Source of the DNA: Bacillota bacterium
Lineage (GTDB): Bacteria > Bacillota > Bacilli > Alicyclobacillales > SLC66
Assembly (NCBI GenBank): GCA_021785975.1
Contig: JAJYOE010000007.1
Coordinates: 1-47,646 of the forward strand
Length of the DNA stretch: 47,646 nucleotides
Reading direction: 5' to 3'
Position 1 is the stretch's first letter; every line of letters starts with the position of its first letter. Shown piece by piece: positions 1 through 47,646 of the stretch. A program made the position numbers and the translations under genes. Under the pieces are notes generated by a model. It searched no databases. It worked only from the letters and a program-made list of their open reading frames with translations, and was not told where the DNA came from.

Positions 1-692
1 GATCTCGATGCAATCACCCGAATGATGATGAAGCTAAGCGGCAGGGTGAGAAATACCACCACCGTCATGAGGGGGCTGATCGTCAGCATCATGACAATCA
101 CGCCGATAAAGGTGATCGCCGATGTAATTAATTGAGTGAGGCTTTGCTGAAGTGTATTGCTGATATTGTCAAAATCATTGATAAAGCGGCTCATGATGTC
201 ACCATGAGGGTGCGAGTCAAAATAGCGTAGCGGCAATCGAGATAGCTTCTCATTGACCTGTTTACGGATGGTGTACACCGTTTTTTGCGCCACGCCTGCC
301 ATCAAGTATTGCTGCACGAAACTGAATAAGGAACTGAAGACATAGACGACAAAAAGTAAGAACACGTCGCGAATGAGCGCCGGGAAATTCACACTGTTAC
401 CGTGATGACCTCCAAATTTGTTCATGATGCCAGAGGCTAGCACATTGGTCGCGTTCGCCAAAATTTTGGGGCTGATGATGGTGAAGACCGTGCCAAATAC
501 GGCGGCGATGAAAACGGTGAGTAACAACCATGCATGTGGCTTAAAGTAGGCAATGAGTCGATATAATGTCGCTTTGAAATTCTTCGCTTTTTGCACTGGC
601 ATGCCGATTGCGCCAGGACCTCCAAAAGGTCTGGGACCATTGCCTCTGTCCATAGGAGCCCGAGGGGACATTGCGTTTCTATTCGCTTCCAT
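1..692 (-). CDS. ABC transporter, TM-NBD half-transporter (partial, cut by window edge)
   Basis: N-terminal 230 residues of an ABC exporter half-transporter; the ATPase domain lies beyond the left edge. The ATG at 692-690 overlaps the TGA of the upstream gene as TGATG, and a GAGGAGG site lies inside that gene, so the pair is translationally coupled. A Gly/Pro-rich cytoplasmic N-terminus precedes a motif ending AKNFKATLYRLIAYFKP, typical of YfiC-like subunits. Predicted membrane segments follow. SRFINDFDNI matches the coupling region of type-1 exporters. It is most likely the catalytic partner in a heterodimeric drug or lipid exporter. The substrate cannot be read from sequence. Confidence 0.9.
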   Translation of the reverse strand, partial: MEANRNAMSPRAPMDRGNGPRPFGGPGAIGMPVQKAKNFKATLYRLIAYFKPHAWLLLTVFIAAVFGTVFTIISPKILANATNVLASGIMNKFGGHHGNSVNFPALIRDVFLLFVVYVFSSLFSFVQQYLMAGVAQKTVYTIRKQVNEKLSRLPLRYFDSHPHGDIMSRFINDFDNISNTLQQSLTQLITSAITFIGVIVMMLTISPLMTVVVFLTLPLSFIIIRVIASR

Positions 693-2425
693 CAGGCAAT
701 TTCCTCCTCTGACAACTGGGATGTCACAATTTCGCGATAGACATTACATGTATTCATCAGTTCCTGGTGTTTTCCAATTCCCGCAATCCGGCCATCATCT
801 AGTACGATGATCTGGTCCGCATCCATGATGGTGCTGACCCGTTGTGCGACAATCAGCACGGTAGATTGATTAGTTTCCGCTTTTAATGCTGTACGCAGCT
901 TCGCATCGGTGGTAAAGTCGAGCGCCGAAAAACTGTCGTCAAACAGGTAAATGAGAGGACGGCGCACGATGGCTCTTGCGATCGAGAGGCGCTGTTTTTG
1001 TCCTCCAGATACGTTAGTCCCGCCTTGGGAGATGTAGGTATCCATTCCTTCTTGCATCCCATCGATAAACTCGGTCGCTTGTGCAACGTCTGCCGCATGC
1101 CTTATCTCCTCATCTGCCGCGTCCTCTTTACCATAGCGAATGTTGTCCGCAATGGTTCCCGAAAATAGCACGGCTTTTTGGGGGACATAGCCGATCATCG
1201 ATCGCAACTCTTCTTGGGAAAGTTCTCGGATATCCATATGGTCAATGAGAATAGATCCGCTGCTACTATCGTAAAACCTGGGGATTAGGTTGATTAGTGT
1301 CGATTTTCCAGCGCCGGTTCCGCCGATGATCGCCGTAATTTGCCCTGGTAATGCACGAAAGCTGATCCCCTCAAGTGCAGGTTTTTCCGCTCCCGGATAG
1401 CTGAAAAATACATTGCGGAATTCTACCAATCCACTTCGCTCGGTATTTAAGACAACCCGAGAAGATTCTTGGTCGCTAATCATTGGCGTCAAATCCAGCA
1501 CTTCATTGATTCTCGTCGCTGATGCGGAGGCTCTTGGGATCATAAAAAACATCATGGAGACCATCATCACCGCGAATAAAATTTGCATCACGTACTGTAA
1601 AAATGCCATCAAATTGCCAATGAGCATGGCCCCATCATTGATGCGGATGCCGCCAAACCATAGAATTGCCAGCGTAGAGAGGTTAATGATCAGCATCATG
1701 AGGGGTTGCATAGAGGCCATGATTCGGTTGACTCTGGTTGCGGTATCGGTCAAATCAAAGTTGGCCTCGTCAAAGCGATTTTTTTCATAATCGATTCGAT
1801 GAAATGAACGGATGACACGGATGCCCATCAGATTTTCTCGAAGCACTCGATTGAGCCGATCAATTTTGAATTGCATGGCACGAAAGAGGGAAATTCCTTT
1901 TCTCAGCACCGCATAAATAGTGAGGGCAAGAATGGGGATAATGACGACGATTACCAGCGACAACTTTGCGTCTGTGAGTACCGCCATGATGATACCACCG
2001 ATCGCCATCATTGGCGCCATGACCATCATGCGCAAGGACATATTGAAGAATTGCTGGACCTGGGTAATGTCGTTAGTGGTTCGCGTAATCAGCGAAGCTG
2101 TCCCAATCTGGTCAAATTCGTGAAGAACAAATTCTTCCACATGGGCAAATAACTTAGCGCGCAGGGTTTTGCCAAAGCCTGTCGAGATTCTGGCAGCCAG
2201 CCAACTGGCCATGATGGAAAAAAGCACTCCGGCCACGGTCACCAGCAGCATAAAACCGCCGATGCGGATAATATACGAGATGTCCACTTTGGCAATCCCG
2301 GTATCAACTATGTCAGACATCAGATTGGGAAGATAAAGGCTAGAAAGTGACTGCAAAAAAATAAACATCAGCACCAAGATGATAGAAATTCGGTAGGGTT
2401 TTAAGAGCTTGAGTAATCGGGTCAT
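692..2425 (-). CDS. Heterodimeric ABC exporter subunit with degenerate ATPase site (YfiB/BmrC-like)
   Basis: Complete 577-residue half-transporter: an N-terminal six-helix membrane domain (about 10-300) and a C-terminal ATPase. Walker A GGTGAGKST is at 368-376, signature VSGGQ at 472-476, and Walker B LIYLFDD ends at 497. The residue after the Walker B Asp is Asp where an active site has Glu. That is the hallmark of the degenerate subunit in heterodimeric exporters such as BmrC/D and TM287/288 (family knowledge). ATG at 2425 is chosen over an in-frame ATG at 2455 because GAGAAGGGA sits just upstream and the protein then starts MTRLLKLLKPYR, as in relatives. It overlaps the partner gene by one base. 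Confidence 0.93.
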   Translation of the reverse strand: MTRLLKLLKPYRISIILVLMFIFLQSLSSLYLPNLMSDIVDTGIAKVDISYIIRIGGFMLLVTVAGVLFSIMASWLAARISTGFGKTLRAKLFAHVEEFVLHEFDQIGTASLITRTTNDITQVQQFFNMSLRMMVMAPMMAIGGIIMAVLTDAKLSLVIVVIIPILALTIYAVLRKGISLFRAMQFKIDRLNRVLRENLMGIRVIRSFHRIDYEKNRFDEANFDLTDTATRVNRIMASMQPLMMLIINLSTLAILWFGGIRINDGAMLIGNLMAFLQYVMQILFAVMMVSMMFFMIPRASASATRINEVLDLTPMISDQESSRVVLNTERSGLVEFRNVFFSYPGAEKPALEGISFRALPGQITAIIGGTGAGKSTLINLIPRFYDSSSGSILIDHMDIRELSQEELRSMIGYVPQKAVLFSGTIADNIRYGKEDAADEEIRHAADVAQATEFIDGMQEGMDTYISQGGTNVSGGQKQRLSIARAIVRRPLIYLFDDSFSALDFTTDAKLRTALKAETNQSTVLIVAQRVSTIMDADQIIVLDDGRIAGIGKHQELMNTCNVYREIVTSQLSEEEIA

Positions 2426-2462
2426 AGGTTCCCTTCTCACTAGTGGATTAATCATTTTCTAA

Positions 2463-2468
2463 ATTATA
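2463..2468 (-). promoter_or_regulatory. Candidate -10 box of the ABC exporter operon
   Basis: TATAAT on the minus strand about 38 bases upstream of the ATG at 2425. The -35 (TTACCT at 18-base spacing) is weak, so only the -10 is convincing. Confidence 0.4.
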
Positions 2469-2533
2469 TTAAAACATGCACTGAGCAGGTAAGACCACAA
2501 AAAAAGCAATGGTTCACGAAATGTTTTTATCCA

Positions 2534-2571
2534 TAAAAAAAGGACTGCCCTGACGTGCAAAGGTAGTCCTT
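2534..2571 (-). terminator. Rho-independent terminator of the sleB-like gene
   Basis: A ten-pair stem (2540-2549 with 2562-2571, one G-T wobble) is followed on the minus strand by a run of T. It lies just downstream of the stop of the wall-hydrolase gene. Confidence 0.85.
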
Positions 2572-2613
2572 GATTAGGTGAAATTTAAAGTGGTTGTCAC
2601 TTATAGTTGGTGA

Positions 2614-3390
2614 TTACCTGGCAAATATCAACTGATCAATTTGTGCAATAAAGGGTTGCGTTCTCACCCAACTTGATGCAGGCGTCTGTGCAGGATTATA
2701 AAACACCAGTGCACCTGGCACGATGTCCTCACCATTATCCAGCACGTCCTTTGCAGCCTGGATGCTGCTTGGCGATGGGGCTGAATAGATAAAACCATTG
2801 GCAACGCTGGTAAATTGGTAGTGGCCGCTATTTACCTGGAAAACTACTTGTTGTACTGTGCTACCATAACCGTCATTCATTCGGTGAAGTATGACGTCAC
2901 CGACAGCGACCTGCGCCTGCAATGTTTCTCCGGTCGCTTCTGCGTTAATGACATGTTCCATCCAGTACATGTTTTGTTGCGAAATAGTCGAAGATGAAGT
3001 ACTTGGCGTCGTTGCAGTCGTTGGCATTGTTCCAGGCAGTTGCAGCACGCTTCCTACGATTAAGTCGTTGGGATTGACTGACGGATTGGCAGCAACGAGT
3101 GCCTGAACCGAAACGCCAAATTCATTTGCGATGATCCACAGTGTGTCGCCAGGCTTAACGGTGACAGTCTTCATGGGGAGTTGCAAAACAGTACCGACGA
3201 TCAGGTCATTGGGGTTTACTTTGGGATTGGCGGCAAGAAGCGCCTGAAGCGAAATCCCATTAGCATTTGCGATGGTCCACATGGTGTTTCCGGGCTCTAC
3301 AGTGACCGCGTTACTCGCTGCTAATGCAGGCATAGCGCCTACACCAATCAGCAAAAGAGCAGTAAAGATCGAGAAATACAGCTTACGCAT
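2614..3390 (-). CDS. Secreted LysM-SleB cell-wall hydrolase (spore cortex-lytic type)
   Basis: 258 residues. A signal peptide has a hydrophobic core at about 6-20 and cleavage near ALAA (22-25). Two LysM peptidoglycan-binding repeats follow at about 28-72 and 75-119, then a Thr/Ser-rich linker and a SleB/CwlJ hydrolase domain (about 140-258). In that domain NAEATGE carries the likely catalytic Glu151, followed by QVAVGDVILHR and GALVFYNPAQT. This family contains the lytic transglycosylases that degrade spore cortex during germination. Family members also act on vegetative wall, and two LysM repeats suggest general wall binding. AAAGGA precedes the ATG. It is a single-gene unit with its own terminator. 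Confidence 0.88.
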   Translation of the reverse strand: MRKLYFSIFTALLLIGVGAMPALAASNAVTVEPGNTMWTIANANGISLQALLAANPKVNPNDLIVGTVLQLPMKTVTVKPGDTLWIIANEFGVSVQALVAANPSVNPNDLIVGSVLQLPGTMPTTATTPSTSSSTISQQNMYWMEHVINAEATGETLQAQVAVGDVILHRMNDGYGSTVQQVVFQVNSGHYQFTSVANGFIYSAPSPSSIQAAKDVLDNGEDIVPGALVFYNPAQTPASSWVRTQPFIAQIDQLIFAR

Positions 3391-3541
3391 CGTATCATCC
3401 TTTCATTATACCCACTCGTCGGTTACACTCCCTATTTTGGTTTCGGTAAGTATAGCATGGTGAATCATCAGATAGGGAATCCAATTTATGGGTTGCGAGG
3501 ATGATGCATTGGGTCGTTAAGAAAAAAAGGCAGGGGATTAT

Positions 3542-4090
3542 TTACAAAAATAATCGTCGAACTTCTATGTTTAAATCATCAAAAATGCCACAATAAAGCA
3601 TAGTGGTTTCCATCGTATCGAAGATGTCTGGTTCACGGAAAACATTTTCCTGAAAAAAATACACTTCTACCAGCTCATTGACGGGGTCAACAATCCAGTA
3701 TTCCCTTACACCAGATGCTCGGTATTTTCTTAACTTGACACCTTTGTCCTTACTTGCCGTGGCCCTGCTTAACACTTCAACGATCAAATCAGGTGCGCCG
3801 ACACAACCTTTTTCTAGAATTTTTGACGAATCACAAATGACTACCAAATCTGGTTCCACGTGTTCTTCGCTGTTGGCATTCCACCAAACACCAAAGGGGG
3901 CCGTGTAAACTTTGCATGGTTTATTTTTTAAATAGAGGATGAATTCACCAATCAGGTTGGTGATAATGCGCTGGTGAATTTCAAGTGGCGGTGGGGTCAT
4001 GTCATAGATGATGCCATCAATTACTTCATAACGTTCGGGAAAATCCGCTGGTGAGAATTTCGTGAAATTCAAAGTAAACACCCCAGTCAC
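3542..4090 (-). CDS. Uma2 family protein (DUF820, PD-(D/E)xK nuclease fold)
   Basis: About 182 residues. Recognisable Uma2 motifs run in order: RYEVIDGIIYDMTPPP near the start, HQRIITNL, VEPDLVVICD, GAPDLIVEVLS, then a Lys in KLRKYRASGVREYWIVDP. The EVIDG Glu, the two PD pairs, the EVLS Glu and the downstream Lys form a PD-(D/E)xK-like site. Despite the name 'restriction endonuclease' in databases, a function is not established for most members. The start is unsure: GTG at 4090 has no clear ribosome site, and a second in-frame GTG lies at 4081. It stands alone between unrelated genes, as this often mobile family usually does. Confidence 0.85.
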   Translation of the reverse strand: MTGVFTLNFTKFSPADFPERYEVIDGIIYDMTPPPLEIHQRIITNLIGEFILYLKNKPCKVYTAPFGVWWNANSEEHVEPDLVVICDSSKILEKGCVGAPDLIVEVLSRATASKDKGVKLRKYRASGVREYWIVDPVNELVEVYFFQENVFREPDIFDTMETTMLYCGIFDDLNIEVRRLFL

Positions 4091-4256
4091 CGATTAATAG
4101 TAAGCGTTGGTCAATCAACATTTATTAATAACAGTTTATCAAATCATGAAACTTTTCATAAGGGTGTCAGTTCTTTATGATGAAACAGAGGACTCAAATT
4201 AGAACGACAGACAAAGACTAGAACTAGATCATTTTGTACGAAATGGAGTGTTGTTC

Positions 4257-6308
4257 ATGTCTGAAAGAGCTAATCGCCTTATTCATGAAAAATCACCTTA
4301 CCTGCTTCAACATGCGCACAATCCTGTCGATTGGTATTCGTGGGGAGAAGAGGCGTTTGAAATAGCAACAAGGGAAAATAAGCCTATCTTTTTATCTATT
4401 GGTTATAGCACCTGTCATTGGTGCCATGTGATGGAAAGGGAATCGTTTGAAGATCAGGAAGTGGCAGATTACTTAAATCAACACTTTATTGCAATAAAAG
4501 TGGATAGGGAAGAACGCCCTGATATTGATCAAATTTACATGGATGCGTGCATGGCGTTGACTGGTCAAGGCGGGTGGCCACTTACCCTAATCCTTACGCC
4601 ACAAGGAAAGCCATTTTTCGCAGGCACGTACTTTCCGAAAACCAGAAAATACGGTCACATGGGATTACTGGACTTGCTACCAAGAATTGTGGAAGTATGG
4701 AAAAACGAGCGAGAGAAAGCAGAATCGATCGGTGAACAGTTGACGAATGCGCTTCGCGATGCGAGGCAAAAAGAAAATCGCGACAAGACGCCTGACTCGT
4801 CTTTCTTTGAAGAATTGTATGAAGATTTTGCAGCTACTTTTGACAAGCATCATGGTGGGTTTGGCGAAGCGCCAAAATTCCCGTCACCGCAGAACTTGTT
4901 ATTTTTACTTCGATACCACGCGAAGAATCATCACGAACAAGCGCTGAGCATGGTGTTGCGGACACTTGAAAAAATGCATCGTGGAGGGATCTATGATCAT
5001 ATCGGCGGTGGATTTTCCCGTTATTCGACCGATCCCAAGTGGCTCGTTCCCCATTTTGAAAAAATGTTGTATGATAATGCGCTTTTAACGCATGCATATC
5101 TGGATGCCTATCACGTGACCCAGGACCCCGTATGGGAGGGGATTGCCAGGCACATTCTCGATTATGTGTTGCGCGACATGTGTGGCGATAATGGTGCCTT
5201 TTTTGCTGCAGAAGATGCAGATTCAGAAGGGGAGGAAGGGAAATTCTATCTATTTTCCGTGACAGACATCCAGTCGATTTTGGGGGATGACGCCAAGTCG
5301 TTTATCCGTTACTTTGGCATGACGGAAACGGGGAATTTTGAAGGAAAAAACATTCTTCACCTGCAAACGATGACGAATCAAGAGTGGCACGACTGGGTAT
5401 TGAAGTCAAGCGTTGCATCTCGCCATCTGGAGGAATTGGGCAAAAAAGTCTTTACCAACAGGGAAGCGCGAGTCCATCCTTTTAAGGACGATAAAGTGTT
5501 GCTTGGATGGAATGGGCTGATGATTTCGGCACTAGCAAAAGTAGCCCGTTTGACAGGGGAAAACCACTATCTTGGTGCCGCTATACGCGCAAATGACTTC
5601 TTAAATCAGCACTTGCGAGGAAGTGACGGCAGATATTATTCACGGTATCGGGATGGAGAAGCCAAGCACCTGGCCTATCTTGAGGATTATGCGTACTTTG
5701 CATGGGCACAACTGGAGTTGTACGAAACCACGATGGAGATCTCCTATCTGCAACAAGCCATTAAACTGGCTAAAGCAATAGACCAATTATTTGGTGATGA
5801 GGATCGAGGTGGTTATTTTCTAAGCGGCCATGATGCAGAAACACTGATCGCCAGAACCAAATCATGGTATGACGGGGCGCTTCCCTCTGGTAATTCCGTT
5901 GCCACCTACGTACTTGCTAAATTAGCGATGTTGACAGGGCAGGAGGACATCATCGCAGCCCGGGACAGGCAAATTTATGCAGGATATGGAGAGGCGCGTA
6001 AACACCCTTCAGGCTATGCGTTTTATGCGATGGCGCTACAATTGGTGTTGTGGCCGACAAAAGAAGTTGTCATCGCAACAAAGGAAAAAAATCAAACAGA
6101 CCCATGGGTCTCTGCCATTCAGCGTAAATTTTTGCCGCAGATGAGTTTGTTGCATCGGTCATTGGATGAGGAATCGACCATCGATGCACTCGCGCCATTT
6201 ACGATTGGGCAAAATCCGTTAAATGGTGAGCCTGCGGCATACGTATGCGAAAACTATGCCTGCCATACACCAGTGACAAGTTGGAGAGAGCTAGAAAACC
6301 TTCTCTAG
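4257..6308 (+). CDS. yyaL: YyaL/SSP411-like protein: DUF255 thioredoxin domain plus six-hairpin domain
   Basis: 683 residues. The N-terminus matches DUF255: [18 protein letters not shown], then a CxxC pair in CHWCH (Cys53, Cys56), [10 protein letters not shown] and GQGGWPLT. The rest is an alpha/alpha-barrel of the kind seen in N-acylglucosamine epimerase-like enzymes ([38 protein letters not shown]). The family is nearly universal, and its biochemical role is not firmly known. ATG at 4257 is preferred over the GTG at 4248 because GGAG lies eight bases upstream and MSERANRL is the usual start. The upstream gap (4091-4256) shows no other gene. Confidence 0.92.
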
Positions 6309-6318
6309 CTTATCTCCA

Positions 6319-7011
6319 CTACTTAAAGAATTTCGGATCCAATTTTGAACGGTTCAGCATTTCTTCAAATGATTCTTCATCTTCTTCTGGTGCAAAAAGT
6401 GCTGCAAAATCATCCTCTTCAGCGATAGGTTTCTGTTTGACTTTTTGTTTGCCAGTAGTATTTTTGCCGGTGGAAACTGATTTTGGCTTTCCTACCTGTT
6501 CTTTTAATTTCATCAAGGCAGACAGTTGATCGGTGTTCAACATTTGTCGCAGCGTTAATGGATCTTCGTCATGGTTCCCAACAACGTGTGGTTTTTTGGC
6601 TTTTTGGGTCTTGGTTCCGGAAGATGTTGGTTCGTCCAATACTTCTTGTACATTCACTTCATCCTGACGATTGCGGGAATGATGTTTCTTTTTCTTGAAA
6701 TGCTTCACATCTTTGCGTTCTTCATCGAGAAACCCCGATTTGATCATTTCTTCAAGAAGTAGTTCTGGTGATGCAGTGACAATAAATATCTCCTGTACTG
6801 CCGTGGTGGTTTTGGCAAGTAATTTTAACCCATTGTCTGTGTAGTACTGAAACGTGAGAGTCTCTTTGTAGCTTTTCGAAGGGGAAATCGTGCCTGTTAA
6901 AATCGCATCTACTTCATCCAGTTCCGCAATGCTTCTCAATGTCTTACCAAAGTCACCGATAATGGTATGTAATACTTTCAATTTGCCATCACGCCGGCGC
7001 AAATCACTCAT
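6319..7011 (-). CDS. DUF2103-like protein with long charged, probably disordered tail
   Basis: 230 residues. The first 90 or so form a folded-looking segment (VLHTIIGDFGKTL, ELDEVDAILTGTISP, GLKLLAKTTTAVQEIFIVT). It resembles DUF2103, annotated as predicted metal-binding and best known in archaea and cyanobacteria. I recall this match and cannot test it. From about residue 100 the sequence is rich in Lys, Glu, Ser and Thr with KKKKHH and EEDDFAALFAPEEDEES clusters, and is probably disordered. GGAGGG precedes the ATG. It is convergent with yyaL (10-base gap) and lies downstream of mdh on the same strand, separated by a terminator. Function unknown. Confidence 0.75.
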   Translation of the reverse strand: MSDLRRRDGKLKVLHTIIGDFGKTLRSIAELDEVDAILTGTISPSKSYKETLTFQYYTDNGLKLLAKTTTAVQEIFIVTASPELLLEEMIKSGFLDEERKDVKHFKKKKHHSRNRQDEVNVQEVLDEPTSSGTKTQKAKKPHVVGNHDEDPLTLRQMLNTDQLSALMKLKEQVGKPKSVSTGKNTTGKQKVKQKPIAEEDDFAALFAPEEDEESFEEMLNRSKLDPKFFK

Positions 7012-7026
7012 CTATAGCCCTCCGAT

Positions 7027-7059
7027 AAAAAGGGAAACAGGAACATAGCCCTGTTTCCC
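7027..7059 (-). terminator. Rho-independent terminator of mdh
   Basis: A perfect ten-pair stem (7032-7041 with 7050-7059) is followed on the minus strand by T-rich sequence. It separates mdh from the DUF2103-like gene. Confidence 0.88.
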
Positions 7060-7084
7060 AATGTAATGATTTGTGTTAATGCAA

Positions 7085-8008
7085 TTAGAGCTTGCTGAGT
7101 ACGCTGCGAACGCCATCTGCTGATTTATGCAGCGCTGTTTGCTCGTCTTCTGTCAGTTCGATTTGCATGATTTTTTCTACACCGTTTTTGCCAAGCAGAA
7201 CCGGAACGCCAAGGAACAAGTCGTTCACGCCGTATTCGCCGCGAACGAGCGCTGAGCAGGGGAGAATGCGTTTTTGGTCAAGCAGCATTGCTTCCACCAT
7301 TTCCACAATGGAGGCGCCAGGCGCATAGTATGCACTGCCAGTTTTAAGATAATTGACTATTTCCGCTCCGCCTTGGCGAGTGCGTTGCACAATTTTGTCC
7401 AAGGTTTCTTTGCTGAGCAGTGTTTCCACAGGAATTCCGCCAGCGTAGGTATAACGAACAAGTGGTACCATGTCATCGCCATGACCACCAAGCACGACGG
7501 CGGTAATGTCTTTCACAGACACACCGAGTTCAAGCGCGATAAAAGTGCGGAAGCGAGCACTGTCTAGCACGCCGCCAAGGCCGATTATGCGCTCAGCGGG
7601 GAACCCACTTTCCTGATAGGCCACTTGTGCCATGACGTCTGCAGGGTTGGTGACCAGCACCAGTTTGGCATTCGGGGAGCGGGGGGCGACTTCTTTTACG
7701 ACCGAACGAATGACTTTAACATTTGTGTCGACAAGGTCGTCGCGGCTCATTCCGGGTTTACGGGCAATACCTGCTGTGATTACGATGACATCCGAATCGG
7801 CTGTCTCATCATAGGAATTCGCACCGATGACATTGCTGCTATAGCCAAGCACAGGCGCAGCTTCCTGCATGTCAAGCGCTTTTCCCTGCGGGACGCCTTC
7901 CACGATATCAGTGAGCACCACATCGCCAAGTTCTTTCATCGATGCATAAAGCGCCACAGAAGCGCCGACATTGCCAGCACCTACTACTGTAATTTTTGCA
8001 CGTTTCAA
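7085..8008 (-). CDS. mdh: Malate dehydrogenase (NAD-dependent, LDH-like type)
   Basis: 307 residues. It interconverts malate and oxaloacetate in the cytoplasm. The NAD-binding glycine loop is VVGAGNVG (8-15), with Asp34 for the NAD ribose. Substrate residues are Arg83 and Arg89 in [10 protein letters not shown], Arg152, and the catalytic His176 in [13 protein letters not shown] rather than a Gln in this loop marks malate, not lactate, as substrate. TTG at 8008 is preferred over an upstream ATG at 8038: GGAG sits eight bases before it and the protein then begins [11 protein letters not shown] as expected. It is divergent from the methylmalonyl-CoA operon, whose product enters the same cycle as succinyl-CoA. 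Confidence 0.96.
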
Positions 8009-8178
8009 AGGGTTGTCCACTCCTTTTCCAATACACATAATTTGGCGTTCTTGTTTCTACCCTTATAAGATTAACGAAATTACGGCATATAACGCAACCC
8101 AAATTCGAACAATAGTTGTTGCGAACTTGCGAATTTTTGCATGGAGTTATCGTCTGTAAGGGGTTAATGAAATAAATG

Positions 8179-8187
8179 TGTTATACT
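8179..8187 (+). promoter_or_regulatory. Candidate extended -10 promoter of the methylmalonyl-CoA operon
   Basis: TGT followed by TATACT, 34 bases before the TTG start of mutA. There is no acceptable -35 at 16-18 bases, which an extended -10 can tolerate. The rest of the 8009-8220 gap shows nothing I can name. Confidence 0.4.
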
Positions 8188-8220
8188 CATCATATGTTTA
8201 TTAATTCGGGGTGAAGAGAC

Positions 8221-9819
8221 TTGGATAAAGGCAAGAATAATGAACGGAAAGAGGTTTTTACGGTTTCTTCTGGCATGGAAGTCAAGCGGGTGTATGAACA
8301 ATCCGATTTGGCTGACGGCGTCGATTCGCGCCTTGGTGAACCCGGCGCGTATCCGTTTACAAGAGGGGTTCAATCCACCATGTATCGCGGCAGATTCTGG
8401 ACCATGCGGCAATACGCTGGTTTTGGCAGCGCCAAACAGACCAATGAGCGCTTTCGCTACCTTCTGCAACAAGGACAAACTGGTCTGTCTACCGCTTTTG
8501 ATCTGCCGACGCAAATCGGGTATGATGCTGATCACCCGTTTGCGTTAGGCGAGGTGGGAAAGGTCGGTGTTTCGATCTCCTCGCTCGCTGATATGGAAGT
8601 GCTTTTTGATCAGATTCCACTTGATCAGGTCAGTACGTCAATGACGATCAATGCGCCTGCCGCCATCCTTCTTGCGATGTATATCGCCGTGGGAGAGAAG
8701 CAGGGCGTTTCCATGGATAAACTTTCAGGCACAATTCAAAATGACATTTTAAAAGAATATGTCGCTCGCGGTACATATATATTTCCTCCTGGCCCTTCGA
8801 TGCGTCTGATCACCAATATATTTGAATTCTGCGCGAAAAAATTGCCGAAATTCAATACCATCAGCATTAGCGGCTATCATATTCGCGAAGCGGGGAGCAC
8901 TGCAGTGCAAGAAGTGGCATTTACTTTGGCCAATGCTCGTGCGTATGTAAACGCTGCCCTTAGTGCGGGGCTTCATATTGATGAGTTTGCGCCCAGACTT
9001 TCTTTCTTCTTTAATGCGCATAATTTATTTTTTGAAGAAATCGCCAAATACAGAGCAGCTCGACGAATCTGGGCAAGAATGATGAAAGAAGAATTCGGTG
9101 CAGAGAACGCTAAGTCTTTGCAACTTCGTTTCCATACCCAAACAGGCGGGTCCACTTTGACGGCGCAGCAACCAGACAACAACATAGTTCGAGTCACGTT
9201 GCAAGCGCTTGCCGCAGTGCTTGGCGGGACGCAAAGTTTGCATACCAATTCGCGGGATGAGGCGTTGGCTCTTCCCACGGAAGATTCGGCGAGAATTGCC
9301 CTTCGCACCCAACAAATCATCGCGCACGAGAGCGGAGTGGCGGACACAGTAGATCCACTTGGTGGATCTTATTATATGGAAGCACTGACAGATACGATTG
9401 AAAAACAAGTGCTCGATTACCTGCGCGTGATTGATGAGATGGGCGGCGCAGTGAGCGCGATTGAGCAAGGGTACATGCAGCGGGAAATTCATAACGCAGC
9501 CTATGAAACTCAACGCGCGATTGAGAGAAAAGACGAGATCGTCGTGGGTGTCAATGCGTTTACCGTCGAAAATGAAAAAGTTCCGGAATTACTTCGAGTG
9601 GATGAGAGCATTGAGCGGGAAGCGAAAGCCAATCTCCTCCAATTAAAAGCCACGCGCGACCAACAAGCGGTGGAATCAACGCTAAATGCGCTGCGAAGCG
9701 CTGCCAAAGGCGATGATAATTTAATGCCTTACATCCTTGATGCCGTTCGCGTCTATGCCACACTTGGCGAGATCGCGAATGTCCTGAGAGATGAATTTGG
9801 CGAATACAAACCAGTTTAA
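8221..9819 (+). CDS. mutA: Methylmalonyl-CoA mutase, catalytic (large) subunit
   Basis: 532 residues: the TIM-barrel half of a two-subunit B12 mutase converting (R)-methylmalonyl-CoA to succinyl-CoA. Residues that set substrate choice in the family are present: Tyr65 in TMRQYAGF and Arg183 in [12 protein letters not shown]. In isobutyryl- and 2-hydroxyisobutyryl-CoA mutases these are replaced, for example Ile and Gln in the latter. The catalytic His220 lies in [12 protein letters not shown], and [11 protein letters not shown] and [13 protein letters not shown] are strongly conserved. The B12-binding domain is absent from this chain and encoded by the next gene, 22 bases on. The TTG start follows a GGGGTG site. 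No MeaB/ArgK chaperone gene is visible. Confidence 0.95.
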
Positions 9820-9841
9820 CCATTAGAAAGGGGTTGTCTCA

Positions 9842-10669
9842 GTGAATCGTCCAATCCGTGTCCTGATCGCCAAACCAGGACTTGATGGCCATGACCGGGG
9901 AGCACTTGTCGTGGCACAAGGTTTACGCGATGAAGGGCTAGAGGTCATCTATACAGGATTGCGCCAGACCGTTGACCAAATTATTGCTACGGCGATACAA
10001 GAAGATGTGGACTGCATTGGATTGTCTTCGTTATCAGGCGCACACATGACACTTTTTCCTGCTGTTGTGGAAGGTCTTCGCCAACGCGGCATTGATGATA
10101 TCCTGATCATTGGCGGTGGTGTCATTCCTCCTGAAGATGTGTTGGAACTGAAAAAGAAGGGCTTGGCTGAGGTTTTCACTCCAGGCAGTACGATCGGAGA
10201 AATGGCGGAATTTATCCGCAATCACATCATCAAGAAAGGGGAGCTTGTTCTTTTTGAGCCACCATCTCAAGTGGATCATATCGGCATCGCAGTGGCTGAT
10301 TTGGATCAGACACTTGCTTTTTACCGTGACCATCTTGGGTTTGCGGTGGTGCATGAAGAGGACATTCCTGATCAAAAGGTTCATGCCGTGTTTTTGCAAG
10401 CCGGGGAATTACATATTGAACTTTTGTTATCGACCTCCGATGACGGTCCCATTGGAAAGTTTGTGGCATCAAAAGGGCCAGGAATTCACCACATCGCGTA
10501 TCGCGTAGACGATGTGGCAGCGTGGTTGGAGAGATCCCGGCTCGCCGGGCACCGCCTGATTGATGAAACACCTAGACCTGGAGGACAAAATAAGTGGATT
10601 GGGTTTATTCATCCCAAAAGCAGTCATGGGGTTCTGACAGAATACTGCCAAATCACAGATAAGGAGTAA
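9842..10669 (+). CDS. Fusion: B12-binding mutase subunit + methylmalonyl-CoA epimerase
   Basis: 275 residues in two domains. Residues 3-132 are the cobalamin-binding subunit: DGHDRG carries the Asp15-x-His17-x-x-Gly20 motif whose His ligates cobalt, with SLSGAH at 63-68 and GGG at 91-93. Residues 143-272 are a vicinal-oxygen-chelate epimerase. VDHIGIAV starts it (His146), followed by HIELL, GIHHIAYRVDD (His216/217) and VLTEYCQ (Glu267); these match the metal ligands of methylmalonyl-CoA epimerase. The linker is only about ten residues and there is no stop or frameshift, so I read a true fusion. The two activities act in successive steps. GTG start after AAAGGGG. The epimerase half corresponds to B. 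subtilis YqjC. Confidence 0.93.
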   Translation: MNRPIRVLIAKPGLDGHDRGALVVAQGLRDEGLEVIYTGLRQTVDQIIATAIQEDVDCIGLSSLSGAHMTLFPAVVEGLRQRGIDDILIIGGGVIPPEDVLELKKKGLAEVFTPGSTIGEMAEFIRNHIIKKGELVLFEPPSQVDHIGIAVADLDQTLAFYRDHLGFAVVHEEDIPDQKVHAVFLQAGELHIELLLSTSDDGPIGKFVASKGPGIHHIAYRVDDVAAWLERSRLAGHRLIDETPRPGGQNKWIGFIHPKSSHGVLTEYCQITDKE

Positions 10670-10674
10670 CAAAG

Positions 10675-12216
10675 GTGGAGAATAAATTACATGATCTGGA
10701 AGATCGTCGACAAAAAATAGAACGTGGCGGCGGAGATAAACGGATTTTGGCTCAACACGAAAAAGGCAAATACACTGCTCGCGAACGGATTGAAATGATG
10801 CTTGATCCTGGCACATTCCGCGAAATCGGAGCTTTTATTGAACATAGCGGCACCTATTTTGGCATGGAACACGTGGAGGCGCCAGCCGAAGGCGTAGTAA
10901 CAGGATGGGGAAAAATAGATGGTCGAGTGGTCTATGTGTTCGCACAGGATTTCACTGTATTTGGCGGATCGCTTGGTGAAATGCATGGCAAAAAAATCGC
11001 CAACATCATGGATTTGGCGGCGCAAAACGGCGCCCCGGTGATTGGTCTGAACGATTCTGGTGGCGCTCGCATTCAGGAAGGCGTAGAATCGCTTGATGGA
11101 TATGGCCATGTCTTTTATCGCAATGCCATTTACAGTGGCGTGGTACCGCAAATTTCCGTCATTATGGGACCGTGCGCCGGTGGCGCGGTGTATTCTCCTG
11201 CGATTACAGATTTTATTTTTATGGTGGAAAAAACCAGTCAAATGTTTATCACTGGTCCGAAAGTGATTGAGACGGTCACAGGGGAGGTCATTTCCTCAGA
11301 AAATTTAGGGGGGGCCAAGGTGCACTCCAGCGTCAGCGGTGTGTCTCATTTTACCGCGCCTACAGAAGAAGAAGTGTTTGCGGGCGTTCGCAGGCTGTTG
11401 TCCTTTCTTCCTCAGAATCACAAAGAGATGCCACCTCGAACTAGTCCAGATGAACAACGATCGCTCGACGAAGAAATGCTGAATCTGGTTCCTGTCGACA
11501 GTTCGAAGGTGTATGACGTGTCGCAAGTGATCAAACGAGTGGTGGACTTTGGCGATTTCCTTGAGGTCATGCCGACATTTGCGAAAAATGCGGTCGTCGG
11601 TTTTGCCCGTATGGATGGGTATCCTGTAGGAATCATTGCAAACCAGCCCAAATACATGGCGGGCGGTCTCGATATTGATTCATCAGACAAAATCGCTCGT
11701 TTTATCCGTTTTTGCGATTCTTTCAACATTCCCATCGTCACGTTTGAAGATGTGACGGGATTTATTCCAGGAGTTATGCAGGAACACCGTGGTATCATAC
11801 GTCATGGAGCGAAGATTCTTTATGCCTATTCAGAAGCGGTAGTACCGAAAATCACCGTAATCCTGCGCAAGGCATATGGTGGCGCATATGTGGCGCTAAA
11901 CTCCAAGTCGATCGGCGCTGACCTCGTATTGTCGTGGCCAACGGGGGAAGTGGCGGTGATGGGATCGGAAGGCGCCGCCAATATCATTTATGCGAGGGAA
12001 ATTTCACAGAGTGCCAATCCAGAAGCGACTCGCGCACAAAAAATTGCGGAATACAAGGAGCGGTTTGCGAATCCTTACATTGCGGCCGCTGCAGGCATGA
12101 TCGACGATGTGATCGATCCCAGGGAAACAAGGGCCAAATTGATTGACGCTTTAGAAATGCTTCGTAACAAAGAAGAAGTTCGTTTGCCGAAAAAACATGG
12201 CAATATTCCATTGTAA
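10675..12216 (+). CDS. Acyl-CoA carboxylase carboxyltransferase subunit (YqjD / PccB-like)
   Basis: 513 residues, the length expected for a propionyl-CoA carboxylase beta subunit or methylmalonyl-CoA decarboxylase alpha subunit. The N-half has RERIEMMLDPGTF, DSGGARIQEG (127-136) and GPCAGGAVYSPA (165-176). The C-half has VTGFIPGVMQE, RKAYGGAYVAL and AVMGSEGAANI. The residue after GGAY is Val, as I recall for B. subtilis YqjD. Streptomyces PccB has Asp422 here, so propionyl-CoA preference is likely from context but not proven by this residue. The GTG start's AAGGAG site overlaps the end of the fusion gene. No biotin carboxylase or biotin carrier gene is in the window. Confidence 0.93.
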   Translation: MENKLHDLEDRRQKIERGGGDKRILAQHEKGKYTARERIEMMLDPGTFREIGAFIEHSGTYFGMEHVEAPAEGVVTGWGKIDGRVVYVFAQDFTVFGGSLGEMHGKKIANIMDLAAQNGAPVIGLNDSGGARIQEGVESLDGYGHVFYRNAIYSGVVPQISVIMGPCAGGAVYSPAITDFIFMVEKTSQMFITGPKVIETVTGEVISSENLGGAKVHSSVSGVSHFTAPTEEEVFAGVRRLLSFLPQNHKEMPPRTSPDEQRSLDEEMLNLVPVDSSKVYDVSQVIKRVVDFGDFLEVMPTFAKNAVVGFARMDGYPVGIIANQPKYMAGGLDIDSSDKIARFIRFCDSFNIPIVTFEDVTGFIPGVMQEHRGIIRHGAKILYAYSEAVVPKITVILRKAYGGAYVALNSKSIGADLVLSWPTGEVAVMGSEGAANIIYAREISQSANPEATRAQKIAEYKERFANPYIAAAAGMIDDVIDPRETRAKLIDALEMLRNKEEVRLPKKHGNIPL

Positions 12217-12251
12217 TTTAGAGCAGGGAATACGCCTTTTAGGAGACGATG

Positions 12252-13394
12252 ATGTTCATGAACAGCGTGATGATCGTAGATCGCGAGGGGCTTATTGCCG
12301 ACTTTATGACACTGGTCTCAATTTCAAGCGAATCACGGAATGAAGCGAATGTTGCCGCTTATATCCGCGGCGTAGTAGAAGAATTAGGATACGAAATTGA
12401 AGAAGATGGCGCAGCATCAATGGTAGGCGGGAATTCTGGCAACCTGATTGTCCATGTTCCTGGTGACCCACTGAAAAAGACTGTACTGTTGATGGCTCAT
12501 ATGGACACTGCCGTTCCAGGACTAGGCATCACCCCAATCCGGCACGAAGACCGCATTACCAGCGATGGCAAGACAGTGCTTGGTGCCGATGACAAAGCGG
12601 GTATTGCAGGATTATTGCAACTGTTGCGTGTGCTAAAAAGAGACATTGACCATCATCCTCCCATAGAAGTGGTGTTTACCGTTTGTGAGGAAGTTGGTTT
12701 ACTTGGTGCCAAAGCGCTGGATCGATCCCGTTTGATGGCGGAATATGGCTTTGTAGTGGATTCTAGCGGGCCACTAGGATTTGTCGTCACAGCAGGCCCT
12801 GCGCAAACCAAACTACATGCCAGAATCCTCGGTAAAGCTGCTCATGCAGGGCTTGCCCCTGAAAAAGGGATCAGTGCGATTGAAGTGGCAGCACATGCCA
12901 TTTCCAAGATGCAACTGGGAAGGATAGATGAAGAGACTACTGCCAATATAGGTACCATTAAAGGTGGATTCGCCACTAACATCGTTTGTGACCGCGTGGA
13001 ATTTCATGCAGAGGTACGCAGCCTTCAATCCACAAAACTAGCGGCTCAAGTGGCAAGTATGAACCATGCGCTAAAAGAGACTGCTGACGAATACGGGGCA
13101 CAAGTGGAATTGCAGTGGACAGACAGTTATCCTGCCTTGCATATCGAGGAAAACTCATTTTTGCGAGACATCGTCCGCCATGCGATGGCAAGCATGGACT
13201 TGGTCCCTCACTTTGGGCCAACTGGTGGCGGAAGTGACGCCAATGTGATCGCGAGCAAAGGCATTCCTGTTCTCAATTTGGCCATGGGTTATCAGCAGGT
13301 GCATACGCTCGAAGAGTGGATTCGCATTGATGATCTTGTGCACGGCGCAGAATTGATTGTAGAAATTATCAGAGAATGTGCTCGTTACGCATAA
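12252..13394 (+). CDS. M20 family metallopeptidase, YqjE / peptidase T-like
   Basis: About 380 residues. Metal-site motifs run in order: LLMAHMDTAVPG (zinc His and catalytic Asp), LGADDKAGIAGLL (bridging Asp), VCEEVGLLGAK (catalytic Glu pair), VVDSSGP, PTGGGSDANVI and a late VHTLEEW His. The dimerisation lid lies between. It is closest in pattern to B. subtilis YqjE, whose gene follows yqjD, as here. The peptide substrate is unknown and its link to methylmalonyl-CoA metabolism is only positional. Start: ATG at 12252 is six bases from AGGAG; ATG at 12249 or 12258 is possible. It is last in the operon, before a GC-rich hairpin. Confidence 0.92.
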   Translation: MFMNSVMIVDREGLIADFMTLVSISSESRNEANVAAYIRGVVEELGYEIEEDGAASMVGGNSGNLIVHVPGDPLKKTVLLMAHMDTAVPGLGITPIRHEDRITSDGKTVLGADDKAGIAGLLQLLRVLKRDIDHHPPIEVVFTVCEEVGLLGAKALDRSRLMAEYGFVVDSSGPLGFVVTAGPAQTKLHARILGKAAHAGLAPEKGISAIEVAAHAISKMQLGRIDEETTANIGTIKGGFATNIVCDRVEFHAEVRSLQSTKLAAQVASMNHALKETADEYGAQVELQWTDSYPALHIEENSFLRDIVRHAMASMDLVPHFGPTGGGSDANVIASKGIPVLNLAMGYQQVHTLEEWIRIDDLVHGAELIVEIIRECARYA

Positions 13395-13410
13395 ATTCTC
13401 TTTGTGGAAC

Positions 13411-13434
13411 ACCCCGCATGATTACGTGCGGGGT
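13411..13434 (+). terminator. GC-rich hairpin, probable terminator of the methylmalonyl-CoA operon
   Basis: A perfect eight-pair stem (13411-13418 with 13427-13434) sits 17 bases after the M20 peptidase stop. The following U-tract is poor, so efficiency is uncertain. The hairpin also contains the stop codon of the minus-strand mciZ-like gene. Confidence 0.55.
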
Positions 13435-13571
13435 CTATTTGTGAAAGTCTGCCGTTTAAGCCACTCGGCAAGCGTTTCCTGACTGTTGTCAGTCAAAGAG
13501 CGCAATAGGCAGCACACTTGGCTTGGTGTTCCTTTGATCACCAGCTTATTGGAATTAATATACAGATACAT
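13422..13571 (-). CDS. Small protein resembling the FtsZ inhibitor MciZ
   Basis: A 49-residue open frame starting MYLYINSNKLVIKG. The pattern V-x-x-x-G, a run of hydrophobic positions spaced for a helix, then a late Trp (LAEWLKRQ) aligns by eye with B. subtilis MciZ (40 residues; VVLVGKAWEIRAKLK ... VKDWISK). MciZ is made in the sporulating mother cell and caps FtsZ filaments (established for B. subtilis). GAGGTGATGG lies just before the ATG. It is divergent from nudF, and I recall that B. subtilis mciZ also lies beside nudF. Two adjacent Cys (20-21) are unlike MciZ. The call rests on a short alignment and gene position. Confidence 0.55.
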   Translation of the reverse strand: MYLYINSNKLVIKGTPSQVCCLLRSLTDNSQETLAEWLKRQTFTNRPRT

Positions 13572-13590
13572 GCCATCACCTCATGTTCTT

Positions 13591-13620
13591 GGTCTATGCC
13601 AGGTGATGCTCAAATTATGA
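13591..13620 (-). promoter_or_regulatory. Possible sigma-E-like promoter of the mciZ-like gene
   Basis: On the minus strand TCATAATTT is followed after 13 bases by CATAGACC. This resembles mother-cell sigma-E promoters (ATA-type -35, CATA-type -10). The predicted start is about 13 bases before the ATG. The last part of the -10 is a poor match. Confidence 0.3.
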
Positions 13621-13634
13621 GGGAGGAATAGAAG

Positions 13635-14180
13635 TTGACGTCACATCTCATAGAGACGCTGGTTTCAAAACAGGAAGTATTTCGCGGAAGAATGATACAT
13701 CTTCGCATTGATACGGTGACACTTCCTGATGGAAAAGAAACTACTCGCGAAGTAGTGGAACATCCGGGAGCTGTAGCAGTGGTGGCTGAAACGAGCGAAG
13801 GGAAATTGTTGCTTGTTACCCAATATCGTCATCCTATCGGGCAAATATCGATTGAAATTCCAGCCGGAAAGCTTGAACCTGGCGAACCGATTGAGGAAGC
13901 TGCTTATCGGGAACTTTTAGAAGAAACGGGATTCCGGGCAGAAACCATCACCAAGATCATGGAATTTTATTCTACACCGGGATTCTCTGATGAAATTATG
14001 CACTTGTATGCAGCTAGCGGATTGAATTTTGAGAAGTCGCAACCAGATGAAGACGAATTTATTGACTGTAAGGATTACACTAAAGAAGAAGTGTTGAACT
14101 TGATCCAATCAGGTCAGATCAAAGACGCCAAAACATTGATTGGCCTTTTTTGGTGGTTGTATGGCTCAAAAGCCAATTAA
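13635..14180 (+). CDS. nudF: ADP-ribose pyrophosphatase (Nudix hydrolase)
   Basis: 181 residues. A complete Nudix box, G-x5-E-x7-REU-x-EE-x-GU, runs from GKLEPGE through RELLEETGF. Before it are HPGAVAVVA, QYRHPIG and EIPAGK, characteristic of the ADP-ribose-specific NudF subfamily. After it STPGFSDE carries the second metal-loop Glu. The enzyme cleaves ADP-ribose to AMP and ribose 5-phosphate. The TTG start lies eight bases after GGGAGG. Its end overlaps the start of the next gene, giving the nudF-yqxK pair also found in B. subtilis. Confidence 0.93.
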   Translation: MTSHLIETLVSKQEVFRGRMIHLRIDTVTLPDGKETTREVVEHPGAVAVVAETSEGKLLLVTQYRHPIGQISIEIPAGKLEPGEPIEEAAYRELLEETGFRAETITKIMEFYSTPGFSDEIMHLYAASGLNFEKSQPDEDEFIDCKDYTKEEVLNLIQSGQIKDAKTLIGLFWWLYGSKAN

Positions 14181-15348
14181 GCGTTATTATGTGGACGGTC
14201 ACGTCCACATCGGTCGCTCCAGAAGCGGTTCACCTATAAAAATGGCTGCGTCCTCTAAGCTCACGATCGACAACGTGATTAGAGCAGCAAGGTATCAGAA
14301 AGGCCTGGATGGTGTGGGACTGATTGACGCCGCAACGATTCCGGTGCTTGGCGATATCAAACAAATGATTCATGAATCCCGACTTGTCGAAGTGGCAGAA
14401 GGTGGATTCCTTGCGCCAACAGAAAGTGTACTGCTCTTGCCAGGTGCAGAAGTAGAATTACAAGGTCCGGTGGGCGGCGCAGCACATTTTGGCGTATTTG
14501 TGGGTACGCTTTCTGCGCTTGAAGAACTCTCCAGGTGGCTCACTTTCAGGCAAAAAAATTCTACTTTGTCTTCACAACGCACAAATGCTTCTGCCAATGA
14601 ATTGGGGGCTTTCGTTCGCGAATTGGATGGCATTTTGATCATCAATCACGCGTTTACGCCTCACAAAGGATTGTATGGAAATTGTGTCCGTCACATGTCG
14701 GAGATGATTGCAGAAGAATATGTCACCGCTGTTGAGTTGGGTTTATCCTCCGATACGAATATGGCAGACCGATTATCTGAACTTTCCTCATTCTCTTTTG
14801 TCACGAACAGCGATGCCCATTCTGTTTCTAAAATGGGCAGAGAATACCACGTGTTAGCACTGCCGGAATTGAATTTCACTGCCTACCGTGAAGCATTACG
14901 GCACCCTGAATGGCGACAAATTGCGTTAAATGTCGGACTCTGGCCTGAGATGGGGAAATATCATTTGTCCTATTGTCAAAGCTGCGGATTGCGCTTTAAT
15001 GAAGCCATCCACTACTGCCCGAATTGCAACGAAACGCGGATTGTTCAAGGGGTTTGGAATCGATTAATCGCCATCGCTGATCGGGAAGAGAGCATATCGC
15101 CTGATTTTCGACCGCCCTATCTTCATCAGATACCGCTGGAATGGATTCCGGGCCTAGGTTCAAAAAAACTGGAATTACTCTTTCATCACTTTGGGTCAGA
15201 GATGAACATATTGAACGAAGTGAAGTTGGAGGATTTGGTGGAAGCGGTGGGTGAGACCCTTGCTACAGAAATCGACAAGGCTCGCCGCGGACAATTGGAT
15301 TTTGCTCCTGGCGCCGGTGGATTTTATGGACAATTGCGAAATTCTTAA
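14161..15348 (+). CDS. yqxK: Endonuclease Q-like PHP-domain protein (YqxK family)
   Basis: 395 residues. The N-terminal PHP metal-binding domain has DGHVHIGRS (12-20), INHAFTPHKG and NSDAHS (216-221). A zinc ribbon follows with CQSC (272-275) and CPNC (286-289), then a helix-hairpin-helix around IPGLGSKKLELL. PHP plus zinc ribbon plus HhH is the architecture of endonuclease Q, which nicks DNA 5' of deaminated bases or uracil in archaea and some Bacillota. That activity here is inferred. The start is within nudF: ATG at 14161 has GGTGG just upstream and gives a 20-base overlap; a start at 14140 is less likely. Confidence 0.85.
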   Translation: MAQKPIKRYYVDGHVHIGRSRSGSPIKMAASSKLTIDNVIRAARYQKGLDGVGLIDAATIPVLGDIKQMIHESRLVEVAEGGFLAPTESVLLLPGAEVELQGPVGGAAHFGVFVGTLSALEELSRWLTFRQKNSTLSSQRTNASANELGAFVRELDGILIINHAFTPHKGLYGNCVRHMSEMIAEEYVTAVELGLSSDTNMADRLSELSSFSFVTNSDAHSVSKMGREYHVLALPELNFTAYREALRHPEWRQIALNVGLWPEMGKYHLSYCQSCGLRFNEAIHYCPNCNETRIVQGVWNRLIAIADREESISPDFRPPYLHQIPLEWIPGLGSKKLELLFHHFGSEMNILNEVKLEDLVEAVGETLATEIDKARRGQLDFAPGAGGFYGQLRNS

Positions 15349-15353
15349 CTTAT

Positions 15354-15382
15354 TTGCTTGCAACGTAGGCATCGAATATACT
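15354..15382 (+). promoter_or_regulatory. Candidate sigma-A promoter of the RNHCP gene
   Basis: TTGCTT, 17 bases, TATACT, ending 20 bases before the ATG. The -10 is good, the -35 is half-matched, and the spacing is ideal. The leader would be very short. Confidence 0.4.
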
Positions 15383-15401
15383 CACATCAGGTGGTTTGTA
15401 C

Positions 15402-15734
15402 ATGTCAGGAAGACGTTTTCAAGTTATTAATGAATCTTTTGAATGTCGAGTCTGTCATCATCATGTACTGCCGCTTCGCACAGGTTGTCGAAACCATTGC
15501 CCGTTTTGTTTACATAGTGTTCATCTTGATCGTTTCCCGGGGGATCGCGCCGCGAATTGTGGGGGCACGATGGAACCTGTCGAGGTGTACCTGCATTCAA
15601 AAAAAGGCTATATGATCCGACATCGGTGCATGGATTGCGGATATGAATCGGTAAACAAACTCGCTTTGGAAGATCCTGATCAACCGGATGATCTTGATCT
15701 GGTATTGAAAATTTTCAAATCATCCGCCAAATGA
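15402..15734 (+). CDS. RNHCP domain zinc-binding protein
   Basis: 110 residues. It carries the signature the family is named for, RNHCPFCLHSVHLD (30-43), together with FECRVC (14-18), PGDRAANCGGTM (47-57) and a final HRCMDCG (74-80). The paired Cys motifs imply one or two structural zinc sites. The family is small and uncharacterised, with a proposed nucleic-acid link only by fold. AGGTGG lies seven bases before the ATG. It is placed between the endonuclease-Q-like gene and ald, with its own candidate promoter. Confidence 0.85.
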   Translation: MSGRRFQVINESFECRVCHHHVLPLRTGCRNHCPFCLHSVHLDRFPGDRAANCGGTMEPVEVYLHSKKGYMIRHRCMDCGYESVNKLALEDPDQPDDLDLVLKIFKSSAK

Positions 15735-15767
15735 AGCGGATAACTAGTAAATGGGAGGTATTTTGTT

Positions 15768-16886
15768 TTGATTATTGGTGTGCCTAAAGAAATTAAAGAC
15801 AATGAAAATCGCGTGGCATTGACTCCTGGCGGCGCAAGAGCTTTTATCTCCAATGGGCATAAAGTGTTGGTGGAAAAAAATGCAGGGCTTGGCAGCGGAT
15901 TTCACGATGAGGATTACATGGCGGCAGGCGCTGAAGTGCTAGGACAAGCATCGGAAGTATGGCAAGGCGCGGAAATGGTGATGAAGGTCAAAGAACCATT
16001 GCCCGAAGAATACGGCTATTTTCGGCAAAACCTCGTACTGTTTACCTACCTGCATTTGGCGCCTGAATTTGAACTCACAAAGGCGCTGATGGAAAGCGGT
16101 GTAGTGGCGATTGCATACGAAACCATCCAATTGCCTGATCGTTCGCTTCCTCTTTTGACTCCGATGAGTGAAGTGGCCGGCCGCATGGCGGTACAAATCG
16201 GTGCTCAATATCTGGAGAGACAGCAAGGCGGAAAAGGCATACTGCTTGGTGGAGTGCCTGGAGTGCTTCCTGGCGAAGTCGTGATTGTCGGTGGCGGCAT
16301 TGTCGGAACCAATGCTGCGAAAATGGCGCTTGGAACTGGTGCGGACGTCACTATTCTCGACGTGAACCCGGATCGTCTGCGCCAGCTTGATGATCTCTTC
16401 ACAGGACGTGTGAGAACACTGATGTCTAACGAATACAACATTGAACAGGCAGTTAGTAAAGCAGACCTGTTAATTGGATGTGTGCTTATTCCCGGATCTC
16501 GTGCGCCAAAATTGGTGACGGAGAGCATGGTCAAAAACATGCCTAAAGGCTCTGTGATTGTCGACGTGGCCATTGACCAGGGCGGTTCCATTGAGACGAT
16601 AGACCGCGTGACGACACACAGCAATCCTACCTATGAAAAATACGGAGTCATCCATTATGCTGTTGCCAATATGCCAGGAGCGGTTCCCCGCACCTCCACG
16701 TTGGCGCTGACCAATTCAACGTTGCCTTATGCTTTGCAAATCGCCAATAAAGGATACCGTGCTGCAGTATTTGGCAGTGCAACACTTGCTAAAGGCGTCA
16801 ATGTGATCAAAGGCAAAGTAACCTATGAAGCCGTGGCGAAAAGTTTGAAGCTTGATTACACGCCGCTCGAAGACGTTTTGGCATGA
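15768..16886 (+). CDS. ald: Alanine dehydrogenase
   Basis: 372 residues, the standard length. It reversibly deaminates L-alanine to pyruvate and ammonia with NAD. The N-terminus [20 protein letters not shown] holds the pyruvate-contacting Arg and Lys pattern. [11 protein letters not shown] has the catalytic His, [17 protein letters not shown] is the NAD fold, and VDVAIDQGG holds the catalytic Asp. In B. subtilis Ald is needed for normal sporulation through alanine use. The TTG start lies nine bases after GGGAGG. No close operon partner upstream; a 50-codon gene starts 45 bases downstream. Confidence 0.96.
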
Positions 16887-16930
16887 GTTGGACAAGGAAT
16901 GCATAAAGCCTAGCAAGAGGAGGAATGCCA

Positions 16931-17083
16931 ATGCGTAGGTTGGCAAGCATTTCAGCACTCTTGACGGCATATGCATTCTTTTTATTATTCAATCATTTTA
17001 CCAGTTGGTTACTGCTTGGGGCGACCGGCCATTTATCAGCCTGGCAAATGCAACTGGCTGACTGGTGGATTGCCGGACCATAA
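16931..17083 (+). CDS. 50-residue single-span membrane peptide upstream of xerD
   Basis: A short open frame with a strong AGAGGAGG site seven bases before the ATG; an ATG at 16925 is also in frame. It starts MRRLASISALLTAYAFFLLF, with one hydrophobic segment at about 7-30 and a Trp-rich C-terminus ending WWIAGP. I do not recognise the family. Position immediately before xerD and a basic N-terminus followed by one membrane span recall YqzK (DUF4227), found upstream of xerD in Bacillus, but this protein is shorter. It ends 15 bases before xerD, so the two are probably co-transcribed. Confidence 0.6.
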   Translation: MRRLASISALLTAYAFFLLFNHFTSWLLLGATGHLSAWQMQLADWWIAGP

Positions 17084-17098
17084 GTAGGAGGCGAGACG

Positions 17099-17986
17099 AT
17101 GGATCGGTACGTGGAGGATTTTATACACTTTCTTGCAGTGGAACGAGGTCTGTCTAGAAACACGCTGGCAGCCTATGAAAGGGACCTTGGCGATTGGCTG
17201 GATTACCTGGAAAGTGTCAATATTACTCATGCAAACGAAGCCGATTATCGAGTGTTTGTCAATTATCTGCAATTGGAGAGGGAGAAAGGACATAAAACCG
17301 CCACCGTATCCCGCCATTTATCTAGCATCCGATCATTTTATTCCTATTTGCAGCAAGAAGGCATCATCATTGCTGACCCGTCGCAACTAATTGATTCACC
17401 AAAGCCTGATCGACGCCTTCCTAAAGCACTCACATTACAAGAAGTGGAAATGCTACTTAGCGCGCCAGACATAAGTAAACCCTATGGTCAGAGAGACAAA
17501 GCCATGTTGGAATTGCTATATGCGACAGGTCTTCGCGTGAGTGAACTGGTGGCCCTGAATGTAGCAGACCTTAATGTGCATGCGTCCTTTTTGCGTTGTT
17601 ACGGGAAGGGATCTAAAGAAAGGATTGTTCCAGTCGGACATTATGCGATGAAAGCTATGGAATTATATTTATTGCAGATTAGGCCGATTTTGGTAAATAG
17701 TTCTCTGGAGGAAGCGATTTTTGTCAATCATTCGGGGCTACGGATGACTAGGCAAGGTTTTTGGAAATTGATAAAAAAATATGCGAAAGTCGCTGGCATA
17801 CGTACCCCGCTTTCTCCACATACGCTACGTCATTCTTTTGCCACTCATCTGTTGGAAAATGGCGCGGATCTTCGCTCTGTACAAGAAATGCTTGGGCACG
17901 CCGACATTGGCACTACCCAGATTTATACTCACGTGACGAAAACCCATTTGCAAAGAGCTTATGAAAACAGTCATCCACGTGCTTGA
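17099..17986 (+). CDS. xerD: Tyrosine recombinase XerD
   Basis: 295 residues. An N-terminal SAM-like DNA-clamp domain (about 1-90) is followed by the catalytic domain. All six active-site residues are visible: Arg146 in GLRVSEL, Lys170 in GKGSKER, His241 and Arg244 in HTLRHSFATHLL, His267 in LGHADIGTT, and the nucleophile Tyr276 in IYTHV. With XerC (CodV) it resolves chromosome dimers at dif. AGGAGG precedes the ATG. Length and motifs match chromosomal XerD rather than a phage integrase, and it stands in the conserved xerD-deoB order. Confidence 0.95.
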   Translation: MDRYVEDFIHFLAVERGLSRNTLAAYERDLGDWLDYLESVNITHANEADYRVFVNYLQLEREKGHKTATVSRHLSSIRSFYSYLQQEGIIIADPSQLIDSPKPDRRLPKALTLQEVEMLLSAPDISKPYGQRDKAMLELLYATGLRVSELVALNVADLNVHASFLRCYGKGSKERIVPVGHYAMKAMELYLLQIRPILVNSSLEEAIFVNHSGLRMTRQGFWKLIKKYAKVAGIRTPLSPHTLRHSFATHLLENGADLRSVQEMLGHADIGTTQIYTHVTKTHLQRAYENSHPRA

Positions 17987-18004
17987 ATGAAGGAAGGTGA
18001 AACC

Positions 18005-19180
18005 ATGCATCGTCGAATAGTTTTAGTCGTACTGGATTCAGTGGGCGTTGGACAAGCGCCTGATGCTGAACAATACGGAGACAGTGGAGCCAATACAGTG
18101 GGCAATACCGCAAAAGCGGCTGGCGGCTTGCACATTCCCAATTTGGCTACGCTTGGTCTCGGAAAAGTGACTGAGATCGAAGGCGTTTCTCCCTCCACCA
18201 AGGTAAAGGGTGCCTATGGATATATGATTCCGCAATCTGCTGGAAAAGATACGACCAACGGCCACTTTGAATTTGTTGGAGTAACATTATACGATCCGCT
18301 GCCGACTTATCCTGAAGGCTTTCCTCCTGAAATTATGCATCCATTTGAACAAGCAATCGGAAGAAAGACACTTGGCAACAAGCCTGCCAGCGGAACGGAA
18401 ATCATTGCGGAACTAGGCGATGAACATGTGAGGACAGGGTATCCCATTGTGTACACTTCTGCAGATAGTGTTTTTCAGGTCGCTGCGCACGAAGAGGTCA
18501 TACCTCTTGATGAGTTGTACCATATTTGCGAGGTGGCTCGTGAATTGTTAACTGGGCGACACGGCGTAGGTCGTGTGATCGCCAGACCCTTTGTGGGAAC
18601 GAGTGGTCACTATGCTCGTACGTCTAATCGCAGGGACTACTCGCGGGATTTTGGCCATACACTCTTGACAAAGTTGACAAGTCAGGGAATCCCTGTGGTG
18701 GGCATCGGTAAAATTGAAGACATTTATGGTGGTCATGGCATCACCAAAGGCATTCATACCACTGGCAATGATGACGGCGTCACGAAGACCATTGAAGCCA
18801 TTCAGAGCACAGATGGCCCTGCGCTTATTTTCACCAATCTAGTGGATTTCGATATGTTGTACGGTCATCGCAACGATCCAGAAGGGTTTGCTCGTGCAAT
18901 TGAAGCGTTTGATCAAAGGCTTCCTGAGATCATCTCTGCGATGAACGATGACGATTTACTGATGATCACGGCAGATCATGGATGTGATCCTACTACGCCT
19001 TCGACAGATCATAGTCGTGAGGGGGTACCACTTCTTGTGTACAGCAAAAAAATTCAAGAGGCTGTCGAGCTTGGACGGCGAGATACCTATGCCGATCTTG
19101 GCGCGACTATGGCCGCTTATTTAGGCGTCGATTGGCCGATCGGAAGCAGTTTTTATCATCAGATTGAGGAGTACTTGTGA
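18005..19180 (+). CDS. deoB: Phosphopentomutase
   Basis: 391 residues, normal for DeoB. It interconverts (deoxy)ribose 1-phosphate and 5-phosphate in nucleoside salvage. Metal and phospho-Thr motifs of the alkaline-phosphatase fold are present: [13 protein letters not shown] near the N-terminus, [10 protein letters not shown] (the phosphorylated Thr region), [14 protein letters not shown], and [10 protein letters not shown] with [13 protein letters not shown] at 18005 is chosen over one at 17987 (which directly follows the xerD stop) because AGGAAGGTGA precedes it and the family starts at this point. Its stop overlaps the pdp start as TGATG. Confidence 0.95.
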
Positions 19181-20508
19181 TGAATCCGATTGAATTGATT
19201 CAAACCAAAAGAGATGGTGGAACACATACGCCGGAAGACCTTAAAGAATGGATTCACAGCTATGTCAGAAAAGAAGTGGCAGATTATCAAATGTCAGCTT
19301 GGCTGATGGCTGTTTTTCTGAAAGGGATGACCGCGCAAGAAACCAGCGCATTGACGGATGCAATGGTGACATCCGGAGAGGTGCTGGATTTGGGTGATCA
19401 CTTTGAACAATCTGCTGACAAACACAGTACCGGGGGAGTAGGTGACAAAACTTCGCTTGTCACCATTCCGCTTGCCGCTTCCTGTGGGGTGAAAGTGGCA
19501 AAAATGTCAGGGCGAGGACTGGGGCATACCGGAGGAACTATTGATAAATTGGAATCCATTCCTGGCTTTCGCACGTCCATCTCCAAAGAGGAATTTTTGT
19601 CCCAATTGGAAGTTTTGGGACTGGTGATTGCAGGACAAACAGCTGACCTTGCTCCCGCTGACAAGTTGATGTACGCGCTTCGCGATGTCACGGCCACTGT
19701 GGAAGCTTTACCGCTCATCGCTTCCTCAATCATGAGTAAAAAAATCGCCGCAGGCGCTAAAAATATCGTTCTCGATGTCAAATACGGTCAGGGCGCGTTT
19801 ATGAAAACTGTAGATGATGCAGTGAGACTGGCCCATGCCATGGTGAACATTGGGCAACATTTACAGCGAAATGTTGTGGCTTATGTGACGGACATGAATC
19901 AACCGCTCGGCCATGCCATCGGGAATGCATTAGAAGTTCAGGAAGCGATCGACACCTTGAAAGGGCAGGGACCGAAGGATTTATTGTCCGTCAGTGTGCA
20001 ACTGGCCTCGGAAATGGTCAGCCTGGCTCTATCGATGCCACTCGATCAAGCGACGGAAACCGTGCAAACTTCTCTCAGATCTGGAAAGGCGTTAGAAATG
20101 CTAAAGCAAATGATTGTCCATCAGGGAGGAGAATGGGAGGACACTGTTGATCAACCGAAGTTGCCAATAGCACCTGTTCAGATTCCCGTCATCGCACCGG
20201 TTTCTGGATACATTGCAAAAATGGACGCTCTGGCAATTGGCAGGATTGTCATGGGACTTGGTGCGGGAAGAATTCGAAAGGAAGACGATATCGATCCCCG
20301 ACCAGGAATCATCTTCCATTTGACCGTGGGAGACTTTGTGGAAAAAGGACAAGAGTATGCGACGATTTACGCGCGTACTGATGCGGAAGCGGAGCAAGCT
20401 AAAACAGCACTTGACCCCACTTTGACGTTTGTGCAGGAATCGTTGCCTGCATCACCGCTGATTTACGCCAGAGTGACAACAGACAACACGGAATATTACA
20501 CTGCATAA
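19180..20508 (+). CDS. pdp: Pyrimidine-nucleoside phosphorylase
   Basis: 442 residues. The signature KHSTGGVGDK is at 81-90 and GRGLGHTGGTIDKLESIPG follows. A C-terminal domain around GKALEMLKQMIVHQGG ends in the typical lipoyl-like fold. It phosphorolyses uridine, thymidine and deoxyuridine, feeding pentose 1-phosphate to DeoB, encoded just upstream with a one-base overlap. GAGGAG lies within the end of deoB. The purine nucleoside phosphorylase gene (pupG) that often lies between deoB and dacF or pdp in Bacillus relatives is absent here. Confidence 0.94.
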   Translation: MNPIELIQTKRDGGTHTPEDLKEWIHSYVRKEVADYQMSAWLMAVFLKGMTAQETSALTDAMVTSGEVLDLGDHFEQSADKHSTGGVGDKTSLVTIPLAASCGVKVAKMSGRGLGHTGGTIDKLESIPGFRTSISKEEFLSQLEVLGLVIAGQTADLAPADKLMYALRDVTATVEALPLIASSIMSKKIAAGAKNIVLDVKYGQGAFMKTVDDAVRLAHAMVNIGQHLQRNVVAYVTDMNQPLGHAIGNALEVQEAIDTLKGQGPKDLLSVSVQLASEMVSLALSMPLDQATETVQTSLRSGKALEMLKQMIVHQGGEWEDTVDQPKLPIAPVQIPVIAPVSGYIAKMDALAIGRIVMGLGAGRIRKEDDIDPRPGIIFHLTVGDFVEKGQEYATIYARTDAEAEQAKTALDPTLTFVQESLPASPLIYARVTTDNTEYYTA

Positions 20509-20515
20509 TTTATTG

Positions 20516-20545
20516 GTATATCCTACCGCCCCCCTCGCGCAAACT
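20516..20545 (+). promoter_or_regulatory. Candidate sigma-F promoter of dacF
   Basis: GTATA at 20516-20520, exactly 16 bases, then GCGCAAACT at 20537-20545. The published B. subtilis sigma-F consensus is GywTA, 16 bases, GgnrAnAnT. The -35 is perfect and the -10 differs at two positions. dacF is a known sigma-F gene in B. subtilis. Inference from pattern and gene identity. Confidence 0.45.
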
Positions 20546-20570
20546 ATCCCTGAGAATTAGCATTGGGGGG
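20529..20570 (+). promoter_or_regulatory. Possible Shine-Dalgarno-masking stem before dacF
   Basis: CCCCCC at 20529-20534 can pair with GGGGGG at 20565-20570. The G run is the only ribosome site for the ATG at 20580. Loop of 30 bases. The pairing is short, so it may be incidental. Confidence 0.3.
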
Positions 20571-20579
20571 TAAAACCAA

Positions 20580-21788
20580 ATGAATTCAAAGGCAAAGGTC
20601 CATTTATTAAAGAGTCGCTTACTCGCTGCGGGATTAGCAGGGGGGGCGATTCTTTTCATATTTCAGCCCATCGCATACGGTGCGCAAAGTGAGGAATGGA
20701 AACCAACGCTTGCAGCACACGCCAAAGCGGCCATATTATTGGACGCCGGCACTGGCACTGTATTTTTTGCGAAAAATGAACATGCTCATCTTCCCATAGC
20801 CAGTGTGACAAAAGTCATGACGATGTTGTTGATTTATGAAGCGATGGAAAAAGGGCAAGTGGGGATGCAAGACATGGTTCGCATTTCCGACCATGCGGCA
20901 AGTATGGGAGGATCGCAAATTTACTTAAAGCCTGGCGAAACGATGACGCTTTCTGACTTGATGAAGGGGATAGCCATGGCGTCTGCCAATGATGCCGCTG
21001 TGGCCGCTGCGGAGTATGTAGCGGGTTCAGAATCAAACTTTGTGAGTAAAATGAATGAAAAAGCCCATCAACTGGGGCTCCGCGACACCCACTTTGTCAA
21101 TACGAACGGGTTGCCGGCACCTCAGCATTATTCATCAGCTTATGATGTAGCCATAATCTCCAGGGAATTGATGATGCATGAAGGAGTAACAAAGTACACG
21201 GGGGCTTACAGTGATCATCTTCGGAAAAATACGTCTAACCCGTTCTGGCTAGTCAATACCAACAAACTGGTCCATTTTTATCAGGGGATGGATGGAGTAA
21301 AAACCGGATACACTTCGGAATCAAAATTTTGCCTATCTGCAAGTGCAAAACGCGGCGAATTTCGCCTGATCGCCGTGGCGCTTGGTGAACCGAGTTCTGC
21401 CATCCGCAATGCGGAAGTTGTGGAAATGTTGAACTATGCCTTCAGTGAGTACGGAGCGAAGACCATTTACAAAAAAGGTCAGGTCGTGGTGATGGCACCC
21501 GTTGCAAAAGGTGAATCAGAGGCAGTGGCCGCCATTGCAAAGCGATCGGTGACTCAACTGATTAAAAAAGGAGATCCCCATCCCATGGGGCAGGTGATTA
21601 CAGAGATCTATCCCTTAAAGGCTCCTGTGAAAAAAGGCCAAGTCATCGGTCATATCAGTGTCTTGCAACAAGGTCATACCACCGCCCGAATCCCTCTTTT
21701 GGCTATTGCCGATGTCAAACCTGTCACCTGGTGGGAAATGCTTGGCAGGTCTTTGCATAAGATGTTTTTGTTTGGCGTTAAGGAGTAA
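20580..21788 (+). CDS. dacF: D-alanyl-D-alanine carboxypeptidase DacF (sporulation PBP)
   Basis: 402 residues, S11 peptidase. A signal peptide has a hydrophobic core at about 14-32. The three active-site motifs are SVTK (Ser75, Lys78), SAN (135-137) and KTG (241-243). A C-terminal beta domain and an amphipathic anchor around WWEMLGRSLHKMFLFG follow. DacF trims peptide side chains in the forespore and, with DacB, sets cortex cross-linking. Placed after xerD-deoB-pdp and before spoIIA as in B. subtilis, but a minus-strand regulator is inserted between dacF and spoIIA, so the classic dacF-spoIIA read-through operon is broken. The last 11 bases overlap that gene. Confidence 0.93.
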   Translation: MNSKAKVHLLKSRLLAAGLAGGAILFIFQPIAYGAQSEEWKPTLAAHAKAAILLDAGTGTVFFAKNEHAHLPIASVTKVMTMLLIYEAMEKGQVGMQDMVRISDHAASMGGSQIYLKPGETMTLSDLMKGIAMASANDAAVAAAEYVAGSESNFVSKMNEKAHQLGLRDTHFVNTNGLPAPQHYSSAYDVAIISRELMMHEGVTKYTGAYSDHLRKNTSNPFWLVNTNKLVHFYQGMDGVKTGYTSESKFCLSASAKRGEFRLIAVALGEPSSAIRNAEVVEMLNYAFSEYGAKTIYKKGQVVVMAPVAKGESEAVAAIAKRSVTQLIKKGDPHPMGQVITEIYPLKAPVKKGQVIGHISVLQQGHTTARIPLLAIADVKPVTWWEMLGRSLHKMFLFGVKE

Positions 21789-23091
21789 TGAACGTGGTCA
21801 TCTTTTGATGCCTGATCCGCGCCACCAGCGTGCAGATTCGTTCATGGCTTTCAAAGGAATGGATCTGATCGCCTAGTTTTGTGTAAAGGTTTTTCAGCGT
21901 ACGGAGCACTTGTTCACTCGTCATATATTTTTGGAGTTTCAGTAAAAGCGAAAGAGAGGTTTCTAGGCTTTCTATCGCTTTTTCCGTCTGGTCTCGTTCG
22001 GCCTCAAGCAAACCGCGTATGCGAAGCGCTTCCGCATATTCAAGACTTTCAGGTTCAGAAAGTGTAAAACTCCTTTCCAGGCTGCGTTCCGCATCGTCAT
22101 ATTGTTTTAACGATATTTCGCACGAGGCGCGTTCTGCCCAGGCATTCGCCAACTCAATGTTGCGCCCTTGGTTGTAATACTCGGTAATGACGCTAGGGAG
22201 AACGGATAGCGCGTTAGTCAGGTCTCCAGATTCTTTTAGCACGATAGCATAATTCATTTTGGCGTCTGTCAACTGGGGCTCCATTCCAAGCGAGCGATAG
22301 ATGCTAACCGCATCAAGGGCAAATTGCTGCGCCTTGTCCGAGCCTCCCTGACTGACGTACAAAACGCTCAGAATATGACATAATTCTGCCATTTCACTCA
22401 TAAATGAGGTGCCTTGAAGATCATGATAAGCTAATTCCGCATGCTCAAGTGCCTGTTCTGTATTGCCCAACCGGTAGGAGCATACGCTGATGTTTTTTCG
22501 TGTGTTGCATATGTGCTGAATTGGCGGAGTGGACAATTCGTTCAAAAAGCTGAGTGCCTTTTTAAAACAATGAAGGGCAAGAGATATTCTTTCCATGCGA
22601 AAATACAATTCACCTTGACGGTTCATGCATTGGGAACCGAGCCAATGATCTTCATGGGTAAACGCATATTGCTCAACGTCCGCATAATAATTCATCGCAG
22701 TTTCGACATCTCCGATCAGTTCCTTGGCATAGGCGATGTCGAGTTTGAGTTCGATGGAGGGAATATAGGACACACTGGACTCCTGAAGTTGCAAAAGTAA
22801 CGGAAGTGCACCCTCTCCATTAAATTCCGTTAGCATATCTCTGGCATCTTTTAAGGTTTGCATTTGCAGATTTCTGGTTTCCACTTCATTCATTAGTTCA
22901 TCGGGAGTGACACCTAATTGTTCCGCCAAAAGGGTAATAACGCGAAGCGATGGAGCTACCCGATCTGATTCAATTTGGCTGATCAGCCCAGCGGTAATTT
23001 CACCGCGTGTAAGTTCTCCCTGAGTTAATCCCTTGGATAAACGTAAAGTTTTAATTTTTGCTCCTAATGTTAATGGCTTTTTATCTTTCAT
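21778..23091 (-). CDS. HTH-TPR transcriptional regulator (NprR/RNPP-like architecture)
   Basis: 437 residues. A Cro/C1-type helix-turn-helix occupies about 8-63 (LGAKIKTLRLSKGLTQGEL, then SQIESDRVAPSLRVITLLAEQLGV). About 350 residues of helical tetratricopeptide-like repeats follow, for example AMNYYADVEQYA, ALHCFKKAL, QALEHAELAYHDL, DAERSLERS and AIESLETSLSLL. An N-terminal XRE domain plus a long TPR array is the layout of RNPP regulators such as NprR and PlcR, which bind secreted peptides; peptide binding here is unproven. ATG at 23091 has AAAGGGG upstream; an ATG at 23160 lacks one. It converges on dacF with an 11-base overlap and diverges from spoIIAA. No signal-peptide gene is visible beside it. 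Confidence 0.85.
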   Translation of the reverse strand: MKDKKPLTLGAKIKTLRLSKGLTQGELTRGEITAGLISQIESDRVAPSLRVITLLAEQLGVTPDELMNEVETRNLQMQTLKDARDMLTEFNGEGALPLLLQLQESSVSYIPSIELKLDIAYAKELIGDVETAMNYYADVEQYAFTHEDHWLGSQCMNRQGELYFRMERISLALHCFKKALSFLNELSTPPIQHICNTRKNISVCSYRLGNTEQALEHAELAYHDLQGTSFMSEMAELCHILSVLYVSQGGSDKAQQFALDAVSIYRSLGMEPQLTDAKMNYAIVLKESGDLTNALSVLPSVITEYYNQGRNIELANAWAERASCEISLKQYDDAERSLERSFTLSEPESLEYAEALRIRGLLEAERDQTEKAIESLETSLSLLLKLQKYMTSEQVLRTLKNLYTKLGDQIHSFESHERICTLVARIRHQKMTTFITP

Positions 23092-23113
23092 TTTCAATCC
23101 CCTTTCAATTTCC

Positions 23114-23122
23114 AATATAACA
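23114..23122 (-). promoter_or_regulatory. Candidate extended -10 promoter of the HTH-TPR gene
   Basis: TGT then TATATT on the minus strand, 23 bases before the ATG at 23091. No good -35. Confidence 0.4.
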
Positions 23123-23150
23123 TATTCATTAAAAAAATTTAACAAGGAGT

Positions 23151-23161
23151 TTTGTAACAAA
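23151..23161. promoter_or_regulatory. Palindrome between the HTH-TPR gene and spoIIAA
   Basis: TTTGT-A-ACAAA, a perfect inverted repeat with five-base arms, lies in the 114-base divergent region. It is upstream of the HTH-TPR -10 and about 45 bases before spoIIAA. It could be an operator for the regulator, but short A/T-rich palindromes also arise by chance. Confidence 0.35.
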
Positions 23162-23205
23162 TTTTAGCGAAACATCACTACTTTTGTCGACGGGAAGGAA
23201 AACAA

Positions 23206-23613
23206 ATGGGCACAGCGAAATCAGTCACTAGACGCAATGAATGGCAGGTGATGAGCGTGAATCTCGAACTGACCACGAAACGGGAACATCAGTTTTTGAT
23301 CGCCGCACTGACGGGAGAACTGGATCACCACAGCGCAGAAGCGGTGCGCGGCAAGCTTGATCTGGAGTTGGAAATTCATCCTGGTACCCATCTCATTCTA
23401 GATCTTAGCGGACTGACCTTTATGGACAGTTCTGGTCTGGGAGTGATCCTCGGGAGATATCGCAAAATCAAATCACTCGGCGGGGAGATGGCCATTGTCA
23501 ACATTCCACACGCGATAGAAAAAGTGGTCCAAATTTCCGGCTTGCATAAAATCATGCATTTCTATCGTTCAAAAAGTGAGGCACTGCGGGAAATGAAAGG
23601 TGGTTTACACTGA
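23206..23613 (+). CDS. spoIIAA: Anti-anti-sigma factor SpoIIAA
   Basis: Up to 135 residues, STAS domain. [12 protein letters not shown] and [14 protein letters not shown] (72-85) match B. subtilis SpoIIAA closely. Ser75 corresponds to Ser58, phosphorylated by SpoIIAB and dephosphorylated by SpoIIE. Dephosphorylated SpoIIAA frees sigma-F in the forespore. The start is ambiguous: ATG at 23206 has a good GGGAAGGA site and gives a 17-residue basic extension. GTG at 23257 follows AGGTGA and gives the family's usual length (118 residues). It overlaps spoIIAB by one base (TGATG). Confidence 0.95.
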
Positions 23614-24062
23614 TGTTTGAAAATGAGATGAATCTAAGTTTTTTGAGTCTTTCTGAAAACGAATCGTTCGCTCGTGTGGCAGTGGCCTCATTTGTAGCTC
23701 AGCTTGACCCCACATTGGAAGAGATTAATGAAGTAAAAACGGTGGTTTCCGAGGCGGTAACCAACTCCATCATTCACGGTTATCCAGAAAAAAATGGATA
23801 TATATACTTGAATTGTAAAATTTCAGGTGATAGAATGGAGCTTATCATTACCGATCACGGCATTGGTATCAAGGATCTTGAGCAAGCCCAACAACCACTT
23901 TATACTAGTCGACCTGATTTAGAGAGATCGGGAATGGGATTTACCATCATGGAAAGTTTTGTGGACCAGTTTCATGTAACGTCTGAAGAAGGGAACGGAA
24001 CGACCATACACATGGTGAAATACTTTAAGACGTCAAAACGCGCAATTTATTCCGAGGTGTAA
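23613..24062 (+). CDS. spoIIAB: Anti-sigma F factor / serine kinase SpoIIAB
   Basis: 149 residues, GHKL ATPase. [26 protein letters not shown] (N-box), [12 protein letters not shown] (G1 box) and [14 protein letters not shown] (G2 box) are nearly identical to B. subtilis SpoIIAB. It binds and blocks sigma-F with ATP, or phosphorylates SpoIIAA. The ATG at 23613 overlaps the spoIIAA stop, and sigF follows after three bases, so stoichiometric translation of all three is expected. Confidence 0.97.
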
Positions 24063-24065
24063 TCG

Positions 24066-24815
24066 ATGGAACAAGGCGCACTGCGAGAGGACCTGAAATT
24101 ACCTGACGACAGGATTCGGGAACTGATCCTGATGAGTCAACAGGGCGAAATTATAGCAAGGGACGAATTAGTCGTTCATAACCAACGCCTGGTGTGGGCT
24201 GTTGTTCAGCGTTTTTTGGGTCGCGGATACGATCCGGAAGATTTGTTTCAGATTGGCTGCATCGGATTGATGAAAGCGATTGACAAATTTGATTTAACTT
24301 ACGATGTCAAGTTTTCCACTTATGCAGTTCCCATGATTATTGGGGAAATTCAGCGATTTTTACGGGATGACCACACCTTAAAAGTGAGTAGGTCACTAAA
24401 AGAAACTGCCAGACACATTCGCAGCATTAGAGAAGAATTGGCGAAATCGCTTGGCAGGCAACCACAGTTAAACGAAATTGCAGAAGCGCTCGGAATAGAG
24501 CCGGCAGAAGTCATTTTTGCTCAGGAAGCCATGCGAATGCCTGCGTCGATCCATGAAACAGTTTTTGAAAACGATGGGGATCCGATTTATCTGGTTGATC
24601 AGATTGCGGACGCAGGAGAAGACATGTGGTTTGATCGACTGACGCTTCATGATGCGCTTTCTCATCTCCCTGAACGGGAAAGGCTGATCATTTACATGCG
24701 GTTTTTTAAAGACAAAACTCAATCAGAAGTGGCTGAAATGCTTCATATCTCACAAGTTCAGGTATCTCGACTAGAAAAACGGATTTTACTGAAAATTCGC
24801 GAGTTGATGGAGTGA
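24066..24815 (+). CDS. sigF: RNA polymerase sporulation sigma factor SigF
   Basis: 249 residues. Region 2 contains PEDLFQIGCIGLMKAIDKFD and FSTYAVPMIIGEIQRFLRDD. Region 3 includes LKETARHIRSIREELAKSLGRQP. Region 4 is LPERERLIIYMRFFKDKTQSEVAEMLHISQVQVSRLEKR. The whole pattern is that of the forespore sigma factors F and G; position after spoIIAB identifies F. GAGGTG precedes the ATG. The end of the gene may carry a sigma-G-like promoter for spoVA (CATACT at 24826-24831), with a weak -35. Confidence 0.96.
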   Translation: MEQGALREDLKLPDDRIRELILMSQQGEIIARDELVVHNQRLVWAVVQRFLGRGYDPEDLFQIGCIGLMKAIDKFDLTYDVKFSTYAVPMIIGEIQRFLRDDHTLKVSRSLKETARHIRSIREELAKSLGRQPQLNEIAEALGIEPAEVIFAQEAMRMPASIHETVFENDGDPIYLVDQIADAGEDMWFDRLTLHDALSHLPERERLIIYMRFFKDKTQSEVAEMLHISQVQVSRLEKRILLKIRELME

Positions 24816-24828
24816 CAATTTTCTCTCA

Positions 24829-24875
24829 TACTCCCCAAAATCTTCGGGTAACTTAATCGCAGGAGGTGGGGAGTG
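24829..24875 (+). promoter_or_regulatory. Possible Shine-Dalgarno-masking stem before spoVAC
   Basis: ACTCCCC at 24830-24836 can pair with GGGGAGT at 24868-24874, with a further T-G wobble. The right arm overlaps the ribosome site and touches the start codon of spoVAC. It lies in the 60-base gap after sigF. No T-run follows, so it is not a terminator. Confidence 0.4.
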
Positions 24876-25334
24876 ATGAGCGTTAGAATGGGCGAAGAAC
24901 AAAAACAATATCAGGAGTTCCTCAAATCGCGTCAACCCGCGAAACATTGGTTAAAAAACTCCATTCGCGCCTTTTTTGCCGGTGGAATCATCTGCCTGAT
25001 CGGTCAGGGGATACAAGAGACGTTTGTTCATTTTTATCATATGAGCGAGCAAATGGCGGGAAATCCCACTGTGGCTATCCTCATATTTTTATCTGCGCTA
25101 TTTACGGGCATTGGCGTGTATGACGTATTCGCCAGGTATGCGGGAGCAGGGTCAGCGGTGCCTGTGACCGGATTTGCTAATGCCATCGCTTCTGCCGCAC
25201 TGGAACACAAATCAGAAGGGTACATTACCGGAATTGGAACCAATATGTTCAAGGTGGCCGGGCCCGTCATTGTATACGGTGTGGTGGCGGCCTTTTTTGT
25301 CGGGCTGGTTCGTTATGTGTTTACCAATTTTTAA
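24876..25334 (+). CDS. spoVAC: Stage V sporulation protein AC
   Basis: 152 residues. Several hydrophobic spans are visible: AFFAGGIICLIGQG, PTVAILIFLSALFTGIGVYD, and a last span around GVVAAFFVGLVRYVF. The Gly-rich segment FARYAGAGSAVPVTGFANAI is conserved in the family. SpoVAC forms a mechanosensitive channel in the spore inner membrane for dipicolinic acid (shown in B. subtilis). ATG at 24876 or GTG at 24873, both behind AGGAGG. First gene of a three-gene spoVA set placed directly after sigF; spoVAA, AB, AEa and AF are not present here. Confidence 0.94.
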   Translation: MSVRMGEEQKQYQEFLKSRQPAKHWLKNSIRAFFAGGIICLIGQGIQETFVHFYHMSEQMAGNPTVAILIFLSALFTGIGVYDVFARYAGAGSAVPVTGFANAIASAALEHKSEGYITGIGTNMFKVAGPVIVYGVVAAFFVGLVRYVFTNF

Positions 25335-25366
25335 TCATTTATTTTCACCAAACGAGGAGTGATCTG

Positions 25367-26380
25367 ATGAAAATTGGTAAACAGACCTGGCAGTTTGCAT
25401 CGGAACCACGTGTGATTTCTACAGGTTCAGCCGTTGGAGAAAAAGAAGGAAAAGGGCCACTTGGCATCGATTTTGATCTGGTAATTACCGATCCCTATGT
25501 CGGGCAAAAAACATGGGAAAAAGCGGAACGCAAAATGATGGAGATGGCTCAAGATAAAGCGATTGAAAAAGCCGGCCTAAGCATGAACAATATGGACATC
25601 ATTATTGCTGGTGATTTGCTTTGCCAAAATATCTCGGCCAATTTTGCGGCACGAACAGCGGGACGTCCCTATCTTGGTGTGTTTAGCGCCTGCGCAACGA
25701 GTATGGAGGCGGTGGCGCTGTCTGCGCTCATGGTGGACGCCGGGCAGGCAGATTATGCGCTGGCGGCGGTGAGTAGCCATAACAGCACCGCAGAGCGGAT
25801 GTTTCGTTTTCCCACTGAGTACGGTGCGCAGAAACCGCCAACTGCCCATTCCACCGTCACAGGGGCAGGGGCGTTAGTGATCGGGCGTGCTCCAAATGGG
25901 ATTAAAATCACCCATGCGACCATTGGAACAGTCACTGATTTAGGGGTACAAAGCCCCTGGGAAATGGGTGCCGCCATGGCACCTGCAGCAGCGCAAACGA
26001 TTGACCAGCATTTTCGTGACACAGGCAGGCAACCGACAGATTACGATGCCATCGCGACTGGCGATCTGGCGCGTGTTGGCCATCCGATTGCGAGTGAATT
26101 GCTTTTGCAAAAAGGTTGGAATTTAGGGGATAGGTTCACGGACTGCGGGATCTTAATTTATGATCCTGACTCTCAACATGAAGTGTTCAGTGGTGGAAGC
26201 GGCGCCGCTTGTTGTGCGGTAGTGACATTTTCGCATCTCTTCAACAAATTGACCACCGGAATTTGGAAACGAATTTTGATTGTTGCGACAGGGGCGTTAT
26301 TGTCGTCTGTTTCCGCCCAACAAAATGAGACTGTTCCATGCGTTGCTCATGCTGTCGTTTTTGAAGCAGATCAAAATTAG
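25367..26380 (+). CDS. spoVAD: Stage V sporulation protein AD
   Basis: 337 residues, one shorter than I recall for B. subtilis SpoVAD. Thiolase-like fold with LLCQNISANFAART, GVFSACATSMEAVALSA and GGSGAACCAVVTFSHL. SpoVAD binds dipicolinic acid and sits on the outer face of the spore inner membrane (known for B. subtilis). GAGGAG precedes the ATG. Tight spacing to spoVAC and spoVAE supports one operon. Confidence 0.96.
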   Translation: MKIGKQTWQFASEPRVISTGSAVGEKEGKGPLGIDFDLVITDPYVGQKTWEKAERKMMEMAQDKAIEKAGLSMNNMDIIIAGDLLCQNISANFAARTAGRPYLGVFSACATSMEAVALSALMVDAGQADYALAAVSSHNSTAERMFRFPTEYGAQKPPTAHSTVTGAGALVIGRAPNGIKITHATIGTVTDLGVQSPWEMGAAMAPAAAQTIDQHFRDTGRQPTDYDAIATGDLARVGHPIASELLLQKGWNLGDRFTDCGILIYDPDSQHEVFSGGSGAACCAVVTFSHLFNKLTTGIWKRILIVATGALLSSVSAQQNETVPCVAHAVVFEADQN

Positions 26381-26397
26381 CTAGGGGGAAATTGGCG

Positions 26398-26760
26398 ATG
26401 AGCGGTGTGGGAATCTTTATCATGGCATTTTTGGTGGGGGGATTCATTTGTGTTATCGGTCAGTTGATGTTTGATTTGACCAAACTGACTCCTGCCCATG
26501 TGATGACCATTTTGGTCGTGGCGGGAGCTGTGCTTGAAGGATTTGGGCTGTATGATCCACTCGTCAGATTTGCGGGGGCTGGCGCCACTGTGCCTATCAC
26601 GTCCTTTGGCAATGCGCTCGTACACGGTGCAATGGCAGAGGCCAAGCAGTATGGGATCCTCGGTCTTATCACAGGAATATTTGAAGTTACCAGTGCCGGA
26701 ATTTCTTCAGCTATCATTTTTGGCTTTCTTTCTGCCGCGGTATTTCGCCCTCGTGGATAA
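26398..26760 (+). CDS. spoVAE: Stage V sporulation protein AE (SpoVAEb type)
   Basis: 120 residues. Membrane spans are FIMAFLVGGFICVIGQLMF, VMTILVVAGAVLEGFG and a C-terminal ISSAIIFGFLSAAVF. The segment VRFAGAGATVPITSFGNALV parallels the FARYAGAGSAVPVTGFANAI segment of SpoVAC, showing the two proteins are related. It is part of the dipicolinate channel. ATG at 26398 has AGGGGGA eight bases upstream; a TTG at 26392 is too close to it. Confidence 0.94.
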   Translation: MSGVGIFIMAFLVGGFICVIGQLMFDLTKLTPAHVMTILVVAGAVLEGFGLYDPLVRFAGAGATVPITSFGNALVHGAMAEAKQYGILGLITGIFEVTSAGISSAIIFGFLSAAVFRPRG

Positions 26761-26768
26761 AAACTTTC

Positions 26769-26797
26769 TTGTTCCGATGCTTGAAGCATGGTATCAT
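26769..26797 (+). promoter_or_regulatory. Candidate lysA promoter with palindrome in its spacer
   Basis: TTGTTC, 17 bases, TATCAT starts nine bases after spoVAE. The spacer contains ATGCTT-G-AAGCAT (26777-26789), a perfect inverted repeat with six-base arms. That is where a repressor could bind. No lysine riboswitch is seen. Confidence 0.45.
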
Positions 26798-26857
26798 CTC
26801 TACAACTCATTTTACTAAATTAATAGATAGAAGAATTATGGAGTGGAGAGATCAAAA

Positions 26858-28168
26858 TTGCCGAAAAGCGGAAATGATACCTTGCTTTCAACCAATGAAT
26901 TGATGATTGGTGGCGTCTCGACCAGTTTTTTGGCGGAAAAATACGGTACGCCTCTTATTGTTTATGACGAGTCCACGATTAGGAAGCAAATTCACGATTA
27001 TAAACAGGCTTTTCGCGAAGTACAGGCAGATTTTCGCCTGGCATACGCTTGTAAAGCGTTTTGTACTGCCTATATGTGCCAAATTGCACAAGAAGAAGGA
27101 TTATGGCTCGATGTTGTCTCTGCAGGAGAACTCTTTACCGCGCTTAGCACAGGATTCAGTCCAAAGCAAATTTTGATGCATGGGAATAATAAAACAAAAG
27201 ATGAATTGGAATTGGCAATCACCTCTCAAATTGGGCTGATCGTCGTCGATAATTTTCATGAAATTGAACTGTTGGGAGAATTGTTGAATCAAGCAGGGCA
27301 ATCCATTGATATTCTCCTTCGCGTATCGCCCGGGGTGGATGTGCATACCCATGATTTTATCTCCACTGGGCAACAGGATTCAAAATTTGGATTTGACCTG
27401 TACAGCGGTCAGGTGGAAGAGGCGGTCGTAGCAGTAAAAAAACATCCCCGCATGCGTTTGATGGGACTACACGCGCATATAGGATCTCAAATCTTCGATG
27501 CGGAAGGGTTTGCCGTTGCCGCAAAACGCATGGCCGATTTATCGAAAAAATTAGAGCGTGAATACGACGTTTTGACGCATATTCTGAATCTTGGCGGAGG
27601 ACTTGGTATTCGCTATACCGAGGAAGATACACCAATGCCACTGGAAACACTGGTGGAAGAAGTGGTTCTCGCCGCGCGCAAAGCATATGAAAGTGATGGC
27701 ATGAGTTTGCCGCTCATCATGCTCGAACCTGGTAGAAGTATTGTGGCAGAAGCGGGAACTACCATTTATCGGGTGGGAAGCAGAAAAGAGATACCGGGAT
27801 TGCGAACCTACATTGCAGTGGATGGAGGAATGACGGATAATCCCCGCTTAGCGCTATATGGCGCCAAGTATGAAGCAGTCATAGCCAACCGGATGAACGA
27901 AAAGCAGAAAGAACTTGTCTCAATAGCCGGAAAGGCTTGTGAGAGCGGTGACATGTTGATATGGGATATCGAATTGCAAAAAGCAAAACCGGGTGATTTA
28001 CTCGCTGTATTTTGCACGGGGGCATACAATTATTCGATGGCGAGTAACTACAACCGCATTCCGAGACCTGCAGTGGTGTTTGTCAAAGAAGGGAAATCCA
28101 GGCTTGTTTTGCGAAGGGAAACCTACGAGGACTTATTAAGCCTTGAAACGAATGATGATTTTTCATAA
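26858..28168 (+). CDS. lysA: Diaminopimelate decarboxylase
   Basis: 436 residues, alanine-racemase-fold PLP enzyme making L-lysine from meso-diaminopimelate. The PLP lysine lies in FRLAYACKAF. LHAHIGSQIFD, LNLGGGLGIRY, EPGRSIVAEAG, GKACESGD and FCTGAYNYSMASNYN are typical and include the active-site Cys. TTG at 26858 lies seven bases after GGAGAG; a GTG at 26843 is in frame but lacks a site. Position after spoVA follows B. subtilis. In sporulating cells diaminopimelate is also used for cortex. Confidence 0.95.
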   Translation: MPKSGNDTLLSTNELMIGGVSTSFLAEKYGTPLIVYDESTIRKQIHDYKQAFREVQADFRLAYACKAFCTAYMCQIAQEEGLWLDVVSAGELFTALSTGFSPKQILMHGNNKTKDELELAITSQIGLIVVDNFHEIELLGELLNQAGQSIDILLRVSPGVDVHTHDFISTGQQDSKFGFDLYSGQVEEAVVAVKKHPRMRLMGLHAHIGSQIFDAEGFAVAAKRMADLSKKLEREYDVLTHILNLGGGLGIRYTEEDTPMPLETLVEEVVLAARKAYESDGMSLPLIMLEPGRSIVAEAGTTIYRVGSRKEIPGLRTYIAVDGGMTDNPRLALYGAKYEAVIANRMNEKQKELVSIAGKACESGDMLIWDIELQKAKPGDLLAVFCTGAYNYSMASNYNRIPRPAVVFVKEGKSRLVLRRETYEDLLSLETNDDFS

Positions 28169-28232
28169 TTCGGCTACGCGTCTATACCAATAAATCAAAA
28201 ATGACATACCTTGGTATCGAGGAGGGAATCTA

Positions 28233-28394
28233 ATGCTAACCATCCTATCCTGGATACCAAGGATTGCTCGTTTCGTGCAGATGTTTCAGGGAGTTGCTGG
28301 AGCCATGGGGCCATTCATGCCTTGGATTGGTTCTATTGTTTCGCGCTTTCGCGGTGGCAGTCGCATCGCTCACTCGTCCATGGCGCGTGGATAA
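28233..28394 (+). CDS. 53-residue amphipathic small protein
   Basis: An open frame with an excellent GAGGAGGG site seven bases before the ATG. It starts MLTILSWIPRIARFVQMFQG and ends in a basic tail (FRGGSRIAHSSMARG). The first 35 residues would form an amphipathic, Met- and Trp-containing helix. I do not recognise it. Its end overlaps the 3' end of the convergent carboxypeptidase gene by 25 bases. Upstream, CTATA, 18 bases, CATACC (28182-28210) is a weak sigma-G-like match, and ATACC-TT-GGTAT (28206-28217) is a small inverted repeat. A forespore or membrane-acting peptide is possible but unproven. Confidence 0.55.
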   Translation: MLTILSWIPRIARFVQMFQGVAGAMGPFMPWIGSIVSRFRGGSRIAHSSMARG

Positions 28395-29725
28395 ACCATG
28401 GCTCTTGACAAAGTGGTTGTCTTTTTCTTTTTCTTAATACCTGCCCTGCCGATCAGTGAAAATCCCAGACAAACCAGTGTAAGGCTGAGCGCAGGAAGTT
28501 CAGGCGCTCTGGCCGGTGGTGTGACAGGAACTGGGATCGTCTTGTCAATTTGAACCGGTAAAGTCATTTTCATGTGCTCAAAATCAATCGTCGCCGAACC
28601 GATCACCGCACCTTTCTCTACGCCATACGCAATCGGAGCGATAATCAGTGAATGGACAAAAGGCATCGATGAGTCCAGAGGCACGGGAGAATGGTTATCG
28701 CGTATGGATTCAATTCCCTGGGTAACAGGGACATTGGTCAAAGAACTGGGCATTTTGAGATTTGCGGCAGCATGATTCTTTTGATTGACGGGCACCATGG
28801 CGGTAAGCGGACTTTCTAGTGACAGTGTTGCTTGGTGGCCGCCTAATGACAGGGAGGCCACTTTAGTTCCCGCGGGGAGAATCGTCGATTCCTTAAAAGA
28901 GGAAAAACCGTAATTCAACAGACTTGTCGCATCCGTCTGCATTTCGCCGAGGAGAGGTACTTTCATCAGCACGGCGAGCAATGTGTGCCCGTTTCGTGTC
29001 GCAGAAACCACCATGGTTTGCTCCGCCTGGTCTGTCCATCCTGTCTTTATTCCGATTGCCCCCGGGTAAGTCCAAAGCATCTCGTTCAGGTTGGACAAAT
29101 ACGATGTCCATTCTTTTCCCTTCCACAAATAGTATTTCGTAGAGACAATTTTACGAAACTCAGGATTTTGCATCGCTTGCCGCGCGATCAGCGCCATATC
29201 GTAGGCGCAAGTGTAGTGATCAGCATTCTGCAGCCCATTCGGATTGACAAAATGCGTATTCACTGCACCCAATTGTTTGGCTTCCTGATTCATCATGTTG
29301 GCAAAGCCCTTTACTGAACCGCCATAGTGTTCGGCAATGGCGACAGCCGCATCATTGGCTGAATCGATCAGCAGTCCATATAGCATCTGTTGCAAGCTAT
29401 GCACTTCACCAGGAACGAGATAAACCTTATCAGGTTCCTGATTTACTGCGTTGACAGATGCTTTGATGGGATCATTTAAATGGCCGTATTTAAGCGCCAG
29501 AAGCGCCGTCATGATTTTTGTGATGCTAGCTGGATAAAGTCGTTCATAGGGATTTTTTTCATAAAGGATCTGACCGGTGGTCATATCCATTAATACCGCG
29601 CTTTGAGAGAGTAACGTGGGCGGATTAGGGGCAGTCGTCGAGGCATGTACCGAAGTCGACACTGCAAAAAGTAAGGTGGACGGAAGCACCAATAAGTATC
29701 CAACGGTTTTTATCCATTTGCGCAA
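28370..29725 (-). CDS. D-alanyl-D-alanine carboxypeptidase (S11), second paralogue
   Basis: 451 residues with an N-terminal hydrophobic signal (about 8-27). Motifs SITK (Ser67, Lys70), SAN (121-123) and KTG (226-228) are intact. The C-terminus has a membrane span and a basic tail (SLTLVCLGFSLIG then KKKKK), unlike the amphipathic anchor usual in this family. It trims pentapeptides in vegetative or sporulation wall. TTG at 29725 follows GGAAGGGA; longer in-frame starts reach back into the rib riboswitch and are unlikely. It is divergent from the rib operon and one of three S11 enzymes in the window. Confidence 0.9.
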   Translation of the reverse strand: MRKWIKTVGYLLVLPSTLLFAVSTSVHASTTAPNPPTLLSQSAVLMDMTTGQILYEKNPYERLYPASITKIMTALLALKYGHLNDPIKASVNAVNQEPDKVYLVPGEVHSLQQMLYGLLIDSANDAAVAIAEHYGGSVKGFANMMNQEAKQLGAVNTHFVNPNGLQNADHYTCAYDMALIARQAMQNPEFRKIVSTKYYLWKGKEWTSYLSNLNEMLWTYPGAIGIKTGWTDQAEQTMVVSATRNGHTLLAVLMKVPLLGEMQTDATSLLNYGFSSFKESTILPAGTKVASLSLGGHQATLSLESPLTAMVPVNQKNHAAANLKMPSSLTNVPVTQGIESIRDNHSPVPLDSSMPFVHSLIIAPIAYGVEKGAVIGSATIDFEHMKMTLPVQIDKTIPVPVTPPARAPELPALSLTLVCLGFSLIGRAGIKKKKKTTTLSRAMVYPRAMDE

Positions 29726-29767
29726 TGATAAAATTCCCTTCCATATATGTTTCGCTTTGCAATAGGG

Positions 29768-29796
29768 TTGCAACACTTGTATACTGACATTATAAC
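29768..29796 (+). promoter_or_regulatory. Sigma-A promoter of the riboflavin operon
   Basis: TTGCAA, exactly 17 bases, TATAAC. Predicted start near 29803, a few bases before the first pairing element of the FMN riboswitch. Confidence 0.75.
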
Positions 29797-29797
29797 A
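29789..29797 (-). promoter_or_regulatory. Candidate extended -10 promoter of the divergent carboxypeptidase gene
   Basis: TGT then TATAAT on the minus strand, about 64 bases before the TTG start at 29725. It shares bases with the -10 of the rib promoter on the other strand. Confidence 0.45.
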
Positions 29798-29809
29798 AAT
29801 TAATCGTAC

Positions 29810-29944
29810 TCCTTCGGGGCAGGGTGAGGCAAATGCCAATTCCCGATCGGTGGTGACGCATCAGAAAGATGCGAAGTCCACGAGCCTTTTGGCATGAACT
29901 GGTGTGAATCCAGTACCGACGGTATAGTCCGGATGTAAGAAGGA
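29810..29944 (+). ncRNA. FMN riboswitch (RFN element)
   Basis: The conserved FMN aptamer sequence is readable throughout: TTCGGGGCAGGGTGA near the 5' end, ATTCCCGATCGGTGGT, CCACGAGCC, then ACCGACGGTATAGTCCGGAT and a closing AAGAAGGA. The closing stem P1 pairs TCCTTC (29810-29815) with GAAGGA (29939-29944). FMN binding is expected to favour the terminator that follows and reduce transcription of ribDE-ribBA-ribH (established for this class). Confidence 0.97.
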
Positions 29945-29947
29945 TAA

Positions 29948-29974
29948 AGATGAGGATATTTTCCTCATTTTTTT
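29948..29974 (+). terminator. Riboswitch expression-platform terminator
   Basis: TGAGGA (29951-29956) pairs with TCCTCA (29962-29967), followed by seven T. It lies four bases after the aptamer's closing stem, as expected for transcriptional control by FMN. Confidence 0.85.
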
Positions 29975-29978
29975 CAAT

Positions 29979-30010
29979 GCGCCCCGGAAAGTTGAGGCGC
30001 TTTTATTTTT
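29979..30010 (+). terminator. Second hairpin with T-rich tail before ribD
   Basis: GCGCC (29979-29983) pairs with GGCGC (29996-30000), followed by TTTTATTTTT. The stem is only five pairs but GC-rich. It could be a back-up terminator, or it could cooperate with the first. Its T-rich tail ends five bases before the ribosome site of ribD. Confidence 0.5.
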
Positions 30011-30028
30011 GGGCAAGGGGGGCTACAG

Positions 30029-31141
30029 TTGACGCAAGACCGACAATTTATGCAGATGGCAATTGACCTTGCGAAAATGGCGATGGGACAAACCAGCCCT
30101 AACCCGGCAGTGGGAGCTCTGCTCGTTAAGTCAGGCCGCGTGATTGGCATGGGTGCTCACTTGAAAGCAGGTGAGGCACATGCTGAAATTCACGCGTTGC
30201 AAATGGCAGGACTTGACGCAAAAGACAGCACCATGTACGTCACGCTCGAGCCCTGCGCCCATCATGGCAAAACCCCGCCGTGTGCCGATGCGATTATCCG
30301 CGCAAAGGTCAAACGCGTGGTGGTAGCCATGGAAGATCCTTTTAAAAAAGTCGCGGGACGCGGGATTGCCAAACTGCGCGAAGCGGGAATCGATGTAGAG
30401 GTGGGCATGCAGCAAGAAGAAGCAAGATTGCTGAATCAGCCTTTTTTCCATTTCATCAAGACCGGAATGCCGTTTGTTACCTTGAAACTTGCCGCTACAT
30501 TAGACGGATATACCGCCGCGAGCTCAGGAGACAGCCTTTATATCACCTCTGACGCATCGAGGGAAGAAGTCCACCGATTGCGCAACATGGTGGATGCGAT
30601 CGTTGTAGGTGTAGAGACAGTGCGAAATGATGATCCACAACTTACGGTGAGGCTTGGCGAAGATGGGAAAACTCCGACTCGTGTGATTCTCGACTCGTAT
30701 TTGAGGATCCCACCAGGATCGCGACTTGTCACTGACCAGCAGAGCAAAACCTTGGTGATTACTACGGAGCTGGCACCTATTGACAAGGAAATCATCCTTA
30801 AGGAACAAGGAGTGGAAGTGGTGCGATTGCCTTCTCAGAAGGAGCGTGTATCCCTTCGAAAGGCACTTCATTACCTTGCTGATAATGGATATCTGCACCT
30901 CTTGGTCGAAGGGGGACAACGCGTAGCATCTGCATTCATAGAAGAGCAACTGGTCCATCAAGTCTGGATCTTTCATGCGCCAAAACTGCTTGGTGGGGGA
31001 AAAGGTTTGCTTTCGTGGCGCCATCCGCAGACCATGCAAGAGGCGTTTGAATTAAGCCAGGTGGAGCACCGCATTTTTGATCAGGATGTATTGACGATAG
31101 GCAATGTGGTGTACCCGGATTCTTTGACGGGGGGCGAATGA
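30029..31141 (+). CDS. ribD: Bifunctional riboflavin deaminase/reductase RibD
   Basis: 370 residues. The deaminase domain (1-145) has the zinc site His51-Ala-Glu53 and PCAHHGKTPPC (Cys76, Cys85), plus TSPNPAVGALLV. The reductase domain (about 146-365) begins FVTLKLAATLDGYTA and includes HLLVEGGQRVASAFIEE. It performs the second and third steps from GTP to riboflavin. The TTG start is six bases after AAGGGGGG. First gene of the operon, 85 bases downstream of the riboswitch closing stem. Confidence 0.96.
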   Translation: MTQDRQFMQMAIDLAKMAMGQTSPNPAVGALLVKSGRVIGMGAHLKAGEAHAEIHALQMAGLDAKDSTMYVTLEPCAHHGKTPPCADAIIRAKVKRVVVAMEDPFKKVAGRGIAKLREAGIDVEVGMQQEEARLLNQPFFHFIKTGMPFVTLKLAATLDGYTAASSGDSLYITSDASREEVHRLRNMVDAIVVGVETVRNDDPQLTVRLGEDGKTPTRVILDSYLRIPPGSRLVTDQQSKTLVITTELAPIDKEIILKEQGVEVVRLPSQKERVSLRKALHYLADNGYLHLLVEGGQRVASAFIEEQLVHQVWIFHAPKLLGGGKGLLSWRHPQTMQEAFELSQVEHRIFDQDVLTIGNVVYPDSLTGGE

Positions 31142-31142
31142 G

Positions 31143-31793
31143 TTGTTTACAGGGCTTGTCGAGGAAGTAGGCACCATCGTTCAAATCAACCATTCCGGAA
31201 ATGGCCGCAGGTTAGTGATCGCTGCCCCTTTTGTTGCAAGTGACGGAGTGGCGATTGGAGACAGCGTAGCCGTAAACGGAGTATGTCTGACTGTGGTCCA
31301 TTTGAACGGCAATCAAATGGCAGTGGACGTGGTTCCGGAAACCATGCGGCACTCCACGTTTGTCAATCTGCATCACGGTGCTTCGGTAAATTTGGAGCGA
31401 GCGATGAGAGCAGATTCACGTTTTGGAGGTCATATGGTGGCAGGACATGTAGACGGGATCGGTATCATTGCTCAAATTCAAACGGAAGACAATGCAAAAG
31501 TACTGACCATCAAAGCCGATGTGGCGTTGCTTCGTTACATCGTGCCAAAAGGGTCTATCGCAATCGATGGAATCAGCCTGACTGTCATGGACACGGAGAG
31601 GACGTCTTTCCGGATTTCGGTCATTCCGCACACAGCAGCCCAAACCACACTTCACAAAGCAAGGGTAGGTGGTCGAGTAAACCTTGAAGTGGACCAAATG
31701 GGCAAATACGCGGAAAAAATGCTGGGCAATTCATCAAAAACAGAGAATCCATCGGGTATTACACTAGAAAAACTGCAAAAGTGGGGATACTGA
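31143..31793 (+). CDS. ribE: Riboflavin synthase alpha chain
   Basis: 216 residues made of two lumazine-binding repeats: MFTGLVEEVG with GDSVAVNGVCLTV in the first, and FGGHMVAGHVDGIG with KGSIAIDGISLTV in the second. It dismutates two lumazine molecules into riboflavin. The TTG start follows GGGGGG and lies one base after the ribD stop. Called ribB in older B. subtilis nomenclature. Confidence 0.96.
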   Translation: MFTGLVEEVGTIVQINHSGNGRRLVIAAPFVASDGVAIGDSVAVNGVCLTVVHLNGNQMAVDVVPETMRHSTFVNLHHGASVNLERAMRADSRFGGHMVAGHVDGIGIIAQIQTEDNAKVLTIKADVALLRYIVPKGSIAIDGISLTVMDTERTSFRISVIPHTAAQTTLHKARVGGRVNLEVDQMGKYAEKMLGNSSKTENPSGITLEKLQKWGY

Positions 31794-31817
31794 GTTTATT
31801 TAAAAGAGGTGCGCATA

Positions 31818-33011
31818 ATGCAATTTGCGACAATTGAAGAAGCGATCACTGCGCTAAAAGACGGTCAGGTTATCATCGTTGTGGACGATGAGGATCGGGA
31901 AAACGAGGGGGATTTTGTGGCGCTGGCTGAATATGTCACACCGCAAACCATCAATTTTATGATTACTCATGGCAGAGGGCTTGTCTGCGTTCCCATTACA
32001 GAGGAGAGGGCGCGCAGGCTTGATCTGGAACCGATGGTGAAAGTGAATACCGATAATCATCACACAGCATTCACCGTATCCGTGGACCACACTTCTACCA
32101 CTACGGGAATTTCAGCAATTGAACGCTCGACTACGATTCAGGCGCTCATCGACAAAAGCAGCAAAGCGGAAGACTTCCGGCGTCCAGGACATATCTTCCC
32201 GCTCGTCGCCAAAGACGGCGGCGTATTGCGAAGAGCCGGTCATACGGAGGCGGCAGTAGATCTTGCTAAAATTGCAGGGGCCGATCCTTCTGGAGTGATC
32301 TGTGAAGTCCTAAAAGAAGACGGCACGATGGCCAGAGTTCCGGATTTGCTTGAAATCGCCAATCAGTTCGGATTATATATGGTGAAAATAGAAGATATCA
32401 TCGCCTACCGTAAAAGTAAGGAAAAATTGGTGGAACGCGCCGCCGAAGCCATCTTGCCCACAGAGTACGGTGAATTCAAAATTATCGTGTTCACTAATTC
32501 GGTCGATGGCAAGGAGCATCTAGCGCTCGCCATGGGAGACATCACACCGGACGAACCGACACTAGTACGCGTTCACTCAGAATGCCTGACAGGAGACGTG
32601 TTTGGTTCTCTGCGCTGTGACTGCGGTCCGCAACTCGATGCTGCGCTTCGACAGATCGCACAGGAGGGCAAAGGAGTACTAGTCTATATGCGTCAGGAAG
32701 GCAGAGGAATCGGACTCATCAACAAAATCCGAGCCTACCAACTGCAGGAACAGGGGCTTGATACAGTGGAGGCTAATGCGGAACTCGGTTTTGACGCAGA
32801 TCTGCGAGATTATGGGATTGGCGCACAAATTTTGCATGAGCTTGGCGTGGGAAAAATGAAACTCCTCACCAACAATCCGAGAAAAATCAAAGGGCTTCAC
32901 GGACATGGCCTTGATGTAGTGGAAAGGACTCCGCTTTTGATTGACGCAAACGAGTATAATGAAAGGTATCTGTTGACAAAGAAACTCAAATTAGGACATT
33001 TGCTGAATTAG
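31818..33011 (+). CDS. ribBA: Bifunctional DHBP synthase / GTP cyclohydrolase II
   Basis: 397 residues. The N-domain makes dihydroxybutanone phosphate: [24 protein letters not shown], and [29 protein letters not shown]. The C-domain (about 200-397) opens [24 protein letters not shown] holds the zinc Cys residues, with [17 protein letters not shown] and [10 protein letters not shown]. All key motifs in both halves are intact. ATG at 31818 has AGAGGTG seven bases upstream. Confidence 0.97.
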
Positions 33012-33047
33012 CCACCATATGATCAAGTCAGGGGAGTGTATTTTTTC

Positions 33048-33518
33048 ATGGGAAAAGTGTTTGAAGGTAAACTGATCGGCGAAGGCTTAAAAGTAGGAAT
33101 CGTCGTTTCCCGCTTTAATGATTTTATCTCCAAAAGTCTCTTGGAAGGCGCGAAAGACGCCTTTTTGCGCCATGGAGTCAGTGAAGAGCAGATGGATGTT
33201 GCCTGGGTTCCAGGAGCATTTGAGATTCCTTTTATTGCTAAGAAAATGGCAGAAACCAAAAAATACGATGCGGTCGTGGCACTTGGCGCTGTCATTCGTG
33301 GGTCAACTCCTCACTTTGACTATGTAGCGTCCGAAACCGCAAAAGGGGTTGCATCGACCAGTTTGCAGACTGGTGTGGTCGTGGTATTTGGCGTATTGAC
33401 GACGGATACGATTGAGCAGGCGATAGAGCGTGCGGGCACCAAGGCGGGCAATAAAGGTTGGGATGCAGCGGTGACTGCCATCGAAATGGCCAATCTTGCG
33501 CGTGCATTTCTTGCATGA
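33048..33518 (+). CDS. ribH: 6,7-dimethyl-8-ribityllumazine synthase
   Basis: 156 residues. [42 protein letters not shown] with the catalytic His, and [25 protein letters not shown] match the icosahedral beta subunit. Its stop overlaps the start of the next gene as ATGA, which joins the rib operon to the following group. Confidence 0.97.
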
Positions 33519-34330
33519 GGCGCAATGAATCGAACGTAAAACCATTGTTTCGTCGCCCGTCTCCTTATCAACAGGTGTTTGTCGGGGAGACAGGCGGCGT
33601 CAGGTTTTTGCGCTTCGGGGACAGCGGCGCTGGCTGGCAAGGCGCCATAAAAATGAACCGACCGGAAATGCTGTATTTTCCTTACCAACAGGCATTTTCG
33701 TTTTACACCGCATGGAATTCCAGGGTTCGCCGTTTTTTGTCGCTTGGGGTGGGAACTGGCACTGCGATCAGCCATGTTTATCGAAGACACCCAAGTGCAG
33801 AAATAGTCGGAGTAGAATGGGATCCCTTAGTGTTGCAGGTGGCTAAGGAATATTTCCACCTTCCCGCGGATTCGCGCGTTAGCCTTCTTGAAGCAGACGC
33901 CAGAACCTATATTATGAAAATCCAGGACCGTTTTGATCTCATCTATGTTGATGTGTATTTTCAAGAGGAGACCCCCAAAGTTTTATACTCTTCATTATAC
34001 TTACATACCTTATCGGAACTGCTTGAACCAGGTGGAGTGCTTGCGATCAATGCCATTCTGGCAACGAAAGGTCCGCTTAGCTATCCTTTTGTACACTTGT
34101 GCACTGATTTGGAGGCGCTCGTGGGGCCCACTTACAGCATCACGCTCGGTGCCATTCCTCAAATCACGCACAACGTGATGATATTTGCCCAGCGTCTTCC
34201 CGCCAAAGTCCTGACGATGTCAGAAATTCGCAGGCGCAGTTGGAAGGAAATAAACACTCATCCTGAAAACTATCCGTGGTCGACGAAAATCATGCCTTTC
34301 TTTATTAAAAAGTCGGGAAAGCAGGTGTAA
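33515..34330 (+). CDS. Spermidine synthase-like class I methyltransferase-fold protein
   Basis: 271 residues. The Rossmann motif I is [15 protein letters not shown], followed by [28 protein letters not shown] and [10 protein letters not shown], as in spermidine synthases and their many relatives that lack proven polyamine activity. No partner decarboxylase gene is present, so polyamine synthesis cannot be claimed. The ATG overlaps the ribH stop. It occupies the place where B. subtilis has ribT. Translation coupling places it in the rib transcript. Confidence 0.8.
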
Positions 34331-34332
34331 AT

Positions 34333-34980
34333 GTGCTGTCATTTTTTGGACCAGATCTGATATTTCGAATTGTGGCATTTATCCTTGCGCTCGTCGTGCA
34401 CGAATTCGGTCATGCGGTGGTTTCACTCTGGTTAGGAGACGACACGCCCAAAAAGCAAGGAAGAGTGTCCCTCAATCCGTTATCTCACCTTGATCTTCTC
34501 GGTCTTTTGATGGTGCTTTTCGTCAATTTTGGTTGGGCGAAACCTGTCATTTTTGATCCGAGCAAAATTAAAATCAACAAATCGCTCGGTATTATACTTA
34601 TTGCCCTCGCTGGGCCATTCATGAACGCTCTCTTGGGTCTTCTGTCGATCTTCGCAGATTTACTGATTTTACAATCGACTAGTCCTTTCTGGCAGGGAAT
34701 GACCGGGCAGTTTATCGGCACCATGCTTTCCTGGCTAGCCATCGTGAATGTGGCACTCGCCATTTTCAATTTGATCCCCATTCCTCCGCTCGACGGCTGG
34801 AAGGTATTACTTTTTATGATGCCAAGAAGGGTATTTATCCCGATGCTTCGATTTGAAAGAATAGGTCCTTTCCTTCTTTTATTAGTGTTGATTCTTCCGA
34901 TCGGCGGATACTCGTTCGGGGGCCTGATCATTAACAGCGCGATACAATCTGTATTTGGATGGTTCGGATTGACGTTATGA
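34333..34980 (+). CDS. M50 family site-2-type membrane protease
   Basis: 215 residues, mostly hydrophobic. The zinc motif HEFGH lies in VVHEFGHAVVSLWLGD, followed by GRVSLNPLSHLDLLG. The third ligand region is FNLIPIPPLDGWKVL. There are no PDZ or CBS domains, so it is the minimal YwhC-like form. The substrate is unknown. The GTG start is two bases after the previous stop, and the end overlaps scpA as ATGA; this neighbour of scpAB is common in Bacillota. Confidence 0.9.
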   Translation: MLSFFGPDLIFRIVAFILALVVHEFGHAVVSLWLGDDTPKKQGRVSLNPLSHLDLLGLLMVLFVNFGWAKPVIFDPSKIKINKSLGIILIALAGPFMNALLGLLSIFADLLILQSTSPFWQGMTGQFIGTMLSWLAIVNVALAIFNLIPIPPLDGWKVLLFMMPRRVFIPMLRFERIGPFLLLLVLILPIGGYSFGGLIINSAIQSVFGWFGLTL

Positions 34981-35711
34981 CCAGCCTATATCCGATCACT
35001 GTTCAGGATTTTGAAGGACCGCTTGATTTATTGTTGCATTTAATCGAAACTCAAAAAATGTCCATCACTGACATCAAACTGTCGCAAATTACTGACCAAT
35101 ACCTGTCGTATTTACGAGATTCACTTGCACAACAAATGGAAGTAGCGAGCGAGTTTATTGTAATGGCGTCAACGCTGATTGCCATCAAAGCAAAAACGCT
35201 GCTTCCGCAACAAAAAAACGACGAGCAGTCGGCAGTACTGAATGACGAATGGCAAGAAGATCCGGAAGCATTGTTGCGAGAGCAGTTGATCATCTATCGC
35301 GCCTATAAAGAAGCAGCTACCGAATTGAAACACCGGGAGCAAACACGCCACGAGCAGTGGAACCGTATGCCAATGTCGTTGGAACTGTTTCGCGATCATC
35401 CAGTGGCTGCGGACTTTTTGGCGGAAGTAACACCGGCTAGATTGCAGAAGATCTACGAAGCAGTCTTGGAGCGCTTGCTGGCTGACCCGGAAGTGGAAAT
35501 CTATCGAGATCAAGAAAGCATTCCCATGCGCATGGCAAGAATTGAACGGCGATTGCTTCTTGGCCCAGTCAATTTTCAGCAATTAATTGAAACGAATTCC
35601 AGACGGGAATGGGTGACCGTGTTTTTGTCTTTACTCGAATTGATTCATTTGCGTAAAGTGGTGTTTCGACAAGAAAGGATGTTCTCTGATATATGGATAG
35701 AGAAAATATAG
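34977..35711 (+). CDS. scpA: Segregation and condensation protein A
   Basis: 244 residues, kleisin of the SMC complex. The N-terminus is typical: YPITVQDFEGPLDLLLHLIETQKMSITDI, then EFIVMASTLIAIKAKTLLP. The C-terminal winged helix ends FLSLLELIHLRKVVFRQE. With ScpB and Smc it organises and segregates the chromosome. The ATG overlaps the M50 gene stop, and scpB begins inside its last 19 bases. Confidence 0.95.
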   Translation: MTSLYPITVQDFEGPLDLLLHLIETQKMSITDIKLSQITDQYLSYLRDSLAQQMEVASEFIVMASTLIAIKAKTLLPQQKNDEQSAVLNDEWQEDPEALLREQLIIYRAYKEAATELKHREQTRHEQWNRMPMSLELFRDHPVAADFLAEVTPARLQKIYEAVLERLLADPEVEIYRDQESIPMRMARIERRLLLGPVNFQQLIETNSRREWVTVFLSLLELIHLRKVVFRQERMFSDIWIEKI

Positions 35712-36262
35712 AGGATGTCTCTATTGAATTGTTAGCGACCAATGAACAATTGGCACGCATATTGGAAGGTCTCCTCTTTGCTGCCGGAAATGAAGGGATG
35801 ACGACCACGCAAATCGCCGATGTACTGGAGATGACCTCCGATCAGGCTGAGGTGATATGCCGACTACTCGATGAAATTCAAGAAAAGGAAAAAAGAGCAT
35901 TTCGTTTACAGATGATCGGCGGCTCATGGCAGTTGCTCACCGTCCCCACGCTTTCTCCCTACTTAAAAAAGATGGCCACATCGCCGGTTCTTCCTGGTCT
36001 ATCACAAGCCGCGCTGGAGGTCTTGGCGATCATTGCATTTCGCCAGCCGATTACTCGGGCAGAAATAGATCAGATTCGCGGAGTAAAAAGCGACCGTTCA
36101 CTTGGGACGCTCGTTTCTCGTGGATTGATTGTGGAAACAGGTCGCGCCGATGCGCCGGGAAGGCCAATTTTGTATGGGACAAGCAAAGACTTCATGGATT
36201 ATTTCGGGCTGCATTCGTTAGAAGACTTGCAGATGAAATTCAACCATCTTGGCATTGAATAA
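35693..36262 (+). CDS. scpB: Segregation and condensation protein B
   Basis: 189 residues. ILEGLLFAAGNEGMTTTQIADVLEM starts the first winged-helix domain. LSQAALEVLAIIAFRQPITRAEIDQIRGVKSD is the strongly conserved second. It dimerises and binds the ScpA linker. The start at 35693 has only a distant AAAGGA and gives about 20 residues more than usual. A downstream start such as TTG at 35729 is possible. Confidence 0.94.
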   Translation: MDRENIEDVSIELLATNEQLARILEGLLFAAGNEGMTTTQIADVLEMTSDQAEVICRLLDEIQEKEKRAFRLQMIGGSWQLLTVPTLSPYLKKMATSPVLPGLSQAALEVLAIIAFRQPITRAEIDQIRGVKSDRSLGTLVSRGLIVETGRADAPGRPILYGTSKDFMDYFGLHSLEDLQMKFNHLGIE

Positions 36263-36320
36263 ATAATTTCACATGGAGAATATTAACTGCCAGAATGCCC
36301 GATGATGGGGAGGCAGCAAG

Positions 36321-36923
36321 GTGACGACATGGATGATTGTCATCGCCATTGTCGTAGCGATAGTGGCGCTCCTTTCAGTTCCGTTAACAATCAGTATTCG
36401 CGTAGATGCGGATCACAAAGGATTCGAATTCAATTCACGCGTACATGTGATGGGAATTTTACTTTTTCGAAAGCAAATACAGTCCAGTTTTTCAAAGCAT
36501 CGCCTCGATGATAAATCCGATCTTCCCCCGAATTCCACAAAAGTGAATCCATCTCCGGTATTTTTTCGTCTGCTACCTGTTATCGATGATGTCCTCAACT
36601 TATTGACCATAAAAAAATGGGTCTGGAACCTTGAAGTAGGTGTTGGTGATGCGGCACTGACCGGTTGGATGGTGGGATTTTTGTATGCGCTGACAGGAAT
36701 TTTCACTAGCTTTTTGTACACTAAAATACGCTTTCAGTCACTTCCCATGACCACCGTCATTCCCTGTTTTCACCAGTCTGTGTTGCGTACCGATCTTTAC
36801 TGCATAGTAAAAAGCAGGCTCGGCAAAGCTATCTATGCAGCCATTCGAATTTTTCTATCAATGCAAAGGAGGGGTGCGCATGGAGGATCATCCAATCCAG
36901 TCGCTGATGTCCACCACGCTTGA
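36321..36923 (+). CDS. DUF2953 membrane protein (YtfI-like)
   Basis: 200 residues. One N-terminal membrane span (IVIAIVVAIVALLSVPLTI) precedes a soluble part, with a second hydrophobic stretch around GWMVGFLYALTGIFTSFLY. DUF2953 genes usually sit directly upstream of ytfJ in spore formers, as here, where the two overlap by 44 bases in different frames. Function unknown; a sporulation role is inferred from the pairing. The GTG start is seven bases after GGGGAGG. Confidence 0.75.
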   Translation: MTTWMIVIAIVVAIVALLSVPLTISIRVDADHKGFEFNSRVHVMGILLFRKQIQSSFSKHRLDDKSDLPPNSTKVNPSPVFFRLLPVIDDVLNLLTIKKWVWNLEVGVGDAALTGWMVGFLYALTGIFTSFLYTKIRFQSLPMTTVIPCFHQSVLRTDLYCIVKSRLGKAIYAAIRIFLSMQRRGAHGGSSNPVADVHHA

Positions 36924-37308
36924 AAATTTACAAACCATGGTGGATGTGAACACCATTCTTGGCGACCCAGTGGAGACGCCGGACGGAAGCATGATTTTAC
37001 CTATCTCGCGCGTGGGATTCGGCTTCGCAGCGGGAGGCAGTGAATTTGGCAAAGCGGAAGGAAAACAGGAAATTCCCGGAATGACAAATGGCAATAAAGA
37101 TAATTTCCCATTTGGTGGCGGGGCCGGTGGAGGAGTATCAATCAATCCAATGGGATTTCTTGTGGTAGGGCATGGACAAGTCAAGGTATTATCGGCAGTG
37201 CCTGGTAACCAAATTTATGATCGTCTGATTGATATGGCGCCAACTATTATGGAAAAAATAGAGGCCTTCGGAAAAAAGAAAAATGACACGACGAATCAGA
37301 TGCAATGA
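36880..37308 (+). CDS. ytfJ: GerW/YtfJ family sporulation protein
   Basis: 142 residues. PIQSLMSTTLENLQTMVDVNTILGDPV, ISRVGFGFAAGGSEFG, a Gly-rich FGGGAGGGVSINPMGFLVV and a helical C-terminus are hallmarks of YtfJ/GerW, a sporulation protein of unknown mechanism in B. subtilis. ATG at 36880 has AAGGAGGGG just upstream; an in-frame ATG at 36835 would lie deeper in the previous gene without a site. It is followed by a terminator and is the last gene of the run that began with ribD. Confidence 0.94.
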   Translation: MEDHPIQSLMSTTLENLQTMVDVNTILGDPVETPDGSMILPISRVGFGFAAGGSEFGKAEGKQEIPGMTNGNKDNFPFGGGAGGGVSINPMGFLVVGHGQVKVLSAVPGNQIYDRLIDMAPTIMEKIEAFGKKKNDTTNQMQ

Positions 37309-37324
37309 CATCCATACGATGAAA

Positions 37325-37357
37325 AATTAGCGCGGTGTCTCGCGCTCATTTTTTTAT
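37325..37357 (+). terminator. Rho-independent terminator after ytfJ
   Basis: AGCGCG (37329-37334) pairs with CGCGCT (37341-37346), followed by CA and a seven-T run. First clear terminator downstream of the riboswitch. Confidence 0.85.
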
Positions 37358-37404
37358 TTAAACAAGCAAAAACATTACGGAGTGGCTTCTAGGGGGACAA
37401 GAAG

Positions 37405-38535
37405 GTGCATAAAATTCAAACCAACAAGTATATTGCTGGATTGATGATCAGCCTTTGCACAATATGCGGCAGCGAATGGACAAATGCCAAAGCAGCAACA
37501 GAGGTGCCATTTGTACATGCCGCATCTGCATGCCTGCTTGATGTCGAAAGCGGCAGGATTTTATATGAGAAAAATGGCCACGAACCCATGCGAATTGCAA
37601 GCTTAACTAAAGTGATGACCGGATGGCTTGCGATTAAAAACAATCAGCTTGATAAAGTGGTCACTGTTTCTCCGAATGCCGCGAGACAGGAAGGGTCCTC
37701 TGTCTATTTACGCGCTGGGGAAAAAATCAAAGTGCGAGATTTACTTTACGCGATGATGTTGCGAAGCGGCAACGATGCGGCGACGGCGATTGCCGAAGCG
37801 GTCGCAGGATCGACCGATCGATTTGCCCAGTTGATGAATCAGGAAGTGGCGCGCCTTCACTTAAAGAACACCCATTTTGCCAATCCGCATGGGCTCGACC
37901 AAAAAGGACACTACGCGAGCGCTGACGATTTTGCCGTATTAACCGGGCAGGCGCTAAAAAATCCCGTGTTTCGACAAGTGGTGACCACGAAGTACTACCG
38001 CATTACTAGAAGTACAGAAATGAATGGCATGCGCCTGAAAAACAAAAATAAATTATTGTGGATGATGCCAAACGCCAATGGAGTCAAGACCGGATACACA
38101 AAAGCTGCCGGACGTTGTCTTGCTGCTTCAGCAAGTCTTGAGGGAAGACAAGTGGCGCTCGTAGTGCTTGACGACCCGGCCGATTGGGTAGATGCCAAAC
38201 TGTTATTGACGTATGGATTGCAGGCGTACCATAAAATTAATGTTGCAACAGCGAGGCAGAAAGATTTTTTATTGCCGGTACGGGACGGTAGGCAACCAAG
38301 CGTGATGTGCATTCCTCAATCTCCTGTTTATTATCCACTGCGCGATGAAGAAAAGTCTGCGCTTGAATTTCGAATTTCGCAAACAAAATGGAAAGCGCCT
38401 ATTCGTGCCGGACAAAAAATCGGGGTGCTATTCATTTCATTACACCAACAAGCGATTGGCACGACATCACTCATCGCAAAAGAGGACATGCCTGCAAAAA
38501 GCTGGTGGGGAAAAATACAGGGATTATTTCAATAA
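37405..38535 (+). CDS. dacB: D-alanyl-D-alanine carboxypeptidase DacB (sporulation PBP5*)
   Basis: 376 residues. The signal peptide runs to about residue 30 (LMISLCTICGS then AKA). SLTK (Ser66, Lys69), SGN (121-123) and KTG (228-230) are intact. The middle motif is SGN as in most S11 enzymes, whereas the other two copies here have SAN. DacB sets low cortex cross-linking in the mother cell. Followed by spmA-spmB as in B. subtilis, which makes the DacB assignment firm. The GTG start follows AGGGGG. Confidence 0.94.
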   Translation: MHKIQTNKYIAGLMISLCTICGSEWTNAKAATEVPFVHAASACLLDVESGRILYEKNGHEPMRIASLTKVMTGWLAIKNNQLDKVVTVSPNAARQEGSSVYLRAGEKIKVRDLLYAMMLRSGNDAATAIAEAVAGSTDRFAQLMNQEVARLHLKNTHFANPHGLDQKGHYASADDFAVLTGQALKNPVFRQVVTTKYYRITRSTEMNGMRLKNKNKLLWMMPNANGVKTGYTKAAGRCLAASASLEGRQVALVVLDDPADWVDAKLLLTYGLQAYHKINVATARQKDFLLPVRDGRQPSVMCIPQSPVYYPLRDEEKSALEFRISQTKWKAPIRAGQKIGVLFISLHQQAIGTTSLIAKEDMPAKSWWGKIQGLFQ

Positions 38536-38564
38536 GCCGCTGCGTTTCTGGGGAGGAAATCAGG

Positions 38565-39173
38565 TTGCTGAACATTATCTGGTTTACATTGATGCTTTCC
38601 GGCTTAGTGGTCGCTTTTGCCACTGGTCATGTCGCACAGGTGACAAACGGACTTTGGGATGGTGCCAAATCAGGAGTGGAAGTGGCCATTGGACTGATTA
38701 GCATCATCACATTTTGGCTTGGCATCATGAAAATTGCCGAATCGGCCGGATTAATTGAAGGCCTTTCCAAATTGCTGAGACCTATTGCCAAATGGCTGTT
38801 TCCTTCGGTGCCAGCGACTCATCCTGCAATGGGAGCGATTATTGCCAACATGAGCGCGAACCTTCTAGGGCTTGGCAATGCAGCGACGCCACTTGGTTTA
38901 AAGGCGATGGAGGAACTCCAAAAATTAAATCCGACGAAAGATACTGCAACAGAAGCAATGTGCACACTGCTTGCGTTGAATACTGCCAGTCTGACGATTA
39001 TTCCTGCCACCATGATCGGGCTCCGGGCTGAATTTCATTCGAAAAGTCCGGCGGAAATCGTCTTGCCCACACTCTTTGCCACGGCCATTGCCACTACCGC
39101 AGCGGTGATATTGGATCGTTTTTATCGGCATCGTCACTCGACTGGCACAACGTGCTCGGGAAATGCGAGATGA
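38565..39173 (+). CDS. spmA: Spore maturation protein A
   Basis: 202 residues, nucleoside-recognition (Gate) domain membrane protein. FWLGIMKIAESAGLIEGLSKLLRPIAKWLFP, GAIIANMSANLLGLGNAATPLGLKAM and NTASLTIIPATMIGLR are typical. SpmA and SpmB are needed for proper spore core dehydration in B. subtilis. The TTG at 38565 follows GGGGAGG by eight bases; upstream in-frame starts fall inside dacB. It overlaps spmB as ATGA. Confidence 0.94.
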   Translation: MLNIIWFTLMLSGLVVAFATGHVAQVTNGLWDGAKSGVEVAIGLISIITFWLGIMKIAESAGLIEGLSKLLRPIAKWLFPSVPATHPAMGAIIANMSANLLGLGNAATPLGLKAMEELQKLNPTKDTATEAMCTLLALNTASLTIIPATMIGLRAEFHSKSPAEIVLPTLFATAIATTAAVILDRFYRHRHSTGTTCSGNAR

Positions 39174-39697
39174 TCGCCCAGATTTCTGCCTTTGCGCTCC
39201 CACTCAGTCTCTCACTGATTCTGGTGGCGGGAGTGATTCGCAAGGTGCCGCTATATGAGACGTTTGTCCTTGGTGCAAAGGATGGGTTTCAAACGGCGAT
39301 CAGCCTCATTCCCAACTTGATTGGCATGATGGTAGCAGTCAGTGTATTTCGCAGTTCAGGCGCGTTGAATCTGGTTATCCACGCGCTCAGCCCTGTGTTT
39401 CATATTCTTCGGTTTCCACCCGAACTCTTGCCGATCGCTCTACTTCGCCCCATCTCGGGTGCAAGTTCTCTGGCGTTAGTCACAGATCTTTTCAAACATC
39501 ATGGGCCTGATTCACTGTTGGGAAAAATTGCTTCGACGATGCAGGGGAGCACAGATACAACCCTTTATGTATTGACCGTTTATTTTGGCAGCGTTGGCGT
39601 TAAAAATCCGCGATATGCGGTGAAAGTGGGGCTGTGGTCGGATTTAGTCAGTGTCATTGCATCAGTTTTTGCTGTATATTTAATCATTGGGAAATAA
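39170..39697 (+). CDS. spmB: Spore maturation protein B
   Basis: 175 residues, the second Gate-domain protein. GAKDGFQTAISLIPNLIGMMVAVSVFRSSGAL, LLPIALLRPISGASSLALV and MQGSTDTTLYVLTVYFG match SpmB closely. The ATG overlaps the spmA stop. Together with DacB it forms the conserved dacB-spmA-spmB group for spore cortex and core maturation. Confidence 0.95.
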   Translation: MIAQISAFALPLSLSLILVAGVIRKVPLYETFVLGAKDGFQTAISLIPNLIGMMVAVSVFRSSGALNLVIHALSPVFHILRFPPELLPIALLRPISGASSLALVTDLFKHHGPDSLLGKIASTMQGSTDTTLYVLTVYFGSVGVKNPRYAVKVGLWSDLVSVIASVFAVYLIIGK

Positions 39698-39723
39698 AGC
39701 ATGACAAAATTGGAGAGTTTACA

Positions 39724-40464
39724 TTGATTCATCAGGCAACAGAAAGGTTGCAAAAAGTGATTGCCGCAAGGGGAATCGCATCCCGCAGAAAAGCGGAGGA
39801 ATATATCCGTTCAGGTCGCGTGCGCGTAAATGGTAAAGTCGTGACTGAACTTGGTGTCAAAGTGAGTGCAAAAGACAAAATTGAAATAGACGGGAATACG
39901 ATAGGGCAAGCGGAATCGTTTGTCTATATTTTGCTGTATAAACCTGTCAAGGTAGTGACGACGTCTTCTGACCCTCAGGGAAGGACGACGGTACATGACT
40001 TTTTAAGCGGTGTGGAAACACGCGTTTATTCAGTAGGAAGGTTAGACTACGATACGAGCGGCCTGCTTCTTTTAACGAATGACGGAGAAATGGCTAATCG
40101 ACTGATGCATCCTAGCTATGGTGTGGAAAAAACATATCATGCTCTGGTGGCAGGTGATGTCTTGATGGAGTCTGTTACTCAGCTTCGCAGGGGAATCGTG
40201 CTGGAGGGCAAGAAGACTTCGCCTGCAAAGGTGAAAGTTTTAGGTAAGAATGCTTCCTCTACCAAGCTAGAAATATCGATTCATGAGGGAAGAAACCGTC
40301 AAGTAAGAAAAATGCTTGAGCAAATTGGTCATCCATGTCTGAAATTAACGAGAATTCGATATGGACCTCTGAATTTAAGGGGATTACGGCCGGGGGAATG
40401 GCGTTATTTGACAACGATAGAAGTCGAAAAATTACAAGCCATTACGTATGATCAAAATCACTGA
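39724..40464 (+). CDS. rluB: 23S rRNA pseudouridine synthase RluB
   Basis: 246 residues. An S4 RNA-binding domain is at about 6-55 (RLQKVIAARGIASRRKAEEYI). The catalytic Asp lies in VGRLDYDTSGLLLLTNDG. Further motifs are HPSYGVEKTYHALV and EGRNRQVRKMLEQIGHPCLKLTRIRYG. It modifies helix 89 of 23S rRNA (family knowledge). The TTG at 39724 is six bases after GGAGAG. Fourth gene after dacB, as in B. subtilis. Confidence 0.93.
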   Translation: MIHQATERLQKVIAARGIASRRKAEEYIRSGRVRVNGKVVTELGVKVSAKDKIEIDGNTIGQAESFVYILLYKPVKVVTTSSDPQGRTTVHDFLSGVETRVYSVGRLDYDTSGLLLLTNDGEMANRLMHPSYGVEKTYHALVAGDVLMESVTQLRRGIVLEGKKTSPAKVKVLGKNASSTKLEISIHEGRNRQVRKMLEQIGHPCLKLTRIRYGPLNLRGLRPGEWRYLTTIEVEKLQAITYDQNH

Positions 40465-40483
40465 TGGTAGATTGTCAAAATAA

Positions 40484-40492
40484 TGTTATAAT
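40484..40492 (+). promoter_or_regulatory. Candidate extended -10 promoter of resDE
   Basis: TGT then TATAAT about 60 bases before the resD TTG. A TTGTCA lies only nine bases upstream, too near to act as its -35. Confidence 0.45.
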
Positions 40493-40551
40493 TAGCGTGT
40501 ATACATTTACAATTTTGACATCAGGATGGCCATACCAAGGAGGGTTATGCG

Positions 40552-41271
40552 TTGAGTGAGCTTCACGAACGTATACTTGTAGTGGATGATGAAGAGCGTA
40601 TTCGTAGACTGGTACGGATGTATTTGGAACGTAATGGATTTATTGTGGATGAAAGTGATAATGGAACATCGGCACTTAAAATGGCACTGGAAGAAGATTA
40701 TGGGCTGATCATACTGGATTTGATGTTACCTGGTATGGACGGTCGGGATGTTTGTCTTGAACTTCGCCAATACAAAGAGACACCAGTGATCATGCTGACT
40801 GCTGCCGGAGATGAAAGCACTCGGATTCACGGATTTGAACTAGGTGCCGACGATTATGTGGTAAAGCCGTTTAGTCCGCGAGAACTTGTCATGCGAGTGA
40901 AGGCATTGCTACGACGAACCGGAAATGTAGTTCCTGAAACAATTCAACCACCCAATTTAGGCCACATTCTAACATTTCCAGGACTTGTCATCAATGTGGA
41001 CGCACGCAAGGTGCTGGTTGAGGATTCAGAAGTGTCCCTGACTCCCAAAGAATTTGAATTACTGCTTTATCTGGCCCAACGTCCGGAAAAGGTCTTCAGT
41101 CGGGAAGAATTATTGAGAGATGTATGGAATTATCAATTTTTTGGTGATCAACGCACAGTGGATACACATGTCAAACGTTTGCGGGAAAAATTGGGGCGAC
41201 TGTCGGAGCGCGTTCCACAACACATTCATACGGTGTGGGGGGTTGGGTATAAGTTTGAGGTGGTCGAGTAG
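40552..41271 (+). CDS. resD: Response regulator ResD (OmpR/PhoB type)
   Basis: 239 residues. The receiver domain has Asp12-Asp13, phospho-acceptor Asp56 in LIILDLMLPGMDG, and Lys105 in VVKPFSPRELVMRVKALLRR. A winged-helix effector begins around LTPKEFELLLYLAQRPEKVFSREELLRDVWNY. Position after rluB and before a HAMP-PAS kinase identifies it as ResD, the respiration and oxygen-limitation regulator. The resABC cytochrome c biogenesis genes that normally separate rluB from resD are missing. TTG start after AAGGAGGG. Confidence 0.9.
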   Translation: MSELHERILVVDDEERIRRLVRMYLERNGFIVDESDNGTSALKMALEEDYGLIILDLMLPGMDGRDVCLELRQYKETPVIMLTAAGDESTRIHGFELGADDYVVKPFSPRELVMRVKALLRRTGNVVPETIQPPNLGHILTFPGLVINVDARKVLVEDSEVSLTPKEFELLLYLAQRPEKVFSREELLRDVWNYQFFGDQRTVDTHVKRLREKLGRLSERVPQHIHTVWGVGYKFEVVE

Positions 41272-43061
41272 TGGTTCGACGCAGTGTCGTCCTTAAGTTA
41301 TGGCTTACCATCATTGGCCTGGTGGTAATTGTTCTTTCTATACTTGCCGTTTATCTGCAACAGTTTTTTAATTCATATGTAGCGGAGATGCAAAGAAGGG
41401 ACCTTACAAGTCAGGCCGTTTTGGCAAGTGATCTATTGCGTAACGAACCTGATCAAACGTTGCAGAACCAGTTCAATAAAGAGTGGTCCTCATCGCACAG
41501 TCACTATTATCTTTTTTCGTCAGCAAGCCATACTGCTATTTCGTTACAACACTACATCAAATCTCTATCACCAGATGAAATATCCCAATTAAGCACAAGT
41601 CCACCGCTTATTTTGTCTGGTGTTCCTGCTTTTTTGACGAATCCGGACCAACAAACAAATGTCTTTGCCATTAGTCCCATAAAAAATCACGGCGGTAGAA
41701 TCACCGCCTATTTGCTTATCACAGAGTCAAAACAATTTGCGGGGAACCCAAATTATACAATTCCTGCGCTTATTGTTTTCGCTGTTATATTGGGCACCAT
41801 TCTAACAACAGGGCTGGCTTTTGTCGTTTCAAAAAACCTGTCAAGGCCACTGCTGGAAATGAATCAGGCAGCAGAACGATTGGCGAAAGGGCAATTTGAT
41901 ATTCGCGTTCGCGTGGTCACGCTTGATGAAGTGGGGAGACTTGGCAAAACCTTTAATCACGTGGCGGCAGAACTAGAACAATCGATGCTCGCGTTGACAC
42001 AGGAAAAGGAACAAATGGCAGGCGTTCTGAATGCCATGATGGATATTGTGATCGCTACTGATCGCGGTGGTGTGGCCACACTCTTAAATCCGTCCGCGGA
42101 ACAATGGCTTCGCAGGGCACGCACACTCAGCATGCGGGAGCAGGAAACAGACGCGTTTGGCATCAGCGATTGGCCAGGAGAACTTTCCAAATTGCAACAA
42201 AACGCGTTGAATGCGCGTAAACCCATCAACGCTGAATTGCAGTGGCTCGGCAGGGATTTGTCGGTGACCATGACTCCGCTATACGAACCGGATCATGTCA
42301 CTGAACTTCGTGGCACCTTAGCAGTCATGAGAGATATAACTGACGAGAAAAGGTTAGACCGTTTGCGAAAAGATTTTGTCGCCAATGTATCTCATGAACT
42401 GCGCACACCACTCACGTTATTGCAAGGATATGCGGAAGCGTTAATGGACAACTTTGGAGAAGATCCTCTTCAACAAGAAGAATTGATCCACATCATCCAT
42501 GACGAAACGCTTCGCATGCGGCGTCTGGTCAATGAATTACTAGATTTGGCACAACTCGAGTCAGGGCATTTTTCCATGCATATGGATACTATAGACATTT
42601 GCTCCATTGTCAGGCGCGTTGCGAAAAAATTTCATGGCGCCATTCAGGAAAGGGGGTTACAATTACACCTAGATGAAGCAGCTGATGAGCTTTATGTATT
42701 GGGGGATGCAGACAGATTGGAACAGGTTCTCACCAACCTTGTGGACAATGCGCTTCGTCACACCAAAACTGGCAGTATTACATTGCGGACGGAAGCTTCC
42801 GATCACCAGGCTGTGGTGCGCGTAACGGATACTGGAGAGGGAATTTCCGAAAAGGATCTTCCGTTTGTATTTGAGCGTTTTTATAAAGCGGACAAAGCAA
42901 GAATCAGAACGGGCAATACTGGTGGAACAGGGATTGGACTAGCGATTGTGAGTAGCCTGATACGGGCCCATCATGGAGAAATTGGCGTGCAAAGCGCGCT
43001 TGGAATGGGTACAACGATTACGATTATCATACCGCTTGTGAATGACAACTCGGTAGAATAG
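41271..43061 (+). CDS. resE: Sensor histidine kinase ResE
   Basis: 596 residues. First membrane span at about 8-30, extracytoplasmic sensor to about 163, second span at about 164-186, then HAMP (187-240), PAS (about 250-355), and the dimerisation helix with phospho-acceptor His375 in FVANVSHELRTP. The ATPase has NLVDNALRHT, VTDTGEGI and GGTGIGLAIV. All motifs needed for kinase activity are intact. The GTG overlaps the resD TAG by one base. Confidence 0.92.
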   Translation: MVRRSVVLKLWLTIIGLVVIVLSILAVYLQQFFNSYVAEMQRRDLTSQAVLASDLLRNEPDQTLQNQFNKEWSSSHSHYYLFSSASHTAISLQHYIKSLSPDEISQLSTSPPLILSGVPAFLTNPDQQTNVFAISPIKNHGGRITAYLLITESKQFAGNPNYTIPALIVFAVILGTILTTGLAFVVSKNLSRPLLEMNQAAERLAKGQFDIRVRVVTLDEVGRLGKTFNHVAAELEQSMLALTQEKEQMAGVLNAMMDIVIATDRGGVATLLNPSAEQWLRRARTLSMREQETDAFGISDWPGELSKLQQNALNARKPINAELQWLGRDLSVTMTPLYEPDHVTELRGTLAVMRDITDEKRLDRLRKDFVANVSHELRTPLTLLQGYAEALMDNFGEDPLQQEELIHIIHDETLRMRRLVNELLDLAQLESGHFSMHMDTIDICSIVRRVAKKFHGAIQERGLQLHLDEAADELYVLGDADRLEQVLTNLVDNALRHTKTGSITLRTEASDHQAVVRVTDTGEGISEKDLPFVFERFYKADKARIRTGNTGGTGIGLAIVSSLIRAHHGEIGVQSALGMGTTITIIIPLVNDNSVE

Positions 43062-43072
43062 GAGGTAGCGAA

Positions 43073-43237
43073 TTGGGCTGGGTGTATAGCGGAAAATTAT
43101 ATGACAGCAAATTTCAGGCAGGTTGCTATGCGACCCGTATTCGCGAAGGAGAATCTTTGTTTCGCTCCCCATTGCCTCGCTATGTCTACGTTTATCGCAC
43201 CAAAAAAGGCCGCTACGGTGTAAAATACTCATGGTAA
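43073..43237 (+). CDS. 54-residue aromatic, basic small protein
   Basis: TTG start seven bases after a perfect AGGAGG, whose first bases overlap the resE stop. The protein starts MGWVYSGKLYDSKFQAG and ends KKGRYGVKYSW. It is rich in Tyr, Trp, Arg and Lys, with no hydrophobic span; a small beta-rich fold is likely. I do not recognise it. The site, the 11-base gap after resE and the 29-base gap before the PHP gene suggest a translated member of the resDE transcript. Confidence 0.6.
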   Translation: MGWVYSGKLYDSKFQAGCYATRIREGESLFRSPLPRYVYVYRTKKGRYGVKYSW

Positions 43238-43266
43238 AGAAGAGATAGATAAAGGGAGAGAACGGC

Positions 43267-44097
43267 ATGCTGACAGATTATCATACCCACACAGAAAAAG
43301 GACCTTATACGGTCGAGTGGTTGGAACACTTTTTGAACGTGGCGAATTCCCGTGGGATTGATGAATATGGGGTATCGGAACACGCTTATCGCTTTCAACA
43401 AACTGCTCATTTACTTGATAATCCGTGGACAAGAGAGAGAAGAACGGAAAATCTTGATGAATATTTCAAGATGGTAGAAGACGCGCGAAAAGCGGGGCAC
43501 CATGTTAAATTCGGGATTGAACTTGATTTTATTCCTGGCACTGAGAGTGACTTGGAAAGATTCATCAAGTCCTATCCGTTTGATTACGTGATTGGCTCTG
43601 TGCATTGGTTGGGGGATTTTGGCTTCGATCTACTTGAAATGAAAACCAAATGGGAGAATCGCGACCTCAAGAAAACGTATGACGATTATTTTTCCATCCT
43701 GACTCAAATGGTGGAGAGCAGATTATTTGATTTTGTCGGTCACGCTGATGTGATCAAGGTGTTTGGACATGAACCTGACGATCAGGCTTTTTTGGATGAA
43801 TGGTATGAGCGGCTTTCGGAAACCTTTGCAAAAAACAATGCGGTAATTGAAGTTTCGACTGCAGGTCTGCGTAAACCAGTAGGAAAAATGTATCCTGCGC
43901 CCGGGTTGTTGCAGGCAAGTTTTAAGCGAAATGTACCGATTGTTGTCAATTCAGATGCTCATCGACCTGAAGATGTCGGTGCTGATTATGATCAGGCATT
44001 TTCCTATGTAATGAAGACAGGTTACAAAGAACTGGTTTCCTTTACCAGTCGAAAGAGGTCATTTCATACGATTCATGAACCGAAATCAACTACATAA
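43267..44097 (+). CDS. PHP-domain histidinol-phosphatase-family hydrolase
   Basis: 276 residues. Metal-binding motifs of the HisK-type PHP fold are in order: DYHTHTEKGPY, GVSEHAYRF, GIELDFIPG, YVIGSVHWLGDFGFD, VGHADVIKVFG and NSDAHRPEDVG. It could be histidinol-phosphatase HisJ/HisK or a related phosphoesterase. No other his gene is near, so the biosynthetic role is inferred only. GGGAGAG precedes the ATG. Confidence 0.82.
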   Translation: MLTDYHTHTEKGPYTVEWLEHFLNVANSRGIDEYGVSEHAYRFQQTAHLLDNPWTRERRTENLDEYFKMVEDARKAGHHVKFGIELDFIPGTESDLERFIKSYPFDYVIGSVHWLGDFGFDLLEMKTKWENRDLKKTYDDYFSILTQMVESRLFDFVGHADVIKVFGHEPDDQAFLDEWYERLSETFAKNNAVIEVSTAGLRKPVGKMYPAPGLLQASFKRNVPIVVNSDAHRPEDVGADYDQAFSYVMKTGYKELVSFTSRKRSFHTIHEPKSTT

Positions 44098-44181
44098 TTT
44101 CAGGTGGTTTACAGGTTAATGTATTATGATCTATCCAATGCATGAACAGCTAACTCCCGTTGGATGTACATGCCTCAGCCC

Positions 44182-44216
44182 AAAAAACCTTCTCCGTTAA
44201 GTGAGGAGGTTTTTTT
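44182..44216 (+). terminator. Rho-independent terminator after the PHP gene
   Basis: CCTTCTC pairs with GAGGAGG (one wobble), flanked by six A on the left and seven T on the right. It should also work on the other strand. Confidence 0.88.
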
Positions 44217-44248
44217 GTAGTATGCTATAGGCAAGGGGGTGGTTTTGT

Positions 44249-45199
44249 TTGTTTGTGTTGTTTTATCGAATCATGCAAACAATTACTCGCCGGTCCGCGT
44301 TGTACATTACACTCGTTGCTTTTATTTGTATCATTATTGGAGCCATTCTTTTTTCACATTTTGAGAATGAATCAATTTGGACTGCTCTTTACTGGTCTAT
44401 CACCACAGCGACTACGGTAGGTTACGGCGATGTATCTCCTGTAAATACAATCGGTAGAGTCATTGCCATAGGACTAATGATTACCAGCATTCCTTTGTTT
44501 GGTGCGGTGTTTTCTACATTGGCCGGAAGTATTGTTGAAGCTCGATTCAGGAGGTTGATGGGAATGGAGTTGTTTGGGCCATTAAAAAATCATGTTCTTA
44601 TTTTAGGAGATAGTGACGAGAGACTGACTGTCATTGATTCACTAAAATCAAAACGCCATATTGTAGTCGTCTCTGAAGACGTTGATCCTACAACACTTCC
44701 CACTGGTGTTTCTTGTATTAAAGGAGATCCTAGAGAACTTTCGGTATTATCTAAGGTGAAGCCAAGTCAAGCCCGCCATGCTTTGATTATTGGATCAAGA
44801 GACGGCGATATTCTAGAAATAGCCATCGCATTAAAGGAATTGGCTCCTCACCTTTCAGTGACTGTCAGTACCAAATCTATGCTGGCTTCCCGTGCACTTA
44901 AAGCGATTGGAATATCGAATACTTTAGTATGGCAAGAATTGCTCGGACATACATTGGCTAAGAGTTTACAAGCGCCACATGCTGCAGATTTATTGATGCA
45001 AATGGTGAATTCTGAAGAGTTTGTTATTCAAGAGATAAACGTTACTGATGAGTATATAGGGAAAACATTAAGTGAACTTAAATCCTCTTATGGTGGCTAC
45101 GTGTTAGGATTGGTACAAAATAATAACGTCATCCTTGGTGTAAGAAGAAATCCTGTCATCGAGCGTGGTGCTCAGCTATTGGTCTTACAGGAACAATAA
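44249..45199 (+). CDS. Two-span potassium channel with RCK (TrkA-N/TrkA-C) domain
   Basis: 316 residues. First span at about 17-36, pore helix and selectivity filter TATTVGYGD (53-61), second span at about 68-90. A cytoplasmic NAD-binding-type RCK domain begins HVLILGDSDERL, and a C-terminal TrkA-C-like part follows (EINVTDEYIGKTLSELK). This is the MthK/YugO layout. It conducts K+ and is gated by ligand binding to RCK. The TTG start after AAGGGGG is the best placed of several. Its base composition is slightly more AT-rich than its neighbours. Confidence 0.92.
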   Translation: MFVLFYRIMQTITRRSALYITLVAFICIIIGAILFSHFENESIWTALYWSITTATTVGYGDVSPVNTIGRVIAIGLMITSIPLFGAVFSTLAGSIVEARFRRLMGMELFGPLKNHVLILGDSDERLTVIDSLKSKRHIVVVSEDVDPTTLPTGVSCIKGDPRELSVLSKVKPSQARHALIIGSRDGDILEIAIALKELAPHLSVTVSTKSMLASRALKAIGISNTLVWQELLGHTLAKSLQAPHAADLLMQMVNSEEFVIQEINVTDEYIGKTLSELKSSYGGYVLGLVQNNNVILGVRRNPVIERGAQLLVLQEQ

Positions 45200-45217
45200 T
45201 ATAAAGCGGGTGAAGCG

Positions 45218-46084
45218 ATGCAATTTTTTATCGTTGACGTATTTGCGAATGCAAAATATCAAGGCAACCCACTAGCCGTAGTGATTCCCGACAGACCCAT
45301 CGAAACGATTGAGATGCAGCAAATCGCAAACGAGATCCACTTTTCTGAAACTACCTTCATCATGTCGGGGAAAAAAGAGAATGGGGGATATGATGTCCGC
45401 ATTTTCTCTCCGGAAGTCGAACTTCCTTTTGCAGGACACCCGACGCTGGGAACCGCTTTTGTCATCTCAAAAATGATCGAAAATGGCACTTCGCCTACCG
45501 TGTGGTTAAATCTGAAAGTCGGACAAATTCCTGTGACGGTATCGGAAGATGAGTGGACGATGCACCAAAATCAACCTACTTTCGACAGGATCATTGAGAA
45601 CACTCATCAGGTGGCAGAAATGGTGAATCTGCATGCAAGTGATATTGATGATCGTTTTCCTATTCAGGTCACTTCCACAGGTCTGCCTTCTTTGATCGTC
45701 CCTTTGAAAAGCCTTTCCGCTCTCCAAAAATGTCAAGTTGATCATCATCAATTTCAGGTATTTATGGAACATCAGATCAAAGCAAATGTCCTTTTATTTA
45801 CCAGAGACGAAAGTGCCTCAACGCCACAATTGCGTGTCAGGGTTTTTGTGGACGAAACAGGTTTTTTTGAAGATCCTGCAACCGGAAGCGCAAATGGCAA
45901 TCTTGCTGCTTACGTCTTAAAGCATCGCTATTTTCGATCTAATCATGTTCAATATAAAGTTCTGCAAGGAGTGGAAATGGGTCGACCTTCTCTATTAAAC
46001 GTCGATGCTTCCATACAAGAAGGACTTTACCAACTGTTGATTGGTGGAAAGGTATGCTTTGTAGCCAAGGGAGATTGGGAGTAA
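45218..46084 (+). CDS. PhzF family isomerase/epimerase-like protein
   Basis: 288 residues. The DAP-epimerase-like fold is marked by FIVDVFANAKYQGNPLAVV, the catalytic Glu44 in HFSETTF, RIFSPEVELPFAGHPTLGTAF and FFEDPATGSANGNLAAY. PhzF itself acts in phenazine synthesis, but no other phz gene is present and most family members have unknown substrates. It lies 18 bases after the K+ channel gene. Confidence 0.9.
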   Translation: MQFFIVDVFANAKYQGNPLAVVIPDRPIETIEMQQIANEIHFSETTFIMSGKKENGGYDVRIFSPEVELPFAGHPTLGTAFVISKMIENGTSPTVWLNLKVGQIPVTVSEDEWTMHQNQPTFDRIIENTHQVAEMVNLHASDIDDRFPIQVTSTGLPSLIVPLKSLSALQKCQVDHHQFQVFMEHQIKANVLLFTRDESASTPQLRVRVFVDETGFFEDPATGSANGNLAAYVLKHRYFRSNHVQYKVLQGVEMGRPSLLNVDASIQEGLYQLLIGGKVCFVAKGDWE

Positions 46085-46122
46085 GATTGGCACATGTTGT
46101 CAATTTCAGGAGGGGTATATTG

Positions 46123-46263
46123 ATGGCAAAAATGAAAGCGTTTTAATTTTTCCAACGTGGAGGGCCACTCGAAGAAGCGCAAACAGCTTTTGATCGGATA
46201 ATTTGTGCAAAAGCGAAATTTATGACCGTTTTGACAATGACTCATAATGGACAAACGAGGTGA
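46123..46263 (+). pseudogene. Possible degraded small gene interrupted by one stop
   Basis: A strong AGGAGGGG site precedes ATG at 46123, but the frame stops after seven codons at a TAA (46144-46146) inside T-rich sequence. The same frame then stays open for 38 codons (reading FFQRGGPLEEAQTAFDRI and onward) to a TGA at 46261, which lies within the leader of the esterase gene. A good ribosome site, an early stop beside T runs and a protein-like continuation suggest a broken 45-codon gene or a sequencing slip. A resemblance to small sporulation proteins such as Cse60 is only a guess. It could instead be non-coding leader. Confidence 0.35.
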
Positions 46264-46267
46264 GGAA

Positions 46268-47041
46268 ATGGCGCTGATCCAATGTCACTTTTATTCAGAA
46301 GTACTTGAATTAAACACCACGATGACTGTCATTTTGCCACAGCATACGAACACACAAATAGGCAAGCAAAATGTCAGCGATGACGGCAACTATCCTACAC
46401 TTTATCTGCTTCATGGAAGAACAGATGACGATACGATTTGGTTGCGCCGCACTTCCATTGAAAGATATGTGGCCCCCCTAGGTCTGGCAGTGATTATGCC
46501 GCAGGTTCATCTCAGCTATTATACTGACATGGCTTATGGCAACCGATATTTTACTTTTATTAGTGAAGAATTACCGAGTATTGCTCAGTCTTTTTTCCAC
46601 TTGTCTAATGAGCGGGAAGACAATTTTGTCGCAGGATTATCGATGGGAGGATATGGAGCCATGAAACTTGCGCTCAGGCATCCTGATCGGTTTTCGGCAG
46701 CAGCCAGCTTATCAGGAGTGCTAGATATTGCTAATGAAACCTGGTTTAGAACGAACAAGAGTTATCCGCTGATTTTTGGCGAAGATTCGATAAAAGGTTC
46801 TGATAACGACTTGTTATGGTTGCTTGAAAAGTGTGACAAAATGGAGGAACCAAAACCCAAACTTTATCAGTGTTGCGGCACTGAGGATTTTCTATACGAA
46901 CAAAATTCGGTGTTCAGGCAAACCTGTGAAAAAATGAGTTTTGATTACACGTATGAAGAAGGTCCCGGGACTCATGACTGGGCATACTGGGATGCAAAAA
47001 TTCAGGATGTGCTGACATGGTTGCCGCTGCGTCAATCATAA
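46268..47041 (+). CDS. Alpha/beta-hydrolase esterase (EstA / S-formylglutathione hydrolase-like)
   Basis: 257 residues. [25 protein letters not shown] matches the D-esterase family oxyanion region. The nucleophile Ser125 lies in [14 protein letters not shown], an Asp in GTEDFLY, and His in GTHDWAYWD completes the triad. Relatives include lactic-acid-bacterial tributyrin esterase and FrmB. The substrate is unknown. ATG at 46268 is just after GAGGTGAGG; an ATG at 46247 lacks a site. No signal peptide. Confidence 0.88.
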
Positions 47042-47045
47042 AGTG

Positions 47046-47079
47046 AAGTGCCCTATTCCCAAAGAGGAGTAGGGCACTT
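47046..47079. terminator. Bidirectional terminator between convergent genes
   Basis: A perfect ten-pair stem (47046-47055 with 47070-47079) lies between the esterase gene and the minus-strand gene ending at 47086. The flanking T-tracts are short on both sides. Confidence 0.7.
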
Positions 47080-47085
47080 TAACTT

Positions 47086-47361
47086 CTACCAATACAACCT
47101 GTATGCGAGTGCACCAAGCGTCAGTCCTGTTAATGCACCAAATGCGAAATATGCGCCTGGCACATACACAAGTTCCAGTTTTGCTTCCCTTTCATCCGCT
47201 TGATCACTAACTAATCTATTGATAGGGTGACAGTTCAACAGATACACACCAGTCGGTGTAACCATGCTGACTATACCTTGATAGACAACACCGTTCTGAT
47301 GATACACGAATACCTGCTTGCCCTCATATCTTCTGGCATGATAGTAAAGTGGGTGATACAT
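47086..47361 (-). CDS. Small LSm-like protein with C-terminal membrane segment
   Basis: 91 residues. MYHPLYYHARRYEGKQVFV, then VVYQGIVSMVTPTGVYLLNC, resembles an Sm/LSm-type beta barrel pattern. The C-terminus AYFAFGALTGLTLGALAYRLYW is a probable membrane segment or amphipathic anchor. I do not know a function. ATG at 47361 has GGAGGGGAG just upstream; an in-frame ATG at 47397 is less well placed. From here to the window end (47362-47646) I see no further gene. Confidence 0.7.
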   Translation of the reverse strand: MYHPLYYHARRYEGKQVFVYHQNGVVYQGIVSMVTPTGVYLLNCHPINRLVSDQADEREAKLELVYVPGAYFAFGALTGLTLGALAYRLYW

Positions 47362-47646
47362 CTTGCTTCTCCCCTCCTCCTTCCCCTGTCTATGCATCGT
47401 ATGTGACCAGATGTCGTTATGAATGGGGAGATAACCCTGTCCATTTTTTCAGTGAGTATTTCACTAAGAAAATTTTAAATATTCGCATTTTAATGACTGT
47501 ATACATCACTCATCCATACTATTTTAATGAGAAATAAATAGACATTGTAAACTATTGCGTAGTCTTAAATAACCACCTAAATAGCACAAATGCACGTAGA
47601 TTGAAATTGGTAAATGGCTTATCTTCTAAACGTAATAAAGTAATTA

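Follow-up and report, generated by a model that had tools for sequence, protein, structure and literature searches.

An HTH-TPR regulator gene kept between dacF and spoIIA throughout the Alicyclobacillaceae is a candidate for additional control of sporulation

The window analysed here is a stretch of 47,646 nucleotides from a Bacillota bacterium (GTDB lineage Alicyclobacillales; SLC66), taken from an incomplete assembly (GCA_021785975.1, contig JAJYOE010000007.1; 60% complete). It contains spoIIA, which switches on compartment-specific transcription during sporulation. The canonical arrangement, in which dacF immediately precedes spoIIAA and is read the same way, is absent from the window; the gene of an HTH-TPR regulator stands between the two. 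The genes and promoter elements of the locus are the following.

20580 to 21788, + strand: dacF, a D-Ala-D-Ala carboxypeptidase gene (Peptidase_S11 and PBP5_C), convergent with the regulator gene and overlapping it by 11 bases
21778 to 23091, - strand: HTH-TPR regulator, 437 aa, ATG at 23091, HTH at residues 9-66 and TPR superhelix at residues ~72-435
23114 to 23122, - strand: extended -10 (TGTTATATT) of a sigma-A-type promoter of the regulator, predicted by motif reading
23182 to 23190, + strand: 0A box TTTTGTCGA of the spoIIA promoter, within the conserved CTA[GC]TTTTGTC
23195 to 23203, + strand: sigma-H -35 (AAGGAAAAC; consensus here GCAGGAWNN), conserved upstream of spoIIAA
23215 to 23221, + strand: sigma-H -10 (GCGAAAT), conserved upstream of spoIIAA
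23251 to 23613, + strand: spoIIAA with corrected start, ATG 23251 or GTG 23257 (TIGR02886 cut-off reached)
23613 to 24062, + strand: spoIIAB (TIGR01925 cut-off reached)
24066 to 24815, + strand: sigF (spoIIAC; TIGR02885 cut-off reached)

The original prediction, made from the sequence of the window, described a 437-residue HTH-TPR regulator lying antisense between dacF and spoIIAA and overlapping dacF by 11 bases. The coordinates bear out this layout, and the architecture was confirmed by HTH_3 (37.6 bits, cut-off 23) and TPR_12 (58.4 bits, cut-off 30.1), both above the curated cut-offs. The start of spoIIAA had been placed at 23206, which proved wrong: that ATG sits between the -35 and -10 of the conserved sigma-H-type promoter. 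Because SpoIIAA homology begins further downstream, we place the start at ATG 23251 or GTG 23257. The interval assigned to the regulator had been drawn to 23205 on the basis of the wrong start, and this end is therefore a start-codon artefact; the divergent intergenic region measures ~160 bp, not 114 bp.

Downstream of the operon (window positions 24873-26760) come a spoVAC/AEB-type gene, spoVAD, a further spoVAE-like ORF and then a lysA-like ORF, with no recognised spoVAA or spoVAB ORFs in between. Sequence reading also revealed a second DacA/DacF-type D-Ala-D-Ala carboxypeptidase ORF (28370-29839, - strand) near this spoIIA-spoVA-lysA cluster.

The elements around 23206, CTACTTTTGTCGACGGGAAGGAAAAC...GCGAAAT, form a 0A box with a sigma-H -35 and -10 and occur upstream of spoIIAA in nearly all sampled Bacilli. 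This promoter was equally conserved in genomes with and without the regulator. Conserved intergenic blocks were considered as an operator of the regulator and rejected, since they are the spoIIA promoter itself and are present in regulator-less genomes too. By eye, no other dyad common to both families of the window's order was found in the divergent region. On the regulator side, the -10 element recurs as TG-N-TATANT in most of the window's family and lies ~30-50 bp from the regulator start codon in many genomes; apart from this extended -10, no classical -35 was found. Sigma-70 and terminator scans of the window gave results no better than those with shuffled sequences.

Matches to the regulator were obtained in 57 of 61 genomes (the window's genome and its 60 nearest relatives). 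By tblastn of the flanks, every best-hit locus in both families had the order dacF> <regulator spoIIAA> (spoIIAB> sigF>) as far as the contigs reached. Within the window's order, 48 of 59 genomes, from two families, have the regulator here, counting matches with E < 1e-80 that adjoin spoIIA, or dacF or spoIIAA where the contig breaks, and it was directly divergent from spoIIAA wherever the contig was intact. Named carriers are Alicyclobacillus pomorum, A. herbarius, A. macrosporangiidus, A. kakegawensis, Sulfoacidibacillus thermotolerans and Ferroacidibacillus organovorans. The arrangement singled out in the original prediction thus recurs across related genera in dozens of genomes, and this deep conservation makes it more than a chance event.

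Of the remaining 11 genomes, three had no SpoIIAB over the cut-off and eight, in four genera (G010; G032 and G051; G049, G050 and G053; G054 and G055), had spoIIA without an intact regulator. In G055, regulator residues ~200-281 are still recognisable beside spoIIAA (E 7e-10), and G054 has kept a shorter remnant (E 3e-4), so that loss in this genus proceeded by decay in place; searches of the other loss genomes, outside that one genus, gave chance-level matches only. The regulator was lost later in at least four genera, and because their spoIIA is intact it is dispensable. Apparent stages of decay can be seen in genus g17 (L163, L165, G037): G037 has a short copy whose open frame runs to 415 codons, the profile match containing a stop, and G054 and G055 have fragments. 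G043 (family f2, 97% complete) has Spo0A_C but lacks both the regulator at the locus and a SpoIIAB match above the family cut-off; it is a candidate for a non-sporulating member or for an assembly gap.

For comparison outside the order, spoIIA loci were taken from 38 genomes representing 37 other families of the class. dacF was directly before spoIIAA, with no regulator, in 30 of these families (31 loci); three had neither arrangement, and four (f14, f36, f37 and f44) had an antisense HTH-TPR gene at the spot. The regulator is also carried at the locus by Tumebacillus and by one further metagenome assembly (DeMMO6_24). Two genes lie between the regulator and spoIIAA in f37 and Tumebacillus and one in DeMMO6_24, and close coupling to the spoIIA promoter is therefore not universal. 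NCBI taxonomy assigns Tumebacillus and Sulfoacidibacillus to the family Alicyclobacillaceae. Alicyclobacillus itself is also a member of this family. Across the Alicyclobacillaceae, taken broadly, the regulator occupies this spot, and its position and orientation have been preserved over deep evolutionary time. A search at phylum level, in which locus position played no part, matched 9 of 81 genomes (the window's own included) and yielded only distant HTH-TPR proteins. HTH-TPR paralogues are greatly expanded in Tumebacillus (L051-L118), some genomes having ten or more, and in the tree this set comprises the closest paralogues of the gene at spoIIA.

A quick maximum-likelihood tree placed the syntenic copies in two groups. 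Constraining all 40 syntenic sequences to one clade gave a likelihood 9.5 log units higher than that of the free tree and was not rejected by the AU test (p 0.784), which makes one ancient insertion likely. The simplest account would be such an insertion followed by vertical descent in place and several later losses. Between the window and its nearest relative, dN/dS was 0.021 for the regulator, 0.062 for dacF, 0.089 for spoIIAA, 0.060 for spoIIAB and 0.011 for sigF, values that are rough since synonymous sites are near saturation; judged by these ratios, the regulator is under strong purifying selection. Identity between the two families of the order was 47% in the HTH, 19% in the TPR part and 63% in the recognition-helix stretch. 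The far better conservation of the HTH suggests that DNA binding has been kept. In the TPR part, the groove-type residues N280 and E320 are conserved in 28 of 29 sequences, N280 standing, by sequence reading, at an Asn-ladder position.

The best explanation of these findings, which we advance tentatively and with rather less than even confidence, is that the gene encodes a ligand-responsive transcription factor that regulates itself and adjusts spoIIA, following one ancient insertion at the locus. The insertion would also have placed a convergent gene at a site where, in most other families, dacF immediately precedes spoIIAA on the same strand. We infer ligand control from the conserved polar residues of the TPR groove, which would bind a peptide or a protein partner and thereby set the activity of the HTH. 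The conserved HTH, in turn, would bind in the divergent region, between the sigma-A-type promoter of the regulator gene and the Spo0A/sigma-H promoter that serves spoIIA. The divergent layout and the conserved -10 element of the regulator suggest that it would autoregulate and also adjust the supply of SpoIIAA, SpoIIAB and sigma-F, for which it would not be indispensable. Local control of spoIIA by the regulator is plausible; a tight cis role is argued against by the spoIIA promoter, which is unchanged in genomes without the regulator, and by the intervening genes in Tumebacillus.

The same two observations are consistent with a regulator that acts in trans on other genes, for example on transition-state or stress genes, its place at spoIIA being an inherited neighbourhood or a Spo0A-linked expression window. 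We regard this as a real possibility, next in probability to the favoured explanation. The intervening genes in Tumebacillus and DeMMO6_24 have not dislodged the regulator, and many HTH-TPR paralogues are encoded elsewhere in these genomes. Against action in trans stands the antisense position beside spoIIA, which has been strictly kept in both families of the order and outside it, although over such evolutionary distances the order of bacterial genes is usually lost.

We consider it improbable that the regulator is a genuine RRNPP quorum-sensing receptor, in which an imported peptide gates the sigma-F operon and the propeptide gene lies elsewhere. The original prediction had likened the architecture of the protein to that of NprR and other peptide-sensing RNPP regulators. 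An AlphaFold2 model built from 50 sequences (pLDDT 93, pTM 0.83) consists of an HTH and a TPR superhelix of about nine TPRs, and in VIA-align comparisons its TPR part aligned from end to end with RapI (Z 27.2 over 348 residues) and NprR (5dbk; Z 25.1 over 347 residues). An RNPP-like fold was thus upheld by structure prediction. It is not specific, however: eukaryotic LGN matched the model as well as or better than the RNPP proteins (Z 29.3), as did kinesin light chain and designed TPRs. Since generic TPR proteins score at least as high, the predicted fold gives no specific indication of peptide sensing; it is compatible with an RNPP receptor and does not single one out. A single-sequence PDB search gave ComR and PlcR through the HTH only and no NprR, so that homology to NprR at family level was not found, and a profile search found NprR only among generic TPR proteins.

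The published RRNPP signature combines a small propeptide, its secretion, receptor length, TPRs and adjacency (PMC10075063). With 437 aa the regulator lies within the receptor range of 250-500 aa (PMC10075063), and it has the TPR domain and the N-terminal HTH of the DNA-binding subfamilies. Its conserved N280, a putative groove asparagine, may correspond to the asparagine that makes the hallmark backbone contact in RNPP proteins (Asn227 in RapF; PMC3601957). Pfam RNPP_C, on the other hand, scored 16.0 bits in the regulator, below the gathering score of 26.5, which not every RNPP protein need exceed. A scan of both flanks by start codon, SD and crude signal rules revealed no candidate propeptide gene (small, 10-100 aa, secreted) next to the regulator in the window, and across 37 syntenic loci none was conserved beyond close relatives. 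Candidates confined to close relatives overlap the regulator's own start in antisense, and the downstream flank is occupied by the 3' end of dacF. For lack of an adjacent propeptide gene we do not class the regulator as RRNPP, and the peptide-sensing membership originally proposed was not sustained; the protein may work like an RRNPP receptor whose ligand is encoded elsewhere.

We think it very unlikely that the locus is mainly a cis element, with the inserted gene or its convergent transcription insulating spoIIA from dacF read-through or lowering dacF by antisense. dacF stands directly before spoIIAA in most other families, as described above, and besides the 11-base overlap in the window, 3' overlaps of 4-44 bases between regulator and dacF occur in 10 of 37 loci, each of which belongs to the window's family. 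At the remaining 27 loci, however, the stops are separated by 28-227 bp, many with a hairpin between them (median regulator-dacF distance over the 37 loci, 69). The overlap is thus confined to part of the window's own family; the antisense interference with dacF suggested in the original prediction is not supported, and antisense control of dacF is unlikely to be the conserved function. The protein, above all its HTH, is also under strong purifying selection, which an insulator would not need. That the arrangement is a chance insertion or an assembly artefact of one genome is already refuted by its presence in isolates (A. pomorum, A. herbarius, A. macrosporangiidus, S. thermotolerans and F. 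organovorans) and in many MAGs.

At the same junction, loci of the second family (L037, L028, L030, L033, L034, L038, L117, L158, L170 and L173) share a conserved element with partial dyad character, ATTTCCnGnnnAATAAnAnnnnTCGA on the strand of the regulator. It lies at the regulator stop or immediately beyond it, ahead of the dacF stop, and is kept in the regulator-less L163. As a regulon site it was rejected: exact genome-wide matches lay at the junction or were chance-like, several of them inside coding sequence, and were otherwise rare.

Bacilli are usually assumed to share one mode of spoIIA control, namely Spo0A~P and sigma-H together with dacF-linked forespore transcription. A literature search found no paper describing this regulator at spoIIA; a well-conserved regulator inside a core sporulation locus has apparently gone undescribed, and its function is given here as we infer it. 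Judged by sequence, it is a good candidate for an extra control of sporulation in Alicyclobacillus, Tumebacillus and their acid-loving relatives. Rather unlikely, in our estimate, is the further-reaching reading of a lineage-wide extra sigma-F checkpoint, in which a TPR-gated transcription factor would add a peptide or partner signal to the decision made by Spo0A~P and sigma-H; if true, such a checkpoint would be absent from the Bacillus subtilis paradigm. Retention of the regulator across an entire branch, with loss in a few genera whose spoIIA is intact, amounts to a natural experiment with the same promoter in the presence and absence of the regulator. Because Alicyclobacillus spores cause spoilage of acidic drinks and related bacteria inhabit acid mine drainage, a lineage-specific input into sporulation would be of practical use.

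Among known systems, NprR of the Bacillus cereus group resembles the regulator in having an XRE HTH followed by a TPR superhelix of similar length and in its tie to sporulation biology. The two differ in sequence (~13% identity) and in setting: NprR is encoded beside its own peptide gene, whereas the regulator lies antisense at spoIIA with no nprX-like propeptide gene beside it. Rap genes have a Phr gene beside them. Rap phosphatases and RapI-type anti-activators share the TPR superhelix, but carry a three-helix bundle instead of an HTH and act by protein contact (PMC3601957). Other HTH-TPR regulators of the Alicyclobacillaceae, such as the Tumebacillus set, have the same domain architecture and are not located at spoIIA; the tree allows the syntenic copies to form a clade of their own. 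In other Bacilli, the dacF-spoIIA-sigF locus lacks a regulator between dacF and spoIIAA (30 of 37 families outside the order), yet it consists of the same genes under the same 0A-box/sigma-H promoter.
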